64,000 bases of DNA from Anaerotruncus rubiinfantis. GTDB taxonomy: Bacteria > Bacillota > Clostridia > Oscillospirales > Ruminococcaceae. This document shows, piece after piece, positions 1 through 64,000 of this stretch; position 1 is the first letter of the stretch; each line of letters starts with the position of its first letter. The notes beneath the pieces are model-generated. The model saw only the letters and a program-made list of their open reading frames with translations. It was not told the origin of the DNA and did no database searches. The stretch spans positions 1,068,614-1,132,613 of the forward strand of contig NZ_FKLA01000009.1 of assembly GCF_900078395.1 (NCBI RefSeq). Direction: 5' to 3'. The position numbers and the translations under genes are program-made.

Positions 1-2262
1 CGCCGTGGCATTGACCCATTTGTTCAGGTAAGGATTATACATCTCCCGCGTGTAATTGCCGGCTTGGTCGCGGAGCATCAGAGCCATCGGACATTGCTCA
101 CAAGGGGTTTGCCGGTTCCACAGGGCCTTGTAGCAGAGATCCCCTACCCGCGCATAGGGGAGCAGTTCCAGCAGTCTGCGGTTGAGGAAAAGAAGTTCAT
201 AGCTGCCTGGCGCGGTGACATAGGCCAGCGTATTGAGGTGGTCGAGTATTGACTGAGCGATTTGGAAAGATTTCCGAAGCCGCGCCTGGGTGCGCAGCTT
301 GATGAGGAAGGTGCTCAGGATTTTGGCAATGAAAGCAAGGGTGTCCACCTCTTCCTGGGTCCAGAACCGCTGCCCGCCGCATTCGTCAAATCCGACGAAG
401 CCCTTGAACGCCCCTTCGTCCTTGAGCGCGCACTGGAGCATAGCATGGATTCCCTGCGGGTCCAGCACATCGCGCACCGCTCGGGAAAGCCGGGTGATGT
501 CCTCGCAGTAAAAAACGCCGTCCGGTCGGAAGTAATCGAGATAACCGGGTGCGATCGGGATGTCCTGCAGCATGGGCATGGCGGGAGAAATCCCGTCGTT
601 GCACCACTCAAAGGTGTTGGTGGTCCGCTGGTTGTCATCGGAATTTTCCAGAATATAGACCCGGCTGACACCGAAATACCGCCCGATAATTTCCAGGACC
701 ATGTTGACCGCACTGTCGAGATCCTTGGCCTCATAGAGGATGTGGAAAATATATTCCGAGATATTTTCCCGCAGAAGCTTGTGCCCGCTGTGCGGCGGCT
801 CCAATTGAGTGCGCTCCCGGTAAACATACTCCCGGTCCACCTGGCTGTCGTAAAGCGCATACTGGTTCTTTCCCCCGTCTTTGGCGCGGTAAAGGGCGTT
901 GTCAGCGTTTTCAAAGAGCATGCTGTAAGAACTGCCGTCCCGTGGGCTTATGGCAATGCCGATGCTGCCGGAAATTTTATAATCGCTCTGCCGCCCGGTG
1001 AAAGTGCGGCGGAAGATCTCGGTCAGCGCCTGGGCTTTCTGCTGGATAACCGATTCATCCTTCAGGCCCTTCATAAAGACCAGGAATTCGTCCCCGCCAA
1101 TCCGCCCGACAATATCGTCGGAACGGAACAGGCTCTGGGTTTTTGCCGCAACGTCGCTGAGCACCGCATCGCCAAGCAGGTGGCCAAAATTGTCATTGAT
1201 CGATTTGAAGTCGTCGATATCGATGATAAAAAGCGCCCCGAGCAGATCCTTGCCTTCACCGGCCAGGTATTCGTCCACCAGGGATGCGGTGCAGGCCTTG
1301 TTATAAACCCCGGTCAGCGGATCGCGCATTGACTGCATCTCGATGGAAAGCAGTTTCTTTTTCTGTTCGTCAATGTCCCTGACCTTTCCAATAAGCTTCA
1401 CGATCTGACCACGGGAATTTTCAATGGGGACGATGGTAACACTGATCCAGATATATTTCTTATGGGAATTGAGCACCCTGCATTCAAAGGTGAGCGAACG
1501 TTTGTCTTCAGCGGCCATCTGGGAAATCTGCTGGCGGGAGAGTGTCCAGTAGAAGTTTTCGCGGTCGTCCGGATGGATGCACGCCTGATAGGGAAACGGG
1601 TCTTCGGGTGTGATCTTATAGACCGGCTGCAGGCCGATTTCGACGCTCAAAGGGGAATCATTGCAAATGATGAGCAGTTTTTCATAATCGATCTCAAAAA
1701 TCACATCGTTGGTTGCTTCCAGTACCAGCCGGTAACGCGCTTCATTTTCATGCGCCTGGGCATAGATCTGTTCAAGCTCGCCGACCTTTTCTTCAATTTT
1801 TTCGCGCAGATCCTGATCGTTGAATCCCGCAAGGCTTCGGGAGAAATAATCCCCCGCGATCTGCTCCGGGTTCGGCACCGAATGGTGCAGGTGCAAAACC
1901 CGGAAGGAATCCCCGCAAACGCGCAGAACAACCGAAAAACGGGTATCGATCCCGCTGGTTTCCGAATTTGGAAGATCGGGTTCGGCGGAGAATTCCCCAT
2001 ACACAATCACAATTTTCGAGTCGAAAGCCACGGCCTTATACCAGTCCCGTGTGATCGAAAACCGACCGCCCCAATCGTCCCGTTCGGCAAACAACAGCTC
2101 ACGGGCGTTCTGGATACTGTGGCAGATTTCGAATTTGCCAGTGCCGATCCAGGTGATCCGGTCATCCAACGCGGACAGGACGGCCGGGATATCACGGGAA
2201 ACCAGATAGCTGTGCAAGAGTTTTTGCACGAAGGATACAGCGCTGGTTTCTAAAAGTTCCAT
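1..2262 (-). CDS. Multidomain diguanylate cyclase (NTF2-like, PAS, GGDEF, GAF, PAS), cut by window edge
   Basis: The minus frame is open for 754 codons from an ATG preceded by AAAGGAGG and runs off the window start, so the C-terminus is missing. The order appears to be an N-terminal SnoaL/NTF2-like region (about residues 1-130), a PAS/PAC segment (190-310), a GGDEF domain (310-475) with intact GGDEF at 389-393 and an RxxD inhibitory site just upstream (RSDDIVGRIGGDEF), a GAF-like region (500-640) and the start of another PAS. The family condenses two GTP into cyclic di-GMP. No signal peptide or membrane segment is visible, so a cytosolic, ligand-tuned enzyme is likely. Forward-strand open frames here are shadows. 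An EAL or other output domain could lie beyond the edge. Confidence 0.9.
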   Translation of the reverse strand, partial: MELLETSAVSFVQKLLHSYLVSRDIPAVLSALDDRITWIGTGKFEICHSIQNARELLFAERDDWGGRFSITRDWYKAVAFDSKIVIVYGEFSAEPDLPNSETSGIDTRFSVVLRVCGDSFRVLHLHHSVPNPEQIAGDYFSRSLAGFNDQDLREKIEEKVGELEQIYAQAHENEARYRLVLEATNDVIFEIDYEKLLIICNDSPLSVEIGLQPVYKITPEDPFPYQACIHPDDRENFYWTLSRQQISQMAAEDKRSLTFECRVLNSHKKYIWISVTIVPIENSRGQIVKLIGKVRDIDEQKKKLLSIEMQSMRDPLTGVYNKACTASLVDEYLAGEGKDLLGALFIIDIDDFKSINDNFGHLLGDAVLSDVAAKTQSLFRSDDIVGRIGGDEFLVFMKGLKDESVIQQKAQALTEIFRRTFTGRQSDYKISGSIGIAISPRDGSSYSMLFENADNALYRAKDGGKNQYALYDSQVDREYVYRERTQLEPPHSGHKLLRENISEYIFHILYEAKDLDSAVNMVLEIIGRYFGVSRVYILENSDDNQRTTNTFEWCNDGISPAMPMLQDIPIAPGYLDYFRPDGVFYCEDITRLSRAVRDVLDPQGIHAMLQCALKDEGAFKGFVGFDECGGQRFWTQEEVDTLAFIAKILSTFLIKLRTQARLRKSFQIAQSILDHLNTLAYVTAPGSYELLFLNRRLLELLPYARVGDLCYKALWNRQTPCEQCPMALMLRDQAGNYTREMYNPYLNKWVNATA

Positions 2263-2488
2263 CGGACGTCCTCCTTTCCGCTTTGCCCCTGAATTCATTT
2301 CCATATCATTAATTTAACCTACTTTTCATAAAAACACAATAGGAATTTCGGAATTTGCATAAATGGGATACCTTAAGAATATGGTATTTACTTTACGTTC
2401 ATGAAAGGCTGCCGCGCGTATGTTAAAATAATAATATCTATACAAAAACCGGCACAGAGGATACCGGTATAAAGGGGATTTTCAAAAG

Positions 2489-2881
2489 ATGAATTGGCTG
2501 CGAAGGTTTATGATGGGACGCTATGGGACCGATCAGCTCAACTACACGCTGCTGGCGCTCGCGTTGACGCTGATGTTATTGGAACGTTTGGCGGAATGGC
2601 ATTTTCTCTATCTGTTCTCCTTCCTGGCGCTGGCCGTCTGCTACCTGCGGATGTTTTCACGTGATATCACGCGGCGCTACCAGGAAAACCAGCGCTTCCT
2701 GCAGGTGTTTGGGCCGGTGCGGCGGCGCTTTTCGAGCGCGGTGAGCGCCGTGAAGGATTCGCGCACCCACTGCCATTTCAAATGCCCTTCCTGTGGGCAG
2801 AAGCTGCGCGTGCCGCGCGGGAAAGGGAAACTCAGCATCACCTGTCCGAACTGCAGAACCCAGTTCGTGAAGAAAACATGA
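2489..2881 (+). CDS. Small membrane protein with C-terminal zinc ribbon
   Basis: This 130-residue protein has two hydrophobic helices near the N-terminus (about 18-35 and 38-52), a basic amphipathic stretch, and a C-terminal ribbon of the form CPSC-N16-CPNC that should bind one zinc ion. An AAAGGGG ribosome site precedes the ATG. Its stop codon overlaps the start of the next gene (ATGA), so the two are probably translationally coupled. I do not recognise a defined function. Membrane-anchored zinc ribbons like this are common hypothetical proteins in Clostridia. Confidence 0.75.
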   Translation: MNWLRRFMMGRYGTDQLNYTLLALALTLMLLERLAEWHFLYLFSFLALAVCYLRMFSRDITRRYQENQRFLQVFGPVRRRFSSAVSAVKDSRTHCHFKCPSCGQKLRVPRGKGKLSITCPNCRTQFVKKT

Positions 2882-3690
2882 GACCGATGAAACCGGAAAA
2901 CAAAACGATTGCCAAACAGTTTGCCAAGGTGCAAAAGCAGGAACAAAAACTCCTTGCAAAAAAAGAATCCCCGCTGGGGAAAAAGGTTTCCGCCGTTGGG
3001 AAAAAGGTGGAGCAGAAGCTGCCGGAGCCGGCGCTCGACGCCATGCGGGCCGCGTTTGAGAAGGGGTTTGCGTTTGTGTTCCAAAACGGCACCGGCGTCA
3101 TTGAAAAGGCGGGCGCAGCCCAAAAGAAGCGCGACTCCTACGAGCTGAACGCGTTTGCGCTGCAAAGGGACCCCAGCCGCAAAAATTTTAAGCGGTTTGA
3201 CTGCGCGGCGGGGCGGGCGGCGCTCGGAAACCAGGCGCTTTCGGCGGCGGAAGGCGCGCTGCTGGGCGTGCTTGGGATCGGGCTGCCGGATGTCCCGGTG
3301 TTCATTGGGGTGATCCTTAAAACGGTTTATGAAGCAGCGGTGAGCTATGGCTTTTCCTATGAAGACGAAGCGGAGCGGACGTTTGTGCTGGCGGTCATTT
3401 GCGCGGGCGTGAGCAAAGGGGACGAGAAACAGCAGTGGTCAGCGCGCGCTGACCGGATCGGATATGCCATCGATACGGGAAAGGTATTCCCGCAGAAGCC
3501 GGATGACCTCCTGCGGGAAGCGTCCGCGCTGCTCGCCGACCGGATGCTGGCCGCGAAATCGGTGCAGGGGCTTCCGGTGGTCGGCGTGGTCGGCGGCGTG
3601 ACCAACAGCGTAATGATCGGGCAGGTGGGCCGGATGGCGGGGCTCAAGTATAAAAAGCGTTTCCTGAACAGGCAAAACGGAATAAAATGA
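2878..3690 (+). CDS. EcsC family protein
   Basis: 270 residues. The ATG at 2878 overlaps the upstream stop codon; a longer in-frame start at 2782 would overlap the previous gene by 100 bases and is unlikely. A charged Lys-rich N-terminal part (1-70) is followed by the helical EcsC-like core with conserved Gly/Ala-rich helices (ALLGVLGIGLPDVPVF and VVGVVGGVTNSVMIGQ). EcsC was first seen next to an ABC transporter in Bacillus. The biochemical role of the family is unclear. It lies between a zinc-ribbon membrane protein and a DUF1576 membrane protein, in the same direction and with short spacing, so it is probably in their operon. Confidence 0.8.
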   Translation: MRPMKPENKTIAKQFAKVQKQEQKLLAKKESPLGKKVSAVGKKVEQKLPEPALDAMRAAFEKGFAFVFQNGTGVIEKAGAAQKKRDSYELNAFALQRDPSRKNFKRFDCAAGRAALGNQALSAAEGALLGVLGIGLPDVPVFIGVILKTVYEAAVSYGFSYEDEAERTFVLAVICAGVSKGDEKQQWSARADRIGYAIDTGKVFPQKPDDLLREASALLADRMLAAKSVQGLPVVGVVGGVTNSVMIGQVGRMAGLKYKKRFLNRQNGIK

Positions 3691-3705
3691 GGAGGGAGCA
3701 AAAAT

Positions 3706-4977
3706 TTGTATAGATATCTCACCTACGACAAAAATAAGCAGGGAGATTTCGTTTATGGGACAATGGTGATTTTTTCATTGCTGCTGATCTCATTTGGTTT
3801 CGTGTGTGATACGCCGCGCAATATTTTTGACGGCGTGATTGCCATTGTCAGGACGCAGGCGGGGCTTATCACCGACTCGATCGTGGTCGGAGGCCTGGGG
3901 GCGGCATTTGTGAATTCCGGCCTGGTGACCCTGATCTCGATTGTTCTGCTGCGGCTTTGTAAACTGACCTTTTCCGGCATCAGTGTGGCCGCGCTTTTCC
4001 TGATGGCAGGTTTTGCGCTTTTCGGCAAGGATGTGTACAATATTTTCCCCATCATCCTGGGCGGTTTTCTCTATTCGCGCTACCAGCATGAACATTTTGG
4101 ACGGTATATCTACATTTCGCTGTTTGGCACGGCGCTCGCGCCGATTGTCACTGAAATGCGGACCATCACCGCCGATCCTACCCTGAGTTTTCTGCTGACC
4201 ATCGGGATGGGGATCCTGATCGGATTTTTGCTGCCGCCGATCGCGGCTTTCACCATGCGGGTGCATCAGGGCTATAACCTTTATAACGTCGGCTTTACGG
4301 CCGGGCTTATCGGCATGGTGATGGCGTCGCTCTTCCGTTCGATGGGGCGGGTGTTCGAAACTCGCTTTGAATGGAGCAGCGGGAACAACGCGATACTCGC
4401 CATTTTTTTGTTCACCCTGTTCCTTTTAATGGTCGTGAGCGGCTGGGCGCACAATGGCTGCAGTTTTAAAGGGGTGGTTGCGGTCACCCGGCACTCCGGC
4501 CGCGCGGTTGCGGACTTTGTGCTGCTGGACGACTACCCGGTGACGCTGATCAACATGGGGATTGTTGGGGCATTCGCCACCGTCTATGTGCTGGTGGTGG
4601 GCGGTTCGCTTAACGGGCCGACCATCGGCGGTATTTTGAGCATCTGCGGGTTTGGCGCGTTTGGAAAACATCTGCGCAATATCATCCCGGTGATGGCGGG
4701 CGTAGTGCTGAGCTCTTTCTTTATGGTCTGGCGGCTCAGCGATCCGGATGTGCTGCTGGCGGCGCTTTTTTCCACCGGGCTCGCGCCGATCGCGGGACAG
4801 TTTGGATGGAAATGGGGCGTTATAGCGGGCGTCGTACATGCGTCGGTGGTGCTCAATGTGGGATTCCTGCACGGCGGGCTGAACCTGTATAACAACGGGT
4901 TTGCGGCTGGCCTGGTGTGCATCGTGCTGATCCCGCTGATTGAAGCGCTGCAAAAGAAAGACGCCTTTACAGGTTAA
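3706..4977 (+). CDS. DUF1576 family polytopic membrane protein
   Basis: 423 residues with about ten or more hydrophobic helices. The TTG start follows GGAGG at 3691 with good spacing. The protein seems internally repeated: the motif H-x-GYNLYNVGFTAGL near residue 190 recurs as HGGLNLYNNGFAAGL near residue 400, matching the two-fold DUF1576 architecture. It may be a transporter, but no substrate is known to me. It follows the EcsC gene by 15 bases and precedes a small cytosolic gene, so the block 2489-5372 is probably one transcript ending at the terminator at 5377. Confidence 0.85.
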   Translation: MYRYLTYDKNKQGDFVYGTMVIFSLLLISFGFVCDTPRNIFDGVIAIVRTQAGLITDSIVVGGLGAAFVNSGLVTLISIVLLRLCKLTFSGISVAALFLMAGFALFGKDVYNIFPIILGGFLYSRYQHEHFGRYIYISLFGTALAPIVTEMRTITADPTLSFLLTIGMGILIGFLLPPIAAFTMRVHQGYNLYNVGFTAGLIGMVMASLFRSMGRVFETRFEWSSGNNAILAIFLFTLFLLMVVSGWAHNGCSFKGVVAVTRHSGRAVADFVLLDDYPVTLINMGIVGAFATVYVLVVGGSLNGPTIGGILSICGFGAFGKHLRNIIPVMAGVVLSSFFMVWRLSDPDVLLAALFSTGLAPIAGQFGWKWGVIAGVVHASVVLNVGFLHGGLNLYNNGFAAGLVCIVLIPLIEALQKKDAFTG

Positions 4978-5006
4978 CAAGGACAAGGAAAAAAGAGGTT
5001 AGAGAG

Positions 5007-5372
5007 ATGAACTACACGGCGAAAAAAATGTCAAAGATCATCGATGAGATGACGGGTTTCTTCCTGCGAATGGGAGCGGATGATATCCAGATGGAGCTGC
5101 GGAAGCTCAGCGAGGGATTTCAGCTGAAAATTACCAGCAACTATCTGCCCGGTCAGCGCGAGCGGCTGGAGGATCTTAACCGGTTTTTGACAGTTAAGGA
5201 GAAGGACGAGGGGCTTGAAGAGTTTTTCTGGCAGGTAGCGGGGGTGAGCAGTTCCGGCAGCGACAGCGAAATCCACCTGATCGGCCAGATGATTGACCAG
5301 GCTGAGGTGCAGATCGGAGAGCGGACGGTTGCGGTGACCCTCTTCAAAAAGTTCGACCACCCGCGCGGATAA
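5007..5372 (+). CDS. Hypothetical protein, last gene of DUF1576 operon
   Basis: A 121-residue, soluble, mixed charged protein with no signal peptide or membrane helix, starting at an ATG 29 bases after the DUF1576 gene, with AGAGGTTAGAGAG upstream as a ribosome site. I see helices at 5-35 and 90-105 and possible strands between. No catalytic motif is evident. Its position behind a polytopic membrane protein suggests a cytosolic partner of it, which is inference only. The strong hairpin at 5377 ends the operon. Confidence 0.65.
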   Translation: MNYTAKKMSKIIDEMTGFFLRMGADDIQMELRKLSEGFQLKITSNYLPGQRERLEDLNRFLTVKEKDEGLEEFFWQVAGVSSSGSDSEIHLIGQMIDQAEVQIGERTVAVTLFKKFDHPRG

Positions 5373-5376
5373 TACG

Positions 5377-5412
5377 AAAAAAGCGAAAGCCAAGATGGCT
5401 TTCGCTTTTTTT
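5377..5412. terminator. Bidirectional Rho-independent terminator
   Basis: A 15-base stem AAAAAAGCGAAAGCC with loop AAGAT and its perfect complement. There are T runs on both strands, and it sits between convergent genes. Confidence 0.9.
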
Positions 5413-6218
5413 TAGCGGAGGGTTATGGTTTCCAGGTCGTACGGCACGAAGAGATTGCCTTGGTAATAGTTCTGGCCTTCGGTGGTGTAAAGCTCCTTGC
5501 GGCGGTCGTAGTTTTTGTCCTCGGTGTGCCAGAGCACCAGGTTCGGAATTTTCATCTGTCCGGCGAGTTCACAGGCTTCCTTGACTGTGCTGTGGTGCTT
5601 TTCGTAGGGCTTGAAGCGTTCCCGGTCTGCGTAGAGGCAGAATGCTTCGCAGAGCAGCCAATCCGCGCCCAAAACATAACGCTCACAGGCGGGATTATAA
5701 GGCTCGTCCCCCAGGCAGCAGAGCTTTTGCCCATCCGAAAGCAGCAGCGAAAAGCCGTACTGCTTTTCCTTGGTGGAGTGGATGTCGAAGAAGGTGGTCT
5801 CGTATCCGCAGATTTCCCGGGTCTCGCCGTCCGCGACCGGGATAAAGTGGATGCGCTGCCCGATGTGCTTTAGGAATTTTTTGTCCAATGTGAGCTGGCA
5901 AAGAGTGACGACTGGATCAATGAGGCCGTCATGGCAGTAGATGCGCAGGTCGCCTTCGTATTTACCTTTATTCATCAGCGTGGCCGCAAGCCGCACGATC
6001 CAGATGACCCCGACCACATGGTCGGAATGCTTGTGGGTGACGATGAGATCGTGGATGTCGCCGATCCCAATCCCGGCCTTTTCGAGCTGCACAAGGATGC
6101 CGTTGCCGCCGCCCGCGTCCACCAGCAGCGTGCCGGCGCCCCCGCGGATGGCGAAGCAGGTGTTATAGCATTTGGTGACGGTTGCGTTGCCCGTCCCGAG
6201 TACAATGAGCTGATCCAT
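5412..6218 (-). CDS. MBL-fold metallohydrolase (RNase Z-like)
   Basis: 268 residues. The zinc-binding motif THKHSDH lies near residue 63, followed by further expected ligands (an Asp in CLGDEP and a His in VLWHTED near the C-terminus). The N-terminal strands LIVLGTGNA and LLVDAGGG are typical of the beta-lactamase fold and the RNase Z/arylsulfatase-like subgroup. The ATG follows GGGAGG. The substrate cannot be read from sequence; phosphodiester or small-molecule esters are possible. It is a single gene on the minus strand, convergent with the DUF1576 operon and divergent from prfC. Confidence 0.85.
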   Translation of the reverse strand: MDQLIVLGTGNATVTKCYNTCFAIRGGAGTLLVDAGGGNGILVQLEKAGIGIGDIHDLIVTHKHSDHVVGVIWIVRLAATLMNKGKYEGDLRIYCHDGLIDPVVTLCQLTLDKKFLKHIGQRIHFIPVADGETREICGYETTFFDIHSTKEKQYGFSLLLSDGQKLCCLGDEPYNPACERYVLGADWLLCEAFCLYADRERFKPYEKHHSTVKEACELAGQMKIPNLVLWHTEDKNYDRRKELYTTEGQNYYQGNLFVPYDLETITLR

Positions 6219-6352
6219 TGGATGTCCCTCCCGAATTGTTTCAAACAGTCTCTATTATAACCGTACAGAAGCCGGGATGCAAGGCGGGAACCGCCCGGAG
6301 AAGTTGTTTTGGTGCGCGGAAAGAAAATTTTTGTCCGCAAAGCTACAATCTA

Positions 6353-6381
6353 TTGCGTCAAACAGGCAAAAATGGTAATAT
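6353..6381 (+). promoter_or_regulatory. Candidate sigma-A promoter of prfC
   Basis: TTGCGT, 17-base spacer, TAATAT; about 65 bases upstream of the prfC start. A match by eye only. Confidence 0.5.
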
Positions 6382-6451
6382 TAAAACTTAGAGCGCGAAC
6401 GGCGCGCAGTGCGGCGAAAGGCCGTCTCAATAGCATCTGGAGGAATCATCT

Positions 6452-8077
6452 TTGTCGAATTTAAAAAGCGAAATTGAAAAACGCCGTACCTTTGCAATCA
6501 TCTCGCACCCGGACGCGGGTAAAACCACCCTGACTGAAAAATTCCTGCTCTACGGCGGGGCGATCCAGCTGGCGGGCGCGGTCAAGGGCAAAAAGAACTC
6601 CCGCCACGCCGTTTCGGTCAAGGGCAAAAAGAACTCCCGCCACGCCGTTTCCGACTGGATGGAGATCGAAAAGCAGCGCGGAATCTCGGTCACCTCGTCG
6701 GTCATGCAGTTTAACTATGACGGCTACTGCATCAATATCCTGGACACCCCGGGACACCAGGACTTCTCGGAGGACACCTACCGCACCCTGATGGCGGCGG
6801 ATTCGGCCGTCATGGTCATCGACGCGGCCAAGGGCGTCGAGCCGCAGACCCGCAAGCTTTTCAAGGTCTGCCTTCTGCGGGATATCCCGATTTTTACCTT
6901 TATCAACAAAATGGACCGCGAGGCGAGAAGCCCCTTCGATCTGTGCGAACAGATCGAGCAGGAGCTCGGTATCCAGACCTACCCGGTCAACTGGCCGATC
7001 GGTTCCGGGCGGGAATTCAAGGGGGTCTACGACCGCCACAAGCGGGAGATCATCGCTTTTGAGGCGGGGGAATACGCCAACGGCCAGAAGGCGGTCGCTT
7101 CGACCGAATACGCGCTTGGCGACCCGCGCCTGGACGAGGCGCTCGGCCAGGCGCTGCACGCGCAGCTTTCGGACGACATCGAGCTTCTCGACGGCGCGAG
7201 TTATGAATTTGACCTTGAAAAGGTCCGCCACGGCAAGCTCTCACCGGTCTTTTTCGGTTCGGCGCTCACCAACTTCGGCGTCGAGCCGTTCCTCGAGGAT
7301 TTTCTCAAGATGACCACTCCGCCGCTGCCGCGCGAATCGAGCGAAGGGGTTGTCGATCCGTTTTCGCCGGATTTTTCAGCTTTTGTATTTAAAATCCAGG
7401 CGAACATGAACAAGGCCCACCGAGACCGCATCGCGTTCATGCGCATCTGCTCGGGGGAATTCACAAAGGGCATGGAGGTCATGCACGTGCAGGGCCAAAA
7501 GAAGATCAAGCTCGCCCAGCCCCAGCAGCTGATGGCGCAGGACCGCGAGATCATCGAGAAGGCCTACGCGGGCGACATCATCGGCGTGTTCGATCCCGGC
7601 ATCTTCTCGATCGGCGACACGCTGTGCGCCGCAAACAAAAAATTCCAGTTTGCGGGCATCCCGACCTTCGCGCCGGAGCACTTCTCTCGCGTCCGGCAGA
7701 CCGACACCCTAAAGCGCAAGCAGTTTGTCAAAGGGGTCACCCAGATCGCGCAGGAAGGCGCGATCCAGATCTTCCACGAGCCGCACACCGGTATGGAGGA
7801 AGTAATTGTGGGCGTGGTGGGCACCTTGCAGTTTGACGTGCTGCAGTACCGGCTGCAAAATGAATACGGCGTGGAAATCCGTATGGAGGGGCTGCCGTAC
7901 CAATACATCCGCTGGATCGAGAATGAAGAGTTTGACCCCAAAACGCTCGATCTCAGCTCCGACACAAAGGTTGTGCAGGACTTTAAGGACAACTACCTGC
8001 TGCTCTTTACAGACGAATGGAACATCCGGTGGGCCACCGACCGCAACAAGGAGCTGGTCCTTTCGGAGTTTGGATGA
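6452..8077 (+). CDS. prfC: Peptide chain release factor 3 with duplicated switch I segment
   Basis: 541 residues. This GTPase recycles RF1/RF2 from the ribosome after termination. G1 (HPDAGKTT), G3 (DTPGHQD) and G4 (NKMD) motifs and the RF3 C-terminal domain are present. The TTG start follows GGAGG. The segment VKGKKNSRHAVS (residues 44-55) is repeated exactly as residues 56-67. Other RF3 proteins have a single copy here, before DWMEIEKQRGISV. The extra 12 residues equal the difference from the 529-residue E. coli protein. The insert lies in the flexible switch I/effector loop, so GTP hydrolysis or ribosome contact could be altered. The rest of the protein looks intact. YitT follows 21 bases downstream. 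Confidence 0.95.
   Translation: MSNLKSEIEKRRTFAIISHPDAGKTTLTEKFLLYGGAIQLAGAVKGKKNSRHAVSVKGKKNSRHAVSDWMEIEKQRGISVTSSVMQFNYDGYCINILDTPGHQDFSEDTYRTLMAADSAVMVIDAAKGVEPQTRKLFKVCLLRDIPIFTFINKMDREARSPFDLCEQIEQELGIQTYPVNWPIGSGREFKGVYDRHKREIIAFEAGEYANGQKAVASTEYALGDPRLDEALGQALHAQLSDDIELLDGASYEFDLEKVRHGKLSPVFFGSALTNFGVEPFLEDFLKMTTPPLPRESSEGVVDPFSPDFSAFVFKIQANMNKAHRDRIAFMRICSGEFTKGMEVMHVQGQKKIKLAQPQQLMAQDREIIEKAYAGDIIGVFDPGIFSIGDTLCAANKKFQFAGIPTFAPEHFSRVRQTDTLKRKQFVKGVTQIAQEGAIQIFHEPHTGMEEVIVGVVGTLQFDVLQYRLQNEYGVEIRMEGLPYQYIRWIENEEFDPKTLDLSSDTKVVQDFKDNYLLLFTDEWNIRWATDRNKELVLSEFG
6579..6652 (+). repeat. 36-bp perfect tandem duplication inside prfC
   Basis: Two adjacent copies (6581-6616 and 6617-6652) are identical except for the last base (TCG/TCC, both Ser). 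The in-frame period of 36 adds 12 residues to RF3. Near-identity at synonymous sites implies a recent event or an assembly artefact. Confidence 0.95.
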
Positions 8078-8098
8078 TAATTCTACGGAGGCGCTTTT

Positions 8099-9064
8099 AT
8101 GCGGCGGGGAAATTCTGCAAAATTCAGGGAATGGGCCACTGACTTCGGCTTTTTTATCGTCGGCGGGGTACTTTACGGGCTGTCGGTCAACCTGTTCACC
8201 GCGCCGAACCAGATCGCGCCCGGCGGGCTCACCGGCCTTTCGACCGTGTTCAATTTTCTGTGGGGCACGCCGATCGGCGGCGTGATTTTCCTGCTCAATA
8301 TCCCGCTGTTCCTCTGGGCAATCCTCTCGGTTGGCTATAAGCTGGTGATTAAGACGATCGTGGCCACGGCGGTATCTTCGGCTGCGATCGATATTCTGAG
8401 CCTTGTGGTCCCGCCGTACCAGAATAACCTCATGCTGGCCGCCGTGTTCGGCGGCGTGGTCGAGGGGTTCGCGCTGGCACTCATTTTTATGCGCGGAGGC
8501 ACAACTGGCGGCACCGATATGGTGGCGCGGCTGTTGGGAAGATATTTTCCGCATATCTCGATGGCGCGGCTGATGATGTGTCTGGACGCCTTGGTCGTGA
8601 CCTTTGCCGCGTTCGTCTATCAGAGCCTTGAGAGCGCGATGTACGCGCTGATTGTGATCTTTGTCGCCACCCGGCTGATCGATGCGGTGCTCTACGGTAC
8701 CGACGCGGGCACCGGCAAGCTGCTCTATATCATCTCCGAGAAAAATGAGCAGATCGCAGCGCAGATTCTCACCGATCTCGACCGCGGCGTGACCTATCTG
8801 AAGTCCCGCGGCGCCTACAGCGGCCGCGAAAGCGAGTTGCTGCTCTGCGCGGTGCGCAGGTATGAGGTCTGCAAGGCAAACGCAATTGTACGGGAGCTGG
8901 ATCCGAACGCCTTCGTCATTGTGGGCGACGCGGGTGAAATCTCCGGTGAAGGCTTCCGGCAGGTAAAATCCGGGGATAAGACGCTGCGGGAGTTGCTAAG
9001 GCGGAAAAATAGGCATAAGAAAAAGGACGGCGGATGCACGGGCGGTGAACGCTGCAGGAAATGA
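8099..9064 (+). CDS. YitT family membrane protein (DUF161/DUF2179)
   Basis: 321 residues. Five to six N-terminal hydrophobic helices (about 15-185) carry the family signature (APNQIAPGGLTGLS and GGTTGGTDMVARL), followed by a cytosolic DUF2179 domain (about 205-290; GVTYLKSRGAYSGRE). The ATG follows a GGAGG site, only 21 bases after prfC, so the two may be co-transcribed. The function of the family is not settled; small-molecule transport has been proposed. The C-terminal tail is Lys/Arg-rich. A terminator follows at 9118. Confidence 0.9.
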   Translation: MRRGNSAKFREWATDFGFFIVGGVLYGLSVNLFTAPNQIAPGGLTGLSTVFNFLWGTPIGGVIFLLNIPLFLWAILSVGYKLVIKTIVATAVSSAAIDILSLVVPPYQNNLMLAAVFGGVVEGFALALIFMRGGTTGGTDMVARLLGRYFPHISMARLMMCLDALVVTFAAFVYQSLESAMYALIVIFVATRLIDAVLYGTDAGTGKLLYIISEKNEQIAAQILTDLDRGVTYLKSRGAYSGRESELLLCAVRRYEVCKANAIVRELDPNAFVIVGDAGEISGEGFRQVKSGDKTLRELLRRKNRHKKKDGGCTGGERCRK

Positions 9065-9117
9065 AAACGTCGGCAGGATTGGCAGAAGCTTTATCATAAA
9101 ATTTCCTTCTATTGAAG

Positions 9118-9144
9118 AAAACGGGCGGAAACGCTCGTTTTTTT
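9118..9144 (+). terminator. Terminator after yitT
   Basis: Stem AAACGGGCG / CGCTCGTTT with loop GAAA and a T run. The rest of the 9065-9333 gap holds no supportable gene. Confidence 0.75.
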
Positions 9145-9333
9145 ATATGTTGAAACAATGGGCGATGGCCTGCACGATGGTTTATATAACCAAACCGTGG
9201 CGGAAAAAGGGAGGAAAATTGCACAAAAATAAATTTTCAAGAATTTTTGTGCGAAATGTGTCCCCAAACGGCAAACCGTATGGTTATGATTAGTACACGA
9301 TAGAATAAAAATCTGGAAAGGCAGGGGAGCGCT

Positions 9334-9810
9334 ATGGAAAAAGCCGGGCTGGCGGACACGCAGTATCAGGCTTTATACGAGCGGATGGTGCCGGGGCTCT
9401 ATAAAAGCGCGCTTTACCTGCTTGGAAGTCAGGAGGCCGCTGAACAAGCGGTGGTGCAGGCCTTTGCAAAGAGCTGTTCGGAGGAAAGCGGACAGGAGGA
9501 TGCGTCCCTGCCGCTGAAATTCTCCAAAAACCTGGTGGATGCATGCAGTAAGATCGAGAAGGATACGCACTATATCAGCGAGAAGGTCATTTCTTCCGGG
9601 AATGCCAAGGTGGTGCAGTCGCTCGCGGCGCTCACCTTCGGGGATCGCAAGCTGATTGTCCTGGCACTGGTGCAGGGTTGTTCCGTGCCGGAGATCGCGA
9701 AGATTGTCGGGCTTCCCGGCTGGATTGTGGAAAGACGCCTGCGCCGTGTGACGGGGGATATGATGCGCCCGTTCCGGCAGAGTGTAACTTGTGGGAGGGA
9801 GCCAGCATGA
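9334..9810 (+). CDS. Sigma-70-like helix-turn-helix protein, degenerate ECF type
   Basis: 158 residues. The N-terminal part (15-80) resembles a weak sigma region 2 (YKSALYLLGSQEAAEQAV). The C-terminal part (95-145) resembles region 4 (LAALTFGDRKLIVLALVQGCSVPEIAKIVGLPG). The core-binding and -10 recognition residues of typical ECF factors are not evident. It overlaps the next gene by four bases (ATGA), so it is coupled to a tiny lipoprotein. It may be a regulatory sigma-like protein rather than a true sigma factor. Confidence 0.7.
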   Translation: MEKAGLADTQYQALYERMVPGLYKSALYLLGSQEAAEQAVVQAFAKSCSEESGQEDASLPLKFSKNLVDACSKIEKDTHYISEKVISSGNAKVVQSLAALTFGDRKLIVLALVQGCSVPEIAKIVGLPGWIVERRLRRVTGDMMRPFRQSVTCGREPA

Positions 9811-10031
9811 AAAAAGTATTGGCGGCATTTGCGGTTCTGCTGGCGGCAGCGGCTCTTTCGGGCTGTATGCGGCATTACAGCGACGCGGAGTATCAGAAGG
9901 TGATCGACGAGGTAAGCTACAAATACAACGTCACCCTCAAGGTCGATCTGGACGGCAACTACAACATCACGCCGGATCAGCTGCGCGCGCATCTGGAAGC
10001 GGTGGCGATGGAAGCGCGGCAGGCTGCCTGA
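9807..10031 (+). CDS. Small lipoprotein
   Basis: 74 residues with a classic lipoprotein signal peptide: MKK, a hydrophobic stretch, and lipobox LSGC at about residues 17-20. The ATG overlaps the upstream stop and has GGGAGGGAG before it. The mature part is a short charged domain (about 54 residues), which I do not recognise. Coupling to a sigma-like gene suggests a membrane-linked sensor or anti-sigma-like role, which is inference only. Confidence 0.75.
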   Translation: MKKVLAAFAVLLAAAALSGCMRHYSDAEYQKVIDEVSYKYNVTLKVDLDGNYNITPDQLRAHLEAVAMEARQAA

Positions 10032-10098
10032 CCGGTATCTTTTGGGGCGCAGCGGCATAAACTGGAGTATCCCAGTTTGTGTTTATGGAGGCTTCAAG

Positions 10099-10311
10099 AT
10101 GAATTTACGCAACAATCAGATCACGGTGGGCGAGATCCTTGCAAATCCACAGGCGCGTACGCTTCTGAGCCGGGAATTCCCGATGGTGATGGGCAGCCCG
10201 ATGCTTGCGCGCGCGCGCAATATGCCTTTGCAGAACGTGCTTTTTTATGCAAGGCGGTATGTCCCGCAGCAGAAAATCAATCAGGTGCTTGCCCAGCTGC
10301 AGGCAGTCTGA
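10099..10311 (+). CDS. Small helical protein
   Basis: 70 residues from an ATG 8 bases after GGAGG. The sequence is a compact helical module (VGEILANPQARTLL...PMLARARNMPLQNVL). Similar short modules occur at the C-termini of some clostridial glycosidases, from memory and not verified. It is the third gene of the 9334-10311 cassette and is followed by a very strong terminator. Function unknown. Confidence 0.65.
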   Translation: MNLRNNQITVGEILANPQARTLLSREFPMVMGSPMLARARNMPLQNVLFYARRYVPQQKINQVLAQLQAV

Positions 10312-10320
10312 AAACAATAA

Positions 10321-10354
10321 AAGGGGCGTATCCGCTTTGGCGGATACGCCCCTT
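10321..10354. terminator. Strong bidirectional terminator
   Basis: A perfect 15-bp stem AAGGGGCGTATCCGC, loop TTTG. It lies between the convergent small-gene cassette and hsp20. Confidence 0.9.
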
Positions 10355-10373
10355 TCTATTTGGAAACGGCCGG

Positions 10374-10796
10374 TCATCCCTGGATTTCGATCCGGCGGGA
10401 CGACGCCGGGATTTCACCCCGTTTGGGCAGGAAGAGTTCCAATACGCCGTTTTTATATTCGGCGGTGATCTCATCGGCTTTGACGCCGGAGATGTCAAAA
10501 CTTCTTGCAAACGAGCCATAGCTGCGTTCGCGGCGGATAAAGTGGTCCTTCCGGTCTTCTTTTTCCTCGCTGTGCTGAGCGGTGATGGTTAGGCGGTCGT
10601 TGTCGATATCGATGTGGATATCTTCTTTCTGAAAGCCCGGCAGTTCGGCCTGGAGCACAAATTTATCGCCTTTATCAAGGATATCAGTGTTAAACTGTGC
10701 AAAGTCACCCAGATGGCCGAAAAATTGTTTTTCCATATCGTCAAAATATTTCTGCAAATTGTGTTCTCTGCGTTCAAAAGGCATCAGATCAAACAT
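10374..10796 (-). CDS. Small heat-shock protein Hsp20 (alpha-crystallin family)
   Basis: 140 residues. The ATG at 10796 is chosen because AAAGGGG lies 8 bases upstream; an in-frame start 6 codons earlier would sit on that ribosome site. The alpha-crystallin domain covers about 38-135, with the conserved ELPGFQKEDI and YKNGVLELFLPK motifs and a terminal I-x-I-type tail (RIEIQG). ATP-independent holdase for unfolding proteins. A perfect CIRCE operator lies about 210 bases upstream, so HrcA control is likely. Confidence 0.95.
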   Translation of the reverse strand: MFDLMPFERREHNLQKYFDDMEKQFFGHLGDFAQFNTDILDKGDKFVLQAELPGFQKEDIHIDIDNDRLTITAQHSEEKEDRKDHFIRRERSYGSFARSFDISGVKADEITAEYKNGVLELFLPKRGEIPASSRRIEIQG

Positions 10797-11006
10797 ATAA
10801 AAATCCCCTTTCAAGTTTACCGTGTTTGTGTTTTAAGTGTTGTTCTGACCGCCTGCGGGATTGCCCACAGGGGAAACCTTGGTGTCACACAAGGCAATCA
10901 CCTGCTTTCTTCGCACCTTGCGGTGCTCTTTTCTTTTTTCATTAACTATAGTATAACCTGCGTTTGTTACAAAAGAATACATGGATTATTATCAGTTTGT
11001 AAACTT

Positions 11007-11033
11007 TTAGCACTCTATATATATGAGTGCTAA
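11007..11033. promoter_or_regulatory. Perfect CIRCE element (HrcA operator)
   Basis: TTAGCACTC-N9-GAGTGCTAA, identical to the CIRCE consensus. It is in the divergent region between hsp20 and the macroglobulin gene. On the minus strand, TTTACA with TATTCT 18 bases on (11003-10974) adjoins it; a second minus candidate is TTGTAA-N16-TATAGT (10972-10945). Confidence 0.92.
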
Positions 11034-11065
11034 TTGGGAATAAAACCAACCGCCAGGCGCTGCCA

Positions 11066-11094
11066 TTGCAAGCCCCTGGGAAACCCGGTATACT
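11066..11094 (+). promoter_or_regulatory. Sigma-A promoter of the macroglobulin operon
   Basis: TTGCAA, 17-base spacer, TATACT, 38 bases upstream of the start codon. Confidence 0.7.
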
Positions 11095-11131
11095 GAGATT
11101 GTGATGGAAAGATGTGTGAGGAGGTCTTTTT

Positions 11132-14100
11132 ATGAACCGTTCCGGATGGAAAAAATGGGGGTGTGTCTGCGGCGCGCTGGCTCTTGCGGCGATGATCTGT
11201 CTTGCGGGATGTTCCCTGTTCGGCGGAAAAGCCGAGATCGCCGCGGTATCCACGGCCAGCGCGGGCGTTTCGCCCGACAGCGCGTTCACGATCAAGCTGC
11301 CGTACGACACCGACGCGGCCGCGCTGCGTGGAAAAATTACGACCGATCCAGAGATCGCTTATGAGCTGACCGCGCAGAACGACCGCGAATTTCTCTTAAA
11401 GCCGGTGAACCTGCTCGACGCGGGCAGCAGCTTTACGATCACGGTCGCGGGGAAAAACGGCAAGCCGCAGGTTTTTTCCTGTCAGGTGCAGAACATCCTG
11501 ATGGTAAAATCCTTTTTCCCTATGGACAACGGCGAAAAGGTGCCGATCCGCTCGGGGATCGAGTTCGCTTTTAACACAAGCGATGTTTCCTCCGCAGACT
11601 TTGAAAAGGCGTTTTCGATCGATCCGCCGGTGGTTGGCGGCATCTCTTATGGGGATGGAAAGTTTGTATTCTACCCGGAGGATTCGATGGCTTACGGCAC
11701 CCGCTATACCGTTACGCTGAACCCGCCGCTTTCCTCTGCGGGCGGCGCGGAGCTTGCAAATGCGTTCCGGTTTTCCTTTACGACAATCAGCGAGGCGCAG
11801 CAGGAAGCGGAATGGAAGTTCCAGCTTGCCAATAACGGCCGCAGCCTGAACACCCTCACCGATGAAACGGCTACGGTGGGCGTCTATATTGATGACAGCA
11901 TCCCGCCGGAAAGCCGGAAAGTATCAGTTGCGGTCTACCGCTTCGATACGGCCAGACAGTACGCGGCGCAGATGGCGGAAAATGCCAGTCACCGCGACCG
12001 CAAATACGGCGACACCAAGATCGACACCTCGAAGCTCTCACAATACGCCTCCTTCGAGGCGCAGCCGGTCACGCCAGTCAGTGATTTGCAGAACTTTTGG
12101 GTGCAAAACCAGATCCTCCAGTTTCCCGAGCCGCTGCCTGAGGGCTGGTATGCGGCCGATCTGAGTATGCAGGTGTCGGACGGCGTAACTGTTACCCGGC
12201 AGATCTTTTTGCAGTCGAGCGACCTGTCAATTTTCTTCATGACGATGGGCGAAGAGCTGGTCGCCTGGATCAACGACGCTTCCACCGGACAGCCGGTTGA
12301 AGGGGCCGAATTCAGCTGTGAAGGCAACTATCGGGCTTCCGGCACCACCGGCGCCGACGGGACTCTGCGGATCGACAAGGCGGTTTTTGAGGGGCTCGAA
12401 AATGAGTATGATTCGGCAAACGGGATATTCACAATCAAAGCCGGGGAACACACCTATGTGGATAACCGCTATTTTGACAGTTGGAATCAGGGGGATGTCT
12501 CTTACGGCTATTACGCATACCTTTTCTCCGACCGCCCAATCTACCGCACCACCGACACCGCCAAGCTGTGGGGTTTCGTGCGGCCGCGTGATCCGGCAGT
12601 CCCGATGCCGAAGTCGGTGCGGATCACGCTTTCGGGCACTTCCATTGAGCAGGAGGTCCCAGTGCAGGGAAACGGTCAGTTTACGGCGGAGATTGCGTTT
12701 GAGGATCTTGCGGTGGATATGTGGCAGTCGTTCGATCTGTGGCTGGATGACGAGCGTTCGCTGACCGGCGAATCGGTCTGGATCAAGGATTATGTCAAAC
12801 CGATTTATACCGCTGAAACGCAAACCGATAAGCCGGTGTACCTCACTTCGAATGGTGCGCAGGCACATGTTTCACTCAAGGTTTCAACCTTTGACGGCAC
12901 GCCCGCCTCCTCTTTTCAGGCGGATTTCCAAAGCTGGGACAGCATGATTGCCCCGGCGCCAAATGTCCGCTACATCACCGACGAACAGGGTGTTTTGAAT
13001 GTTCCGATTGTGATCGGCGACGCGCGGAATACCTGGAGACCGCAGAGCTACCGGTATGTATTCTCAAATGCCGGGGCCGAATCGGAGAATTTTTATGAAT
13101 ATGGCACGGTCAATGTAATCCACAGGGATCTGATGCTGACCGGCGAAGTGAAGGACGGCGGGAAGGCGGTTCAGGTGATCACCAACCGGATCGACATCTC
13201 CGGGATTGAAAAACCTGCCGATCTCTGGGAACGGGACGCGCTCAAAGGCGCGCCGGCCAACAGCGCGGTTCGGGCGGAGGTCCACCATGTCTATTACACC
13301 AAAGTGATCCAGGGGACCTATTACGACTTTATCAACAAAGAAACGAAGGACTCCTACTATTATCAGGAGCATAACGATGTGGTGAATACCTTCGACTTCA
13401 CGACGGCGGACGGCCGCTATGCGCTGACCGGCCTGCCCCAGTCTGACGCGGAGAACTGCTACTATGTGGTGCTTTCCGCGGCTGATTCGCGCGGCAAGCG
13501 GGTGGAGGAGACGATTTACCTCGGCGCAATCTTTGACCGGCGGCAGATGAGCGCGGACGGCATCCATCGTTATGGGCTCAATAAGCAAGCCGACCTGAGC
13601 CAAATCGACCTGAACAGCCTGAACGAAAGCGACTACTACTGGCTGCTTTCCGATCTGCGTTCGCAGTTTGTGGACGACGAGGATGTCACTTTCGTGCTGG
13701 AGGACAACGATGAACCGGTTACCGGCTTCAAAGGGAAGCTGCTCTACTGTGTGGCGCAGGACGGATTTGGAGAGCTGAAATTCTCTGATTCCGCTTCCTT
13801 CACCCTGCCTTACGCGGAGGAGCTGCTGCCGAACTATGTCATCACCGGCGCATATTTTGACGGAAAGCACATCTATGCGCTTTCCAATAAATCGATGAAG
13901 TTTAATCCTTCCCACCGGGAGCTTGCGGTGGAGATCACGCCGGAAAAGGAGACTTACAGCCCGGCGGATCAGGTGAATGTAATCGCGAAGATCAAAAATA
14001 AGCTGACCGGGCAGCCTGCCAAGGACGCGACCGTTGTGCTGGCGGCAGTGGACGAGGCGATCTTCGCCATGCGTGAACAGACGCCGGACCTGCTTGAAAG

Positions 14101-16075
14101 CATTTACCAGGATGCCTTCTGGCCGAACATCGGAAAATACACCTCCTATGTGCAGACCGAATACGGCGGCCCAGGCGAAAAGGGCGGCGGTGGCGGCGAC
14201 GGCGAGACCCGCAAGGACTTTGCGGATACGGCGCTTTTTGAAACCGCCAGAACAGACGCCACCGGTACGGCGAAATTTTCATTTAAGCTGCCGGACAATA
14301 TCACCAGCTGGCGGCTGACCGGGCTTGCGCTCACCGACGATTTGCAGGCGGGCGACGGCAAAAAAAATATTTATGCGACCCAGCCGTTTTTTGTCCAGCC
14401 GATCGTGAACGAACAAATCCTTGTGGGAGACAGCTTTGCCGTTTGTCTGCGCAGTATGGGCACAGCGATTTCCGATACCGATCCGGTGGAATATGAAGTC
14501 ACAATCAAGGGCAATGGCGTGAATGAGTCACAGAAGGCCTCGGGGGCGGCACGCGCTTATACGAATGTCCTGTTCGACGGGCTCGCAGCCGGGGAATACA
14601 CGGTCACTGTCCGTGGAAGCTGCGGGGAATACGGCGACGCGGTTGAACTGCCGTTTGCGGTGGTATCCTCTGGGGTTGAGGTTTCGATGGTCAAAACGGT
14701 GAATCTCAAAGACGGCCTTTCGGTCACCCCGCTGCGGTATCCGGTGACGGCGGCGGTTTACGACAAAGCGTATAAGAACTACAGCCGGGTGTTGTCGGAC
14801 GTGAGCATGTGGAGCGGCGGCGCGCGTACCGACATGCGCATCGCGGCCCGCTATGTGGCGCAGCTGTTCAAGGAGGAAGGCGCCCGCTGGTATGACGAAA
14901 CGGCGCTTGCCGACACGCTTTCGGACGTGAATCTGTATGGGGTTATGAACCTGCTGCCGTATGACGCGCAGGACATCGAGCTCACAGTCAAGGCACATTT
15001 GGCGATGCCGGAACTGTTTGATGAAAACCATGGGGAGATTTCCGGGCTGTCGGTCGCGGACAGCGACTGGTTTACCGGCCGCAAGAGCGCTGTCTATCTG
15101 GCGCGGGCGCTCGCGGGAGATCCGCTCGATGCGGATCTCACACAGATGATCGAAAGCGGAGCTTCGCTCGATTTTGTCGATAAGATGTACCTTGCAACCG
15201 CGCTTGCAGTCTCCGGTGACACGGCGGGCGCGCGGGCGGCTTACGACAAACTGGTGAAGCCGAACCTCAAAACGCGCGAGGGTATTTCGGGCGAACAGGC
15301 GATGTATGTTTCCATTTTCGAGCAGAGCCTCAATGTGGCGGATTGGACCGCCTCCGCGTCGATGCTCGCGTCGGTGCTTGGTACCGATGAAGCGGGAGCG
15401 CTGACCCGTTACCTGGTGGAGAAGCCTTCCAAATATGACCCGTACCTGCTCGAAAAGATGATCTATCTTGGCCGTTTTGTCCCGCCAGCCGGCGCAAAGG
15501 CAAAATTCACCTATACGGTGGACGGCAAAACGGTGACCGAGGAACTTGGCCGCGGGATGAAATACCTGACCCTGTCGCGGGAACAGCTGGCCAACAGTTC
15601 TTTCCGAGTGGATGCCGGTGAAGTCTATGCCGACCTCTATTATGTTGGCGCGCCGGAGCAGAAGATGGATGCATCGCGCAAAAAGCTCGGCCTGACCCGA
15701 AAGGTGGAAGGCGTGGACGGCCCAATCCGGCAGGGGAGCCTTGTCAAGATCACTTTGACGCCGGATCTTGCCGGGCTCGACCTCGATATTGGAGATAACT
15801 GGATGGTGATCGACGAATACGTCCCGTCAGGCATGCGGTTTGAACGCTATGGCGCGGTGGACGACCCGGAGCGCAGCTACGGCCACGGCTGGTATCTGGG
15901 CAGCCGCCAGGGACAGCGGCTCCAGTTCAGCGTCTATGGGGACCCGCTTGATCCAATCGTTTACTATGCGCGCTGCGCTGTCCCGGGTGAATATGTGGTG
16001 GAGAGCGCCTATATTTCCAGCAGTTCCTCCGACATCTGGGGCTGTACCGAACGCGAAAGCGTGACCATCGGATGA
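11132..16075 (+). CDS. Alpha-2-macroglobulin family lipoprotein, thioester-less
   Basis: 1647 residues, by far the largest gene. The signal peptide ends in lipobox LAGC (24-27), so the protein is anchored to the outer face of the membrane. A Big_5-like domain (about 120-210) is followed by MG-type beta domains. The A2M domain is near 1028-1075 (DFADTALFE... then LPDNITSWR), preceded by a Gly-rich flexible stretch (about 1011-1025), and a helical TED-like region starts near 1220. I find no CxEQ thioester: the one GEQ in the TED region lacks the Cys. Thioester-free forms such as E. coli YfaS are known. The family traps proteases that attack the envelope. It is coupled by ATGA to a Memo-like lipoprotein. 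Confidence 0.9.
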   Translation: MNRSGWKKWGCVCGALALAAMICLAGCSLFGGKAEIAAVSTASAGVSPDSAFTIKLPYDTDAAALRGKITTDPEIAYELTAQNDREFLLKPVNLLDAGSSFTITVAGKNGKPQVFSCQVQNILMVKSFFPMDNGEKVPIRSGIEFAFNTSDVSSADFEKAFSIDPPVVGGISYGDGKFVFYPEDSMAYGTRYTVTLNPPLSSAGGAELANAFRFSFTTISEAQQEAEWKFQLANNGRSLNTLTDETATVGVYIDDSIPPESRKVSVAVYRFDTARQYAAQMAENASHRDRKYGDTKIDTSKLSQYASFEAQPVTPVSDLQNFWVQNQILQFPEPLPEGWYAADLSMQVSDGVTVTRQIFLQSSDLSIFFMTMGEELVAWINDASTGQPVEGAEFSCEGNYRASGTTGADGTLRIDKAVFEGLENEYDSANGIFTIKAGEHTYVDNRYFDSWNQGDVSYGYYAYLFSDRPIYRTTDTAKLWGFVRPRDPAVPMPKSVRITLSGTSIEQEVPVQGNGQFTAEIAFEDLAVDMWQSFDLWLDDERSLTGESVWIKDYVKPIYTAETQTDKPVYLTSNGAQAHVSLKVSTFDGTPASSFQADFQSWDSMIAPAPNVRYITDEQGVLNVPIVIGDARNTWRPQSYRYVFSNAGAESENFYEYGTVNVIHRDLMLTGEVKDGGKAVQVITNRIDISGIEKPADLWERDALKGAPANSAVRAEVHHVYYTKVIQGTYYDFINKETKDSYYYQEHNDVVNTFDFTTADGRYALTGLPQSDAENCYYVVLSAADSRGKRVEETIYLGAIFDRRQMSADGIHRYGLNKQADLSQIDLNSLNESDYYWLLSDLRSQFVDDEDVTFVLEDNDEPVTGFKGKLLYCVAQDGFGELKFSDSASFTLPYAEELLPNYVITGAYFDGKHIYALSNKSMKFNPSHRELAVEITPEKETYSPADQVNVIAKIKNKLTGQPAKDATVVLAAVDEAIFAMREQTPDLLESIYQDAFWPNIGKYTSYVQTEYGGPGEKGGGGGDGETRKDFADTALFETARTDATGTAKFSFKLPDNITSWRLTGLALTDDLQAGDGKKNIYATQPFFVQPIVNEQILVGDSFAVCLRSMGTAISDTDPVEYEVTIKGNGVNESQKASGAARAYTNVLFDGLAAGEYTVTVRGSCGEYGDAVELPFAVVSSGVEVSMVKTVNLKDGLSVTPLRYPVTAAVYDKAYKNYSRVLSDVSMWSGGARTDMRIAARYVAQLFKEEGARWYDETALADTLSDVNLYGVMNLLPYDAQDIELTVKAHLAMPELFDENHGEISGLSVADSDWFTGRKSAVYLARALAGDPLDADLTQMIESGASLDFVDKMYLATALAVSGDTAGARAAYDKLVKPNLKTREGISGEQAMYVSIFEQSLNVADWTASASMLASVLGTDEAGALTRYLVEKPSKYDPYLLEKMIYLGRFVPPAGAKAKFTYTVDGKTVTEELGRGMKYLTLSREQLANSSFRVDAGEVYADLYYVGAPEQKMDASRKKLGLTRKVEGVDGPIRQGSLVKITLTPDLAGLDLDIGDNWMVIDEYVPSGMRFERYGAVDDPERSYGHGWYLGSRQGQRLQFSVYGDPLDPIVYYARCAVPGEYVVESAYISSSSSDIWGCTERESVTIG

Positions 16076-17013
16076 TCCGGCGATTTCTGGGGATTTTGGC
16101 GGCATGCATGGTGCTTTGCAGCTGCGCCGCGCCCAGCCCCGGCCCAAAGGCCGGGGCACAGCCGGCTTTGCCGGCGGGGACGGCTCCCCCAGAGCCGTCC
16201 GGGGCGCGGCCTTTGCAGGAGCTCGCCTGCCTCTATTACGATGCGGAGCTGGTGAGGGGTGGGATCGCCTCCCCGGCGGCCTACGAAGCGGACGGGCAGC
16301 TTGCCGCCGGGATGGTGCCGCACCACCTGCTGGCTGCGGATATGATTGCGGGCTTCTTTTCGCTGGCAGGAGAACAGAAGGATGCGTACGATTCGGTGCT
16401 TATCATATCCCCATCCCACTTCCCGGAGAACTGTAAAAGCGACGCGGTCACCGCGAACGCCGGATGGGATACGCCATATGGAGACCTGCCGGTGGACAGC
16501 GGGATTGTCCGGGCGTTCCTGCAAAACGGACGGATCGCGGCGGAAAACAACCCGGACGCGGTGGAAGCCGATCATGGGGCGGCGGGGCTCATTCCATTTG
16601 TAAAGTATTATCTTCCGAATACAAAAGCGGCGGTGCTGCTGCTTTCCAACAGGCTTTCACGGGAACGGCTGTCCGCCGTGTGGGAAACTGTGCAAAAAGT
16701 TTGTGCGGAAAACCGGGTGCTGCTGGTCGCCTCGGCGGACTGTTCCCATTACCTGATGCCTGCGGACGCGGCAAAAAGGGACGGAGAAACAGCCGAGGCG
16801 ATCGAACGTTTTGACTACGGCCGAATCCTTGGTTTTTCAGATGCCAATGTCGATTCTCCGCAGACGGTGACCACCTTTCTGAAGGTTGCGGAACCAATGA
16901 CACTGACCCGACTGGGACATTCGAGCTCGCCGGAAAAGCTGCCGTTTGCTTTGACCAATCCGGCGTATGATGAAGGTATCACAACTTACTATGTTTATGC
17001 GGCGACGCGATAA
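16072..17013 (+). CDS. Memo-family (AmmeMemoRadiSam protein B-like) lipoprotein
   Basis: 313 residues. Signal peptide with lipobox LCSC (Cys18), then a Pro/Ala-rich linker, then a Memo domain from about residue 50 with the conserved histidines in GMVPHH and SPSHFP, a cis-DH motif region and SADCSHY. The fold is related to extradiol dioxygenases, but the enzyme activity in bacteria is unknown. The ATG overlaps the macroglobulin stop codon (ATGA), so the two should be made in step on the same surface. Most Memo proteins are cytosolic; a secreted lipidated form beside a macroglobulin is unusual. Confidence 0.85.
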   Translation: MIRRFLGILAACMVLCSCAAPSPGPKAGAQPALPAGTAPPEPSGARPLQELACLYYDAELVRGGIASPAAYEADGQLAAGMVPHHLLAADMIAGFFSLAGEQKDAYDSVLIISPSHFPENCKSDAVTANAGWDTPYGDLPVDSGIVRAFLQNGRIAAENNPDAVEADHGAAGLIPFVKYYLPNTKAAVLLLSNRLSRERLSAVWETVQKVCAENRVLLVASADCSHYLMPADAAKRDGETAEAIERFDYGRILGFSDANVDSPQTVTTFLKVAEPMTLTRLGHSSSPEKLPFALTNPAYDEGITTYYVYAATR

Positions 17014-17043
17014 AAAAGAACCTCCTGTTGGAGGTTCTTTTTT
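17012..17043. terminator. Bidirectional terminator overlapping both stop codons
   Basis: AAAAAAGAACCTCC, loop TGTT, perfect complement. It contains the ends of both convergent genes. Confidence 0.9.
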
Positions 17044-17971
17044 AATAATTTGGATCACCGTAGCCCATATTCCCGAAAATGGGTGGCGTGATGTCGAGTT
17101 CGATAGCGGAAAGCGGGCCGTTTTCCCGTTCATAAGCAGCGCGTTCGGAAGAAAGCGCCTGCTCAATGGCGCTTTGACTGGGCCGGGGACTTTTCTGGAT
17201 CTGCTTTGGCACTGGGGAGGGCGCGTCAAGCGGACAGGCAGGGATACAGTAGCTTTCCCGTACCAGCGCGGCCTGCGTTTCATTGAACCCGCCGAAAGCA
17301 AGCATATTTTCACCCCAGCGGTGATCAGCGAGCATATACTGATCGGATTTGAGGAAATACCGGTAAGTGAGCCGGTTTTCATGCAGGACATTGTCCTCAA
17401 GCTGTGGATCGAGATGATACCAGACATTCCCGATCCGTACAGCGGCCCAAGCGTGATCAACGAACCCTCCGCCCGCCGAAATGGTGAGTCCGGGCAGGTA
17501 TTTCGCCTCGAAACCCATGCGGCAAAGCAGCAGTGTAAGGGCGGCCGCATAATCCTCACAGGAACCGATGCCGAAAGCAAGCGGGCTGATCGCGCGCTGC
17601 TCAAGATAATCCGGCTGCGGCCCATCCCCGCGCCACCGCCAGGCATCCAACCCAATCGGCGGAGCAAACCAGGTGTTTTGAATGACATATTCGTAAGCGG
17701 CCCGCACCTTTTCTGTTTCATCCATCCCGGGTGCCAGAAGATCTTGCGCAATCCCGTCCGCGAGCCGGACAATGTAATTCTCCTGCCGCGCTTCCGGCTC
17801 GGCAGCGCTGTCTGCTTCAGACACGGCCGGTGAGGCCGGAAAAGCTTCCTCAGAAGAGATGAACTGGCTTGACGGCGGTACGATGCCTTCATTGTGCGGT
17901 TGTCCCACAGCAGCCGCGCAGCCGCACAAAGTTGCCGCGCACGCCAATACGAAAAGGAACTCTCTGCGCAA
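17042..17971 (-). CDS. Transglutaminase-like lipoprotein
   Basis: 309 residues. TTG start 9 bases after GGAGG. Signal peptide with lipobox LCGC near residue 18, a Ser/Glu/Pro-rich linker, then a transglutaminase-like core with the Cys in GSCEDYAAAL, the His in DHAWAAV and the Asp in HLDPQ: a complete Cys-His-Asp triad. Such extracellular domains act as cysteine proteases or cross-linkers on peptides. The last 70 residues are Ser/Pro/Glu-rich. A single gene, convergent with the macroglobulin/Memo pair. Confidence 0.88.
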   Translation of the reverse strand: MRREFLFVLACAATLCGCAAAVGQPHNEGIVPPSSQFISSEEAFPASPAVSEADSAAEPEARQENYIVRLADGIAQDLLAPGMDETEKVRAAYEYVIQNTWFAPPIGLDAWRWRGDGPQPDYLEQRAISPLAFGIGSCEDYAAALTLLLCRMGFEAKYLPGLTISAGGGFVDHAWAAVRIGNVWYHLDPQLEDNVLHENRLTYRYFLKSDQYMLADHRWGENMLAFGGFNETQAALVRESYCIPACPLDAPSPVPKQIQKSPRPSQSAIEQALSSERAAYERENGPLSAIELDITPPIFGNMGYGDPNY

Positions 17972-18036
17972 CCGGACAGCCTCCTTCCTCTGTTGATATA
18001 AACTCTATTATATAGAGAAACCGGGACAAAAAGCAA

Positions 18037-18078
18037 GGCGCATCCGCAATGGAAAATTGCGGATGCGCCGTTTTTGTT
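18037..18078. terminator. Terminator of the RND operon, with repeat-like flank
   Basis: A perfect 14-bp stem GGCGCATCCGCAAT with loop GGAAA and T runs on both sides. The stretch 18080-18256 has no gene; it holds a GGGGAATTCAAAGGGG...CCCCCTTTGAA inverted repeat resembling one at 56730-56760. Confidence 0.8.
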
Positions 18079-18256
18079 TTACAGACGCTGTTTCATTGAA
18101 AAAATCATCGCCGCAGGCAATTTCCCAACTCCGGCCCGAAGGCTTGCAGGGCCGGGCCGCCAAAGACGGCGCCCTGCGGGGAATTCAAAGGGGACATGCA
18201 GCCCCCTTTGAAAACGCGTCGTCCGAAGGACGCTCCGGCCGTAGGACAGGAAACGT

Positions 18257-21200
18257 TTAATACATGAGCCCTTCGTCAGCGATCTGCTGCTCTGGCTCTG
18301 GATCGCGGTCTTTTTTTGCTTTTTTGCGTGCAAAGATAAGATAGAAGGTCGGAAGCAGCAGCAGGGTCAGCAGGGTTGACGCACACAGACCGCCGATGAT
18401 GACAATCGCCATGCCCTGCATGATCTCAGTCCCGTTGCCGAGGTTGAAGGCCATTGGAACCATCGAAAGTACGGTGGTCAGAGTGGTCATCAGGATCGGA
18501 CGCAGACGGCTTCGGCCGGCCATGACCAGTGCGGTTTCGATATCCATGCTGGCGCGGTACTGGTTGGTGGTATCAACAAACAGGATGCCGTTGTTGACCA
18601 CGATACCGACCAGCATGAGGAAGCCCATGAGGGAAGGCATACTGAGCGTCACGCCGGACAGGAACATCAGCCCGAACGAACCGACAAGGCTGAATGGGAT
18701 ACAAATCATAACCATGAGCGAGAACCGCGGGGATTCAAACTGCATTGCCATCACAAGGAAGACGAGCAGTACGGCGGCGGCAATTGCAGTGAGCAGGGAG
18801 GTGAACTCTTCGACCATGCGCACGTCCATATCGCTTTTGGCAAGCGAAACGCCGCGAGGGAAACTCATTGTGGCTGCGGCTTTGGTGATCTCATCTTTGG
18901 CAGTGAATTTGGTAGCCTCAGATAGATCGCCGGTCACAGTGACAATATACTGGTTATTTTTCCGCTGGATCAGCTGCGGGCTGTCGGAATAGTAAATCGT
19001 CGCGATATCCATGAGCGGAACCTGTTTGCCGGTGGGGCTGGTGAGCACAAGACCGGCCAGATCGTCGACCGTTTGGTAACGACCTTCCGGATATTCCACC
19101 CGCACACTGTATTCTTCGCCGTTTGAGGATAATGTGAAAGCTTCCTTGCCGCTAAGCACCATGTTCAAAGTGCCCGCGACCTGCTGCGGGGTCATACCCA
19201 CGCCGGCTGCCAGAAGCGGGTCAACCATGATTTCCGCCTGCGGATTGCCCTGCGTAATGGTCGAGGAAACCTTGACCACGCCGGGATTTTCATACATCAT
19301 GGCTTCCACCTGCTTGGAAGCGGCCTTGATCTGATCGTAATCATTTCCCTGCAGACTGATCTGTGCGCTTGAGCCGCCGGACATCATTGAGCTCATGCCG
19401 CTCGAAGATGATACGGACACTTCGCAGTTGATCAGATTTCTGGTCTGGCGGCGCCACTCCTCGACAATTTCATTGGTGGTCATTTCACGGTCGCTGCGCA
19501 GGTATGCGGTGAAGGAAGCGCTTCCGCCGCCGCCCATCATAGAACTCATACCGCCGCCGCCCGAAGTCATGGTATAGCGTTCAACATCCGGATGGTTTTT
19601 GACCATGTCCTCCATGCTGAAGATCAGTTTGTTGATCTCTTCCAGCTTGAGGCCGGGTTTGGCTTCGACCGAAACCGAAACCGTGCCCTGGTCAATCGAT
19701 GGGATCAGCTCGATGTTGAGCAGCGGGATCAGGGCGACTGAGCCGACCAGAAGCAAAAGTGAGAAGGCAACCACAGATTTTTTATAACGCAGCAGCCGCC
19801 GCATCAGGTTGCCATAGGCAATTTCGGTTTTGCGCACCAGTTTGGAGACTGGCGCTTCGGTCTTTTCCTTCGGTTTAAAGAAGGTGAAGGCGAGCGGAAT
19901 GACCATCAGTGCGCAGATGAGCGACGCGGTCAGCGAGAAGATGATTGTGAAGCCGAGCTGTTTAAAGAGCTGGCCGCTCATCCCTTCCATCAGGCTGATC
20001 GGAAGGAAAACGACGATGGTCGTGATGGTCGAAGCGATGATCGAACTGGTGACGAATTTGGCGCCTTCAAGCGCGGCGGTGCGGTAGGACTGCTGGCCGG
20101 CGCGCTGCCTGAAGCAGCTTTCGAGCACAACGATCGAGTTATCGACCATCATACCGACGCCGATGACCAGCCCGCCGAGCGAAAGCAGATTGATCGAGAA
20201 GCCCATCATCTTCATCAGCACAAAAGTGAAGAGCAGCGAAACCGGCATTGAACTGCCGACGATGAGCGAAGCTTTGAAATCCCCGAAGAAAAGGAAGAGC
20301 ACGAACATCGAAAGCAGAACGCCCAGGACGAGGGTGCTCGCGACTGTGGAAACCGCATCCACGATCTGCTCGCTCGAATCGTTGATCACCTCGAGCTTCA
20401 CACCGAGCTCGTCGCGGTTGATCTGATCCATCTGGCGCAAGACCGACTTGGAAACGTCCAGCGTACTGGCGCTCTGACGTTTTGTGACGCTCAGAGTGAG
20501 GGTCTCATTGCCGTTGTAGCGGCTGAGTGATTCGGCTTTTTTGGTGGTTTCAAAGACGGTTGCCACATCCGAAAGGTGGATGACATTGCCGTTGCGCAGC
20601 GGAATCGGAACGTTTTTGAGGCTGTCCGCCGAGGTGTAGCGTACGCCGCTTTTGATGGTGAGGTCCTGACTGCCGCGTTCGGCGGTGCCGGATGGGATCG
20701 AAAAGTCGGCGGTGGAAAGGACGCTGACCACCGAGGACATATCAAGGCCATACTGTTTCATACGGTCGTCCATCAGCTGGACGCTGATGTAGTCCTGCTG
20801 GCCTCCGTAGACATCGACACTTGCCACGCCGGAAAGCTTTTCAAATTCCGGGACGATATTTTCATCGATATAGTTTAACAGGTTCAAATCGCCGGTCGCG
20901 GTGGCCGAGAGCATGACGGTGGGCATCGCGTTGATGTCCATCTCGATGATGATCGGGTCGCTGGCGTCGTCCGGCAGAAAACTTGCATAGGTGGTGACCT
21001 TCTGCTGCAGGTCGGCGTGCGCGACGTTCATATCGGTTCCGTACTCCATCTCGAGCACAACCATTGACATGTTTTCCTGGGAAACCGACTGTACGTTTTT
21101 GACACCGCTCAGGGTGGAGACAGCGCTTTCAATCTCTTTGGTGACAAGCTTTTCCACATCCTCCGGGCCCGCGCCAGGATAGGTTGTGGCGACGATCAGC

Positions 21201-21331
21201 ATCGGCATCTCCATGTCCGGGGTCAGCTCAATGGGGGAAGTGAAGATCGATCCGATACCGAAAACGACGAGTGCAAGCACTACCAGAATGACTGATACCG
21301 GACGTTTCAGGGTCAGTTTTGTCAAATTCAT
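18257..21331 (-). CDS. RND-family efflux transporter, permease subunit
   Basis: 1024 residues, the usual length of AcrB/SwrC-type pumps. TM1 at the N-terminus (VILVVLALVVFGIGSIF), a large periplasm-type loop, the TM2-6 bundle with the family signature (GGLVIGVGMMVDNSIVVLE), a second loop with Ser/Met/Gly-rich insertions (SGGGGMSSMMGGGGS), and the TM8-12 bundle. The paired Asp of the proton relay is expected in the GVGMMVDNSIVVLE helix. A proton-driven exporter of amphiphiles or drugs across the cytoplasmic membrane. Its adaptor gene lies 15 bases upstream. No TolC-like gene is seen, as expected for a monoderm. Confidence 0.95.
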   Translation of the reverse strand: MNLTKLTLKRPVSVILVVLALVVFGIGSIFTSPIELTPDMEMPMLIVATTYPGAGPEDVEKLVTKEIESAVSTLSGVKNVQSVSQENMSMVVLEMEYGTDMNVAHADLQQKVTTYASFLPDDASDPIIIEMDINAMPTVMLSATATGDLNLLNYIDENIVPEFEKLSGVASVDVYGGQQDYISVQLMDDRMKQYGLDMSSVVSVLSTADFSIPSGTAERGSQDLTIKSGVRYTSADSLKNVPIPLRNGNVIHLSDVATVFETTKKAESLSRYNGNETLTLSVTKRQSASTLDVSKSVLRQMDQINRDELGVKLEVINDSSEQIVDAVSTVASTLVLGVLLSMFVLFLFFGDFKASLIVGSSMPVSLLFTFVLMKMMGFSINLLSLGGLVIGVGMMVDNSIVVLESCFRQRAGQQSYRTAALEGAKFVTSSIIASTITTIVVFLPISLMEGMSGQLFKQLGFTIIFSLTASLICALMVIPLAFTFFKPKEKTEAPVSKLVRKTEIAYGNLMRRLLRYKKSVVAFSLLLLVGSVALIPLLNIELIPSIDQGTVSVSVEAKPGLKLEEINKLIFSMEDMVKNHPDVERYTMTSGGGGMSSMMGGGGSASFTAYLRSDREMTTNEIVEEWRRQTRNLINCEVSVSSSSGMSSMMSGGSSAQISLQGNDYDQIKAASKQVEAMMYENPGVVKVSSTITQGNPQAEIMVDPLLAAGVGMTPQQVAGTLNMVLSGKEAFTLSSNGEEYSVRVEYPEGRYQTVDDLAGLVLTSPTGKQVPLMDIATIYYSDSPQLIQRKNNQYIVTVTGDLSEATKFTAKDEITKAAATMSFPRGVSLAKSDMDVRMVEEFTSLLTAIAAAVLLVFLVMAMQFESPRFSLMVMICIPFSLVGSFGLMFLSGVTLSMPSLMGFLMLVGIVVNNGILFVDTTNQYRASMDIETALVMAGRSRLRPILMTTLTTVLSMVPMAFNLGNGTEIMQGMAIVIIGGLCASTLLTLLLLPTFYLIFARKKAKKDRDPEPEQQIADEGLMY

Positions 21332-21346
21332 GGACGGCCGCCTCCG

Positions 21347-22828
21347 TTACTGCGCATCCGGCTGTCCGGAGGAAGCCGGTTCGCCGGATGACTCTTCGGG
21401 GGCGCTTTGCGCATCCGCGGCCTGAGAGGATTCAGCCGGCGCGGCATCTGCCTGCCCATCCAGCACGACCGCCGCGCCGTCGAGCAGCTTCGGATGCCAG
21501 GTGGTAATCACCTGGTCGTCGCTGGTCAGTCCGGAAGTGATCTCGATCACTTCTTTGTTGGAAATACCGGTGGTGACGGGGGTGCGTTTTGCAACGCCGT
21601 CCACGTAGGTATAGACATATGCCTCGCCTTCGTCATAATAGACGCTGTCGAGCGGAACGAGGATCGCATCCGGGGATTTTTCAGTTTGGGCGCTGATCTT
21701 GACGGTGGAGCCGGTATGTAATGGGATGTCATCGGCATCGACAGCCGCCTTGACCACAAACAGGCCGCTGGCCGGATCAGCCATTGTGGCGACCTCGGTC
21801 ACGGTGCCGTCAAAGGTCTGGCCGCTCTTTTCCATAACGACCTTGTCGCCCGGTTCAATATTCTGGACGGCGGTTTCGGAAACGCTGAACTTGACCACCA
21901 TCAGGGTTTTGTTTGAAACGGTATAGTAGACCGGGGAACCCGCGCCGGAAACCTGGTGCTCGGTGACGTTTTTCTGTTCGATCACGCCGTCGATCGGGGA
22001 ATAGACCTTGGTGTATTCCAACTGTTTCTGCTGGGCGGCAAGGCCGGCTTCGGCGGCCTTCAGAGACGCGTCGGTGGTCAGCTCCGCGTCGGAGCGCGCC
22101 TGCCCAACCACAAGGTCATAGGCATCCTTCGCGGCGTTGTAGCTGATCTGCGCGTTGGTAAAGGCGGTGCGCAGCGCCCGGTGGTTCGGGTCGTCATCGT
22201 CGTCGCGCTCATTGTAGTTGGCCTTGGCGAGAGAAAGCTGTTTTTCAAGCTCCTCCAATTTGGCCGGATCAGTTTCGCTATTAATCGCGGTTTCGAGCTT
22301 GGTGATCTCTTTTTCCAGCATGCGCAGCGAATCGTCATTCGCGTCGTCCCAGTCCTTGAGATTGGCGCGCGCGGTATTGTAGGCCTTCTGCGCCGCGTCG
22401 AGACTCGATTTGGCCTGGATGATCTGGGCGTCGTAGCCGCTGCCCAGCCCGACTTCCGCGGAGATCCGGTTGGCTTCGAGCTGCGCCTCGGCCGCGGTGA
22501 GGGAAAGCTGGATATCGACCGGGTCAAGCTCATAGAGCAGGTCGCCTTTTTTCACCGTGTCGCCGACCTCAAAGTAGGTTTTTAAAACGGTGCCGGAAAC
22601 CTTTGGCGTGACAGTTACCACTTCGTCCGGCTCGACCGTACCGATAAATTCGGTGGAATGGGAAATTTCCCCGGACTGTGGGAGTTGTGCTTGGACGATC
22701 ACCTGGGAGGGTTGTGCCGAAACCGGCGCGGTTTCCCCCCGGCTGACGATGCGGTAGGCGCCAAGCCCCACAACACCGGCGGCTGCCACACAACAGATGG
22801 AAACAACGATCTTTTTACGCTTGCTCAC
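21347..22828 (-). CDS. RND/MFP periplasmic adaptor subunit
   Basis: 493 residues from a GTG 8 bases after GGAGG; an ATG five codons upstream overlaps that ribosome site and is rejected. An N-terminal membrane anchor, a biotinyl/lipoyl-like half domain (VVTVTPKVSGTVLKTYFEVGDTVKKGD split), a long coiled-coil hairpin (about 100-240) with a very acidic patch (NERDDDDDPNH), the second lipoyl half, a beta-barrel and a membrane-proximal domain, then an Ala/Ser/Glu-rich tail. Couples the pump to the cell wall space. First gene of the efflux operon, divergent from a two-component system. Confidence 0.93.
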   Translation of the reverse strand: MSKRKKIVVSICCVAAAGVVGLGAYRIVSRGETAPVSAQPSQVIVQAQLPQSGEISHSTEFIGTVEPDEVVTVTPKVSGTVLKTYFEVGDTVKKGDLLYELDPVDIQLSLTAAEAQLEANRISAEVGLGSGYDAQIIQAKSSLDAAQKAYNTARANLKDWDDANDDSLRMLEKEITKLETAINSETDPAKLEELEKQLSLAKANYNERDDDDDPNHRALRTAFTNAQISYNAAKDAYDLVVGQARSDAELTTDASLKAAEAGLAAQQKQLEYTKVYSPIDGVIEQKNVTEHQVSGAGSPVYYTVSNKTLMVVKFSVSETAVQNIEPGDKVVMEKSGQTFDGTVTEVATMADPASGLFVVKAAVDADDIPLHTGSTVKISAQTEKSPDAILVPLDSVYYDEGEAYVYTYVDGVAKRTPVTTGISNKEVIEITSGLTSDDQVITTWHPKLLDGAAVVLDGQADAAPAESSQAADAQSAPEESSGEPASSGQPDAQ

Positions 22829-22884
22829 GTAGAGTACCTCCAAATGTAGATAATTCTCACAATGACCATAAGTATAGAAAAAAA

Positions 22885-22945
22885 TTGTGAACCTAAGATG
22901 TCATAAGGCAAAAAAGTTGTGAAAAAAGTGTGAACGTATTGTGAA
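22885..22945. promoter_or_regulatory. TTGTGAA direct repeats, likely response-regulator site
   Basis: (T/G)TGTGAA occurs at 22917, 22928 and 22939, exactly 11 bases apart, with another TTGTGAA at 22885. This is the tandem half-site geometry of OmpR-class regulators, between the divergent efflux and two-component operons. Confidence 0.6.
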
Positions 22946-23018
22946 AGGAAAAAAACCTTTTAAAAGCGCCGATTTTCTGCTAGGATAAAAGAAAGCCAAG
23001 AGAACAGGAGGGACGGGA

Positions 23019-23705
23019 ATGGCGACAATCCTGGTTGTGGATGACAACGCCAAAATCCGCAAACTGATCGGCATTTATCTGCGCCGGGAGGGTTTTAACA
23101 TCGTGCTGGCGGCGGATGGGGGCGAGGTGTTGCAGGTGCTTGCGAACCAGCCGGTCGACCTGATCATCTCGGACATCATGATGCCTGGGATGGACGGCTA
23201 CGACCTTGTTAAAACGCTGCGCGGGAATGGGGTCGACACGCCGATTCTGATGGCTACAGCCAAAACGGAATTTGCGGACAAGAAAAAGGGTTTTGAAATT
23301 GGCGCGGATGATTACATGACCAAACCGATCGATATGGAGGAACTGGTGCTGCGGGTGCGGGCGCTTCTGCGCCGCAGCCGGATCTACAGCGAAAACCAGA
23401 TCGTTATCGGTTCGGTGGTGCTTGACCACGCCTCACTGGAAGTGCGCCTGCGGGAGGAAACGGTGGTGCTGCCGCAAAAGGAATTCTACCTGCTTTACAA
23501 GCTCTTTTCCTATCCGAACAGGATCTTTACCCGGCAGGAGCTGATGGACGAGATTTGGGGCTTTGATACCGAAACGAACCCGCGCACGGTGGACGTGCAT
23601 ATCAAACGGCTGCGGGAACGGTTCGAACATGTGAAGGAATTGGAGATCGTGACCATCCGCGGACTCGGCTATAAGGGCGTTCAGCATGCCGGAGGAACGG
23701 CATGA
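23019..23705 (+). CDS. OmpR-family response regulator
   Basis: 228 residues. The receiver domain (1-115) has the acidic pair (VVDDN), phospho-acceptor Asp in IISDIMMPGMDG, and Lys in MTKP. A winged-helix DNA-binding domain follows (about 130-222; ends IRGLGYKG). GGAGG precedes the ATG. The kinase gene follows with a four-base overlap. Given the divergent RND operon and the direct repeats between them, it probably controls the efflux genes and itself. Confidence 0.95.
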   Translation: MATILVVDDNAKIRKLIGIYLRREGFNIVLAADGGEVLQVLANQPVDLIISDIMMPGMDGYDLVKTLRGNGVDTPILMATAKTEFADKKKGFEIGADDYMTKPIDMEELVLRVRALLRRSRIYSENQIVIGSVVLDHASLEVRLREETVVLPQKEFYLLYKLFSYPNRIFTRQELMDEIWGFDTETNPRTVDVHIKRLRERFEHVKELEIVTIRGLGYKGVQHAGGTA

Positions 23706-24997
23706 GGCGCGGCGTTTATCAAAAGGTGGCTGCGGTAGTGGTGTTCATCATCATCGTTACGATGGTGGTGCCATATATGGTCTTTTCACACACCAGCCGC
23801 AAAAAGTTTAACACGATCGTACAGGAACAGATTGTCAGCGGAATGCTTGGCACGATCGATTATCTGGAATCCCATGGCCGCCCGCTTTCCGATGTGGGCG
23901 ACCTGTATATGACCGGAGTCGTTTCTATGACGGCGGTCGACCGGCTGGACGGTATCGAACTCACTGGGGAGCAGCGCGCGAAGCTGGATTCAGAGGAGCG
24001 GACGGTGGTCTTTGCACAGCTTGACAGCTTCCCCAGACAGTTCGTTGCAATTGCCCGGAGCGGCTCGAGCTATGTGCTCTGCCGGTTCAACCTTTCCGAT
24101 ATCTTCCAGCAGATGCGCAGCGCGGGCTTTTTGTCCCTGCTGGTTTCGGTACTGCTCGGCACCGGCGGGATGCTGTTTGCCAGCCACAGGATGACCCGTT
24201 CGCTGCGGGAACTGGACGCGGCCACCCGCAAGGTTGCGGCCGGCGACTTCAGCCAGCGCGTCCCGCTGCGCAGGACGAACGGCGAGTTTTCCACGCTGAT
24301 TGAAAGCTTCAACACAATGACCGAGGAGCTGGGCAGCGTGGAGATGCTGCGCAGCAACTTCATTTCGGACATTTCCCACGAATTCAAAACGCCGCTCACC
24401 GCCATCGAGGGCTATGCAAAACTGCTTGAGGACGAAGAGGACGACACGGAGCGGCGGGAATACGTCCAGATTATCACCGAGGAGACCGGCAGGCTTTCCA
24501 CTCTGGCGGACAATATCCTCATGCTCAACCGGATCGAAAAGGGCAACATACCGGCGCGCAAAGCGCCGGTGCGCATTGACGAGCAGATCCGCCGCGCGTT
24601 GGCGCTGTGTGAATCGAAATGGGAGGCCAAGCGGCTTAATCTTGAACTTGAGCTTGACGAGATCACCCTGGATGTGTACGATGTGCTGCTGATGCAGCTG
24701 TGGACCAATCTGGTTGACAATGCCGTGAAATTTTCGCCGCCGGATGGGGAGATTATGATTTCACTGCACCGCACCGGCGAACGGGTGACCTTTGCCATCA
24801 CCGACCAGGGACCGGGTATCCCGCCCGGACAGCAGGACCACATTTTTGAAAAGTTCTACAAGGCCGACCGTTCGCGCGGCGGTGATGGCAACGGCCTCGG
24901 GCTTTCGATCGTGCGGCGGGTGGCTCAGCTGCACGGCGGCGAAGTGCGGGTGCAAAGCGCACCTGGAGAAGGCAGCACTTTCCTGGTCCTCCTCTGA
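23702..24997 (+). CDS. Sensor histidine kinase
   Basis: 431 residues. TM1 at about 8-28, a small extracytoplasmic sensor domain (30-130), TM2 at about 140-160, HAMP (160-215), HisKA with phospho-accepting His226 (SHEFKTPLTAIEGY), and HATPase_c with N box (NLVDNAVKF), G1 (DQGPGIP) and G2 (GNGLGLSIV). All catalytic motifs are intact. It probably senses envelope stress or a pump substrate and phosphorylates the regulator encoded just upstream. Confidence 0.95.
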   Translation: MRRGVYQKVAAVVVFIIIVTMVVPYMVFSHTSRKKFNTIVQEQIVSGMLGTIDYLESHGRPLSDVGDLYMTGVVSMTAVDRLDGIELTGEQRAKLDSEERTVVFAQLDSFPRQFVAIARSGSSYVLCRFNLSDIFQQMRSAGFLSLLVSVLLGTGGMLFASHRMTRSLRELDAATRKVAAGDFSQRVPLRRTNGEFSTLIESFNTMTEELGSVEMLRSNFISDISHEFKTPLTAIEGYAKLLEDEEDDTERREYVQIITEETGRLSTLADNILMLNRIEKGNIPARKAPVRIDEQIRRALALCESKWEAKRLNLELELDEITLDVYDVLLMQLWTNLVDNAVKFSPPDGEIMISLHRTGERVTFAITDQGPGIPPGQQDHIFEKFYKADRSRGGDGNGLGLSIVRRVAQLHGGEVRVQSAPGEGSTFLVLL

Positions 24998-25023
24998 TCC
25001 GGAAAGCGCCGAACGAAAGCAGG

Positions 25024-25061
25024 AAACCGCCCCGCGGCCCAATGGCCGCGGGGCGGTTTTT
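25024..25061 (+). terminator. Terminator of the two-component operon
   Basis: Stem AAACCGCCCCGCGGCC, loop CAAT, perfect complement, then a T run. Confidence 0.85.
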
Positions 25062-25087
25062 CTATTTGTCCGGCGGAAAAATCCCCG

Positions 25088-25861
25088 TCACACATCGTAA
25101 AGCCAGCGCTCCTCCAAATCGGAAAGGAGTCTGAGATCCCGGTCGCTGAGCGGCAGGGCATCGGGCGCCGGCGGCGGTTCATGCAGCAGCGCCTCGCAGT
25201 CGCGGCGGCGGCCTTCCTCTTCGGCCGCGTTGAGCGAACGGATACGGATGCCGAGCCGTTCCTGTCCGCTTGCGGAGAGGATGCGCACTTCATCGAGCGG
25301 CAGGTCGTGCAGATACTGTTCGATCTCGTATTTGAGGCTTTCGATCCGGAACTGCAGGACAACTTCGCTCACGCAAAATCGTTCGGCAAGCTCCTTCTTC
25401 ATTGCGGAAATACCACGCCAGCTGTCCAGCGTACCGCGGTATTCCCGTATGGCGGGAAGCAGAAGCCGGTAAGGCAGATGCAGCTCGGCGGAACCTTCGT
25501 TGGCCTGCCATTCCAGAAAACGGTTCTGGTTTTCCCGGACCTTGTCAAAACAGCTCCAGGTCTTGCGCTTCGCGCTCCGGTGAAGGGTGATGTGGATCAA
25601 TTCGTGCCCGCAGGAAAAACTCTGTTCCTTGGGGGATTCGGAGCGATTCAAAAGGATGACATCCTTAGAATCCGCGTCCCCGATGCAGGCGATCCCACGC
25701 AGGCCGGGGGTATTGAAACAGACCACCTCAAGCGCCAGATTTGGGATTTTGCGGCAGGCGTCCGGCAGGTCGTCCGGGATTTGGTCCTCCCCGAGACCGA
25801 GCCGTTCCCGCAGCGCCGCTATTTTATGATATAACAGCTCTTTGGCGCAGTATTCGCTCAT
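25088..25861 (-). CDS. ImmA/IrrE family metallopeptidase
   Basis: 257 residues. The zinc protease motif HELIH is at 86-90, and a downstream EWQANEGSAELHLP segment matches the family's third ligand region. The N-terminal 50 residues and the C-terminal 100 residues are extra and charged. In ICEBs1 and many prophages, ImmA cleaves the partner repressor to switch on the element. The gene lies 12 bases after a helix-turn-helix repressor gene, in the ImmR-ImmA order. No phage structural or conjugation genes are nearby, so this is either a stand-alone regulator or an element remnant. Confidence 0.88.
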   Translation of the reverse strand: MSEYCAKELLYHKIAALRERLGLGEDQIPDDLPDACRKIPNLALEVVCFNTPGLRGIACIGDADSKDVILLNRSESPKEQSFSCGHELIHITLHRSAKRKTWSCFDKVRENQNRFLEWQANEGSAELHLPYRLLLPAIREYRGTLDSWRGISAMKKELAERFCVSEVVLQFRIESLKYEIEQYLHDLPLDEVRILSASGQERLGIRIRSLNAAEEEGRRRDCEALLHEPPPAPDALPLSDRDLRLLSDLEERWLYDV

Positions 25862-25873
25862 CCCTGTCCTCCG

Positions 25874-26197
25874 TCATTTTCCACGCAGTCGTTTGATTGT
25901 CTCGATGGCAAGCCGGATATCCTCCGGGTCAATGCCGTTGTCCTGTGCGTCCTTTGCAAAGTTAAAGTAAACGCCTTCCAGCCGGCTGTCCGCGGCCGGC
26001 TCATCCCGCCCGAGCAGGGAATCGACCGTAACCCCAAAATAGGAGGCGACCTTTTGCAGGACATCCCCGCTGGGAATGGCCGCCGGATTTTTCTTCCAGT
26101 TGGTGACGGTCGTCTTGCTGATTTTCATCTGCTCGGCGGCAGCGGAGGGTTTGATCCCCCGTTGGCTGCAGAGCGCGACGTATCTGTCGTAAAACAC
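25874..26197 (-). CDS. XRE-family repressor (ImmR-like)
   Basis: 107 residues from a GTG 9 bases after GGGAGG. The N-terminal HTH (4-65) has recognition helix region AEQMKISKTTVTNWKKN; the family is lambda-Cro/CI type. The C-terminal 40 residues form a charged tail that could be the ImmA cleavage or dimer region. The intergenic DNA upstream carries four 18-bp palindromes, two of which overlap divergent promoters, so autoregulation and control of the rightward small-gene operon are very likely. Confidence 0.9.
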   Translation of the reverse strand: MFYDRYVALCSQRGIKPSAAAEQMKISKTTVTNWKKNPAAIPSGDVLQKVASYFGVTVDSLLGRDEPAADSRLEGVYFNFAKDAQDNGIDPEDIRLAIETIKRLRGK

Positions 26198-26256
26198 AGG
26201 TCAGACCTCCCATTTTTGTAAAAAGTTATAAAGTTGAATTATTTGTACAAATCCTC

Positions 26257-26285
26257 TTGAAAAGTTCATTTAAATGGACTATAAT
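26257..26285 (+). promoter_or_regulatory. Rightward promoter with operator O2 in its spacer
   Basis: TTGAAA, 17-base spacer, TATAAT. The spacer plus the first -10 base (26263-26280) is operator O2. Confidence 0.8.
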
Positions 26286-26322
26286 AAAGGTAGAAAGTTT
26301 AATTAAATGAACTGTTTGCTTT

Positions 26323-26351
26323 ATTATAGCAGAACAGTTCAAAAAATTCAA
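26323..26351 (-). promoter_or_regulatory. Leftward repressor promoter overlapped by operator O4
   Basis: TTGAAT, 17-base spacer, TATAAT read on the minus strand. It transcribes the repressor and ImmA-like genes. Confidence 0.75.
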
Positions 26352-26450
26352 CTATTTTCAAAAGGTTTTTTGGGAAAATCCGCCTGCAATCCTGTATTGG
26401 AGGCGGGCAGGCCCATAAAAAACACAGGGAAAGGCAGGAGATGCCGCAAA

Positions 26451-26660
26451 ATGGCGAAAGATCTGATCGAGGCGCTTTGGGAGGCCTGTGCGGGCGGTAC
26501 GCCCGGACATGCTTCAGCGCGGCTGCCCCTGGGGGGAACCGGATGCCAGCTGCATCCGGTATGTGAGAGCTGTCCCTTTGACGACTGCATTGCAAAGGAG
26601 ACGGACATTCTAAAGTATGACCGCACGCTTGCGGCCGGCAGAGGAGGGGAGCGGGAATGA
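26451..26660 (+). CDS. Small Cys-containing protein of the accessory islet
   Basis: 69 residues from an ATG about 10 bases after AGGAG. A Cys cluster of the form CQLHPVCESCPFDDC near residues 34-48 could bind a metal. I do not know the family. It is the first gene downstream of the repressed rightward promoter, with a leader of about 160 bases. It overlaps the next small gene by ATGA. Confidence 0.6.
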   Translation: MAKDLIEALWEACAGGTPGHASARLPLGGTGCQLHPVCESCPFDDCIAKETDILKYDRTLAAGRGGERE

Positions 26661-26803
26661 TTCAGAAGGGTTGGGTGATCTGCCCAAAATGCAAAAAAAA
26701 ACTTTTTCCAATTGGCAGGGATACTGTCATCCGCAATCTGACCTACATGTGCAAACAATGTAAGGAACTTTTTCAGGTGAACACCGAGAGCCAGGAGCCT
26801 TAG
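26657..26803 (+). CDS. Cysteine-rich KTR family protein
   Basis: 48 residues. The pattern W-x-x-CPKC...Y-M-C-KQC and the length match the Cys-rich KTR proteins found as cargo of Tn916-like and other Firmicute integrative elements. It probably forms one zinc ribbon; function unknown. The start codon overlaps the previous stop (ATGA). Its presence supports the view that the islet derives from a mobile element. Confidence 0.7.
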   Translation: MIQKGWVICPKCKKKLFPIGRDTVIRNLTYMCKQCKELFQVNTESQEP

Positions 26804-26855
26804 AGCCACGAGCCAAACAGACCTCCCGAAAAACGGGAGGGAAAGGGGGCTCTTT
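26802..26855 (+). terminator. Terminator of the small-gene operon
   Basis: Inner stem CCTCCCG-AAAAA-CGGGAGG inside outer AGAGCC...GGCTCT, then TTTTTT. It begins at the stop codon of the KTR gene. Confidence 0.8.
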
Positions 26856-26859
26856 TTTA

Positions 26860-27063
26860 TTGCCGCTGAATGACTTGATTGCGAGTTACCAGCAGACAAT
26901 CACCGCGCTGCAGAAGCGCCGGGAAGAGCTGCGCCGCCGCACCCGGCTGGTGCGCGGAAAAGCATATCTCGATCTATTGCGCCGGATTGATACGCTCGCG
27001 GCGGAGGAACGGGACACGCTTGAGGCGCTGCGTCTGCTCTCCCGCTGCAAACGCTGGAACTGA
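26860..27063 (+). CDS. Small coiled helical protein typical of integrative elements
   Basis: 67 residues from a TTG preceded by GAAAGGGGG. Almost entirely charged helix (YQQTITALQKRREELRRR and RRIDTLAAEERDTLEALRLL), probably a short coiled coil. Similar proteins occur as small ORFs in clostridial mobile elements (from memory). It lies just behind a terminator with no clear promoter of its own, so it may depend on read-through or be a relic. Confidence 0.5.
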   Translation: MPLNDLIASYQQTITALQKRREELRRRTRLVRGKAYLDLLRRIDTLAAEERDTLEALRLLSRCKRWN

Positions 27064-27068
27064 ATAAA

Positions 27069-27117
27069 AACCTCCATGCGGACGGGCCTGAGGGCCCGTC
27101 CGCATGGAGGTTTTTTT
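27069..27117 (+). terminator. Long-stem terminator closing the islet
   Basis: Perfect 17-bp stem CCTCCATGCGGACGGGC, loop CTGAGG, then seven Ts. Confidence 0.9.
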
Positions 27118-27224
27118 CTCTACGGGACACTTTTTTTGCAGGGCCGCTGGCCTTTCCGCCGCGGATGGTTTACAATAGGGGCAGGCGGCTCTGCCGCGAA
27201 TTTGCGAAAAATGGGGGCATAGCA

Positions 27225-28067
27225 GTGGATATCCGCTATTCTGCAAACCAGAAAGATTTTAAACGTTATGATACGGAGGAAATTCGCAGGGAATTCCTGA
27301 TTGAAAGGCTCTTTGTCCCGGACGACGTGACGGCGGTCTATTCGCATGTCGACCGGATCGTGACGATGGGCGCTATGCCAGTCAAAGGGACGCTTCGGCT
27401 TGATCAGAACCTTGACTGTCGGGCGAACTTCGGGGTGGACTATTTCCTTGAACGGCGGGAATTGGGGATCATCAACATCGGCGGCGTGGGAATTGTGATC
27501 ACGGATGGGACGGAATACGTCCTGAATCGGCTGGAGGGACTCTATGTCTCAATGCGGACGAAGGAGGTCTCCTTCCGCGCGGCCGATCCGGCCGACCCAC
27601 CGAAGTTTTATTGCTGTTCCACCCCCGCGCACAAGCCCTGCCCGACCACGGCGATCCCGTTCGACAAGGCGATCCACCGCGACCTCGGCGCACTGGAGAC
27701 CTCAAACGCCCGCACGATCAATCAGTATGTGCATCCGGACGTGCTCGAGACCTGCCAGCTGTCGATGGGCTGCACCATCCTCAAACCGGGCAGCGTCTGG
27801 AACACGATGCCCGCCCACACCCACGAACGCCGGATGGAGGTTTACCTGTACTTTGATATCCCGGAGGACAATGTGGTCTTTCATCTGATGGGCGAACCGG
27901 GTGAAACCCGCCATGTCGTGATGTGCAACGAACAGGCGATCATCAGCCCTTCCTGGTCGATCCACGCGGGCTGCGGCACCTGCAACTACGCGTTCATCTG
28001 GGCGATGGCGGGCGAAAATAAGGAATTTGACGACATGGACGTGCTGGCGCCGAACGCGCTGCGCTGA
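27225..28067 (+). CDS. kduI: 5-dehydro-4-deoxy-D-glucuronate isomerase
   Basis: 280 residues from a GTG preceded by GGGGG; a longer ATG start at 27165 would add 20 basic residues not seen in the family. Length matches E. coli KduI (278). Cupin-type zinc ligands are visible in AHTHERRMEVYLYF and in the SIHAGCG region. Converts the unsaturated uronate product (DKI) to 2,5-diketo-3-deoxygluconate in pectin and glycosaminoglycan breakdown. kduD follows 14 bases downstream. Lyases, KDG kinase and aldolase are not in the window. Confidence 0.95.
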   Translation: MDIRYSANQKDFKRYDTEEIRREFLIERLFVPDDVTAVYSHVDRIVTMGAMPVKGTLRLDQNLDCRANFGVDYFLERRELGIINIGGVGIVITDGTEYVLNRLEGLYVSMRTKEVSFRAADPADPPKFYCCSTPAHKPCPTTAIPFDKAIHRDLGALETSNARTINQYVHPDVLETCQLSMGCTILKPGSVWNTMPAHTHERRMEVYLYFDIPEDNVVFHLMGEPGETRHVVMCNEQAIISPSWSIHAGCGTCNYAFIWAMAGENKEFDDMDVLAPNALR

Positions 28068-28081
28068 ACGGGGGTGGACAG

Positions 28082-28879
28082 ATGAACAGGAACAGTTTCC
28101 GGTTGGATGGAAAAGTCGCGCTGGTCACTGGCGGCGCGACCGGAATCGGCTTTGCGATTGCGCAGGCGTTTTCCGAAGCGGGCGCGCGGGTCGCACTCAA
28201 TGGGCACAACGCGGCGCACATGGAAGAATCGCTCGGTAAGCTGCATGCGCGCGGGATTGACGCGAAGGGCTATCTCTGTGATGTGACCGATGAAGCGGCA
28301 GTGCGGGAGATGGTCACGCGGATCGGGACGGATCTCGGGCCGGTCGATATCCTCGTGAACAACGCCGGGATGATCCGGCGGGTGCCAATGTGCGAAATGG
28401 ACGCGTCGGAATTCCGCAAGGTGGTCGACCTCGACCTGAACGCGCCGTTTATCGTCTCGAAGGCGGTGATCCCCGGCATGATCAAAAAGGGGCACGGAAA
28501 AATCATCAACATCTGCTCGATGATGAGCGAGCTTGGACGCGAAACGGTTTCGGCCTATGCGGCGGCGAAGGGCGGCCTTAAAATGCTGACCCGCAACATC
28601 TGCGCGGAATACGGGAACCGGAACATCCAGTGCAACGGCCTGGGCCCCGGATATATTGCAACCACCCAGACCGCGCCGCTGCGCGAGCGGCAGCCGGACG
28701 GCAGCCGCCATCCGTTCGACGCGTTCATCATTGCGAAGACGCCGGCCGAACGCTGGGGCACGGTGGATGACCTGACCGGGCCGGCGGTGTTCCTCGCGTC
28801 GGAGGCTTCAAATTTTGTCAATGGGCAGATCCTTTATGTGGACGGCGGAATCCTTGCCTATATTGGCAGGCAGCCATAA
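28082..28879 (+). CDS. kduD: 2-dehydro-3-deoxy-D-gluconate 5-dehydrogenase (SDR family)
   Basis: 265 residues. Classical SDR: cofactor motif TGGATGIG at 17-24, NNAG, and the catalytic YxxxK in YAAAKGG. Reduces 2,5-diketo-3-deoxygluconate with NAD(P)H to KDG. It sits directly after kduI, which favours KduD over the closely related gluconate 5-dehydrogenase. A terminator follows at 28890. Confidence 0.93.
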   Translation: MNRNSFRLDGKVALVTGGATGIGFAIAQAFSEAGARVALNGHNAAHMEESLGKLHARGIDAKGYLCDVTDEAAVREMVTRIGTDLGPVDILVNNAGMIRRVPMCEMDASEFRKVVDLDLNAPFIVSKAVIPGMIKKGHGKIINICSMMSELGRETVSAYAAAKGGLKMLTRNICAEYGNRNIQCNGLGPGYIATTQTAPLRERQPDGSRHPFDAFIIAKTPAERWGTVDDLTGPAVFLASEASNFVNGQILYVDGGILAYIGRQP

Positions 28880-28889
28880 CCAAAACAGG

Positions 28890-28921
28890 AAAAAACGGTG
28901 GCGGAAATGCCGCCGTTTTTT
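28890..28921 (+). terminator. Terminator of kduID
   Basis: AAAAACGGTGGCGG, loop AAAT, GCCGCCGTTTTT. Confidence 0.85.
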
Positions 28922-28944
28922 ATTGGGAAAGTGCGGGGAAGCGA

Positions 28945-28999
28945 TTGACAATTTTATTAGACAAGTGTAAAATAAAATTGAATTTAGACAATTGACTAA
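28945..28999 (+). promoter_or_regulatory. BlaI-type promoter with two operators
   Basis: Promoter TTGACA-N17-TAAAAT at 28945-28973. Operator 1, TTAGACAAGTGTAAAA (28957-28972), covers the spacer and -10. Operator 2, TTAGACAATTGACTAA (28984-28999), lies over the transcript start. Both carry the GACA-N2-TG core seen in BlaI/MecI boxes. Confidence 0.75.
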
Positions 29000-29016
29000 T
29001 AAGTGGGGGATACAAA

Positions 29017-29412
29017 ATGAGTGAAACATTAAAAAAACTCCCGGACGCGGAGCTGGAGGTTATGATGATCATTTGGAAAGCGGGAAAGCCGGTTTCCTCG
29101 TCCTATATTCAGGAGCAGCTCAAAGGAAGACAGACTTGGGTGCTGCCCACAACGCTGGGCTTTCTCTCCCGGCTGTGCGAGCGGGGATTTCTTTCCTGCA
29201 AAAAGCAGGGCCGCAGCAACCTCTATACCGCTCTGGTGCGGGAGGAGGAGTACTTGCAGAAAGAGAGCAAATCTTTCCTGGAACGGCTGTGCGGCAACTC
29301 GCTCAAAACGTTTGTATCGTCCCTCTATAACGGCCGGGCAATCACCGAAGAAGATCTGGCTGAGCTGCGCAGCTTTATCGACGACGCCACGAAGGAGGAC
29401 CCCAAATGGTGA
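29017..29412 (+). CDS. BlaI/MecI/CopY family repressor
   Basis: 131 residues. The winged helix (8-80; LPDAELEVMMIIWKAGKPVS) and a C-terminal dimerisation helix match the BlaI family. ATG after GGGGG. Two matching operators overlap its promoter, so it is autorepressed. The next gene starts inside its last codons (7-base overlap), as for blaI-blaR1 pairs; normally the M56 protease cleaves BlaI. Here that partner appears to have lost the protease domain. Confidence 0.92.
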   Translation: MSETLKKLPDAELEVMMIIWKAGKPVSSSYIQEQLKGRQTWVLPTTLGFLSRLCERGFLSCKKQGRSNLYTALVREEEYLQKESKSFLERLCGNSLKTFVSSLYNGRAITEEDLAELRSFIDDATKEDPKW

Positions 29413-29804
29413 AGAACCTTTTTGAAACGCTCCTATTGGTATCCCTGACGACATCGGCGCTCATTGGGCTGCTGCTGGTTCTTTCGCCGCTGCTCGGCCG
29501 CCGCTATCCCGCGAAATGGCGGTATTGGGCATGGCTGCTGCTGGCGGTGCGGCTGCTCATCCCATGGAATTTCACGCTTCCCGAACCACCGGTGACGATT
29601 CCGGTTGCTCCAGCAGTTTTGGCGCCGGCCGCCCGGCAGACGCCGCCAACGTTTACCGCTCCCACAGAGGCCGCGCCTGCTTCGCCCGTGCCGGAACCGG
29701 CGCGGGCCGCTGCCGGCCAGCCAAAGGCCAGGCAGGCAGAACCAGCGCGGCGGGCCGGACTCCGCCGGGACGATGCGGGCCTTTGCCGGCTCGGTCGCCT
29801 ATGA
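29406..29804 (+). pseudogene. N-terminal fragment of a BlaR1-like M56 protease, truncated
   Basis: 132 codons. The first 70 residues are the typical BlaR1/M56 start: TM1 (LLLVSLTTSALIGLLLVL), the R-RYPAKWRYWAWLLLAVRLLIPWN segment in split form, then a Pro/Ala-rich linker. The protein then ends in an out-of-frame run and stop at 29802. No HExxH zinc motif or TM3/TM4 follows. A large extracellular-type region continues in another frame from about 29773. The simplest reading is an internal deletion plus frameshift in one ancestral sensor-protease gene. Confidence 0.6.
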
Positions 29805-32532
29805 CCCGGCGGCGGGCGAGCTGCGCTTCACCGTCCCGGAAAAGCTTCCGGCGGGACATAAACTCTATCTGCATGTGAGCGGAAGCATCCGGATGGGCGC
29901 GGACAGCGAGATGAGCTGGCACGCCCTTGACACGGAGAGCGAGAACTACGTCTGGGAACTGGGCAAAACCTATATCGAGCCGCTCGAGGCGGATGGCCTT
30001 ATCGAGGGATCTCTCGACGCGGGGCTGGTCAAGGAGGCGGGCGGGCCGGTTATGGATGGTTGGACAATCCGTTTTTTCCCGGACGGCCGGGTCTGGGCCA
30101 AAACCGAAGCAGAGGCCGAAGCGTTCCGCTGGCAGGCCTATAAGCGTTGCCTTTCGGATGAACAGATCGGCGATCTTCTGCGGCGAGGCTGGGACGACGA
30201 GCGGATCACAGCGATCACCGACGGCGTGCGAATGACCGAGTTCCCGCGGTTTGGCAGCGATGGATGCCCGGTACACACCGGCGCCTATCATGTAATCGAC
30301 AACCGGCTCATTCAGTACGTCGGACAGGACAAAATAGACGCCTTTCTGCGGGAATATTCCGACGGCCCTGAACACAATATTTCCGGCGCGGATGTGAACA
30401 TCGTGAACTTTGTGAAGTTCTGTGAGATCCCGAAAACGGAGTTCGAAAAGCTGGTCGAACAGTATGCCCTTTCCGAATTCCCGGGCTCAGGCGGGCACGG
30501 ATATGATCCGGATGTGATCTATTCGGATGATGACGCGCTGATCCAGCAATACTACACCGAAACGGCGGAAGATAAAAAAGACGATCCCTTTGCCGCGCTG
30601 GCTGGACAGGTGGTGCCGATCGTCGAACGGTATCTTGACGAGAGCAGCTTTCAGGGCCAAGTTGTGACCGCCTGGCGCAATCTGGAGGGTGCGGAAAATA
30701 TGGGCGGCAGCTACCGCTATATGGTCTGCTGCCTCGTTGAGACCGAAGCGGACCTTTCCGTCCGGGACGATGTGGGCGCGCTTGCGTCCGGCTATGTCAA
30801 CCTGATCCCAGAGGAGCGGTTCGAGGAATATGAAAAATACGTTATGGCGAAAAACCCGCTGGAAACCGAAATCCCAAGCCCGGTGGCGGGCGTGCGGGTG
30901 ACGGTGGAATATAAGGAAGACGCGGCAAGCTCCTGGGTGATGCGGCCGCTTGATGAGCTGATGAGCGGTGAGCGGGCGCTGGAAGGCGGCCTTCGCCTGC
31001 CGGACATTTGGGGCGTCGAGACGGTGGGGTTGCATAACGGCTCAGAGGCGGCGGATTACAGTTTCCCAGTCACGGTGGAATCGTCCGTCTGCCACTATGT
31101 GATGGATGGGATCGCGGCCGCGCGTCCGGAACGTGTGCAGCCGCTGACCGAAGCTTTCCCGGACGGCGAGCCGGAATACCGAGCGCTCGAATGCTATCTC
31201 TACCAGTTTGCAGGCTATTCCCACACTGCGCTTCATTTTTACGCCGGCAAAAACGCGGTCGGCGTGATCGGATATGAAGACGCGGATATGGTTTACACCT
31301 TCCCGCTGGATGACAGCTGGTGCGCGGATTTCCTGTTCGGGCTGGAGGCGTCTATGCGCGAAAATCCGGCCGCGCCGCCGTTTTCGCCCGATGAGGCGAA
31401 TGCTTTTTTGCAGCAGATCGCGTCCGAGCAGAGGACCGTCCCGCGCTTCTATCTCGAACCGGCCGACCGGGCGGAATACACGATTGGCGACCTGGTCTAT
31501 CGAAACGACATTGCGCGGGCGCAAGAGCTGCTCGCAAGCGTTCGGATGGACGCGGCTTACCCGGATGAGGATTTCCGGCTGTTTGATCAGCTCGCGAGCG
31601 TTGCCATCGAGGGGTATCAGAACGGCGCGAAGTTGCGGCTCTATGCCGCTCCGGATGGAAACTATTGCCTCAGCCTGTTCGATCCGATTCTGACCGGCGG
31701 CCACGAGCGGTGCTATCTGCCCGCGGACGGCGGCGAAACGATGCAGGCGCTTGTGGATTTCATGCAGACACAGAACCGTGTATTTGCGGAAAGGTCGCTG
31801 ACCTTTACGACTGGGGCACAGGACCCGGTGGAGATCGGACGGCAGCTCTTTGAGAATTACCAGCAATGCTACATGAACCCGGATATCGTGGACGCTTCCC
31901 GCATTCTGGAATTTACCATTCGGGAGGCGCGGCTCGTAGCGGGCGACCGAGACGAGTTCTGTGTGGGAATTTCTTACGATATCACGTCGGCGCAGCCGGA
32001 TCGGTTCATGAGTGCGAACGGCGAAAATCCGTCGCCCGGCGTCTGGACCGACTGTTATCTCGAAGTGCGCGCGATACGCGAAGACCTTGACCGTTACCGC
32101 ATCAAGAGCATGGGCACCGGCGGCGGTGGCGCCGGCCTTGCAAATCCCACCGCCGCGCGGGAGGCCGCCGGCGCGCTTTCACAGATTGGGCCGGGCTTCC
32201 CGCAGTTTCTTGCCGGGCAGGATTGGGCCGGTTATGTGGACGGCGGGATCGTGAACGGCGAACGGCTTACGCGGTTTGCGCGGGCGGTGCTGCTCGACGG
32301 CGATACGTTGATGCTTGTCGCGCCGCCCTATGTGTATCAGATCTGGGCGTATGATTCTCCGGATGTCCGCTGCATCATCGCATATGACCAGAATGGCGAC
32401 GCAAAGCGCTATACGCCCCAAATTCTGTTTGACGAACGCGTGGACGAATATGTCGTCGGCGTGGGCGTGAACGGTTCCGGGCTTCCCCTGCATATCCCGA
32501 AAGAAAATAAAAGCCGGGAACCCGCCGCTTGA
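29773..32532 (+). CDS. Large extracellular sensor-type protein, probable C-terminal part of the broken M56 gene
   Basis: 919 residues from the first plausible ATG; the same frame is open back to 29605. It has no signal peptide or membrane helix of its own, yet the content (repeated aromatic/acidic beta-type modules and a DUF4829-like final region with YRIKSMGTGGGG) looks extracellular. No strong ribosome site precedes 29773. It probably once continued from the BlaR1-like N-terminus. If expressed alone it would stay in the cytosol. The last codons and stop form the left arm and loop of the terminator at 32509. The long intact frame suggests recent disruption or a still-used frameshift. Confidence 0.55.
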   Translation: MRAFAGSVAYDPAAGELRFTVPEKLPAGHKLYLHVSGSIRMGADSEMSWHALDTESENYVWELGKTYIEPLEADGLIEGSLDAGLVKEAGGPVMDGWTIRFFPDGRVWAKTEAEAEAFRWQAYKRCLSDEQIGDLLRRGWDDERITAITDGVRMTEFPRFGSDGCPVHTGAYHVIDNRLIQYVGQDKIDAFLREYSDGPEHNISGADVNIVNFVKFCEIPKTEFEKLVEQYALSEFPGSGGHGYDPDVIYSDDDALIQQYYTETAEDKKDDPFAALAGQVVPIVERYLDESSFQGQVVTAWRNLEGAENMGGSYRYMVCCLVETEADLSVRDDVGALASGYVNLIPEERFEEYEKYVMAKNPLETEIPSPVAGVRVTVEYKEDAASSWVMRPLDELMSGERALEGGLRLPDIWGVETVGLHNGSEAADYSFPVTVESSVCHYVMDGIAAARPERVQPLTEAFPDGEPEYRALECYLYQFAGYSHTALHFYAGKNAVGVIGYEDADMVYTFPLDDSWCADFLFGLEASMRENPAAPPFSPDEANAFLQQIASEQRTVPRFYLEPADRAEYTIGDLVYRNDIARAQELLASVRMDAAYPDEDFRLFDQLASVAIEGYQNGAKLRLYAAPDGNYCLSLFDPILTGGHERCYLPADGGETMQALVDFMQTQNRVFAERSLTFTTGAQDPVEIGRQLFENYQQCYMNPDIVDASRILEFTIREARLVAGDRDEFCVGISYDITSAQPDRFMSANGENPSPGVWTDCYLEVRAIREDLDRYRIKSMGTGGGGAGLANPTAAREAAGALSQIGPGFPQFLAGQDWAGYVDGGIVNGERLTRFARAVLLDGDTLMLVAPPYVYQIWAYDSPDVRCIIAYDQNGDAKRYTPQILFDERVDEYVVGVGVNGSGLPLHIPKENKSREPAA

Positions 32533-32551
32533 CGGCGGGTTCCCGGCTTTT
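32509..32551 (+). terminator. 19-bp stem terminator with stop codon in loop
   Basis: AAAAGCCGGGAACCCGCCG, loop CTTGA, perfect complement. The TGA of the upstream gene is in the loop. Confidence 0.9.
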
Positions 32552-32659
32552 ATTCTTCCACCGAGCTCGATTTCGCGCGTTTTGGAGGATTACAAGGCTT
32601 GCAACCCTACCGCAAAAAGTCTAAAATGAAGGTATCCTACGAAAACCGGGGGAACGGGC

Positions 32660-35600
32660 ATGTATATTGCTGATCTGCATATTCATTCAAAATATTCGCG
32701 CGCGACCAGTCGGGAATGCGTTCCGGAATATCTCGATCTGTGGGCGCGCCGCAAGGGGATCGACCTCATCGGCACCGGCGATTTCACCCACCCAGCCTGG
32801 CGGGAAGAACTTCGGGAGAAACTCGAACCCGCTGAAGACGGGCTTTACCGCCTGAAAGCAAATTTCCGCCTGCCGGACCAGTTGACGGGCGGGGAAAAAA
32901 GCCCGCGGTTTGTCCTTTCCGGGGAGATCAGCTCGATCTATAAAAAGAACGGCCGGGTGCGCAAGGTGCACAATGTAATCCTGCTGCCGAGCCTGGAATC
33001 GGCGCAGGAGCTTGCAAAAAAGCTCGAGGCGATCGGCAATGTCCACTCGGACGGAAGGCCGATCCTGGGGCTTGACAGCCGCGATCTTCTGGAGATCACT
33101 CTCGAATGCTGTCCGGATGCGGTTTTTATTCCCGCGCATATCTGGACGCCGCATTTTTCGCTTTTTGGAGCGTTTTCGGGATTCGATACGATCGAGGAGT
33201 GTTTCGAGGATCTTACGCCTCACATCCATGCGGTTGAAACCGGGCTTTCCTCCGACCCGCCGATGAACTGGCGGCTTTCGGCGCTTGACCGGTTTACACT
33301 CGTTTCAAATTCGGACGCACACTCCCCGGCCAAACTTGGCCGGGAGGCGAACCTTTTGGATACGGAGCTTTCCTATCCCGCTTTGGCGGGGGCGATCGCC
33401 GGGAACGGCGGTTTTGCGGGCACGATCGAATTCTTCCCGGAGGAGGGAAAGTACCACTGCGACGGCCATCGAAACTGCGGAATTTGCCTTTCTCCCTCCG
33501 AAGCGGAGGAGCTGGAGGGTCGCTGCCCGGTCTGCGGCAAAAAGCTCACGACGGGTGTGTGGCACCGGGTGCAGCAGCTTGCCGACCGGCCGGAAGGATT
33601 CCTGCCGCAGGGACGAAAACCGTTTGAAAGTTTGGTGCCGCTGCCGGAGGTGATCGGTTCGTCGCTCGGCATGTCACCGGCCGGCGTGCGGGTGCAGGCG
33701 CGGTATCTGGAGCTTCTTGGAAAGCTCGGCCCGGAGTTTTACATTCTGCGGGAGGCGCCGCTTGATGAGATCGTCCGGGAAGCCGGGCCGCTCATCGCCG
33801 AGGGTGTGCGCCGGATGCGGGCCGGCGAAGTGGAACGCGTCCCCGGCTTTGACGGTGAATATGGGAAGATCCAGCTGCTCACCGCCGAAGAGATCGACCG
33901 GATTTCCGGTCAGATAAGCCTGTTTGGCGCCTCGCCGGATGAAAAACCGGCCCGAAAGGCCCCTGCGCGGCGTGCGGCAAAATCCAGCCCGGCTCCGGCC
34001 GGGACGCGGGAAGGGCCGCAAACGGAGGAGAGGGGCCCGCTGGCGGGGCTCAATGATGAGCAAAAAGCTGCGGTCATCGCCGAAGAAGCGGCGGTGGCGG
34101 TCGTGGCCGGGCCAGGCACCGGAAAAACCAAAACACTGGTCGCGCGCATTGCATATCTGGTGCAGGAGCGCGGTGTGAAACCCGCCGAGATCACCGCTGT
34201 AACTTTTACCAATAAGGCAGCCGGCGAGATGCGCGAACGGCTGGAAAAACAGATTGGAAAACGCGCCGCGCGCGCCATGCGGATCGGAACCTTCCACGCG
34301 GTCTGTATGCGGCTTTTAGACGATGTGGTGATGCTGGCGGACGAATCCGAAGCGCTGTTTGTCGCGGAGGAAACGGTGCGGGAATGCGGGCTTCGGATCT
34401 CGGCAAAAAAACTGCTCCAGGAGGTTTCGCGCCGCAAAAACGGCGCGCCGCCCGATGAAGCGGAGGAAAAGCTCCCGCAGGAGGCCTATCTTCGCTACTG
34501 CGAAAAACTCGCGGATTACGGCGCGCGCGATTTTGATGACCTGCTGTTGGAAACGCTCGAACGCTTTGAACCGCAAAATCGGAAAGAATCCGCCCTGCGC
34601 GGTTTTACCCACCTGCTGGTGGACGAGTTTCAGGATATCAACGATTTGCAGTACCGTTTGGTACAGGCATGGAGCCGGGCGGGCGAAAGCCTCTTTGTGA
34701 TTGGAGATCCGGACCAGTCGATCTATGGCTTTCGAGGCTCGGACGCGCGCTGTTTTGCCCGGCTTGCGCAGGATTTGCCGCATCTCCGGCAGATCCGCCT
34801 CCTGCGTAACTACCGTTCGACGCCGGAAGTGATCGGTTGCGCTCTGCCGCTTATCGCGCATAACGGCGGCGAAGCGCGTTCGCTTGAGGCGTTTCGCTCA
34901 TCCGGCGCGCCTGTACGGGCGCTTTTTGCCGCTGACGAATATTCCGAAGCGATCTTCATCGCCAAAGAAATCAACCGCCTGGTCGGCGGTATCGATATGC
35001 TCGACGCGCAGGAGCGTCGGGAAGCCGGCTGCGCACGGGGATTTTCGGACATCGCGGTGCTCTACCGTACCCACAGGCAGACGGAAGTGCTGGAAAAATG
35101 CCTGCGCATCGAAGGTATCCCCTATACTGTGACTGGCCGGGACAAGCTGCTTACTGACCCGGACGTGCGGGAAGCCGTCCAGTTTTTCCGCGCGCTGTCC
35201 GATCCGGGTACAGCGCCCCTTCACCGGCTTGCGGCAAAACAGCAGCCGGAAAAATTCAAGGCGCTTGCGGAAATTTTTCAGCCGCTTATGGAACGGGAAA
35301 AACCACAGAAGCTGCTCGAACGCTGGATTTCGGAGCGGGAACTCTCTGGCTCCCCGGCAATGGAGAAGCTGCTCGGCATAGCGGTCTGTCATGACGGCAT
35401 GGCTTCGTTTTTGCAGAACCTTGCGTTTGGCGGGGAGGGTGATCTCATCCGCAGCGGCGGCAAAAGCTACCTCTCCGACGCGGTTTCGCTTCTGACGCTG
35501 CACGGCGCGAAGGGGCTTGAGTTTCCGGTCGTATTCCTCTGCGGCGTGAAAAAAGGGGTGCTCCCGCTCGACGCCCCTGGCCGCAGCGTCGATCTGGAGG

Positions 35601-35776
35601 AGGAACGTAGGCTCTTCTATGTTGGTATGACCCGCGCCCAGGACGAATTAACCTTGCTTATGCCTGGCGAGCCGTCGCCGTTTTTCACGGAGATTCCGCA
35701 GGGATGCCTGCAAAAAGGCAAGGCGTCGCCGGTGAAAAATCCATCCGGCGGCAAGCAGCTGAGCCTGTTTGAATGA
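32660..35776 (+). CDS. EndoQ-like PHP nuclease fused to UvrD/Rep-type helicase
   Basis: 1038 residues. The N-terminal PHP domain (1-420) has DLHIHSKYSRATS, GTGDFTHPAW, PAHIWTPHFS and SNSDAHSP metal-site motifs plus a zinc finger (CDGHRNCGIC...CPVC), matching the endonuclease Q/TIGR00375 group that nicks 5' of deaminated bases. The C-terminal part (about 465-1010) is an SF1 helicase with Walker A (AGPGTGKTKT), DEFQDIN, GDPDQSIYGFRGS and TLHGAKGLEFPVVF. Clamp-binding-like motifs occur at the end of the PHP part (QISLF, 418-422) and at the extreme C-terminus (QLSLF, 1033-1037). Likely role: repair of uracil, hypoxanthine or xanthine in DNA at the replication clamp. Confidence 0.9.
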   Translation: MYIADLHIHSKYSRATSRECVPEYLDLWARRKGIDLIGTGDFTHPAWREELREKLEPAEDGLYRLKANFRLPDQLTGGEKSPRFVLSGEISSIYKKNGRVRKVHNVILLPSLESAQELAKKLEAIGNVHSDGRPILGLDSRDLLEITLECCPDAVFIPAHIWTPHFSLFGAFSGFDTIEECFEDLTPHIHAVETGLSSDPPMNWRLSALDRFTLVSNSDAHSPAKLGREANLLDTELSYPALAGAIAGNGGFAGTIEFFPEEGKYHCDGHRNCGICLSPSEAEELEGRCPVCGKKLTTGVWHRVQQLADRPEGFLPQGRKPFESLVPLPEVIGSSLGMSPAGVRVQARYLELLGKLGPEFYILREAPLDEIVREAGPLIAEGVRRMRAGEVERVPGFDGEYGKIQLLTAEEIDRISGQISLFGASPDEKPARKAPARRAAKSSPAPAGTREGPQTEERGPLAGLNDEQKAAVIAEEAAVAVVAGPGTGKTKTLVARIAYLVQERGVKPAEITAVTFTNKAAGEMRERLEKQIGKRAARAMRIGTFHAVCMRLLDDVVMLADESEALFVAEETVRECGLRISAKKLLQEVSRRKNGAPPDEAEEKLPQEAYLRYCEKLADYGARDFDDLLLETLERFEPQNRKESALRGFTHLLVDEFQDINDLQYRLVQAWSRAGESLFVIGDPDQSIYGFRGSDARCFARLAQDLPHLRQIRLLRNYRSTPEVIGCALPLIAHNGGEARSLEAFRSSGAPVRALFAADEYSEAIFIAKEINRLVGGIDMLDAQERREAGCARGFSDIAVLYRTHRQTEVLEKCLRIEGIPYTVTGRDKLLTDPDVREAVQFFRALSDPGTAPLHRLAAKQQPEKFKALAEIFQPLMEREKPQKLLERWISERELSGSPAMEKLLGIAVCHDGMASFLQNLAFGGEGDLIRSGGKSYLSDAVSLLTLHGAKGLEFPVVFLCGVKKGVLPLDAPGRSVDLEEERRLFYVGMTRAQDELTLLMPGEPSPFFTEIPQGCLQKGKASPVKNPSGGKQLSLFE

Positions 35777-35778
35777 TG

Positions 35779-35825
35779 AAAAACACCCCGCATCCGGCTT
35801 GCGCGCCGGCCGCGGGGTGTTTTTT
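35779..35825. terminator. Bidirectional terminator
   Basis: AAAACACCCCG...CGGGGTGTTTT with an inner CCGGC/GCCGG hairpin, between convergent genes. Confidence 0.85.
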
Positions 35826-35828
35826 GTC

Positions 35829-36377
35829 TTAATTTAACAGACGGGCAATCTCATGGTCGATCACCGACAGGTCGGCGGTGGGCTCGTAACGCTTCACTAC
35901 CCGGCCGGTCTGATCCACCAGGAATTTGGTAAAATTCCATTTGATATCGTTGCCGGTTTGGTAGTTTTTTCCGCCTTCGGAAAGGATTTCATCCAGCTTT
36001 TTTCCGATCGGGTGGGAAAGATCAAAGCCTCCGAAGGGCTCTTGCGCACGTAGGTAGTCGTAGAGCGGGCTGGCATTCGGGCCATTCACATCAATTTTGG
36101 CGAACATCGGGAAGGTCACGCCATAGTTTTTCTGACAGAAGGCCTGGATACTTTCGTTGCTGTCCGGCTCCTGGTCCAGGAACTGGTTACATGGGAAACC
36201 CAGCACCTCAAACCCCTTGCCCTTCCATTTTGTGTAAAGCATCTCGAGCTCCGCGTACTGGGGTGTGAAGCCGCATTTGCTGGCCGTATTGACAATCAGC
36301 AGCACCTTACCGCAAAATTCCGCAAGCGGGACTGGTCTCCCATCGATCGACTGGACGGTGAAATCATAGATCTGCAT
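35829..36377 (-). CDS. Glutathione peroxidase-family thiol peroxidase
   Basis: 182 residues from the ATG at 36377 (AGAGGTG upstream); the frame is open further upstream but without a ribosome site. The peroxidatic Cys is in NTASKCGFTPQY, the second motif is GFPCNQF and the catalytic Trp/Asn are in KWNFTKFLVD: the full Cys-type active site. Reduces peroxides, in bacteria usually with thioredoxin rather than glutathione. Cytosolic. A single gene. Confidence 0.95.
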   Translation of the reverse strand: MQIYDFTVQSIDGRPVPLAEFCGKVLLIVNTASKCGFTPQYAELEMLYTKWKGKGFEVLGFPCNQFLDQEPDSNESIQAFCQKNYGVTFPMFAKIDVNGPNASPLYDYLRAQEPFGGFDLSHPIGKKLDEILSEGGKNYQTGNDIKWNFTKFLVDQTGRVVKRYEPTADLSVIDHEIARLLN

Positions 36378-36525
36378 GAAAGGAACACCTCTTTTCGCAG
36401 GTATTATATGGAGCAAACGCGCTGCTATGCGTGTTTCTGTGCCGAAATAGCACATTCACGGGTTAAAAATCATAGAATGAAAGTGGAAAGTGCGAAATAA
36501 CTGTGAAAAAGGAGCTGGGAAATTC

Positions 36526-37035
36526 ATGTTTACACAGGAAACTTATGAAGAACAGGTGCACAGATACAACCAGATGCTTTTGCAGATGCAGCGCCGGGCA
36601 CGGCCCGCGACAAAAGAACCGCCCGCGGAGGCGGAACCCATCCTCGAGACGGAACCCATCGTCGAGACGGAACCCATCCCCGAGGCGGAACCCATCCTCG
36701 AGACGGAACCTATCCCCGAGGCGGAACCCATCCCCGAGACGGAACCTATCTCCGAGACGGAACCGGTGACAGAGGCTTTTCGGATGGGGAATGCGGTGCA
36801 GGAAGCTGCCGTCTGTGAGGCCGTTCCGAAGGAGTCTGTCCTGGAGCCACCCTGTGTGCGGGAGGAGGAAAAAGCGCCTGGAACGCGGTGGGAACAGTTG
36901 GCCGAAAACCTGGCCGCCGATTTGCGGCAGGCTTCACCTGAAATGCAAAGCTGTGTCATCGGCTACCTTTTCCGCGCTGACCAAACGCTGGGCAGGCAGG
37001 TGTGGACAAAGTTGGTGGAACGCCGCGCGCTGTAA
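36526..37035 (+). CDS. Hypothetical protein with variable hexapeptide repeats
   Basis: 169 residues. Start ATG at 36526, 11 bases after GGAG; an upstream in-frame ATG lacks a ribosome site. The N-terminal 34 residues are charged helix (TQETYEEQVHRYNQMLLQMQ). Residues 35-82 are eight E-(T/A)-E-P-I-x repeats. The C-terminal 45 residues (WEQLAENLAADLRQASPEMQS...) form a helical domain. The repeat block should be an extended acidic spacer. Function unknown; no neighbours suggest one. Confidence 0.7.
   Translation: MFTQETYEEQVHRYNQMLLQMQRRARPATKEPPAEAEPILETEPIVETEPIPEAEPILETEPIPEAEPIPETEPISETEPVTEAFRMGNAVQEAAVCEAVPKESVLEPPCVREEEKAPGTRWEQLAENLAADLRQASPEMQSCVIGYLFRADQTLGRQVWTKLVERRAL
36628..36771 (+). 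repeat. 18-bp minisatellite (8 units) coding E-T/A-E-P-I-x
   Basis: Unit GAGRCGGAACCYATCNYC starts at 36628, 36646, 36664, 36682, 36700, 36718, 36736 and 36754 (the last degenerate). The frame is kept for any copy number. Confidence 0.95.
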
Positions 37036-37059
37036 GGCCGGAAGGCGGATCCAGGAACG

Positions 37060-37089
37060 AAAAAGCGCCCGGCCGGTGGGCCGGGCGCC
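37060..37089 (-). terminator. Terminator of the DUF4397 gene
   Basis: GCGCCCGGCC-GGTG-GGCCGGGCGC, followed by TTTTT on the minus strand. Confidence 0.75.
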
Positions 37090-37117
37090 TGATGTACAGG
37101 CAACTGGAGAGGGCGGG

Positions 37118-38113
37118 TCAGCGGTCCTCGACGACCATTGTCTGAAGCGCTTCGGGAGAGCTGTCCCGGCTGAGGATGTAGACGGTATACATCGCGTTTG
37201 GCCGTACGTCCACATAGAAGGAGACGAGCACTTCCGGCATTTCAAGGGTCGCTATGTTGGAGGAAAGCGTTTCGATATCCTCGAAACGCGGAGTCGGGCG
37301 CAGGCTGGTTTCGGTGATGTAGAACTCATAAGACCCGCGGCGTACCCGTTTGAAAGAGGTCACTTCCTTGAAGCGCACGTCGGAATAGACCACGCGGCCA
37401 TCCGCGAGGAGTATGTCAAGCGGATTCGAGCTGTACGCGAGATTGCAGACCCGGAAACAGGACATGCCGGGCAGTTTGAGGCAGGGCGAGTCGGAAATCT
37501 GCATCAAATCCAGCCCGCTGGCCGAGTTGATGATGGCAATGGTGCTGGCGTCGTCCGAGCGGAAAGGCATGGATTTCTGCAGATAGACATATCCGTTTGA
37601 GCCGGTTACGGTGATGGTCTGGAAGCCGCTGGCCACCCTGCCGTACGGAGTGAGCGACGCAAAGCCAAGCCCGCCCGCGATGTAACGGTTGTTGATGTAG
37701 ACTCGGAACGGCCGGTATCCATAGGCCGCGTTCAGGAACCGCACCTGTCCGTTGCGTTTGCCGGTGTTACAGAAAAAGCACGGGGGATTGGGCTGCGGAA
37801 ATACGGGGAAGGTATCCCCTGGTGCGACCGGTCCACCCTCGCCGGGGTTTGGCAGGGGGATGACCGGGACGTTTTCACCGCCGGGGAAAACAGGCCCGCC
37901 CTCGCCGGGATTCGGAAGCATGTTGCCCGGCGTATTTGCGCTGCCGGGGAAAACAGGCCCACCCTCGCCGGGATTTGGCAGCAGGTTTCCGGGGATGCCG
38001 CCGCCTGGAGCTGCAACAGGCCCGCCTTCGCCGGGGTTCGGAAGCATGCTGCCCGGGACGGACGACCGGCTCCACATGGAATAATCGTCCATGTTATCAG
38101 ATGAAGCGTTCAA
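37118..38113 (-). CDS. DUF4397 protein with Pro/Gly-rich repeat N-terminus
   Basis: 331 residues from a TTG preceded by AAAGGAGATGGAG. Residues 20-105 carry four copies of LPNPGEGGPV separated by short variable linkers. There follow a CFFC motif and two DUF4397-like beta-sandwich domains (about 120-220 and 225-325). No signal peptide is evident, so export would need another route. DUF4397 proteins in clostridia are often linked to spore or cell surface; this is association from memory, not proof. A terminator closes the gene on the minus strand. Confidence 0.8.
   Translation of the reverse strand: MNASSDNMDDYSMWSRSSVPGSMLPNPGEGGPVAAPGGGIPGNLLPNPGEGGPVFPGSANTPGNMLPNPGEGGPVFPGGENVPVIPLPNPGEGGPVAPGDTFPVFPQPNPPCFFCNTGKRNGQVRFLNAAYGYRPFRVYINNRYIAGGLGFASLTPYGRVASGFQTITVTGSNGYVYLQKSMPFRSDDASTIAIINSASGLDLMQISDSPCLKLPGMSCFRVCNLAYSSNPLDILLADGRVVYSDVRFKEVTSFKRVRRGSYEFYITETSLRPTPRFEDIETLSSNIATLEMPEVLVSFYVDVRPNAMYTVYILSRDSSPEALQTMVVEDR
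37827..38047. repeat. Four about 63-bp repeats coding LPNPGEGGPV
   Basis: The minus-strand coding repeats begin near 37827, 37890, 37953 and 38017. The cores differ only at a few synonymous sites. Confidence 0.85.
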
Positions 38114-38226
38114 GATTCTCCATCTCCTTTCAGGTTTTGTACTATCATATTAGCTCCGGGATCTTTTGGTGATAGACAATCCCCTTGAAAAGACGGCTTT
38201 TCCCGCACTTTATTGATTTTGGACAC

Positions 38227-38257
38227 AAAAAATCCCCCGCCGGGATCGCGGCGGGGG
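38227..38257 (-). terminator. Terminator of the MATE gene
   Basis: CCCCCGCCG / CGGCGGGGG stem followed by ATTTTTT on the minus strand. Confidence 0.85.
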
Positions 38258-38266
38258 AAAGAGCCC

Positions 38267-39655
38267 CTATTCGCTTTGTTCGGACAGTTCGCGCAGGGGT
38301 TTGATCTCCTTTTTGTAGAGGTAGGCCATATAAACGGCGCAGAGCGCGACCGAGAAGATTTCAGCGAGTGGGAACGACCACCACACCGCCTCCAGCCCGC
38401 CGAACTTGGCGAGCAGCCATGCGGAGGGCAGCAGGATGATCAGCTGGCGCACAACCGAGACTGAAAGGCTCAAAAAGCCATGCCCAAGCGCCTGACAAAC
38501 CGACAGCGAACAGATACAGAAGCCCGCGAAGACGAAGCTCAGGCTGATGATCCGCAAAGCAGGCACGCCAATGGCGATCATTGTTTCGGAGGCGTTGAAG
38601 ATCGAAAGAAGCTGCGGCGTGAAGAGCCAAAAGGCAGCCACCCCCAAAAACATGATCCCAACCGCATAGCAGGCGCTTAACAGGAAGGTTTTGGCCATCC
38701 GGTCAGGTTTGCGCGCGCCGAAATTATAGGAAAGGATCGGAACCATACCGTTATTGAGCCCGAAAATCGGCATGAAGATAAAGCTCTGAAGTTTGAAATA
38801 GACTCCGAACACTGCCGTGGCGGTCGAAGTGAACGCGATGAGGATTTTGTTCATTCCGAAGGTCATCACAGAACCGATGGAGGCCATGATGATCGAAGGC
38901 ACGCCAACTGCGTAAATTTTTCCGATGACAGCGCTGTCTGGACGGAAATTTTTTGCCCGCAGGTCGAGCTCCTCGTTCTTTTTGCAGTTAAAATAGACTG
39001 CGAGGATGAAAGCGACGATCTGACCGGTCACAGTGGCGACCGCCGCGCCGGCCACGCCAAGCTTTGGAAATCCCAAAAGCCCGAAGATCATAATTGGATC
39101 AAGGATAATATTGATGATGGCGCCGGTTCCCTGGGTAATCATCGTATAGAAAGTCCGGCCGGTCGACTGAAGCAGCTTTTCAAAAACGATTTGACCAAAT
39201 ATCCCGAATGAGCAGACACAGCAGATGGTGAGATAGCTGGTGCCTTCGACCACGATCTCAAGAATATCGGTCTGCATCAGAAAGAAGGTACGGGTGCAGA
39301 AGATCCCCAGAAACGCAAAAACGATGAAACTGAGCCCGGCCAGGAAAATGCCGTTGACAGCGGTTTTATTGGCAAGATGGAAGTTCTTTTCCCCAAGGCT
39401 TTTTGAGAGCAGCGCATTGATGCCGACACCGGTACCGGTGCCAACAGCAATCATCAGGCTTTGCGCGGGAAACGCGAGCGACACGGCGGTGAGCGCGTTT
39501 TCGCTCAGCTGTGCCACGAACATGCTGTCCACGATGTTGTAAAGCGCCTGTACCAGCATGGAAATGACCATCGGCAGGGACATGGAAATGAGCAGTTTTC
39601 CCACCGGCATAACGCCCATTTTATTCTCCGCAGGTTGGGCAGTGTTTTCGTTCAT
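38267..39655 (-). CDS. MATE family efflux transporter
   Basis: 462 residues with about 12 hydrophobic helices in two six-helix halves. The N-half motif is MLVQALYNIVDSMFVAQL; the pattern fits the NorM/DinF-like MATE exporters, which use Na+ or H+ gradients to expel cationic drugs. ATG after GGGAGG. It is divergent from a MarR regulator with paired promoters and palindromes between them, so it is probably the regulated target. Confidence 0.95.
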   Translation of the reverse strand: MNENTAQPAENKMGVMPVGKLLISMSLPMVISMLVQALYNIVDSMFVAQLSENALTAVSLAFPAQSLMIAVGTGTGVGINALLSKSLGEKNFHLANKTAVNGIFLAGLSFIVFAFLGIFCTRTFFLMQTDILEIVVEGTSYLTICCVCSFGIFGQIVFEKLLQSTGRTFYTMITQGTGAIINIILDPIMIFGLLGFPKLGVAGAAVATVTGQIVAFILAVYFNCKKNEELDLRAKNFRPDSAVIGKIYAVGVPSIIMASIGSVMTFGMNKILIAFTSTATAVFGVYFKLQSFIFMPIFGLNNGMVPILSYNFGARKPDRMAKTFLLSACYAVGIMFLGVAAFWLFTPQLLSIFNASETMIAIGVPALRIISLSFVFAGFCICSLSVCQALGHGFLSLSVSVVRQLIILLPSAWLLAKFGGLEAVWWSFPLAEIFSVALCAVYMAYLYKKEIKPLRELSEQSE

Positions 39656-39743
39656 ATGTATTCCTCCCTAATAAATGTTGGAAATGCAACCAAATCAGCG
39701 GAAGTTGGAGCATTTTTTATCGCGTCAATTCAGCACATTTACT

Positions 39744-39841
39744 ATTCTATGGAATTAAAATTTATTTGTCAAGCCAAAAATTTGAAGAAATTCATTGACA
39801 ATGCAAATTGCACAAGGTAATATAAAAGTTGCAATTGAAAC
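39744..39841. promoter_or_regulatory. Divergent MATE/marR promoters with palindromes
   Basis: Minus promoter TTGACA-N17-TAGAAT (39772-39744). Plus promoter TTGACA-N17-TAATAT (39795-39823), with palindrome TGCAAATTGCA (39802-39812) in its spacer and GTTGCAATTGAAAC (39828-39841) downstream. Candidate MarR operators. Confidence 0.7.
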
Positions 39842-39864
39842 TGTTAGAACCGGAGGTGGACAGG

Positions 39865-40302
39865 ATGTTGGAATTCCCGGAACAGGATCTGCTGAAGCTG
39901 ATTTCGGTGGTGCAGCGTAAAACCCAGATGTATCTCAATGAACAGTTCGCTTCGGTCGGAATCACCGGCGGGCAGGCGCCATTCATCATGATTGTCTGCG
40001 AGACTCAAGGCCTGCCGCAGAGCCGTTTGGGCGAGCTGCTTGATATGGACAAAAGCACCGTTGCCAAGATGCTTTCGCGCCTGGAAGCGCAAGGTTATAT
40101 CACCCGCAGGGTCAACGCGGATGACTGCCGGTCTTTTGACATCTGTCCAACCGGCAAGGCGTATAAAATTTATCCTTTTCTCGAGCAGGTGGGGGAACGA
40201 TGGGTGGCCCAGATGACTTCGGGCCTCACCGGGATCGAGCAGGCTGTTTTCTATGAGCTGCTGAAAAAAGTAGCCGGCAACACGGCCGCATATTTTGACT
40301 GA
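39865..40302 (+). CDS. MarR family transcriptional regulator
   Basis: 145 residues. Start ATG at 39865, with GGAGGT upstream, is preferred over an in-frame ATG 12 codons earlier, which lies upstream of that site. The winged helix (about 25-110) has SRLGELLDMDKSTVAKMLSRLEAQGYITRR, and the wing Arg/Asp pattern DDCRSFDI is typical. Binds palindromes as a dimer and is released by phenolic or drug ligands. Probably controls the divergent MATE pump and itself. Confidence 0.93.
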   Translation: MLEFPEQDLLKLISVVQRKTQMYLNEQFASVGITGGQAPFIMIVCETQGLPQSRLGELLDMDKSTVAKMLSRLEAQGYITRRVNADDCRSFDICPTGKAYKIYPFLEQVGERWVAQMTSGLTGIEQAVFYELLKKVAGNTAAYFD

Positions 40303-40306
40303 CTGA

Positions 40307-40336
40307 AAACGAGCCTCCCATCTGGGGGGCTCGTTT
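40307..40336 (+). terminator. Terminator of marR
   Basis: AAACGAGCCTCCCA-TCT-GGGGGGCTCGTTT. Confidence 0.8.
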
Positions 40337-40439
40337 CGATTTATCGGCAGAAAATTTACATTTGCCACGTGGGAATTAACATTGGATTTAAACGGAAATT
40401 GTATAATAATGCCATAGAGTGCCGAATTGGGGCGGAAAA

Positions 40440-40575
40440 CAAAAAAACCGCCACAGCGGTTTTTTTGTTGGAGAGTTTTTGCTTTTAAACTGATTTACAG
40501 GAGGCATGTGCCCGGATGAGGAATCCGAGGCTCATGAGCATTTAAGCCCATCGGCAATGCCGACCCCTAAATGTT
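40440..40575 (+). other. Structured non-coding region before orphan regulator
   Basis: The 40337-40701 gap holds a terminator-like AAAAAAACCGC-CACA-GCGGTTTTTTT (40441-40467), an AGGAGG site followed by a 9-codon frame (40516-40545), hairpin CGGAT-GAGGA-ATCCG, and an outer CATTTA...TAAATG stem enclosing TCGGC-AAT-GCCGA (to about 40575). No known riboswitch consensus was recognised. Confidence 0.35.
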
Positions 40576-40701
40576 ATTTATATTATAATGTGTGCATATG
40601 CAAATTGTGTTATGGATTCATGTGGAAACGGTTGAGAATCCGGACATTTTTTATGAACGGGCTTCGATCCGGCCCGGCTGACAACAGGGAGGAAAACACG
40701 G

Positions 40702-41427
40702 ATGGTTCCAATGGTACTATTTGCCCAGAACGAAACGAATGTCAGAAATGCGGAAACCGCCCGGCAGCACCGTGTGCGGCTCATTCAACGGATTTATGAT
40801 GAAGGATGGCAGGTGTTGAATGCCTCGACAGCCTCACAGGTTCATCATTACCTGGAGGGACAGAAAGTGTCGCTCATCATCCTGGACGCGGCAGGATATC
40901 GCGGAGACCGTGCTGAACAATTCAAACGGATGCGGGAACTCACCGATGCGCCGATCCTTGTCATCACCGACGCGACCGACGACCGTACCGAACTGGAAAT
41001 TCTCGACAACGGCGCGGACGATTGTCTGCGCCGCCCGGTGAGTGACCAGATTATCATTGCGCATGCAAAGTCTCTTTTGCGCCGGGCGGATGCGCTGCCC
41101 GCGCCGGAGCTGATTTTTGATGAGCTGCGAATCAGTCTGGCGGAGCATGTGGTGGAATTGGACGGTGTACAGCTTGATCTTACGCCAAAGGAATTCGAGC
41201 TGCTCTACTACTTTGCAAAGAATCCGAATCTTGCGCTTTCCCGCGTCCAAATCCTCAATCATGCGTGGGGATGGAATTACGCAGGGGAGGAACGCACGGT
41301 GGACAGCCATGTGAAAGCTCTGCGCAGCAAACTGGGTTGGGCTGGACGGCATATTGTCACTGTGCGCAGTGTCGGCTATAAATTCGTCTGGAACCTGCCG
41401 GAAAAAAGTGCGGTGCATGCCGAATAA
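40702..41427 (+). CDS. Orphan OmpR-type response regulator with degenerate receiver
   Basis: 241 residues. The receiver-like half (1-125) keeps one Asp (LIILDAAGYRGD) but lacks the N-terminal acidic pair (MVPMVLFAQNET) and has Arg in place of the conserved Lys (CLRRPVS). The C-terminal winged helix (about 140-235) is intact (LTPKEFELLYYFAKNPN, RTVDSHVKALRSKLG, VGYKFVW). No kinase gene is adjacent. It is probably an atypical regulator that works without phosphorylation. ATG after GGGAGG. Confidence 0.88.
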   Translation: MVPMVLFAQNETNVRNAETARQHRVRLIQRIYDEGWQVLNASTASQVHHYLEGQKVSLIILDAAGYRGDRAEQFKRMRELTDAPILVITDATDDRTELEILDNGADDCLRRPVSDQIIIAHAKSLLRRADALPAPELIFDELRISLAEHVVELDGVQLDLTPKEFELLYYFAKNPNLALSRVQILNHAWGWNYAGEERTVDSHVKALRSKLGWAGRHIVTVRSVGYKFVWNLPEKSAVHAE

Positions 41428-41441
41428 ATTGCAGCAAAAAG

Positions 41442-41475
41442 AAACCCGCCGGTTGTGGAGGCAACCGGCGGGTTT
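41442..41475. terminator. Bidirectional terminator
   Basis: AAACCCGCCGGTTG-TGGAGG-CAACCGGCGGGTTT, between the orphan regulator and the convergent surface protein gene. Confidence 0.85.
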
Positions 41476-41497
41476 TCTTATTAAGGCAGGATCTTAA

Positions 41498-42700
41498 TTA
41501 TTTGGAGCTTTTCTTGAACGCGACAGCGCCAGCAGCAGTCAGAGAAACAACAGCGGCAACAACCGCTACGTTAACCATGTCGCTGGAACCGGTCTGCGGG
41601 ATGTCTTTGCCGCCGTCAGGGGTGGTGACATCGGCAGCTGCATCGTCGTCATCCTCATCGTCAGCGTTGATCGCTTCGATGTCGAGCTCAGTGTCGGAGA
41701 GGACGTAGGTGCCCAGGACGCGGGTCTTCATGGACCAGCCAGGGATCTCTTCGTCATCTTCGGAGAAGGTGAACTTGTCGGTGACATCGGTCAGGTTGCC
41801 GTCAGCATCTTTCTCGTAGATGAAGCAGCTTTCCGGATCCGGAATATAATCGTCATCATCTTCGTCCCACGGAATGCCAAGGGTCAGGGTCGCGCGGGAG
41901 GTCGACGGGATGGTCGGGTTGGTGACGAAGTCATAGAACCACAGGTCAGCGTCAACCGGATCGCCGTACTCAGCGTACAGGGTGCGGTCGGTGCTGGTGG
42001 ACAGACGGGCATAGAATTTGGAAGCATCGTCGTCAGCTTCGAACTTCAGAGCGGCACGGTCGTCGCCCCAGATCAGGGTATTGGTGTCGTTGTCGTCAGG
42101 ATCGAAGTAAACGCGGTCGCCGGAATCCGGGTTGTCGTCATTCTCGGTTTTTTCGTTGTTGATCCAGAAAGAATACGGGATCACGATCTCGTCATCTTCC
42201 AAAAAAGTAGCATTTCCACTAACATCATCTTTGATCTTGTCATCGGTGGAATCCTTCTTCGCGGTGAAAGTGATTTCACCATCGGTGTGGATTTCATCGG
42301 TGGTAGTGGTGTCAGCAAGAACGATTTCTATCACGAGGTCTGCACGAGCCTCGCCAGCCACTTTCTTGTCGGTCAGCAGTTTGATGGATTTGATCATCTT
42401 GCCATTGGTATCTTTGTCATAGTCGAATTTGAACATATCATCATCTTTGAGATCATCAGTCGATGCTACACGACTTCCAGTAACATTGACATCACCGTCA
42501 TCAATGATAAAATACAAAGTCTGATTCGGAATAATGCCGTCGCCGTCAATCTCCTTACCAAGAGTATAGTCAGCGGTTACATTCTCATCATCATCATCGT
42601 ATACTTTTGAAATGTTGATATCGCTCGCAGCCAGAGCAGCGACGGAAGCAAAGCTCATGACCATCGCAGCGGCCAGGATTCCCGAAAGAATCTTTTTCAT
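41498..42700 (-). CDS. Asp-rich secreted surface protein with IPQTG sorting signal
   Basis: 400 residues. A Sec signal peptide (ends near ALAA-SDI), an extremely Asp-rich beta-type ectodomain, then IPQTG, a hydrophobic helix and a Lys-rich tail (FKKSSK): a sortase-type wall-anchoring signal with a variant of LPxTG. The acidic stretches (DEDDDDAAAD, WDEDDDDYIPD) suggest Ca2+ binding or a charged coat. It is paralogous to the next gene: shared segments include (D/F)-LFKF-Y-K, GK-IKSIKL and MKTR-LGTY. No sortase gene is in the window. Confidence 0.85.
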   Translation of the reverse strand: MKKILSGILAAAMVMSFASVAALAASDINISKVYDDDDENVTADYTLGKEIDGDGIIPNQTLYFIIDDGDVNVTGSRVASTDDLKDDDMFKFDYDKDTNGKMIKSIKLLTDKKVAGEARADLVIEIVLADTTTTDEIHTDGEITFTAKKDSTDDKIKDDVSGNATFLEDDEIVIPYSFWINNEKTENDDNPDSGDRVYFDPDDNDTNTLIWGDDRAALKFEADDDASKFYARLSTSTDRTLYAEYGDPVDADLWFYDFVTNPTIPSTSRATLTLGIPWDEDDDDYIPDPESCFIYEKDADGNLTDVTDKFTFSEDDEEIPGWSMKTRVLGTYVLSDTELDIEAINADDEDDDDAAADVTTPDGGKDIPQTGSSDMVNVAVVAAVVSLTAAGAVAFKKSSK

Positions 42701-42803
42701 TGGAAATTCCTCCTAGAAAAATAGTTTTGATCAATTTATCGTCAAGGGTATCCTCCAATACCCCGGACTTCCGCTTTTTGGAAATTCCCTTTTAAAATGT
42801 TCG

Positions 42804-42839
42804 GGAAAGAACGGATGTGGAGAGTCATCCGTTCTTTCC
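42804..42839 (-). terminator. Hairpin after the acidic paralog
   Basis: GGAAAGAACGGATG / CATCCGTTCTTTCC stem. Weak T run, so it may attenuate rather than fully stop transcription into the next gene. Confidence 0.55.
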
Positions 42840-42855
42840 GGTTTGAATCAGTTAA

Positions 42856-43938
42856 TTAGAAGCCAGTGCCGGGGTTGACTTTGTCAGCGTCGACAACTTC
42901 GTCAGCCGGGACTTCATCGTCAGCGTCAGCATCCGCAACCGGAGCTTCAGCGAAGATATAGGTGCCCAGGCGGCGGGTCTTCATGGTGAAGACATACTCG
43001 TCGTCGTCATTGTAGTCGAAGGAGCCCTTGTCGGTGATGTCGATGAGCTCGCCATCTTCGGTCTCTTCGTAAACGATGATCGCATCTTCGTCAACAGTCA
43101 GATCGCCATCTTCGTCAACGTAAGGAACGACCAGTTCGAGAACCGCACGGGAGGTGGAGGAAATCTCCGGAGTACCAACCCACTGACGGACGAAAGCGTC
43201 CTGATCGTTGAAGAGCTCAGCATACTTCACGTTGTCCCACTTGGTGGAGAGTTTCGGGAAGTACTTCGCAACATCGGAATCAGCGTTGAAGGTCAGGACT
43301 GCGAGCGTATCGTTCTCGTCTTCCCAGGTGATGGTGTTCTCTTCGTTCTTAACCGGCTTGATCATTTTGCCGCCGGTGCCAGCCATCTCGTCGCTGTCAT
43401 CGGTGGTGTCAACATCGTTGCTCATCCAGATGGTGAACTCAGGCATGTTGACAGTGATATCCTTGGCGGCAGGATGAGCATCATCCCAATCCGTCTTGGA
43501 AGAGAAGGAAGCTTCAAAGCTGATCTTATACTCGTTGTCGGTCATATCGTCGACGAGTTTAACCTCGATCGCAGTGACACGATTTGAATTCCCTGGAACA
43601 ACTGCTTTGTCGACCAGTTTGATCGATTTGATGTATTTGCCGTTCTCGGTCTTCTTATACTTGAATTTGAACAGGTCGTCATCACCGAACTCTTTGTTGG
43701 TGATAGCAGTACCGGTTGTGGTCGGAACGACAAAATAATAGGTTTTGTCCGGCAGGCTTTCAAGTGTGTTAGTTCCATTCTCTAGATTAGTGGTGCTGTC
43801 TTTCATAAAAACCGAATCATAAGCATCGACGTCTCCTTCGCCATCAGTCAGAGCAAGCGCCTGATCAGCCGCAAAAGCGACAACGCCCATGCTCATGACG
43901 GTAGCAAGCGCCAGAACCAGTGCAAGTACCTTTTTCAT
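42856..43938 (-). CDS. Secreted acidic surface paralog lacking membrane anchor
   Basis: 360 residues. Signal peptide (ends AFAA-DQ), then an acidic ectodomain similar in order to the protein of 41498-42700 (TYYFVVPT, GKYIKSIKLVD, SSTSRAVLELVVPY, MKTRRLGTYIF). It ends in VNPGTGF-stop. NPGTG is a plausible sorting pentapeptide, but no hydrophobic helix or basic tail follows, and the DNA beyond is a hairpin. Either the anchor was lost by truncation or the protein is released. Low similarity outside short blocks suggests an old duplication. Confidence 0.82.
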   Translation of the reverse strand: MKKVLALVLALATVMSMGVVAFAADQALALTDGEGDVDAYDSVFMKDSTTNLENGTNTLESLPDKTYYFVVPTTTGTAITNKEFGDDDLFKFKYKKTENGKYIKSIKLVDKAVVPGNSNRVTAIEVKLVDDMTDNEYKISFEASFSSKTDWDDAHPAAKDITVNMPEFTIWMSNDVDTTDDSDEMAGTGGKMIKPVKNEENTITWEDENDTLAVLTFNADSDVAKYFPKLSTKWDNVKYAELFNDQDAFVRQWVGTPEISSTSRAVLELVVPYVDEDGDLTVDEDAIIVYEETEDGELIDITDKGSFDYNDDDEYVFTMKTRRLGTYIFAEAPVADADADDEVPADEVVDADKVNPGTGF

Positions 43939-44204
43939 TGGGAATCTCCTCCTAGAAAAAATATTTGAAATTTGCGCATTTTGCTCAGGGTCACCTCTCC
44001 AGTTGTATCCCTGATGTTAAAAATTATAGCTTTGCGGGAAATTTTGGTCAATTGTGTTTGTTACCGTTTTGTAACCTTTCTTGTGAAATGCACCAATTGA
44101 AGTGGCAATTTTAGCATATTACACAGAATATTTCTGGAAATATGCACAAATGATGATGATTTTATGATGAAAATATGGAAGTTAAGTTATGGGTCGGTGG
44201 AGGA

Positions 44205-44247
44205 AAAAACGAAGCGCCAATCTTCCGAATGGCGCCCCGTTTTTTTT
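44205..44247 (-). terminator. Terminator of the second two-component operon
   Basis: AAAAAACG..GCGCCA...TGGCGC...CGTTTTTT. The 43939-44204 gap otherwise holds only AT-rich promoter-like DNA of the acidic paralog gene. Confidence 0.75.
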
Positions 44248-44253
44248 ACAGTA

Positions 44254-45549
44254 TCATAAGGTCACGGTGAAGACGGTCCCTGTATCCGTGCTGCTTTCCA
44301 CGGTCACATTTCCGTCGTGCAGCTGCACGATCTGCTGAACAATTGACATTCCCAACCCATGGCCGCGTACCTCCCGGCCATTCCCTGCCCGGAAGAACCG
44401 CTCGAAAATCCGCTCAAGCTGCTGCGGAGGGATGGGGTCCCCGCCGTTGCGGATGGTGACGACCGAATGCCCGTTTGCCTGGAATACACGCACCTCGATC
44501 CTGCCGCCCTGCGGGGAAAATTTGATCGCATTGTCAATCAGGTTACTCCAGACATGTTCCAGCATCCATCTGTGGCCGGTCACCGGCACCTTTTCCAGAT
44601 TGAGATCGAGCGACAGCTCCTTTTCCGTCCATCGCGGCTCCATGGACACAAACACCCGGCGGATCTGTTCGGAGATGTCCACTTCTTCCAGCATTTCGGG
44701 CGAGGGCTTGCGGTCCAGACTGCGAACCAGAAGAATATTGTCAACCGTTTCGGTCACCTGCTGCAGTTCCATGTTGATTGCCTGGATATAGAGCGGTTCC
44801 TGTTCGGTGTGGATATGTTTTTCCAGCAGTTTTGCATACCCGCTGATCGCTGCCAGCGGGGCTTTGAACTCATGTGAAAAGACCGACATAAAGTTTTTGT
44901 GCAGGATGGTGGTGTTTTCGATTTTGCCAACCATGAGATTGAAATCCCGGACAAACAGGCTCATTCCGCCGTTCCCCGGCAATTCCGGCACGCGCACGCT
45001 GAAATCTCCTTCGGCAACCTTGTGCGCCGCGCGGCTCAGGCGGGCGGCGGGAAGCAGAATGTGCCGGATAACCAGCAGGATTGCGGCGATGCCAATCAAA
45101 AGACAGATGGTGAACAGTGTCAGGACAGATTTCATAAACCCGCGTTCCAGTTCGGGCGAATGGATGCGCAGACGGATATATCCGCCTGTGTCCACACGGC
45201 GATATTGCGTCACGGTAAGAGCCATCCCGGGTACACGCTCGAAAATGGTCACCGAACCGGTTTCGATCAGTTCTTGAAGCTGTGCTTCGGTGAGATTTTC
45301 TTCGGACAGGGACTCCAGGATCAGGCATTCCTCCTGCCCATCGGGAAAGATTTGTGAAGCGGCATCCTTTCCGCCTTCACAGACGAGCATGTCCGAGATG
45401 TGATCAAGCAGGCGGTCCGCGGGGATTTCGATTGCATGCTCATAATATCCTTTCCACATGCAATGTGACCAGATGATCGTGACGATGCCTGAAGCAATAA
45501 ATGCCGCCAGGAGAAGTACAATGACCTTTAGAAAATATTGTTTTTTCAT
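44254..45549 (-). CDS. Sensor histidine kinase
   Basis: 431 residues. TM1 (about 7-27), an extracytoplasmic sensor (28-145), TM2 (about 147-168), HAMP, HisKA with His in FSHEFKAPLAAISGY, and HATPase_c with NLIDNAIKF and GHGLGMSIV. The ATG overlaps the stop of the regulator gene (ATGA). Same length and layout as the kinase at 23702, so the two systems are paralogous. Possible targets are the surface protein genes next door, an inference from position only. Confidence 0.95.
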   Translation of the reverse strand: MKKQYFLKVIVLLLAAFIASGIVTIIWSHCMWKGYYEHAIEIPADRLLDHISDMLVCEGGKDAASQIFPDGQEECLILESLSEENLTEAQLQELIETGSVTIFERVPGMALTVTQYRRVDTGGYIRLRIHSPELERGFMKSVLTLFTICLLIGIAAILLVIRHILLPAARLSRAAHKVAEGDFSVRVPELPGNGGMSLFVRDFNLMVGKIENTTILHKNFMSVFSHEFKAPLAAISGYAKLLEKHIHTEQEPLYIQAINMELQQVTETVDNILLVRSLDRKPSPEMLEEVDISEQIRRVFVSMEPRWTEKELSLDLNLEKVPVTGHRWMLEHVWSNLIDNAIKFSPQGGRIEVRVFQANGHSVVTIRNGGDPIPPQQLERIFERFFRAGNGREVRGHGLGMSIVQQIVQLHDGNVTVESSTDTGTVFTVTL

Positions 45550-46229
45550 AGGCGCTCAGCCTTTATGACTGCTTTATATCCGAGTCCGCGCACGGTATCG
45601 ATTGTGAAGGGGGAATCTCCGGTGAAGCGTTCGCGCAGCCGGTTAATATGTACGTCGACTGTGCGGGGGTTGGTGTCAGTATCGACACCCCAAACCTCGT
45701 CCATCAGTTCCTGGCGGGTAAAGATGCGCCCAGGATAGGAGAGCAGCAGGAACAGCAGATAGAATTCCTTCTGCGGAAGCGTACAGACGCCTTTGCCGTT
45801 TCGCAGCTCCAGGCTGGCATAATCGAGCACGACGTCCCCGATGCGCAGCTGCTTTTCACAGCTGATGTTGCAGCGGCGCAGGATCGCGCGGATTCGCATG
45901 ACCAGCTCCTCCAGATCCACCGGTTTGATCAGGTAATCGTCTGCGCCGACCGCGAACAGTTTTCGTTTGTCGTCAAAAGTGGACTTTGAGGTGACGACCA
46001 GGACAGGTATGTTCAGATGATGTTTGCGCAGCAAACGCACAAGATTTTCTCCATCCATATTTGGCATGAGGATGTCCGCGACGATCAGATCCACCCGATT
46101 TTTTTCGAGTATGCCGAGCGCCTGGATCCCATCGCCCGCAAAAAGGGTGTCAAACCCCTCCGATCGCAGGTAAATGTCTTCCAGTTTTCGAATTTTCGGA
46201 TCGTCATCCACAATCAGGATTACCGCCAT
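45546..46229 (-). CDS. OmpR-family response regulator
   Basis: 227 residues from the ATG at 46229 (GGGAGGGAG upstream); an ATG five codons earlier is on the ribosome site. Receiver: IVDDD, Asp in IVADILMPNMDG, Lys in LIKP. Winged helix: LPQKEFYLLFLLLSYPGRIFTRQE and RTVDVHINRLRERF. Closely similar to the regulator at 23019, including the segment FTRQELMDEVWGVDT. Forms an operon with the kinase downstream. Confidence 0.95.
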   Translation of the reverse strand: MAVILIVDDDPKIRKLEDIYLRSEGFDTLFAGDGIQALGILEKNRVDLIVADILMPNMDGENLVRLLRKHHLNIPVLVVTSKSTFDDKRKLFAVGADDYLIKPVDLEELVMRIRAILRRCNISCEKQLRIGDVVLDYASLELRNGKGVCTLPQKEFYLLFLLLSYPGRIFTRQELMDEVWGVDTDTNPRTVDVHINRLRERFTGDSPFTIDTVRGLGYKAVIKAERL

Positions 46230-46244
46230 TGAACTCCCTCCCAA

Positions 46245-46630
46245 TCATGTGCCATGAATTTGCTGAAAGGCATAAAACAACAATTATAAAGTATAGCGCC
46301 ACGATTTTCGCCTGTCATCAGGTCTGGCCATTTGTTTGCAGGAAGTTCATAATCCAAGTTTTAGGGTTAATATTTGGTTTATCTTTCTATTTTTTCCCAA
46401 AAAATTCTTGCGTATCCGGATACAAAAAAGGCGCGCGGACTGGCCGCGCGCCTTTTTTGTATTTTTTAAGAAACTTTCTTTTTTTCTTCCGGAGAACTGT
46501 TTCGGCTGTTCCCATCAGGCGGCCCCTGCGCAGCGTCACCGGGTAGTTGCGTTTTTTGCAAGGCGGCCGGGCAGATTGCTCTGCCCCAGGCTGCAGGCAT
46601 AAAAATGAGCGGCGGAAAATTTCCGCCGCC
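46245..46630. other. Gap with promoter and two hairpins, no gene supported
   Basis: Holds a minus promoter for the regulator (ATGACA-N17-TATACT, near 46305), a strong bidirectional terminator AAAAAAGGCGCGCGG-ACTGG-complement (46424-46458), and a weaker hairpin GCGGCGGAAA/TTTCCGCCGC (46609-46630) that ends the next minus gene. Short frames between lack ribosome sites. Confidence 0.6.
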
Positions 46631-46656
46631 CGGCTGGGGTGCCGTCCAGAAAAGCG

Positions 46657-47103
46657 CTATTCGTTGGGGCCGTCATATACCTCAAACCGGCCGGGGAAAA
46701 GGGTGTCCTCCACAATTTTGGCGCAGTCGATCACACAGCCGCGGCAGCTGCGCAGGCGATCGGTTTTCCCATCGGTGCCGCGCAGGGTTTTACAGAGGGT
46801 GGTGGTGTTCATTTCGGAAAACCGATCCGCCATTTTGCGCCCGAGTTCAAAGGTGGAGAATTTAGAGGCGGGTTTTTCGAGATTCGCGTCACTGTTTTTG
46901 AGCCCGGCAAGCAGCACCATGGCGCAGACGCTGCCGCAGGTTTCATACATGCCGGCTATGCCGAGCCCAAAGCCTTCGGAAGCGCGGAAAGCGGTGATCT
47001 CATCCATTCCCAGAAGATCGCTGTAGGTGCAGACGACCGCCTGACAGCAGTTATAACCGTCCCGATGCTTTTGCGCGGAGATGCCGACTCTGCTTTTTTC
47101 CAT
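46657..47103 (-). CDS. C-GCAxxG-C-C family protein
   Basis: 148 residues. The family name pattern is visible: NCCQAV near residue 18, then a variant of GCAxxG (GLGIAGMYETCGSVCAM), and the C-terminal pair SCRGCVIDC. The conserved cysteines are thought to bind a metal or redox centre; the function is unknown. Frequent in anaerobes. A single gene. Confidence 0.88.
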   Translation of the reverse strand: MEKSRVGISAQKHRDGYNCCQAVVCTYSDLLGMDEITAFRASEGFGLGIAGMYETCGSVCAMVLLAGLKNSDANLEKPASKFSTFELGRKMADRFSEMNTTTLCKTLRGTDGKTDRLRSCRGCVIDCAKIVEDTLFPGRFEVYDGPNE

Positions 47104-47227
47104 TTGTAAAGACCCCTTTTTCTTTTGTTCGCCCCTATTATAATCCCTCCCGGGAAAGAATCAAGCCCTTTCGGTACAATTTGCGATGGGCATTTTGAAT
47201 TCCCCTATTCAGAAAACGAATCCAAAA

Positions 47228-47251
47228 AACCGCCGGCGGTCAGCCGGCGGT
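47228..47251. terminator. Hairpin with lysR stop codon in its loop
   Basis: ACCGCCGGC-GGTCA-GCCGGCGGT. The minus-strand TGA (47242-47240) lies in the loop. Confidence 0.75.
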
Positions 47252-48136
47252 TTGGCTTTCCAAAGATCTGAGAATCCGGATCAGCTGGGACAGCAGAGGA
47301 TCGGTAGGGTCCCTGCCGTTCAGGATATAGGAAAATTTGCGGGAGCAGGGTTTTTCCATCGGGAGCGCGACCAGTGTGCCGGAATCAAGCTCATGGCGGA
47401 CCGCGCTTTCCGAGATGAGCGTCACACCAAGGCCCTGCCGCGCAAGTTCGGCATTGGCGGTGTTGGAGTTGCATTCGATCTGGCTTGAGACCTTGATCTG
47501 GCTGGAGGTGAGAAAATCCCTTTGATACTGCCGGGTGCCGGAACCGGATTCCCGGGTGATCCAGGGCAGCTCGCCAAGCTTTGCGGGGTTGAACGAGGTG
47601 ATCCCGGCTGCCAGGGACGGGGCGGCGACCAAAATGAGCTGATCGGTGTAAAAGTCCGCCCGTTCAAAATCGTAATACATGTTGCGGCCTTCAATGAGGC
47701 CAATGTCGATTTCGCCGCCGCGCAGCCAGTCGCAGACCTGCCGGGTGTTGCCGATGGTGACACTGATGACCGCCGCGGGGCAAGCGTCCGAGAAGGCGCG
47801 CAGCACTGCCGGGAGCAGGTGATCCCCGACCGTGCGGCTGGCGCCGACGTGCAGCTGTTCAAGCGTTTTCCCCTTATGAGGCAACACTTCGCGCACCGTC
47901 GCGTCCACGAGCGCGAGGATCTCCACGCAGCGCTCATAGACAAGCTCCCCCTCCGGGGTCAATTCCACGTTCGCGCCGTAGGAGGAGCGGTTCAGAAGGG
48001 TTGCGCCGTTAAAGAAAATTTCCATCCGTTTTACCTGCTGGCTGACGGTCGGCTGAGAAAAGGAAAGCTTTTTAGCAGCTTTGGTGAAGCTTTTCGTCTC
48101 CGCCACCGCCACAAAGGTGCGCAGTTCTTCAAACAT
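47240..48136 (-). CDS. LysR family regulator (CysL/YeiE-like)
   Basis: 298 residues. N-terminal winged HTH (1-60; FTKAAKKLSFSQPTVSQQVKRME) and a periplasmic-binding-like effector domain. It is divergent from a YeiH-type transporter gene, the same pairing as yeiE-yeiH in E. coli, so it probably activates that gene in response to a sulfur or anion signal. Confidence 0.92.
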   Translation of the reverse strand: MFEELRTFVAVAETKSFTKAAKKLSFSQPTVSQQVKRMEIFFNGATLLNRSSYGANVELTPEGELVYERCVEILALVDATVREVLPHKGKTLEQLHVGASRTVGDHLLPAVLRAFSDACPAAVISVTIGNTRQVCDWLRGGEIDIGLIEGRNMYYDFERADFYTDQLILVAAPSLAAGITSFNPAKLGELPWITRESGSGTRQYQRDFLTSSQIKVSSQIECNSNTANAELARQGLGVTLISESAVRHELDSGTLVALPMEKPCSRKFSYILNGRDPTDPLLSQLIRILRSLESQTAG

Positions 48137-48316
48137 CTTGTTTCATCCCATTCCGTAGTTCTTTCCTTTTCAGTATACAGCATCCGGATGGCGTTCGACA
48201 AGCCGGAATACGGAGGTATTGAATTTTGCAATGGGGGAATCCGACATTTCAATTTGCGAAGCGGCGCCCGCGTCCCATATAATGGGGATCAGACTGTTTG
48301 GAAAGAAGGAACCGAA

Positions 48317-49351
48317 TTGCATTTGAGAATACCTGCAATCGATCAAAAGAAACTGTTTGGGCTGCTTCCGGGCTTCCTGGCCTGCCTTGTGATCGCCCTG
48401 ATCGCTCAGGTGGTGGTGAAGCTCGCCCCGACCGTCGGAGCGGCGCTGTTTGCCATTGGAATTGGGATGTTCGCCGGGAATACCTTTTTGAACCGCCCGG
48501 CTTTCGATACCGGGACAAAATTTTCCGAAAGCCGTCTGCTGGAATATTCGATCGTGCTGACCGGAATGACCTTGGATCTGAACGATATGCTCGGCGTGGG
48601 GCTTGGCGGAATCGGCTATATCCTGTGCCAGATGGCCCTCACCATCACCGCCGCTTACCTCATCGGGCGCAGGCTCGGCTTTGGAAAAAAATTTGTCCTG
48701 CTCATGTGCGCTGGGAATGCGGTTTGCGGATCATCCGCTATCGGAACGGTCGCGCCGATTGTCAAGAGCGACGCAAAGGACAAGGGCATTTCGATCACCA
48801 TTGTGAACGTCACCGGGACGGCGCTGATGATCCTGCTGCCGGTTTTGACCGGACTTATCTACGGGCATGAGGTGCTGCATACCTCCGCGATGATCGGCGG
48901 GACGCTGCAGTCGATCGGGCAGGTGATCGCTTCCGCCGAGATCGTCGGCGGTCCGGTTATCGAGATGTCCACCATCTTCAAGATTATCCGCATTATTTTC
49001 CTGGTGCTGGTGGCGCTTACCTTTTCAAAACTGGACACCGAGGAAGGCGCAAGCCTGTTCGCCTCCCACCCGAAAAACGACGTGCACGTGAAGGCGCGTG
49101 TTCCATGGTTCATTATCGGATTTTTCATTTTCAGTGTGGTGAACAGCCTGCAGCTGATCCCTGCGCCGGCCAGCGCTGCTGCGAAAGCGGTCAGCAGCCA
49201 GTTTGAGATCATCGCGCTGGCCGCCATTGGCATGCGGGTCAAGTTTGCCGACCTGCTGCGGGAAGGTCCGCGCGCCATGCTCTATGGCGGGCTGGTCGGC
49301 TGTTGCCAGATCCTGTTCGCACTCGCGCTCATCTTTTTATTCTTCCGCTGA
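48317..49351 (+). CDS. YeiH family putative sulfate/anion exporter
   Basis: 344 residues with about ten hydrophobic helices. The TTG at 48317, 6 bases after AAGGA, fits the family length; the frame is open far upstream across the divergent lysR gene, but that part is a shadow. Signature region: CAGNAVCGSSAIGTVAPIV and MTLDLNDMLGVG. Members are called putative sulfate exporters (PSE); substrate unproven. Controlled most likely by the divergent LysR protein. A long terminator follows. Confidence 0.88.
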   Translation: MHLRIPAIDQKKLFGLLPGFLACLVIALIAQVVVKLAPTVGAALFAIGIGMFAGNTFLNRPAFDTGTKFSESRLLEYSIVLTGMTLDLNDMLGVGLGGIGYILCQMALTITAAYLIGRRLGFGKKFVLLMCAGNAVCGSSAIGTVAPIVKSDAKDKGISITIVNVTGTALMILLPVLTGLIYGHEVLHTSAMIGGTLQSIGQVIASAEIVGGPVIEMSTIFKIIRIIFLVLVALTFSKLDTEEGASLFASHPKNDVHVKARVPWFIIGFFIFSVVNSLQLIPAPASAAAKAVSSQFEIIALAAIGMRVKFADLLREGPRAMLYGGLVGCCQILFALALIFLFFR

Positions 49352-49371
49352 TCCTCTATCCCACATACACA

Positions 49372-49413
49372 AATACGGCAGACGCCGGGCATTTGCCCGG
49401 CGTCTGCCGTATT
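49372..49413 (+). terminator. 19-bp stem terminator after the YeiH gene
   Basis: AATACGGCAGACGCCGGGC-ATTT-perfect complement. Few Ts follow. Confidence 0.75.
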
Positions 49414-49439
49414 GCGTCAGCTTACAGAATATCGCGGGC

Positions 49440-49630
49440 CTGGGCAAACATCGGCCGTCATCGTTTCAGCCAAGGACGCTCCGCCCGGTCGGGTGGAGCG
49501 GATTTCGTGTTGTAGCGGCCATTATCTTGTGAAGCCGTTTCTGCCGCTTCAACTGGTGGCCCGGGTCAAGGCGTTTTTCCAGCACGCCGCGCAAAGCGAG
49601 GAATATTGTGGAGCTCCTTTGCGCTTTTAA
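49440..49630 (+). pseudogene. Remnant of a response-regulator receiver domain
   Basis: In frame with 49412, the translation contains VIVSAKDAPPGRVERI, then GHYLVKPFLPLQLVARVKAFFQ. This matches the last beta-strand/helix of receiver domains (SAKD...DDYLVKPF-PLELVARVKA). The Asp acceptor part and the whole DNA-binding domain are missing, and there is no ribosome site. A decayed gene fragment between two terminators. Confidence 0.6.
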
Positions 49631-49661
49631 AAAAGGAACCGCCGGCTGACGGTTCCTTTTT
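49629..49661 (+). terminator. Terminator-like hairpin
   Basis: AAAAAGGAACCG...CGGTTCCTTTTT, probably the original end of the decayed gene. Confidence 0.75.
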
Positions 49662-49726
49662 CACCAGCTTTGTGATATGATAAACGAAAACAGCGTCCAT
49701 CACCACGTCATAAAGAGGGAAAATCC

Positions 49727-50338
49727 ATGAGGGTATCCGTCAGGCGGCGCTTTACGGACGCGCCGCAAGAATACAATGTCTATAGCCAGCTGCGGCGCGG
49801 CGGCGTCCTCGTACGCTGCCCCAAATGCGGCGGAGCGGCGGTTTTGCGACTGCGGGGGGAGGACTACCGCCTGACATGCGAAAGCTGCCGCTTCAGTGAG
49901 ACCCGTGTTCCGATGAAACCGGTGGTCGCCGCGCAGAACGCCTGTATCGCCTGCGGACGCTGGTTCAATCTGCGGCTGCCGGAACAGTTGGCCCCTTATC
50001 CGCGCGCGAAGGTGGCCTGCCCGTACTGCAGGATCGAACAGACCGCTCCAGTCCGGAGGATTGGTTTTTCCGGTGCGGATGTTCTGGATGGGTTGGAGCT
50101 CTATTTCAAGGGGGCCTACCGCGGGCATGTCGTCTGGGCGCTCAATCGGGAACATCTCGGATATCTTATCAATTATATCGGCGCCGGCCTGCGTGAGAAA
50201 CATCTCTCCACAAACGGCGCAGGGGACTGGTATGTGCTCCAAAGCGGACAGGCGCAGCGGCTCCCGGGTTGGATGAAGAAGGCGAAGAACCGGGATGGGC
50301 TCTTAAAACTGCTTAAGAAGATGCGGGAACTGCCATAA
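49727..50338 (+). CDS. Double zinc-ribbon protein of unknown function
   Basis: 203 residues. Two ribbons: CPKCGG...CESC (about 30-57) and CIACGR...CPYC (about 72-103). A C-terminal alpha/beta domain follows (GLELYFKGAYRGHVVWALNREHL), ending in a Lys-rich helix. ATG after AGAGGG. No recognised catalytic motif; nucleic-acid or protein binding is possible. A single gene ending before a hairpin at 50357. Confidence 0.75.
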   Translation: MRVSVRRRFTDAPQEYNVYSQLRRGGVLVRCPKCGGAAVLRLRGEDYRLTCESCRFSETRVPMKPVVAAQNACIACGRWFNLRLPEQLAPYPRAKVACPYCRIEQTAPVRRIGFSGADVLDGLELYFKGAYRGHVVWALNREHLGYLINYIGAGLREKHLSTNGAGDWYVLQSGQAQRLPGWMKKAKNRDGLLKLLKKMRELP

Positions 50339-50356
50339 AGGATTCTATATAATAAG

Positions 50357-50400
50357 GAAACAGATCCTCCGGATATTCACCGGGGGATCTGCTGCTGTTT
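50357..50400. terminator. Terminator between convergent genes
   Basis: AACAGATCCtCCGG...CCGGgGGATCTG stem, T-rich on the plus strand. Confidence 0.7.
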
Positions 50401-50416
50401 CCTGCGCTTTCCCGTT

Positions 50417-52198
50417 TTAGAAAAACAGGCCGGTCACAGCGTCCAGCAGGAGGTTTTCACCGTTATTTTCAATGCAGTACTCCGCGAGGATTATATTGTC
50501 GGTGACCAGCCCATCCACCTCGCAGTACAGCAGTTTTGCCAGCGTTTTCGTGGAGTTGGCCGTCCAGCCGTATACCATTCTGCCTTCAGCATGAATCTGT
50601 GCCACCATCCCCGCGGACAGGGAGGAGGTTTCCACACTGTAGCAGTCCACATTTGGCAGGTCGTAGCGGTCGGAAACCAGCAGTGCGCAGATGTAGACCG
50701 TCTGCATTTCCGGCATCAGCGCCTTGGTGCGCGCGAGGATATTGAGATCCATTGAAGCAATGCTGCACTGCTGCCGCATCCCGTGCTTTTGGATGAGCTC
50801 CAATGTTGATTCCACCAGTTTGGTCTCATGCCCGGTTGATTTCAGCTCGATCATCAGACCAATCCGGCCTTTTGCGGCCGTCAGCATCTCTTCCAGTGTT
50901 GGGATCGGTTCACCGGTGAATGTGGGGGAGAAATGAGACCCGGCTTCCAGACTGCGGACATCAGCATAGGAGGCGTCCCAGACCTGCCCGTTGCTACCGG
51001 TAGTGCGCTGGAAATTTGTATCATGCAGCACGATGAGTGTGCCGTCTCCAAGCTGCTGCACGTCGATTTCTGCCTGATCCGCGCCGTCACTGATCGCCTG
51101 TTCAAGCGCGGCAACCGTGTTTTCCGGCGCAAAGAATCCACCCGCCCGATGTGCGACAATCTGTGGATTCTCCCATAGCAGCCGCGGAAACGGGCCGCCT
51201 ATTTCCGATTCGCTGGCAAAGATCAAAAAGACAAGGGTAAACAGGGCAAATGCTGTCCGTTTCAGAATGCCTATGAACCCTGTCTTTTTCCCTGGGACGG
51301 CCGACGGGCGCTTTTCCTGCCGGCAGGCATGGTACAGCACGACGGTGACAGCGCACAAAAATACCGAGGCGAGAGTGGCGGCTGCGATAGTCCCCGCGCG
51401 CTGAAAGGCAATAAAATAGAATTGGAACTGCGCATGTGCCTGTGCCAGAGGATAAAACGCCCTTGTATATCCGGCCAGCAGCAGGACTGCGGCCGCTGCG
51501 GCGAACGCCAGAACAGCGGTAAAAACAGCAGCGAAGCAGAGCAGCATGCCAAAGATGCGCAGATTTTTTTTGCGCAGCAGGCGACTGCTTTCCCGCCAGG
51601 AATCAAGGAAGGATGCGCCGGCTAAGAACATCGCGGGAAAACCAAACAGATAGCGAAACAGGATCAGATTGCAGAGAAGGACCACGCCCGCATAGAGCAA
51701 GGTCAGCAGGGGCGCCGCGCGGATATAATCCAGGACGAATTCCGGGAGGCGTATGTTTTGCAGCCAGCCGCTGGAAAGGGAGAATGCGGAGAGGAGAAGC
51801 GGAGGGAAAAGCAGCAGCACACCGGCCCGCTTCATCCGGAAAAGGCTGGCGGTGCGCAGGAGGCTTTCCCTCCAGAGCCCCAGGAAAGTGAGATCCCGCC
51901 GCTGCCAGCCGGATTCACAGTACAAAAACAGCACAATGATTTCAAAAAGCAGATAGAAAGCCAGCAAAAGCAGGAGCCCGGCGGCCAACAGCAGCGCCAG
52001 CGGGGAGCGCAGGATTAGCCCCAGATTCTGCGGCCCCAGATAGGGAATACCCGCCAGCTTGGGGAGCTTTTCCATCTGGGACTGGAGAAAGGGAAACAAA
52101 ATGCCGAATCCAGCCGTTTTATAAAGCACTTCAAAGCAGAGCAGCTTATCCCATCCGCGCAGGACAACGCCAAAAATCTCCGCCAGTTTTTCACGCAT
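50417..52198 (-). CDS. Glycerophosphodiester phosphodiesterase with N-terminal membrane domain
   Basis: 593 residues. The first 340 residues contain about seven to eight hydrophobic helices (GDPD membrane domain); the last 240 are a GDPD TIM barrel: AHRAGGFFAPENT (catalytic His), AEIDVQQLGDGTLIVLHD (Glu/Asp/His), and IELKSTG. Cleaves glycerophosphodiesters, possibly from lipoteichoic acid or lipids, on the outer face. ATG after GGAGGG. A tRNA gene lies upstream on the same strand. Confidence 0.93.
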   Translation of the reverse strand: MREKLAEIFGVVLRGWDKLLCFEVLYKTAGFGILFPFLQSQMEKLPKLAGIPYLGPQNLGLILRSPLALLLAAGLLLLLAFYLLFEIIVLFLYCESGWQRRDLTFLGLWRESLLRTASLFRMKRAGVLLLFPPLLLSAFSLSSGWLQNIRLPEFVLDYIRAAPLLTLLYAGVVLLCNLILFRYLFGFPAMFLAGASFLDSWRESSRLLRKKNLRIFGMLLCFAAVFTAVLAFAAAAAVLLLAGYTRAFYPLAQAHAQFQFYFIAFQRAGTIAAATLASVFLCAVTVVLYHACRQEKRPSAVPGKKTGFIGILKRTAFALFTLVFLIFASESEIGGPFPRLLWENPQIVAHRAGGFFAPENTVAALEQAISDGADQAEIDVQQLGDGTLIVLHDTNFQRTTGSNGQVWDASYADVRSLEAGSHFSPTFTGEPIPTLEEMLTAAKGRIGLMIELKSTGHETKLVESTLELIQKHGMRQQCSIASMDLNILARTKALMPEMQTVYICALLVSDRYDLPNVDCYSVETSSLSAGMVAQIHAEGRMVYGWTANSTKTLAKLLYCEVDGLVTDNIILAEYCIENNGENLLLDAVTGLFF

Positions 52199-52316
52199 CT
52201 GAATCCCTCCTCAGTGTGTCGAAACCCATTGCCGGATCATTGAAATGAGTCTGTCCTATCTTTCCCAAAGCAGCAGAGAAATACCGGCTTCACGGGGACT
52301 TTTCCGAAAAAAGAAA

Positions 52317-52359
52317 AAGACCTTGCAGATGGGCTTTTAAAGCCAATCTACAAGGTCTT
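52317..52359 (-). terminator. Terminator of tRNA-Leu
   Basis: Long stem AAGACCTTG..AGAT..GGCTTT with its complement, followed by T-rich DNA on the minus strand. It abuts the encoded CCA. Confidence 0.85.
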
Positions 52360-52441
52360 GGTGCGGCAGATGGGACTTGAACCCACACGCTCGCGCACAC
52401 GCCCCTCAAACGTGCCTGTCTGCCGATTCCAGCACTGCCGC
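52359..52441 (-). tRNA. tRNA-Leu (anticodon GAG)
   Basis: Acceptor stem GCGGCAG/CTGCCGC, A73 and an encoded CCA. The D-arm has GGAATCGGCAGAC. Anticodon stem CACGT/GCGTG with loop TTGAGGG, anticodon GAG (reads CUC/CUU). A long class II variable arm (TGCGCGAGCGTG) and T-arm TGGGTTCAAGTCCCA follow. All features of a functional tRNA-Leu are present. Confidence 0.95.
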
Positions 52442-52875
52442 AAAGAAGGGAAAGAACCGTCGGAAAACGCGCGAGCTTCACTCGACGAATTACATCTTAT
52501 CATATTGAAGGAGGCGTGTCAAGGACAAATTTGATTTTCTTGGAGAATTTGGAAAACCTGGCTGGCCGCGGCAGGAGTTTTACAAAAAAGCAGCACTATA
52601 ATGGAAGGACGCCCAAATGTGTAAAGATGCTATGACACTATGTATAATTTGTGAAGAGTGCGTGAAATGCCGAGATTTTGCAGGCAAATGGATGCATATT
52701 TTTCGGCCTCGAGACGAATATACAGTTGATAAACCGTTGAAATGGTTGGGGATATCATGTGAATTCGCGGCCGATTGGGCGGACAGAGCTGTGGAAAACT
52801 CGGTGGAAAGTGTTTATAACTGTTTGTATACTCCTATTTTTTACATTTTGTTCATTTTGCGCAGGGGCCCGCCTG

Positions 52876-52905
52876 TTTACAATTGTGGAAGAGTTGTTGT
52901 ATAAT
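52876..52905 (+). promoter_or_regulatory. Promoter of the SGNH hydrolase operon
   Basis: TTTACA-N18-TATAAT, 65 bases before the start codon. The 52442-52875 gap upstream holds no supportable gene; a 95-codon open frame there has no ribosome site. Confidence 0.65.
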
Positions 52906-52969
52906 TAACCGATACGACGAATGCTTGTCCATCCTGGGCAGGCCGCATGAGATTTAGGGAGAAATTGCC

Positions 52970-53923
52970 ATGTCAGACAGACCGATTAAAATAAACCGCG
53001 GGCCAAAAAAGAATTCCATTTGGCCGGTGCTGGGGTTGATTGGCGCCGCGATTGCCATTGCGCTGATCATCGCTTTCGTATGGCAGAGTATGGCCGGGGG
53101 AGCGCAGGCGCAGTCAAGCGGGCCCAGCTCCTCGCCGGCGTCTTCGAGCAGCCCTCCGCCGAGCACGCCGGAAGAATCCTCCGCGGCGCCGTCCTCTTCG
53201 GAACCGGAAGAGGAGGAACTGCTGGTCTTTGATGGGGCAGTACCCGAAAGCGAGCGCGTGAAAAGCACCTATTTTGACGACGCTGTTTTTGTGGGCGATT
53301 CAATCACAACCGGCATCGACCTCTATGGCGTGATGAAAAACACCGACGTGCTGGCGGATACCGGTGTAAACCTCGGCTCGGTCTACACCAAGGAAGCGGT
53401 TAAGCAGGAGGACGGAACCCGGATCCCCATCATGGACGCGCTCGGGCAGAAACAGTATGCAAAGGTATACATCATGCTGGGCGGCAACGAAGTACGTGAC
53501 GAAGACCAGCAGACCTTCATCAGCCGCTATGGAAAACTCATTGACGACGTGCGTGAAATCCAGCCGAACGCGCTCGTCTACGTCCAGTCGATCCTGCCGG
53601 TGACCCTGAACAATCAGTATAATATGAACAACGACAAGATCGACACTTTTAATGCCGCGCTGCTTGAACTCTGCAAGGAGAAGGGCGTCTACTATCTGAA
53701 TGTCGCGGAGAAGTTTAAGGATGAAAACGGCCGGCTGCCGGACGCGGCATCCCCGGCGGATGGCATGCATTTCGGCCCGGATTACTATCAGATCTGGTTC
53801 ACCTATCTCAAGACCCATGTCGTAGGCATGCCGCCGGCGGCTTCTTCTGAACCGGAAGACCTGGCGGCGGAAACAAGCAGCTCCTTCCCAGAGCCGGGAG
53901 CGGAGCTGGAAACGGTTGAATAA
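52970..53923 (+). CDS. Membrane-anchored SGNH/GDSL-type hydrolase
   Basis: 317 residues. A short cytosolic tail, one TM (about 18-41), a Ser/Pro/Glu-rich spacer (48-85), then an SGNH fold: block I VFVGDSITTG (nucleophile Ser), block III MLGGNEVRD, and block V DGMHFGPDYY (Asp/His). Probably an extracellular O-acetyl esterase or acyltransferase on a cell-surface polymer. The DUF4358 lipoprotein gene follows 13 bases later. In related bacteria this pair often sits with an MBOAT (AlgI-like) acyltransferase, which is not seen here. Confidence 0.9.
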   Translation: MSDRPIKINRGPKKNSIWPVLGLIGAAIAIALIIAFVWQSMAGGAQAQSSGPSSSPASSSSPPPSTPEESSAAPSSSEPEEEELLVFDGAVPESERVKSTYFDDAVFVGDSITTGIDLYGVMKNTDVLADTGVNLGSVYTKEAVKQEDGTRIPIMDALGQKQYAKVYIMLGGNEVRDEDQQTFISRYGKLIDDVREIQPNALVYVQSILPVTLNNQYNMNNDKIDTFNAALLELCKEKGVYYLNVAEKFKDENGRLPDAASPADGMHFGPDYYQIWFTYLKTHVVGMPPAASSEPEDLAAETSSSFPEPGAELETVE

Positions 53924-53936
53924 GGAGACGATTGCA

Positions 53937-54413
53937 ATGAGAAAACTGATATCAGGAATTTTGGCGATTGCCGCGTGTGCGGCGCTGCTGGCCGGCTGCG
54001 GCGGAAAGGAAGCGGACTCCGGTAAACAGCCCGCGGCGGCGGACGTGGTCAAGGCGGTTGCGGATGAGCTTACCTTTAAAGATGCGATGATCACACTGGA
54101 AGACGACATGGTTGAAAATATCTACAACCTGGATATGGAAAAGATTGCAGACAAATCCTGCTACATCAGCGGCAGCCGTGCAACGGCCGAGGAGGTTTCG
54201 GTTTTTCAGGTGAAGGACTCCGCTGACCTGCAGATGGTGAAAGATGCGGTTGCAGAACGCATCGACGACCAGAAGCATGCCTATGAAAGCTACAATCCGG
54301 GGGAGATGGTCAAAATCAACGGTGCGGTCACTCTCACGCATGGCAATTATGTGATCCTCGTCATGGCGGACGACACCTCCAAAGTGGAAGAAACCTTTAA
54401 TGCGCAGTTCTGA
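53937..54413 (+). CDS. DUF4358 lipoprotein
   Basis: 158 residues from the ATG at 53937 (AAGGAG upstream); an ATG 7 codons earlier overlaps the previous gene. Signal peptide with lipobox LAGC near residue 20. The mature part matches the DUF4358 pattern (DMVENIYNLDMEKIADKSCYISGSRATAEEV in parts). Function unknown; co-occurs with SGNH hydrolases of surface O-acetylation systems. Terminator at 54425. Confidence 0.85.
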   Translation: MRKLISGILAIAACAALLAGCGGKEADSGKQPAAADVVKAVADELTFKDAMITLEDDMVENIYNLDMEKIADKSCYISGSRATAEEVSVFQVKDSADLQMVKDAVAERIDDQKHAYESYNPGEMVKINGAVTLTHGNYVILVMADDTSKVEETFNAQF

Positions 54414-54424
54414 ACATGCTCCGC

Positions 54425-54459
54425 AGGCCCCCTCCCCGTCCGGGAAGGGGGCCTTTTTG
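54425..54459 (+). terminator. Terminator of the SGNH/DUF4358 operon
   Basis: AGGCCCCCTCCCC...GGGGGCCTTTTT. Confidence 0.85.
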
Positions 54460-54569
54460 TATGTTTTGGGTAAAAAAGACGTAAAAAGGCGGGATTTGTT
54501 CAAAAAACCCCGATTTGACCAGTTTTCGACAAATAGTTAATTTTATTGCCGGATAACGCGAAAATGCGC

Positions 54570-54597
54570 TTGCATTCGTCTGGGGTTGTGCTATAAT
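54570..54597 (+). promoter_or_regulatory. Promoter of the corA leader transcript
   Basis: TTGCAT-N16-TATAAT. The predicted start near 54604 leaves a leader of about 180 bases before corA. Confidence 0.7.
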
Positions 54598-54665
54598 AGA
54601 TAAGGCGTAAAACGGGCGGCGGCCTGTAAGAAATCTGCCGGAATTGAATTTTTGGAGGTGTAGAT

Positions 54666-54752
54666 GTGAACCCTGACCCTGGAAGTAGTTGTCCAGTTCG
54701 ACAACGCGTGATCAGAAAAGAGAATATCGGCAGGGGCACATCCAACCGCTAA
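54666..54752 (+). CDS. Candidate Mg2+-sensing leader peptide (MgtL-like), 28 residues
   Basis: GGAGG (54654-54658) lies 7 bases before a GTG that opens 28 codons: fMet-Asn-Pro-Asp-Pro-Gly-Ser-Ser-Cys-Pro, then an Arg/Lys-rich second half and TAA at 54750. E. coli MgtL starts Met-Glu-Pro-Asp-Pro and also has a basic tail; its nascent chain destabilises ribosomes when Mg2+ is low, switching on mgtA. This ORF precedes a CorA gene and runs through the GCAGGGG arm of a regulatory hairpin. An overlapping ATG (54664) is followed at once by TGA and could act as a start-stop. Translation is not proven. Confidence 0.55.
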   Translation: MNPDPGSSCPVRQRVIRKENIGRGTSNR

Positions 54753-54784
54753 GACCGTACCCCTGCGGAAAAGGGGTATTACGA
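54729..54784 (+). promoter_or_regulatory. Mutually exclusive hairpins controlling the corA ribosome site
   Basis: CCCCTGC (54760-54766) can pair upstream with GCAGGGG (54730-54736; 7 bp, extended by 2 bp past one mismatch). Alternatively TACCCC (54758-54763) pairs downstream with GGGGTA (54773-54778), hiding the AAGGGG Shine-Dalgarno of corA. The first pairing frees the ribosome site. An upstream hairpin GTTGTC-CAGTTC-GACAAC (54688-54705) lies within the leader ORF. Confidence 0.6.
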
Positions 54785-55719
54785 TGCTTAACTTCTACAA
54801 AACCGTTGACAATCGTATTATCAGGATCGACGCCCCCGAAACCGGCTGCTGGATCTGTGCCATCAGCCCTTCGGAAGCGGAGATCGCCTACCTCACCGGC
54901 GACCTCGAGATCGAGCCGGATTTCGTGCGTGCCGCGCTCGACGAAGAGGAAAGCTCCCGCATCGAGAGTGAGGAAGGCCAGACGCTGGTGATTGTTGACT
55001 ACCCGGTGGCTGATCAGCAGGATGACGAAAACAAAACCATCCTCTACACCACCATGCCAATGGGAATCATTATGACGCGGGACTATGTCCTGACCGTCTG
55101 CCTGCGGGAAAACCTGCTCATCAGCGAAATGGCGGAAGGCCGTGTCAAAGGCCTGCAAACCTCGCTGAAAACGCGTTTCCTGCTCTTAACCCTGCTGCGG
55201 ATCGCCGCGCGCTTTCTGCAGTACCTCAAGCAGATCGACAAAATCTCCTCAATGACCGAAACACGCCTGCATCAGTCGATGCGCAACAAGGAGCTCATCC
55301 AGCTTCTGGGCTTGGAAAAATCGCTTGTGTTTTTCTCCACATCGCTCAAGTCCGATGAGATCACGCTCGAGAAAATCCTGCGCGGCCGGATTATCAAGCT
55401 GTATGAGGAGGACGAGGACCTGCTGGAAGATGTGCTCATCGAGGTCAAGCAGGCGATCGAAATGTGTAATATCTATTCGAATATCCTTTCCGGGACGATG
55501 GACGCCTTCGCGTCGGTCATCTCGAATAACCTCAATATCGTCATGAAGGTGCTCACCGCCATCACCATCGTCATGGCCATCCCCAATATGGTGTTCAGCT
55601 TCTTCGGCATGAACGTGGTGGATCTGCCGTTGCCGTATTCGTGGTTTCCAATCGCGCTGTCGCTCGGGCTTTGCGGGATTGCGGCGCTTATCCTCTGGAA
55701 AAAGAATATGTTCCGATAA
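54784..55719 (+). CDS. corA: CorA family Mg2+ transporter
   Basis: 311 residues. N-terminal cytosolic domain (1-230) with the long stalk helix, then two C-terminal TM helices. The signature GMN is at 275-277 (FFGMNVV) at the end of TM1. Pentameric channel for Mg2+ (also Co2+/Ni2+). The start ATG follows AAGGGG, which is sequestered in a hairpin. The long leader with its own small ORF implies translational control by Mg2+. Terminator at 55718. Confidence 0.95.
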   Translation: MLNFYKTVDNRIIRIDAPETGCWICAISPSEAEIAYLTGDLEIEPDFVRAALDEEESSRIESEEGQTLVIVDYPVADQQDDENKTILYTTMPMGIIMTRDYVLTVCLRENLLISEMAEGRVKGLQTSLKTRFLLLTLLRIAARFLQYLKQIDKISSMTETRLHQSMRNKELIQLLGLEKSLVFFSTSLKSDEITLEKILRGRIIKLYEEDEDLLEDVLIEVKQAIEMCNIYSNILSGTMDAFASVISNNLNIVMKVLTAITIVMAIPNMVFSFFGMNVVDLPLPYSWFPIALSLGLCGIAALILWKKNMFR

Positions 55720-55755
55720 AAAACATCCCCCGGGTAAGCCGGGGGGTGTTTTTTG
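55718..55755 (+). terminator. Terminator of corA
   Basis: AAAAAACATCCCCCGG-GTAAG-CCGGGGGGTGTTTTTT. Confidence 0.9.
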
Positions 55756-55780
55756 TGCGTTTCGCCGCGCCCATGGCATT

Positions 55781-55935
55781 GCGCCCTCCGCGCGCTCGGG
55801 GAACGCGCCCTTCGCGCGGCTGGGGAACGACGCGCCCTTCGCGCGGCTGGGGAACGCGCCCTCCGCGCGCCCGGGCCCCATTTCTTGCTCGTGCAAGAAA
55901 TGGGGGAAAGAACACGCGCGGGGTATCCCCGCGAC
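55781..55935. repeat. GC-rich tandem repeats followed by perfect palindromes
   Basis: Four units of GCGCCCTTCGCGCGGCTGGG type start at 55781, 55805, 55832 and 55856 (periods 24, 27, 24). Then comes the 13-bp inverted repeat CCCCATTTCTTGC-TCGT-complement (55876-55905) and CGCGGGG-TAT-CCCCGCG (from about 55916). No gene is supported in 55756-56054; open frames across it are products of the repeats. Confidence 0.8.
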
Positions 55936-56054
55936 CCCGCGCCGCTTCGATGGCGGTGTGCGGGGTGAGCCCCGCATCCGCCATAGGCGGCGCAGCCGCT
56001 CGAAGAAAAGCTGGGTGCGCCGCGCGCTGGTGCTTCGCAAGGCGCGCGGGACCA

Positions 56055-56282
56055 TTATCGCTTTGGGTAAGGCTTCTGGATCGCGGTACGGCCCAAAATG
56101 TAATCGGTGGATGTGCCAAGCTCGTCGGCGATGTTCTCCAAGAGTTCAATCCGCATGCGTCTCCGTCCGGTTTCGTAGCTTGCATAGGTTGAACCGGCCA
56201 TGCCGAGCCGTTCACCAATATCATCTTGTGTCAACTTTTTATCTTTGCGCAGTTCCTTTAAAATGTCGCTGTTAACCGGCAT
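56055..56282 (-). CDS. Small XRE-family helix-turn-helix regulator
   Basis: 75 residues from the ATG at 56282 (GGAGC upstream). Cro/CI-type HTH: LKELRKDKKLTQDDIGERLGMAGSTYASYETGRR, with a short C-terminal helix LLENIADELGTSTDYILGR. The usual single-domain repressor of plasmid, phage or stress modules. Divergent from a 63-residue gene; TGTCACCA-containing operators lie between them. Confidence 0.88.
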   Translation of the reverse strand: MPVNSDILKELRKDKKLTQDDIGERLGMAGSTYASYETGRRRMRIELLENIADELGTSTDYILGRTAIQKPYPKR

Positions 56283-56308
56283 TGCTATCGCTCCAATCGT
56301 AAAAATCT

Positions 56309-56381
56309 TGTCACCAGTTGCCATGTTTACAATTAGAGCATGTCATGTTACAATAGTTTTAATTCCTGTCACCATATGACA
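56309..56381. promoter_or_regulatory. Operators and promoter of the small HTH pair
   Basis: TGTCA-CCATA-TGACA (56367-56381, perfect) and TGTCA-CCAGT-TGCCA (56309-56323). Rightward promoter TTTACA-N17-TACAAT at 56326-56354; the perfect operator lies just after the expected start site. Confidence 0.6.
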
Positions 56382-56400
56382 AGAAACGGAGGGAGTAGCA

Positions 56401-56592
56401 ATGGAAAGAGATCCTTATTTCAGATTATTCAGTCGTGTAACGGAAGTGGAGGATACGTTAGAGCGGATCATGCAGATTCCGGGGATACCGATGGAAGCGC
56501 AGCGGGCGCTGGGGGTGACGGTGGAGGATCTGCGGGACGCGCAGCGGGAGTCGGAGGAACTTTATATAAACAAAGAACCGGAGGACCGCTGA
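56401..56592 (+). CDS. Small acidic helical protein
   Basis: 63 residues, ATG after GGAGGG. Acidic helices (RVTEVEDTLERIMQIPG and VEDLRDAQRESEEL); no Cys or membrane segment. It is divergent from and probably repressed by the neighbouring XRE protein. Unknown function; a toxin-antitoxin role is possible but not supported by similarity. The stop codon lies in the loop of the terminator. Confidence 0.65.
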   Translation: MERDPYFRLFSRVTEVEDTLERIMQIPGIPMEAQRALGVTVEDLRDAQRESEELYINKEPEDR

Positions 56593-56611
56593 GAGCGGTT
56601 CTCCGGTTTTT
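56576..56611 (+). terminator. Terminator with stop codon in loop
   Basis: AACCGGAGgACCGC-TGAGA-GCGGTtCTCCGGTT, then Ts. TGA (56590-56592) is in the loop. Confidence 0.85.
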
Positions 56612-56639
56612 CGATCGGTTTGTCCTTATTGCGCGCAGC

Positions 56640-56822
56640 GCATCGCCGCAAGGTTGCGGCGATTTGTCCCGCGTGCTTTTTATCACGCGGCAAGTTGCGT
56701 TTTGTCTAAGCGGACGTACTCACAGGGGATTTTCAAGGGGGCTGTTGGAAGCCCCCTTGAACGTCCTTCTTTGGTGACTTTCTTGGACGCGCAAGAAAGT
56801 CACTCGTGCGCACGGCGAAACG
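56640..56822. repeat. Cluster of perfect inverted repeats, no gene
   Basis: ATCGCCGC-AAGGTT-GCGGCGAT (about 56642), CAAGGGGGCT..AGCCCCCTTG (about 56737-56760) and GTGACTTTCTTG-GACGCG-CAAGAAAGTCAC (about 56775-56804). The last shares TTTCTTG...CAAGAAA with the palindrome at 55876. Confidence 0.7.
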
Positions 56823-56827
56823 TGCAA

Positions 56828-57256
56828 TTAAAGGTTGTGGCAGGCGTCGCAGTCCTCAATATTCCCGACGATCGGGGTGGGATCGACGCCGTTCTTGCGG
56901 TAGTAATCGGCCAGCGCGGATTTGACAGCCTGTTCGGCCAGAACCGAACAGTGAATTTTGGAAGCGGGAAGACCGTCGAGCGCTTCGACAACAGCTTTGT
57001 TGGAAAGCTTGAGCGCGTCCTCAATGGTGGCACCCTTGATCATATCGGTCGCCATCGAGCTGGTTGCGATAGCGGCGCCGCAGCCGAAGGTTTTGAACTT
57101 GACGTCAGAGATGACGCCGCCCTCAATTTTTAAGTACATCTTCATGATGTCGCCGCATTTGGCGTTGCCGACTTCGCCGACGCCGTCCGCGTTTTCAATT
57201 TCGCCGACGTTGTGGGGGTTGGCGAAATGTTCCAGCACTTTATCAGAATACAGCAT
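56828..57256 (-). CDS. nifU: Iron-sulfur cluster scaffold, NifU/IscU type
   Basis: 142 residues. The three cluster-binding cysteines Cys34 (NAKCGD), Cys59 (FGCGAA) and Cys103 (IHCSV) and the stabilising Asp36 are present. Single-domain U-type scaffold that receives sulfur from the desulfurase encoded 39 bases upstream. Two extra Cys at the C-terminus (EDCDACHNL) are typical of the clostridial form. Confidence 0.95.
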   Translation of the reverse strand: MLYSDKVLEHFANPHNVGEIENADGVGEVGNAKCGDIMKMYLKIEGGVISDVKFKTFGCGAAIATSSMATDMIKGATIEDALKLSNKAVVEALDGLPASKIHCSVLAEQAVKSALADYYRKNGVDPTPIVGNIEDCDACHNL

Positions 57257-57295
57257 AATAGAACTTCCTCTCTATGACAATCAAAAATATACGGG

Positions 57296-58486
57296 TTACA
57301 GATTGACCGGCTCGCCTTTCATCATGTGTTCCCACATGGGGGACATGGCGCGCAGCCGTTCGATGATGGGCGGGACGCTTTCAATGATATGATCGATGTC
57401 CGCGTCATTGTTCCAGTCGGTGATCGAGATACGCAGAGAACCATGCGCAACCTCATGGGAAAGGCCGATTGCAAGCAGCACATGGCTGGGATCGAGCGAA
57501 CCGGATGTGCAGGCGGAACCAGAGGAGGCGCAGATGCCGACAAGATCGAGCGACAGAAGCAGGGATTCACCCTCCACGCCCGGGAAGGAGATATTCACGT
57601 TGCCGCAGAGGCGGTGTTCCTGATCGCCGTTGAGACGGGACATCGGGATTTTGAGCAGCTCGCCGATGATCCGGTCGCGCATCGGCGTAACCTTTGCGAT
57701 GCGGGCCGGGATGTCCGCGCAGGCGATCTCAATCGCCGTGCCAAGCCCGACGATCGAGGCGACATTTTCGGTTCCCGCGCGCCGTCCACGTTCCTGGCCG
57801 CCTCCGTCGATGAGGTTTGGCAGGACAATGCCTTTTCGCAGGTACATGACGCCCACGCCCTTCGGAGCGTGAATCTTGTGCCCGGAAAGGGAGAGCATGT
57901 CGATCTTCTGATCAACAACGTTGATTGGGACGTTGCCGACTGCCTGCACCGCGTCGGTGTGGAACCACACGCCCTTTGAACGGCAGATCTCCCCAATCTC
58001 AGGAATCGGCTGGATGGTGCCGATTTCATTGTTCGCATACATAATCGTAACCAGCGCGGTATCCGCGCGGATCGCATCCGCGACCTGCTGCGGATCGATC
58101 ACGCCGAGCGGACCGACCGGAAGATAGGTGATTTCAAAGCCTTCCTTTTCGAGCGCGGCACAGGTGTGAAGGACCGCATGATGCTCGAACGCGGTGGTGA
58201 TGATATGCTTTTTGCCCTTGGAGGCAAGCTTATGGGCCGCGCCTTTGATCGCCCAGTTGTCGCTTTCAGAGCCGCAGCCGGTGAAGTAGATTTCATCCGG
58301 CCGCGCGCCGAGCGCACCGGCCACCTGTTTGCGCGCGGCCTCGATGGCATGTCCGGCCTCGCGGCCTTTGGCGTAGATGCTGGAAGGGTTGCCGTAGCCG
58401 TCCTTGAGCCAGGGGAGCATCGCCTCCAAAACAGCGTCGGAAATCTGTGTGGTCGCGGCGTTGTCCGCGTATACAAATTTTTTCAT
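57296..58486 (-). CDS. nifS: Cysteine desulfurase, NifS/IscS type
   Basis: 396 residues from the ATG 8 bases after GGAG; a TTG two codons upstream is too close to that site. PLP Lys in [11 protein letters not shown], the His of EHHAV, and the active Cys loop SSGSACTSG. Releases sulfur from L-cysteine as a persulfide for Fe-S assembly. Forms an operon with the scaffold gene. A palindrome over the promoter suggests Rrf2/IscR-type feedback, though no Rrf2 gene is in the window. Confidence 0.95.
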
Positions 58487-58527
58487 ATGCAAAACTCCAT
58501 TCTGACGGGAATTGTTCTTTACATCTC

Positions 58528-58557
58528 AATTCTATACTGAATTGGTATAGAATTCAA
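58528..58557 (-). promoter_or_regulatory. nifSU promoter covered by Rrf2-like palindrome
   Basis: Minus promoter TTGAAT-N17-TAGAAT (58557-58529). Perfect inverted repeat AATTCTATAC-N7-GTATAGAATT (58528-58554) covers the spacer and -10. Confidence 0.7.
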
Positions 58558-58574
58558 TAGGCAATCAAAAAAAT

Positions 58575-59024
58575 TTACAAATTTCCCCGGATCTTTTCAA
58601 TTGCGGCGACCGCAAGCGTGTCGCAGCGTTCGTTTTCGGGGTGGCCGTTGTGGCCGCGCACCCACTGGAACTGAACCTTGTGCTGCCGCAGCAGCGCGAG
58701 CAGTTTCTTCCACAGGTCGACGTTTTTGGCGGGCTCGCCGGGCGCGCGCATCCAGTTTTTCTTCTGCCAGCCGTAGACCCAGCCCTTTTCGATCGCGTCG
58801 ACCACATATTTTGAGTCAGTGGTGACGGTGACCTCGCAGGGCTCCTTGAGCGCGGTGAGCGCCTCGATCACGGCGGTGAGTTCCATACGGTTGTTTGTGG
58901 TTTCGGCCTCGCCGCCGGAAAGCTCCTTCTCGTGCGCGCCGAACCGGAGCACAGCGCCCCAGCCGCCCGCGCCGGGATTACCGGAACAGGCCCCGTCGGT
59001 GAAAATTTCCACTTGTTTTGGCAT
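58575..59024 (-). CDS. rnhA: Ribonuclease HI
   Basis: 149 residues. Catalytic acids Asp10 ([11 protein letters not shown]), Glu48, Asp70 (TTDSKYV) and Asp135, with His125 (GHNGH). Degrades RNA in RNA-DNA hybrids. ATG after GGAGG. Its own promoter appears as TTGTAA-N17-TAGAAT around 59066-59094 on the minus strand. Ends 18 bases before the nifS promoter region. Confidence 0.96.
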
Positions 59025-59247
59025 CGGTGAACCTCCGCTGTCATTTGTTGTAATTTCAATTCTTTATTCTATACCATATTCCTCTGTTTTACAAGGGCAA
59101 ACCGCCTGAATTACCGGATTTTATCCGGTAGAAAGCAGACAGACGTTCACAGCATGGAATTTTTTAGACGCTGTACGATAAACAGCCGGGAACCTGTCCA
59201 TACTATCCATACGACTGCAAAATGGAAAATGGAGGGACGCATTCTTT

Positions 59248-61566
59248 ATGAAAGCGGTAATTATGGCGGGCGGACAGGGTTCACGGCTGCGCCCGCTGAC
59301 CGAACGCCTGCCAAAACCGATGGCCCGCCTCTGTGGCCGGCCGATCGTGGAATATATCTTGGAACTGCTTGCTCAAAACGGGGTTTCTGAAAGCATCCTG
59401 ACCCTGCAATACCTGCCGGAAGTGATCCGCGCGCGTTTCCCGGAAGGGGATTTTGCGGGGATGGCGCTTTCGTTCGTGGAAGAAGATACGCCTCTCGGTA
59501 CGGCGGGCAGCGTGAAGCACGCGGTGGGCGAAACGGCCGAACCGGTGCTCATCATCAGCGGAGACGCGCTTTGCGATTTCCCTTTACAGGAAGCGGTTGA
59601 AACGCACAAAAAAAGCGGTGCGTCGGTGACGCTCGTAACGACCAAGGTCGGCGACCCGCGGGAATACGGTCTGGTGCTCGCGGACGAATCCGGAAAGATC
59701 ACCGGGTTTGTTGAGAAACCGTCGTTTGCGCAGGCGACCAGTGAGCTGGCAAACACAGGTATCTATATTCTGTCTCCCGAGGCGGTCAATATGATCCCGG
59801 AGGGGGAAAAATATGATTTTGCATCCGATCTCTTTCCCCGGATGCTCGCGGACGGGATGCTGCTGCAAAGCTGCGCGCTTTCGGGCTACTGGTGTGATAT
59901 CGGGGATCTTTCGGCCTACCGGCGCGCGCAGAAGGATCTGCTCGACGGGAAGGTGCGGTGCCATCTGGCGGGAGAACGCGACTACGCGGGGAATATCCTG
60001 GCGGGCAGGCGGCCCTCCGGCAAATATGAACTGATCCCGCCGGTTTATATCGGCGCGGGCGTGCAGATTGGGGACAACGCGGTTGTAAACGCGGGCAGCG
60101 TGCTCGACGATGGGGTGACGGTGTCGTCCGGCGCGACGATCAGCGAAGCGGTGCTGCTCCCGCGCTGTGTAATCGGGGCGCGCGCGGGCGTGCTTTCAAG
60201 CGTTGTCTGCGCGGATGCGTCGGTCAAGTCCAAAGCGACCCTGCTCGAAGGCACCGCGGTCGGGGAAGGGGCGGTCATCGGCGCGAAAGCGGTTGTACGC
60301 GCGGGGGTGCGCATTGCGGGCGGCGCGAAGGTAAATGACGGGTCGGTTGTTTCCGATCACATCACCGCGCGCGGCGGCGCGGCCTGCTCGTTTGACGACG
60401 AAGGGCTCTGCGGGGAAATCGGCGTGGAGATTACACCGGAGGTTGCGGTCCGGGTCGGCTGCGCGGTCGGCACCATTGCCAGGGGCCGGGCGGTCGGCGT
60501 TGCGACAAGCGACCTTCGATGCTCAAAAGTGCTCGGCGCCGCGCTGATCGCGGGTATCCGTTCAACGGGCACGCCGGTTCTTGATTTCGGCGGGGCGTTT
60601 GAAGCGCTCTTTGGATTTGCGATGGCCTATAATGCGCTGGGGCTGGGCGTTTATCTCTGCGCGGGCGAACAGAGCACGATCAAGGTGGCCTGTGACGCGG
60701 GCCTTCCCGCAACGCGGAAAATCGAGCGGGAGATTGAACAGGCGCTTTCCCGCGGGGAGTTTGCGCGCGCGCCAAAGGAGGGGTACGGGGACTGTGTGGA
60801 TATGTCCGGCATCGGCGTGATGTACCTGACCGAACTTTTGCGGCTCGCGCCGGACGGACTTTCCGGAATGTCGGCCTCGGTGCGTTCCGAGAATAAGACA
60901 GTGCGGCGGATTCTTACCGACGTGCTGCAAAAGCTCGGGTGCGATGTTTCAGGCGGCGGGATTCAGCTGAACATTTCGGAGAACGGGATGTCATTGGCTC
61001 TTGCGCAGGACAATGTGTCCGTCAGCCGACATCGGGCGGCCGCCGCATGGTGTATGGCGCAGTTTGAACAGGAGCGGGACGTGGCGGTGGAAAACGACTT
61101 CCCGCGCGCGCTCGAGGCTTTTGCCGCGCAGCGCGGCCGGAGGGTCTACCGGTACCTGCTCTGTCCGGCGGACGGCAGTGACTCGGAAGGCAGGAAGATT
61201 GCCGCGAAGCAGCAGTGTATGCGCGACGGGCTGATGCTTTCGGTGAGCCTGCTTGACTACATGCGCAGGCATGGGATCAGCCTGCGGGAACTGGATGCGA
61301 TGATCCCGGCCTTTTCCACCGAAGAGGCGGTGGTGCAGATCGACCTGCCGCCCGCGCGGATTTTGGCGGGGCTTTCCCCTGAACAGGCCGGGGAAGGGGT
61401 GCTGCTGCGGCAGGACCGGGGCGTGGTGCTGCTGCGTCCGCGCAAACTGGGGGGCGCGATCCGGGTGTTCGCGGAGGCGGCGAACTGGGAAACCGCAAAG
61501 GAGCTGTGCGACGACGTTTCCCGCAGGCTCTCCGGTTTGCTTGACAAGGAACATGAGAAAGGTTAA
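59248..61566 (+). CDS. Nucleotidyltransferase / phosphomannomutase-like fusion
   Basis: 772 residues. N-terminal sugar-1-phosphate nucleotidyltransferase (1-230; MAGGQGSRLRPLTERLPKPM, ISGDALCDF), a left-handed beta-helix of hexapeptide repeats (about 255-370), then an alpha-D-phosphohexomutase-like region (about 385-760). In the mutase part, the phosphoserine loop expected as TASHNP reads CAGEQST, so mutase activity is doubtful. Probably makes NDP-mannose or NDP-glucose for surface glycans. The GGAGG site is 13 bases from the ATG, which is long. The last codons contain the promoter of the RNase J gene. Confidence 0.88.
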   Translation: MKAVIMAGGQGSRLRPLTERLPKPMARLCGRPIVEYILELLAQNGVSESILTLQYLPEVIRARFPEGDFAGMALSFVEEDTPLGTAGSVKHAVGETAEPVLIISGDALCDFPLQEAVETHKKSGASVTLVTTKVGDPREYGLVLADESGKITGFVEKPSFAQATSELANTGIYILSPEAVNMIPEGEKYDFASDLFPRMLADGMLLQSCALSGYWCDIGDLSAYRRAQKDLLDGKVRCHLAGERDYAGNILAGRRPSGKYELIPPVYIGAGVQIGDNAVVNAGSVLDDGVTVSSGATISEAVLLPRCVIGARAGVLSSVVCADASVKSKATLLEGTAVGEGAVIGAKAVVRAGVRIAGGAKVNDGSVVSDHITARGGAACSFDDEGLCGEIGVEITPEVAVRVGCAVGTIARGRAVGVATSDLRCSKVLGAALIAGIRSTGTPVLDFGGAFEALFGFAMAYNALGLGVYLCAGEQSTIKVACDAGLPATRKIEREIEQALSRGEFARAPKEGYGDCVDMSGIGVMYLTELLRLAPDGLSGMSASVRSENKTVRRILTDVLQKLGCDVSGGGIQLNISENGMSLALAQDNVSVSRHRAAAAWCMAQFEQERDVAVENDFPRALEAFAAQRGRRVYRYLLCPADGSDSEGRKIAAKQQCMRDGLMLSVSLLDYMRRHGISLRELDAMIPAFSTEEAVVQIDLPPARILAGLSPEQAGEGVLLRQDRGVVLLRPRKLGGAIRVFAEAANWETAKELCDDVSRRLSGLLDKEHEKG

Positions 61567-61569
61567 AAT
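61541..61569 (+). promoter_or_regulatory. RNase J promoter inside the 3' end of the upstream gene
   Basis: TTGACA-N17-TAAAAT. The -10 overlaps the TAA stop of the upstream gene. Confidence 0.7.
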
Positions 61570-61573
61570 ATAC

Positions 61574-61779
61574 AGTAATGATGTGTTCGGTTTTCGCAAG
61601 TTTCCTAAATCGCCGGCCGGGTGGGTTGCCCCGGCCGGGATCGGTTAACTGAATATCGCACGTTAGGATCGCCTATCTTTTGCATTTGCGTTTGTTCGGA
61701 ATAAAAAAACGCGGAGCGGATGGGTTCATTTTTCTTGTGCTTAAAAAGAATAATTGCACAATGTACGGAGGTAAATTTT
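61574..61779 (+). other. About 200-base structured 5' leader of the RNase J gene
   Basis: Contains a strong hairpin CCGGCCGGG-TGGGTTG-CCCCGGCCGG (about 61612-61638) and AT-rich linkers. No ORF with a ribosome site. Confidence 0.45.
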
Positions 61780-63999
61780 GTGACAGATGAAAAAAAAGTC
61801 GGCGGGAAGCTGACAGCAGAACAGCTCGAGCTCGGGTTGGATTTTCTGGAGAAACGTTCGGTTGTGGAACGGAATGCACAGCCGAAGCAGAAAAAGCCCA
61901 AGGCGGCGGTAAAAGACGTCGCGGCCCGACTGCTGCAAAAGGCGCTGCCCAAACAGCCGGATGTGCCCGCAACGCAGGCCCCGGAGCAGCCGCAGCAGGT
62001 AAAACAGCCCGAAAAGCAGGCGCAGCGCCGTAAAAAGAACAGTACGGCGGGCGTCTCTGCAGCCAATAAAGCGGAGCCCGCGAATAAACCTGCCGCGAAC
62101 GCAGCTTTGCAGCAGAAAAAGAAATCCGCCAAGCCCAAACAGCCGTCGGCGGGAAAACAGCCCGAACGGCAGGCTGAGAAAAATCAGCAGCCGGAAAAGA
62201 AACCGGAAGCTCCGAAACAGAACCGCCGCGGTGCAAAACCTGCACAGGCAAAAGCGCCGGTGCAGGAGACGGCGATCCAGGCCCCTGCGCCTGGCGGAAA
62301 AAAGGGCAAAAAGGGTCAGAAAGGCGCGAAGGAGCAGCGCAAGCCCCCGGTACGGATCATCCCGCTCGGCGGTATGCTCGAGGTGGGCAAGAATATGACC
62401 GCCTACGAATGCCAGGGGGATATGTTCCTGGTGGACTGCGGCATGACCTTTCCGGATGAGCAGATGCTCGGCGTCGACCTGGTGTTGCCGGACTTCAGCT
62501 ACATCGCAAAGAACCGCGACCGGCTGCGCGGCGTGGTCATCACGCATGGGCATGAGGATCATATCGGCGCGCTGCCGTATTTCCTGAAGGAGTACAACGT
62601 CCCGGTTTATGCCACCAAGCTGACCATCGGCCTGATCGAGAACAAGCTGCGGGAGCACGGGCTTTACGGCAAGGTCAAGCTGGTGCAGATCGCACCGCGC
62701 GAGACGATCAAACTCGGCTGCATGGAAGTCGAGTTCATCCGGGTGAACCATTCGATCCCGGACGCGGTCGCGCTGGCTATCCACACCCCTGCCGGCGTGA
62801 TTATTCAGACCGGCGACTTTAAAATTGATTACACCCCCATCATCGGGGATATTATCGACCTTGCGCGGTTTGGCGAACTCGGCAGCCACGGCGTGCTCGC
62901 GCTGCTGTCCGATTCGACCAACGCCGAACGGCCGGGCTTTACCCCGACCGAACGCACCGTTGGCGAGAGCTTCGACAAGCTCTTCAAGCAGGCTGCCGAA
63001 AAACGGATCATCGTGGCGACCTTCTCCTCAAACGTCCACCGGATACAGCTCATCTGCGAGGCGGCCGCCAAACACGGGCGCAAGGTAGCGGTTTCCGGAC
63101 GCAGCATGGTCAATGTGGTTGCGACCGCGATCGAGTTGGGCTATCTGACCCCGCCCAAAGATGTCATGATCGACATCGATGACCTGAACCGGTACCGTCC
63201 GGACCAGGTTGTGATCATCACCACCGGAAGCCAGGGCGAGCCAATGAGCGCGCTTTCGCGTATGTCGACCAACGACCACCGCAAGGTGAGCGTCAGCCCG
63301 GGCGACTTCATCATCATCAGCGCCACCCCGATCCCCGGCAATGAAAAGACGGTTGGCCGCGTGGTCAATGAGCTGATGCGGCTGGGCGCGGATGTGATTT
63401 ATGAGCGGATGTACGAGGTACACGTTTCAGGCCATGCCTGCCAGGAGGAACTCAAGATCATGCTGGCGCTGACCCGTCCGAAGTTCTTCTTCCCGGTGCA
63501 CGGCGAATTCAAGCACCTCAAGCGGCACGCGAGCCTTGCGCTGGCAATGGGCATGGATTCCGACCATGTCTTTATCGGCGAAAACGGCAAGGTGTTCGAG
63601 TTGGACGGCGTATCGGTCAAATCCGACGAGACCGTTCCGTCCGGACGCGTGCTGGTCGACGGGCTCGGCGTGGGCGATGTCGGCAGTATCGTGCTGCGCG
63701 ACCGCAAGCATCTCGGCCAGGATGGGCTGATCGTCGTGGTGACCACCATCGACCAGCGCACCGGCGAGATCATTTCGGGCCCGGATATCGTTTCCCGCGG
63801 GTTCGTCTATGTGCGGGAGGCGGAGGATATGCTTTCCGAAGCGAAAAATATCGCGCGTCAGGCGCTTGAGGAATGCCGCAGAAACAATGTCCATGAGTGG
63901 GGCACCCTGAAAAACCAGGTGCGCGACGCGCTGTCCTCCTATTTCTACAGCCGCACCAAACGAAGTCCGATGATCCTGCCTGTGATCCAGGAAATCTAG
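61780..63999 (+). CDS. rnj: Ribonuclease J with long basic low-complexity N-terminus
   Basis: 739 residues from a GTG 8 bases after ACGGAGG. Residues 1-190 are Lys/Gln/Pro/Ala-rich and probably disordered. The RNase J core (about 191-739) starts VRIIPLGGMLEVGKNM, with the metal-binding motif THGHEDHIGALPY, QTGDFKIDYTPI, the beta-CASP motif SRMSTNDH region and VHVSGHA. Degrades and matures mRNA by 5'-3' exo- and endonuclease action. Typical RNase J has about 555 residues, so the extension is extra, like those of some Actinobacteria and Clostridia. It could bind RNA or partners. Confidence 0.93.
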   Translation: MTDEKKVGGKLTAEQLELGLDFLEKRSVVERNAQPKQKKPKAAVKDVAARLLQKALPKQPDVPATQAPEQPQQVKQPEKQAQRRKKNSTAGVSAANKAEPANKPAANAALQQKKKSAKPKQPSAGKQPERQAEKNQQPEKKPEAPKQNRRGAKPAQAKAPVQETAIQAPAPGGKKGKKGQKGAKEQRKPPVRIIPLGGMLEVGKNMTAYECQGDMFLVDCGMTFPDEQMLGVDLVLPDFSYIAKNRDRLRGVVITHGHEDHIGALPYFLKEYNVPVYATKLTIGLIENKLREHGLYGKVKLVQIAPRETIKLGCMEVEFIRVNHSIPDAVALAIHTPAGVIIQTGDFKIDYTPIIGDIIDLARFGELGSHGVLALLSDSTNAERPGFTPTERTVGESFDKLFKQAAEKRIIVATFSSNVHRIQLICEAAAKHGRKVAVSGRSMVNVVATAIELGYLTPPKDVMIDIDDLNRYRPDQVVIITTGSQGEPMSALSRMSTNDHRKVSVSPGDFIIISATPIPGNEKTVGRVVNELMRLGADVIYERMYEVHVSGHACQEELKIMLALTRPKFFFPVHGEFKHLKRHASLALAMGMDSDHVFIGENGKVFELDGVSVKSDETVPSGRVLVDGLGVGDVGSIVLRDRKHLGQDGLIVVVTTIDQRTGEIISGPDIVSRGFVYVREAEDMLSEAKNIARQALEECRRNNVHEWGTLKNQVRDALSSYFYSRTKRSPMILPVIQEI

Positions 64000-64000
64000 G

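What the first reader, a model, noticed from the sequence alone, without database searches (positions are those of the whole stretch)
54570..54784. Possible Mg2+-sensing leader peptide and translational switch upstream of corA
Seen: a promoter, a GGAGG site, then a 28-codon ORF (GTG 54666, TAA 54752) starting fMet-Asn-Pro-Asp-Pro and ending basic. The ORF spans GCAGGGG (54730-54736), which can pair with CCCCTGC (54760-54766). The same C tract can instead pair with the corA Shine-Dalgarno (54773-54778). Known: E. coli MgtL (MEPDP start) makes ribosomes fall off at low Mg2+, which turns on mgtA. Inference: at high Mg2+ ribosomes finish the leader and disturb the first hairpin, so the Shine-Dalgarno is hidden. 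At low Mg2+ ribosomes drop at N-P-D-P, the first hairpin forms and corA is translated. I know of no described MgtL-type control of a clostridial corA. The overlapping ATG-TGA start-stop adds a further twist.
Basis: partly seen in the sequence, partly recalled or inferred. Interest (0 to 1): 0.86.

Follow-up and report, generated by a model that had tools for sequence, protein, structure and literature searches.

The report
Mg2+-linked leader peptide before corA
A tiny peptide gene with an acidic-proline start, kept together with a matching RNA switch in front of the magnesium channel gene corA in many Firmicutes, looks like a Gram-positive counterpart of the MgtL magnesium sensor of enteric bacteria, though its response to magnesium has not been tested.

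Summary
The 28-codon ORF (GTG 54666 to TAA 54752) and both hairpins are there. In the window plus 80 corA relatives, 66 of 81 have an SD-preceded M-x-x-[D/E]-P mini-ORF before corA (shuffles: mean 0.6); among 134 unique upstream regions 103 have an acidic/proline-start leader (shuffles: 8.2). All 14 distinct whole-genome motif hits precede corA. A third helix pairs the leader's own SD, start and PDP codons with hairpin 1's 5' arm (p<=0.05 in 46 of 62), making a four-segment switch: 1:2 + 3:4 (corA SD closed) or 2:3. Six of 59 loci scanned have an M-box Mg2+ riboswitch before corA, five with a leader between. Most likely, Mg2+-sensitive ribosome drop-off opens corA, as for MgtL, with another RNA output. 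Not shown: Mg2+ response, drop-off, sign. Equilibrium folding favours 3:4 even with the leader start masked; alignment-based covariation is weak. The ATG-TGA start-stop is not conserved. New variant of a known kind.

The parts
54570..54597 (+). promoter-like TTGCAT-16-TATAAT with TG before the -10 box
   Evidence: read by eye; not listed by the scan (TTGCAT fails its 4-of-6 rule)
54654..54658 (+). Shine-Dalgarno GGAGG of the leader ORF
   Evidence: G-rich SD columns conserved in the alignment
54666..54752 (+). leader ORF, 28 codons, MNPDPGSSCPVRQRVIRKENIGRGTSNR, acidic-proline start
   Evidence: leader present in relatives far above shuffles
54657..54678 (+). segment 1: leader SD/start/PDP codons (GGU 54657-54659, GAUGUG 54663-54668, CCCUG 54671-54675)
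   Evidence: duplex with segment 2 region -27.2 kcal/mol against shuffle mean -16.5, p 0.005 of 200 shuffles; pairing probability 1.00 in the free fold
54730..54745 (+). segment 2: GCAGGGGCACAUCCAA, pairs with segment 1 (CAGGG, CACAUC) or segment 3 (GCAGGGG)
54757..54766 (+). segment 3: GUACCCCUGC, pairs with segment 2 (CCCCUGC) or segment 4 (GUACCCCU)
54771..54776 (+). corA Shine-Dalgarno AAGGGG
54772..54779 (+). segment 4: AGGGGUAU, overlaps the corA SD
   Evidence: 3:4 hairpin -11.9 kcal/mol alone, probability 0.96 in the free fold; none of 100 shuffles as strong
54784..55719 (+). corA, 311 aa, CorA channel family; GMN motif read by eye
   Evidence: Pfam PF01544; PDB CorA chains 4cy4 E 2.4e-19 and 4ev6 E 3e-19

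Best explanation
The region is a leader-peptide attenuator for the Mg2+ channel gene corA. The leader ORF begins with an acidic-proline motif of the kind that destabilises the elongating ribosome when Mg2+ is low. The RNA has four segments. Free RNA folds as 1:2 (closing the leader's own SD, start and PDP codons) plus 3:4 (closing the corA SD): OFF. At low Mg2+ ribosomes initiate but drop off at about codon 5; they keep segment 1 covered and leave segment 2 free, so 2:3 forms before segment 4 is made and the corA SD stays open: ON. At adequate Mg2+ ribosomes run through segment 2, 2:3 cannot form, and afterwards 3:4 and 1:2 close. In relatives where the leader stop is on or past the corA SD, the completing ribosome would itself cover the corA start. 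Shown by sequence: the leader and its amino-acid motif, the three helices as predictions above chance, their sharing of arms, and the link to corA. Inferred: drop-off, Mg2+ as the signal, the sign, and the kinetic choice of 2:3.
For: Leader: 66 of 81 against mean 0.6 in shuffles; 103 of 134, and for M.{0,3}[DE]P 92 of 134, against 8.2 and 1.2. Third bases vary and D/E swap (codon 4 GAC 77, GAT 7, GAG 3, GAA 1; codon 5 CCT 56, CCG 19, CCC 11, CCA 2, of 98 leaders that were themselves found with a [DE]P-type rule). Distant members have other residues of the same type (MDGDP, MDSDP, MDDP, MEGDP). The motif pattern hits 5 of 9 and 10 of 394 genomes, once each, reversed control 0; all 14 distinct hits stand before a corA relative. 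Helices: 1:2 duplex p<=0.05 in 46 of 62, mean z -2.66; best stems p<=0.05 in 35 of 62 (2:3) and 30 of 62 (3:4) (printed as fractions). Shared arms: 1:2/2:3 62 of 83 against 18.9, 2:3/3:4 38 of 83 against 6.9 in shuffles. Synonymous covariation: the downstream region holds the complement of CCNG with the leader's own wobble base in 30 of 46, against 9.0 for other bases; RNAalifold on 12 chosen relatives finds the PDP-codon helix. Window free fold is 1:2 + 3:4; with segment 1 covered and 2:3 made, the corA SD is 0.73 unpaired against 0.17 in the free fold. Geometry fits in 74 of 83. M-box, terminator-like hairpin, leader, corA in that order in L108, L115, L116, L120, L143. Literature, passages only: drop-off at EPDP of MgtL at low Mg2+ turns mgtA on (PMC11282234); E. 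coli corA 5' region responds to Mg2+, corL translation is inversely related to corA, and stem A hides the uORF SD (PMC11552253).
Against: No Mg2+ experiment. At equilibrium, masking the leader start still gives 3:4 (0.94) and 2:3 at 0; with segment 1 covered, 3:4 is better than 2:3 by 4.6 kcal/mol. If 2:3 forms without a ribosome on segment 1, the corA SD is still only 0.35 unpaired, because segment 1 can pair with segment 4. RNAalifold on the MAFFT alignment of 55 predicts no pair, and on 12 it finds neither 2:3 nor 3:4. Pairs with both bases changed stay paired only modestly above expectation: 13 of 23, 10 of 16, 9 of 12 against 0.41 (p 0.09, 0.07, 0.02). 45 of 83 loci fail the 2:3/3:4 criterion and 21 of 83 the 1:2/2:3 criterion. 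31 of 134 upstream regions lack such a leader, among them the close relative L002, and some of the 103 hits (for example L103, L104, L145) look like chance. The window motif NPDP has one acidic residue where MgtL EPDP has two, so drop-off may be weaker. L063 and L074 have MSEDGG and no proline.
Confidence: 0.7

Rival explanations
1. Same leader and same RNA switch, but the signal is another condition that slows or aborts translation at D-P or P codons (EF-P or ABC-F activity, Pro/Asp tRNA charging, translation inhibitors); Mg2+ is at most one input.
For: EF-P and EttA act on MgtL (PMC6460261, passages; PMC11282234, passages). Codons 6-10 of the leaders are rarer than corA codons, so general elongation speed may matter.
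Against: The target is a CorA-family channel, and in five relatives the leader stands behind an M-box Mg2+ riboswitch. The acidic residue is kept in distant members that lack the N-P-D-P form (MDDP, MDGDP). No run of one amino acid is seen in the leaders.
Confidence: 0.15
2. Opposite sign or simple coupling: the leader is translated to open the 3:4 hairpin and hand ribosomes to corA, with little Mg2+ sensing.
For: The leader stop is within 25 nt of the corA start or past it in 37 of 83; the free RNA closes the corA SD.
Against: Plain coupling gives no use to helix 2:3 or to the acidic-proline codons; in seven loci the leader ends 26 or 56 nt past the corA start, poor for re-initiation.
Confidence: 0.1
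3. The RNA alone senses Mg2+ (riboswitch-like), and the ORF is incidental.
For: Stable alternative folds with a long 1:2 stem.
Against: Leader ORFs far above shuffles across divergent sequences, with third-base variation, D/E swaps and ATG/GTG/TTG exchange; no Rfam match in the window at gathering score and none over the leader up to E 1.
Confidence: 0.05

Closest known systems
mgtL leader of mgtA, Salmonella/E. coli (EPDP motif, intrinsic ribosome destabilisation)
   Same: short ORF before a Mg2+ transporter; acidic-proline residues at the first codons; alternative stems (A and B against C), one of which hides the leader SD
   Different: known case is a P-type ATPase gene in Enterobacteria with Rho-dependent termination; here a CorA channel gene in Firmicutes, with predicted output by corA SD closure, possibly a terminator (L004, L023) or leader overlap; I saw no peptide similarity beyond the motif (by eye)
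corL leader of corA, Salmonella/E. coli
   Same: uORF before corA in a two-state 5' region; translation inversely related to corA
   Different: corL is described as having fewer proline or acidic residues and acts through Rho (PMC11552253, passages); here the acidic-proline start is the conserved core
M-box (ykoK) Mg2+ riboswitch, RF00380
   Same: stands before the same corA family; found in tandem with the leader in five relatives
   Different: not found in the window; an aptamer, not a translated peptide switch
trp/his-type amino-acid attenuators (recalled)
   Same: four segments with 1:2, 2:3, 3:4 pairing and a ribosome deciding
   Different: no run of codons for one amino acid; ribosome loss proposed instead of stalling; translational output

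Membership tests
MgtL/CorL-type Mg2+-responsive leader peptide | short SD-preceded ORF upstream of a Mg2+ transporter gene | tested here: met
MgtL/CorL-type Mg2+-responsive leader peptide | acidic and proline residues in the first codons, kept across relatives | tested here: met
   66 of 81 and 103 of 134 against shuffles
MgtL/CorL-type Mg2+-responsive leader peptide | two mutually exclusive RNA states, one hiding the leader SD | tested here: met
   as predictions; results against: no pair by RNAalifold on 55 rows, weak covariation
MgtL/CorL-type Mg2+-responsive leader peptide | Mg2+-dependent ribosome drop-off and response of the downstream gene | not testable with these tools
   needs a reporter, toeprint or peptidyl-tRNA assay
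MgtL/CorL-type Mg2+-responsive leader peptide | Rho-dependent termination as output | not tested
   rut sites not examined; segment 4 overlaps the corA SD in the window, which points to a translational output
M-box riboswitch RF00380 | M-box aptamer in the leader | tested here: not met
   no Rfam match in the window; present before corA in L097, L108, L115, L116, L120, L143
amino-acid biosynthesis attenuator | run of codons for the regulated amino acid | tested here: not met
   by eye in the 69 leader sequences
RAPP-type arrest peptides | R-A/G-P(P) motif | tested here: not met
   no R[AG]P in 83 leaders

The most novel reading that the evidence does not exclude
Ribosome instability on an N-terminal acidic-proline peptide is used across Firmicutes as an intracellular Mg2+ gauge for corA, evolved apart from or long before enterobacterial mgtL. 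It is wired to a four-segment translational attenuator that also locks its own leader, and in some lineages it is stacked behind an M-box, giving one gene two different Mg2+ sensors in series, one RNA-based and one ribosome-based.
Probability: 0.6. Interest if true: 0.88.

Novelty: new variant of a known kind. Interest (0 to 1): 0.8.

Why it matters
In the passages I read, MgtL/CorL-type leaders, in which translation of a leader peptide reports Mg2+, are described for Enterobacteria. A leader with the same peptide property before corA in many Firmicutes would make it a wider strategy, give many natural variants (NPDP, SPDP, TADP, SPEP, MDDP, MDGDP) for testing which nascent peptides destabilise ribosomes, and show one sensor joined to up to three kinds of output. 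The tandem with the M-box allows a direct comparison of an RNA sensor and a ribosome sensor on one gene.

Tried and rejected
ATG-TGA start-stop: in the window and L001 only, of 83 leaders; rejected as a conserved part. Known riboswitch in the window: none at gathering score; of two matches below it, both on the minus strand over the upstream terminator region, neither touches the leader. H-type pseudoknot of the start-region helix with hairpin 1: first read, dropped when one search showed that the start-region helix extends through the PDP codons into the same arm, making the two helices alternatives. A covariance model was not built, because the MAFFT alignment misplaces segment 2. The slid-partner control (60 sequence pairs) gives more both-side-changed pairs than the true register, so only its paired fractions are used (80-82% true against 42-56% slid), and these lean towards the reference structure. 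One-side pair-keeping is inflated by transition bias and is not relied on. In some searches the stem chosen as 2:3 is sometimes the 3:4 hairpin itself (for example L004, L023), which lowers the switch count. Rho sites, a tree of leader types and an alternative pairing of CUGCCG upstream with segment 2 were not followed.

Rows dropped and selection: searches use 62 of 69 leaders (seven with the leader start under 80 nt from corA left out); one search aligns 55 of 69 (also without leaders starting more than 122 nt away, and without L030); one search uses 12 of those 55, chosen by me; one search uses 134 unique of 151 regions, after L120 and L123 (start not mapped) were left out; and the last count use 83 leaders, including 21 chosen by hand from the list; the codon table uses 98, 29 of them by hand. 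Because the first 69 leaders were found with an M..[DE]P rule (plus MSPLPE and MSEDGG), the residue counts at codons 4 and 5 are partly circular; the unbiased figures are those. L071 has only 46 nt upstream. M-box scan: 60 slots, L101 twice, so 59 distinct loci of the 152 held.

Literature: eight searches. None of the rows listed is about a Firmicutes corA leader peptide by title or abstract start; one search listed 30 of 44 papers and one search listed 10 of 149. Only open-licence PubMed Central papers are held.

Full report
What is there. Between the terminator-like hairpin after the upstream gene (54441-54459) and corA (54784-55719, Pfam CorA; best PDB matches are CorA chains 4cy4 and 4ev6) lies a leader with GGAGG (54654-54658), an ORF GTG 54666 to TAA 54752 (MNPDPGSSCPVRQRVIRKENIGRGTSNR), GCAGGGG (54730-54736), CCCCTGC (54760-54766) and the corA SD AAGGGG (54771-54776).

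Is the leader real? Eighty corA relatives, the best of 382, were fetched from named genomes. With the window, 66 of 81 upstream regions have an SD-preceded ORF M-x-x-[D/E]-P; 20 rounds of dinucleotide shuffles gave 0 to 2, mean 0.6. A slightly looser rule that also takes MSPLPE and MSEDGG gives 69 of 81. L064 reads MNPDPRS but failed the SD filter. Record titles are mainly Oscillospiraceae, Ruminococcaceae, Anaerotruncus and unclassified Clostridia; the five MSPEP or MSPLP leaders (L033, L035, L037, L039, L041) come from records titled Amedibacillus dolichus, Eubacterium sp., Traorella sp., Erysipelotrichaceae bacterium and Clostridiales bacterium VE202-01. Over all unique regions, 103 of 134 carry an SD-preceded ORF with at least two D/E/P, one of them acidic, in residues 2-6, against 8.2 (max 15) in 30 rounds of shuffles; M.{0,3}[DE]P occurs in 92 against 1.2 (max 3). 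A few of the 103 (L103, L104, L145) look like chance hits. In 98 leaders the start codon is ATG 47, GTG 41, TTG 10; codon 4 is GAC 77, GAT 7, GAG 3, GAA 1; codon 5 is CCT 56, CCG 19, CCC 11, CCA 2 (partly circular as to the residues, since most leaders were found by that motif, but not as to third bases). Residues 2 and 3 vary (NP, SP, KP, TA, NA, GT, SS, DG, DS). This points to selection on a peptide property. The later part of the leader is not conserved as peptide, by eye.

Is it tied to corA? The pattern GAGGTGN{2,7}NTGARYCCNGAYCC gave one hit in each of 5 of 9 genomes of my loci and 10 of 394 genomes of the order of G001, none with the reversed pattern; one genome is in both. All 14 distinct hits (L081-L094) are followed by a corA relative. 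The pattern is strict and misses most leader types; how many of the 394 genomes have this corA was not searched.

RNA switch; the best stem of each class is at p<=0.05 against 100 shuffles in 40% (start region with downstream), 56% (2:3) and 48% (3:4) of 62 loci; the duplex of segment 1 (SD to codon 5) with the downstream region reaches p<=0.05 in 46 of 62 and p<=0.01 in 24, mean z -2.66; the window scores -27.2 against a shuffle mean of -16.5 kcal/mol, p 0.005. Outer 1:2 stems: GAUGUG/CACAUC (window), ACGGCGUG/CACGCCGU (L004), GGAUAUGGUG/CGCCAUAUCC (L038), GGAUAUAGUG/CGCUAUGUCC (L053), GGCAAGGCU/AGCCUUGCC (L025). 2:3 and 3:4 change together: UCGGGG/CCCCGA with GAUACCCC/GGGGUAUC (L006), CUGUGCAGGAA/UUUCUGCAUAG with CUCUUUCU/AGAAAGAG (L027), GCACGGGAGAA/UUCUCCUGUGC with CGAUUCUCCU/AGGAGAAUCG (L066). 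The inner part of 1:2 uses the PDP codons: where codon 3 is CCN before GA, the downstream region contains the complement of CCNG with the leader's own wobble base in 30 of 46 loci, against a mean of 9.0 for the other three bases (T: 22 of 31; C: 6 of 11; G: 1 of 3; A: 1 of 1). RNAalifold on 12 chosen relatives picks this inner helix only, five pairs, two of them with compensatory changes (five cells), and neither 2:3 nor 3:4. Shared arms of independently chosen stems make 1:2 and 2:3 exclusive in 62 of 83 (null 18.9, max 26) and 2:3 and 3:4 exclusive in 38 of 83 (null 6.9, max 11). Against: RNAalifold on all 55 finds nothing, and nearest-neighbour pairs with both bases changed stay paired in 13 of 23, 10 of 16 and 9 of 12 (expected 0.41; p 0.09, 0.07, 0.02). 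The evidence for the helices is thus mainly their strength against shuffles and their shared arms, less a formal covariation test.

How it most likely works. The free window RNA folds as 1:2 + 3:4 (probabilities 1.00 and 0.96) with the corA SD closed. The 2:3 hairpin alone (-14.5) is stronger than 3:4 alone (-11.9), but forcing it costs 7 kcal/mol overall, and masking the leader start at equilibrium still leaves 3:4 at 0.94. With the leader start covered, forced 3:4 is better than forced 2:3 by 4.6 kcal/mol (-43.5 against -38.9). The corA SD (54771-54776) is 0.17 unpaired in the free fold, 0.35 when 2:3 is forced without a ribosome (segment 1 then pairs with segment 4) and 0.73 when 2:3 is forced with a ribosome on segment 1. 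So the ON state needs both a ribosome kept on segment 1 and 2:3 formed during transcription before segment 4: just what repeated initiation and drop-off near codon 5 would give, but an inference. In 81 of 83 loci a ribosome with codon 5 in the P site leaves the 2:3 arm free; in 76 a ribosome at the stop covers it; both in 74 (no null was computed, and the leader lengths favour this). In MgtL, drop-off at EPDP at low Mg2+ is reported to turn mgtA on (PMC11282234, passages); high Mg2+ suppresses such destabilisation in E. coli (stated in PMC9718836, passages); EF-P acts on mgtL prolines (PMC6460261, passages); and in E. coli corA the uORF corL is inversely related to corA, with a stem that hides the uORF SD (PMC11552253, passages). 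A similar three-stem logic is visible here. In seven loci (L047, L049, L050, L055, L057, L059, L068) the leader starts 58-70 nt before corA and ends 26 or 56 nt inside it; there a completing ribosome would cover the corA start. L004 and L023 have a T-run after 3:4, as an intrinsic terminator would. One peptide start with several outputs argues that the peptide is the constant element.

Link to Mg2+. Besides the target gene, an M-box Mg2+ riboswitch lies upstream of corA in 6 of 59 distinct loci scanned: L097 (no leader seen) and L108, L115, L116, L120, L143. In the latter five the order is M-box, terminator-like hairpin, SD and leader (MDDPEAD, MDGSKGKD twice, MDDPDAD, MADDVGR), corA. L115 and L116 have only a weak motif and did not pass the test, and their leaders appear to run into corA; L120 was left out, and its corA is split by stops. 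L108 and L120 also show 1:2, 2:3 and 3:4 partners by eye. None of this proves that the leader responds to Mg2+.

Novelty. The eight literature searches listed no leader peptide of a Firmicutes corA in the rows shown (two lists were capped; see Tried and rejected); papers outside the open-licence library were not searched. I file it as a new variant of a known kind: by anatomy it works like MgtL, but membership by Mg2+-dependent drop-off was not testable.

Noticed in passing
leader codons 6-10 in 69 leaders, e.g. window 54681-54695: Codons right after D-P are rarer than usual for the same cell's corA (mean log2 relative use -0.65 to -1.02 at codons 6-10, -0.41 to -0.01 at codons 2-5 and 11-14, +0.21 inside corA; AGT, CGA, TTA, GGA, GGG dominate): possibly a slow stretch that holds the ribosome at the destabilising motif.
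   Followed up: partly
L047, L049, L050, L055, L057, L059, L068 upstream of corA: Short variant: the leader ORF runs over the corA SD and start and ends 26 or 56 nt inside corA.
   Followed up: partly
L108 1141-1485, L116, L143, L115, L120: M-box riboswitch, terminator-like hairpin, acidic leader, then corA: two candidate Mg2+ sensors in series.
   Followed up: partly
L004 and L023, just before corA: Hairpin 3:4 followed by TTTTTTT, resembling an intrinsic terminator, so the output may be transcriptional in Anaerotruncus colihominis.
   Followed up: no
L002 upstream of corA: A close corA relative (79% identity), apparently also after a DUF4358-like gene end (by eye), has no such leader in 350 nt.
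   Followed up: no
window 54635-54640 and 54728-54733: CUGCCG upstream of the leader SD can pair with CGGCAG at segment 2; predicted when the leader start is masked; not checked in relatives.
   Followed up: no
window 55785-55880: GC-rich direct repeats (GGGGAACGCGCCCTTCGCGCGGCT-like units) shortly after the corA terminator-like hairpin, read by eye.
   Followed up: no
L120/L123 (genome G477): corA match split over two frames, with 2 TGA and 1 TAA inside one part, while M-box and leader stand upstream.
   Followed up: no
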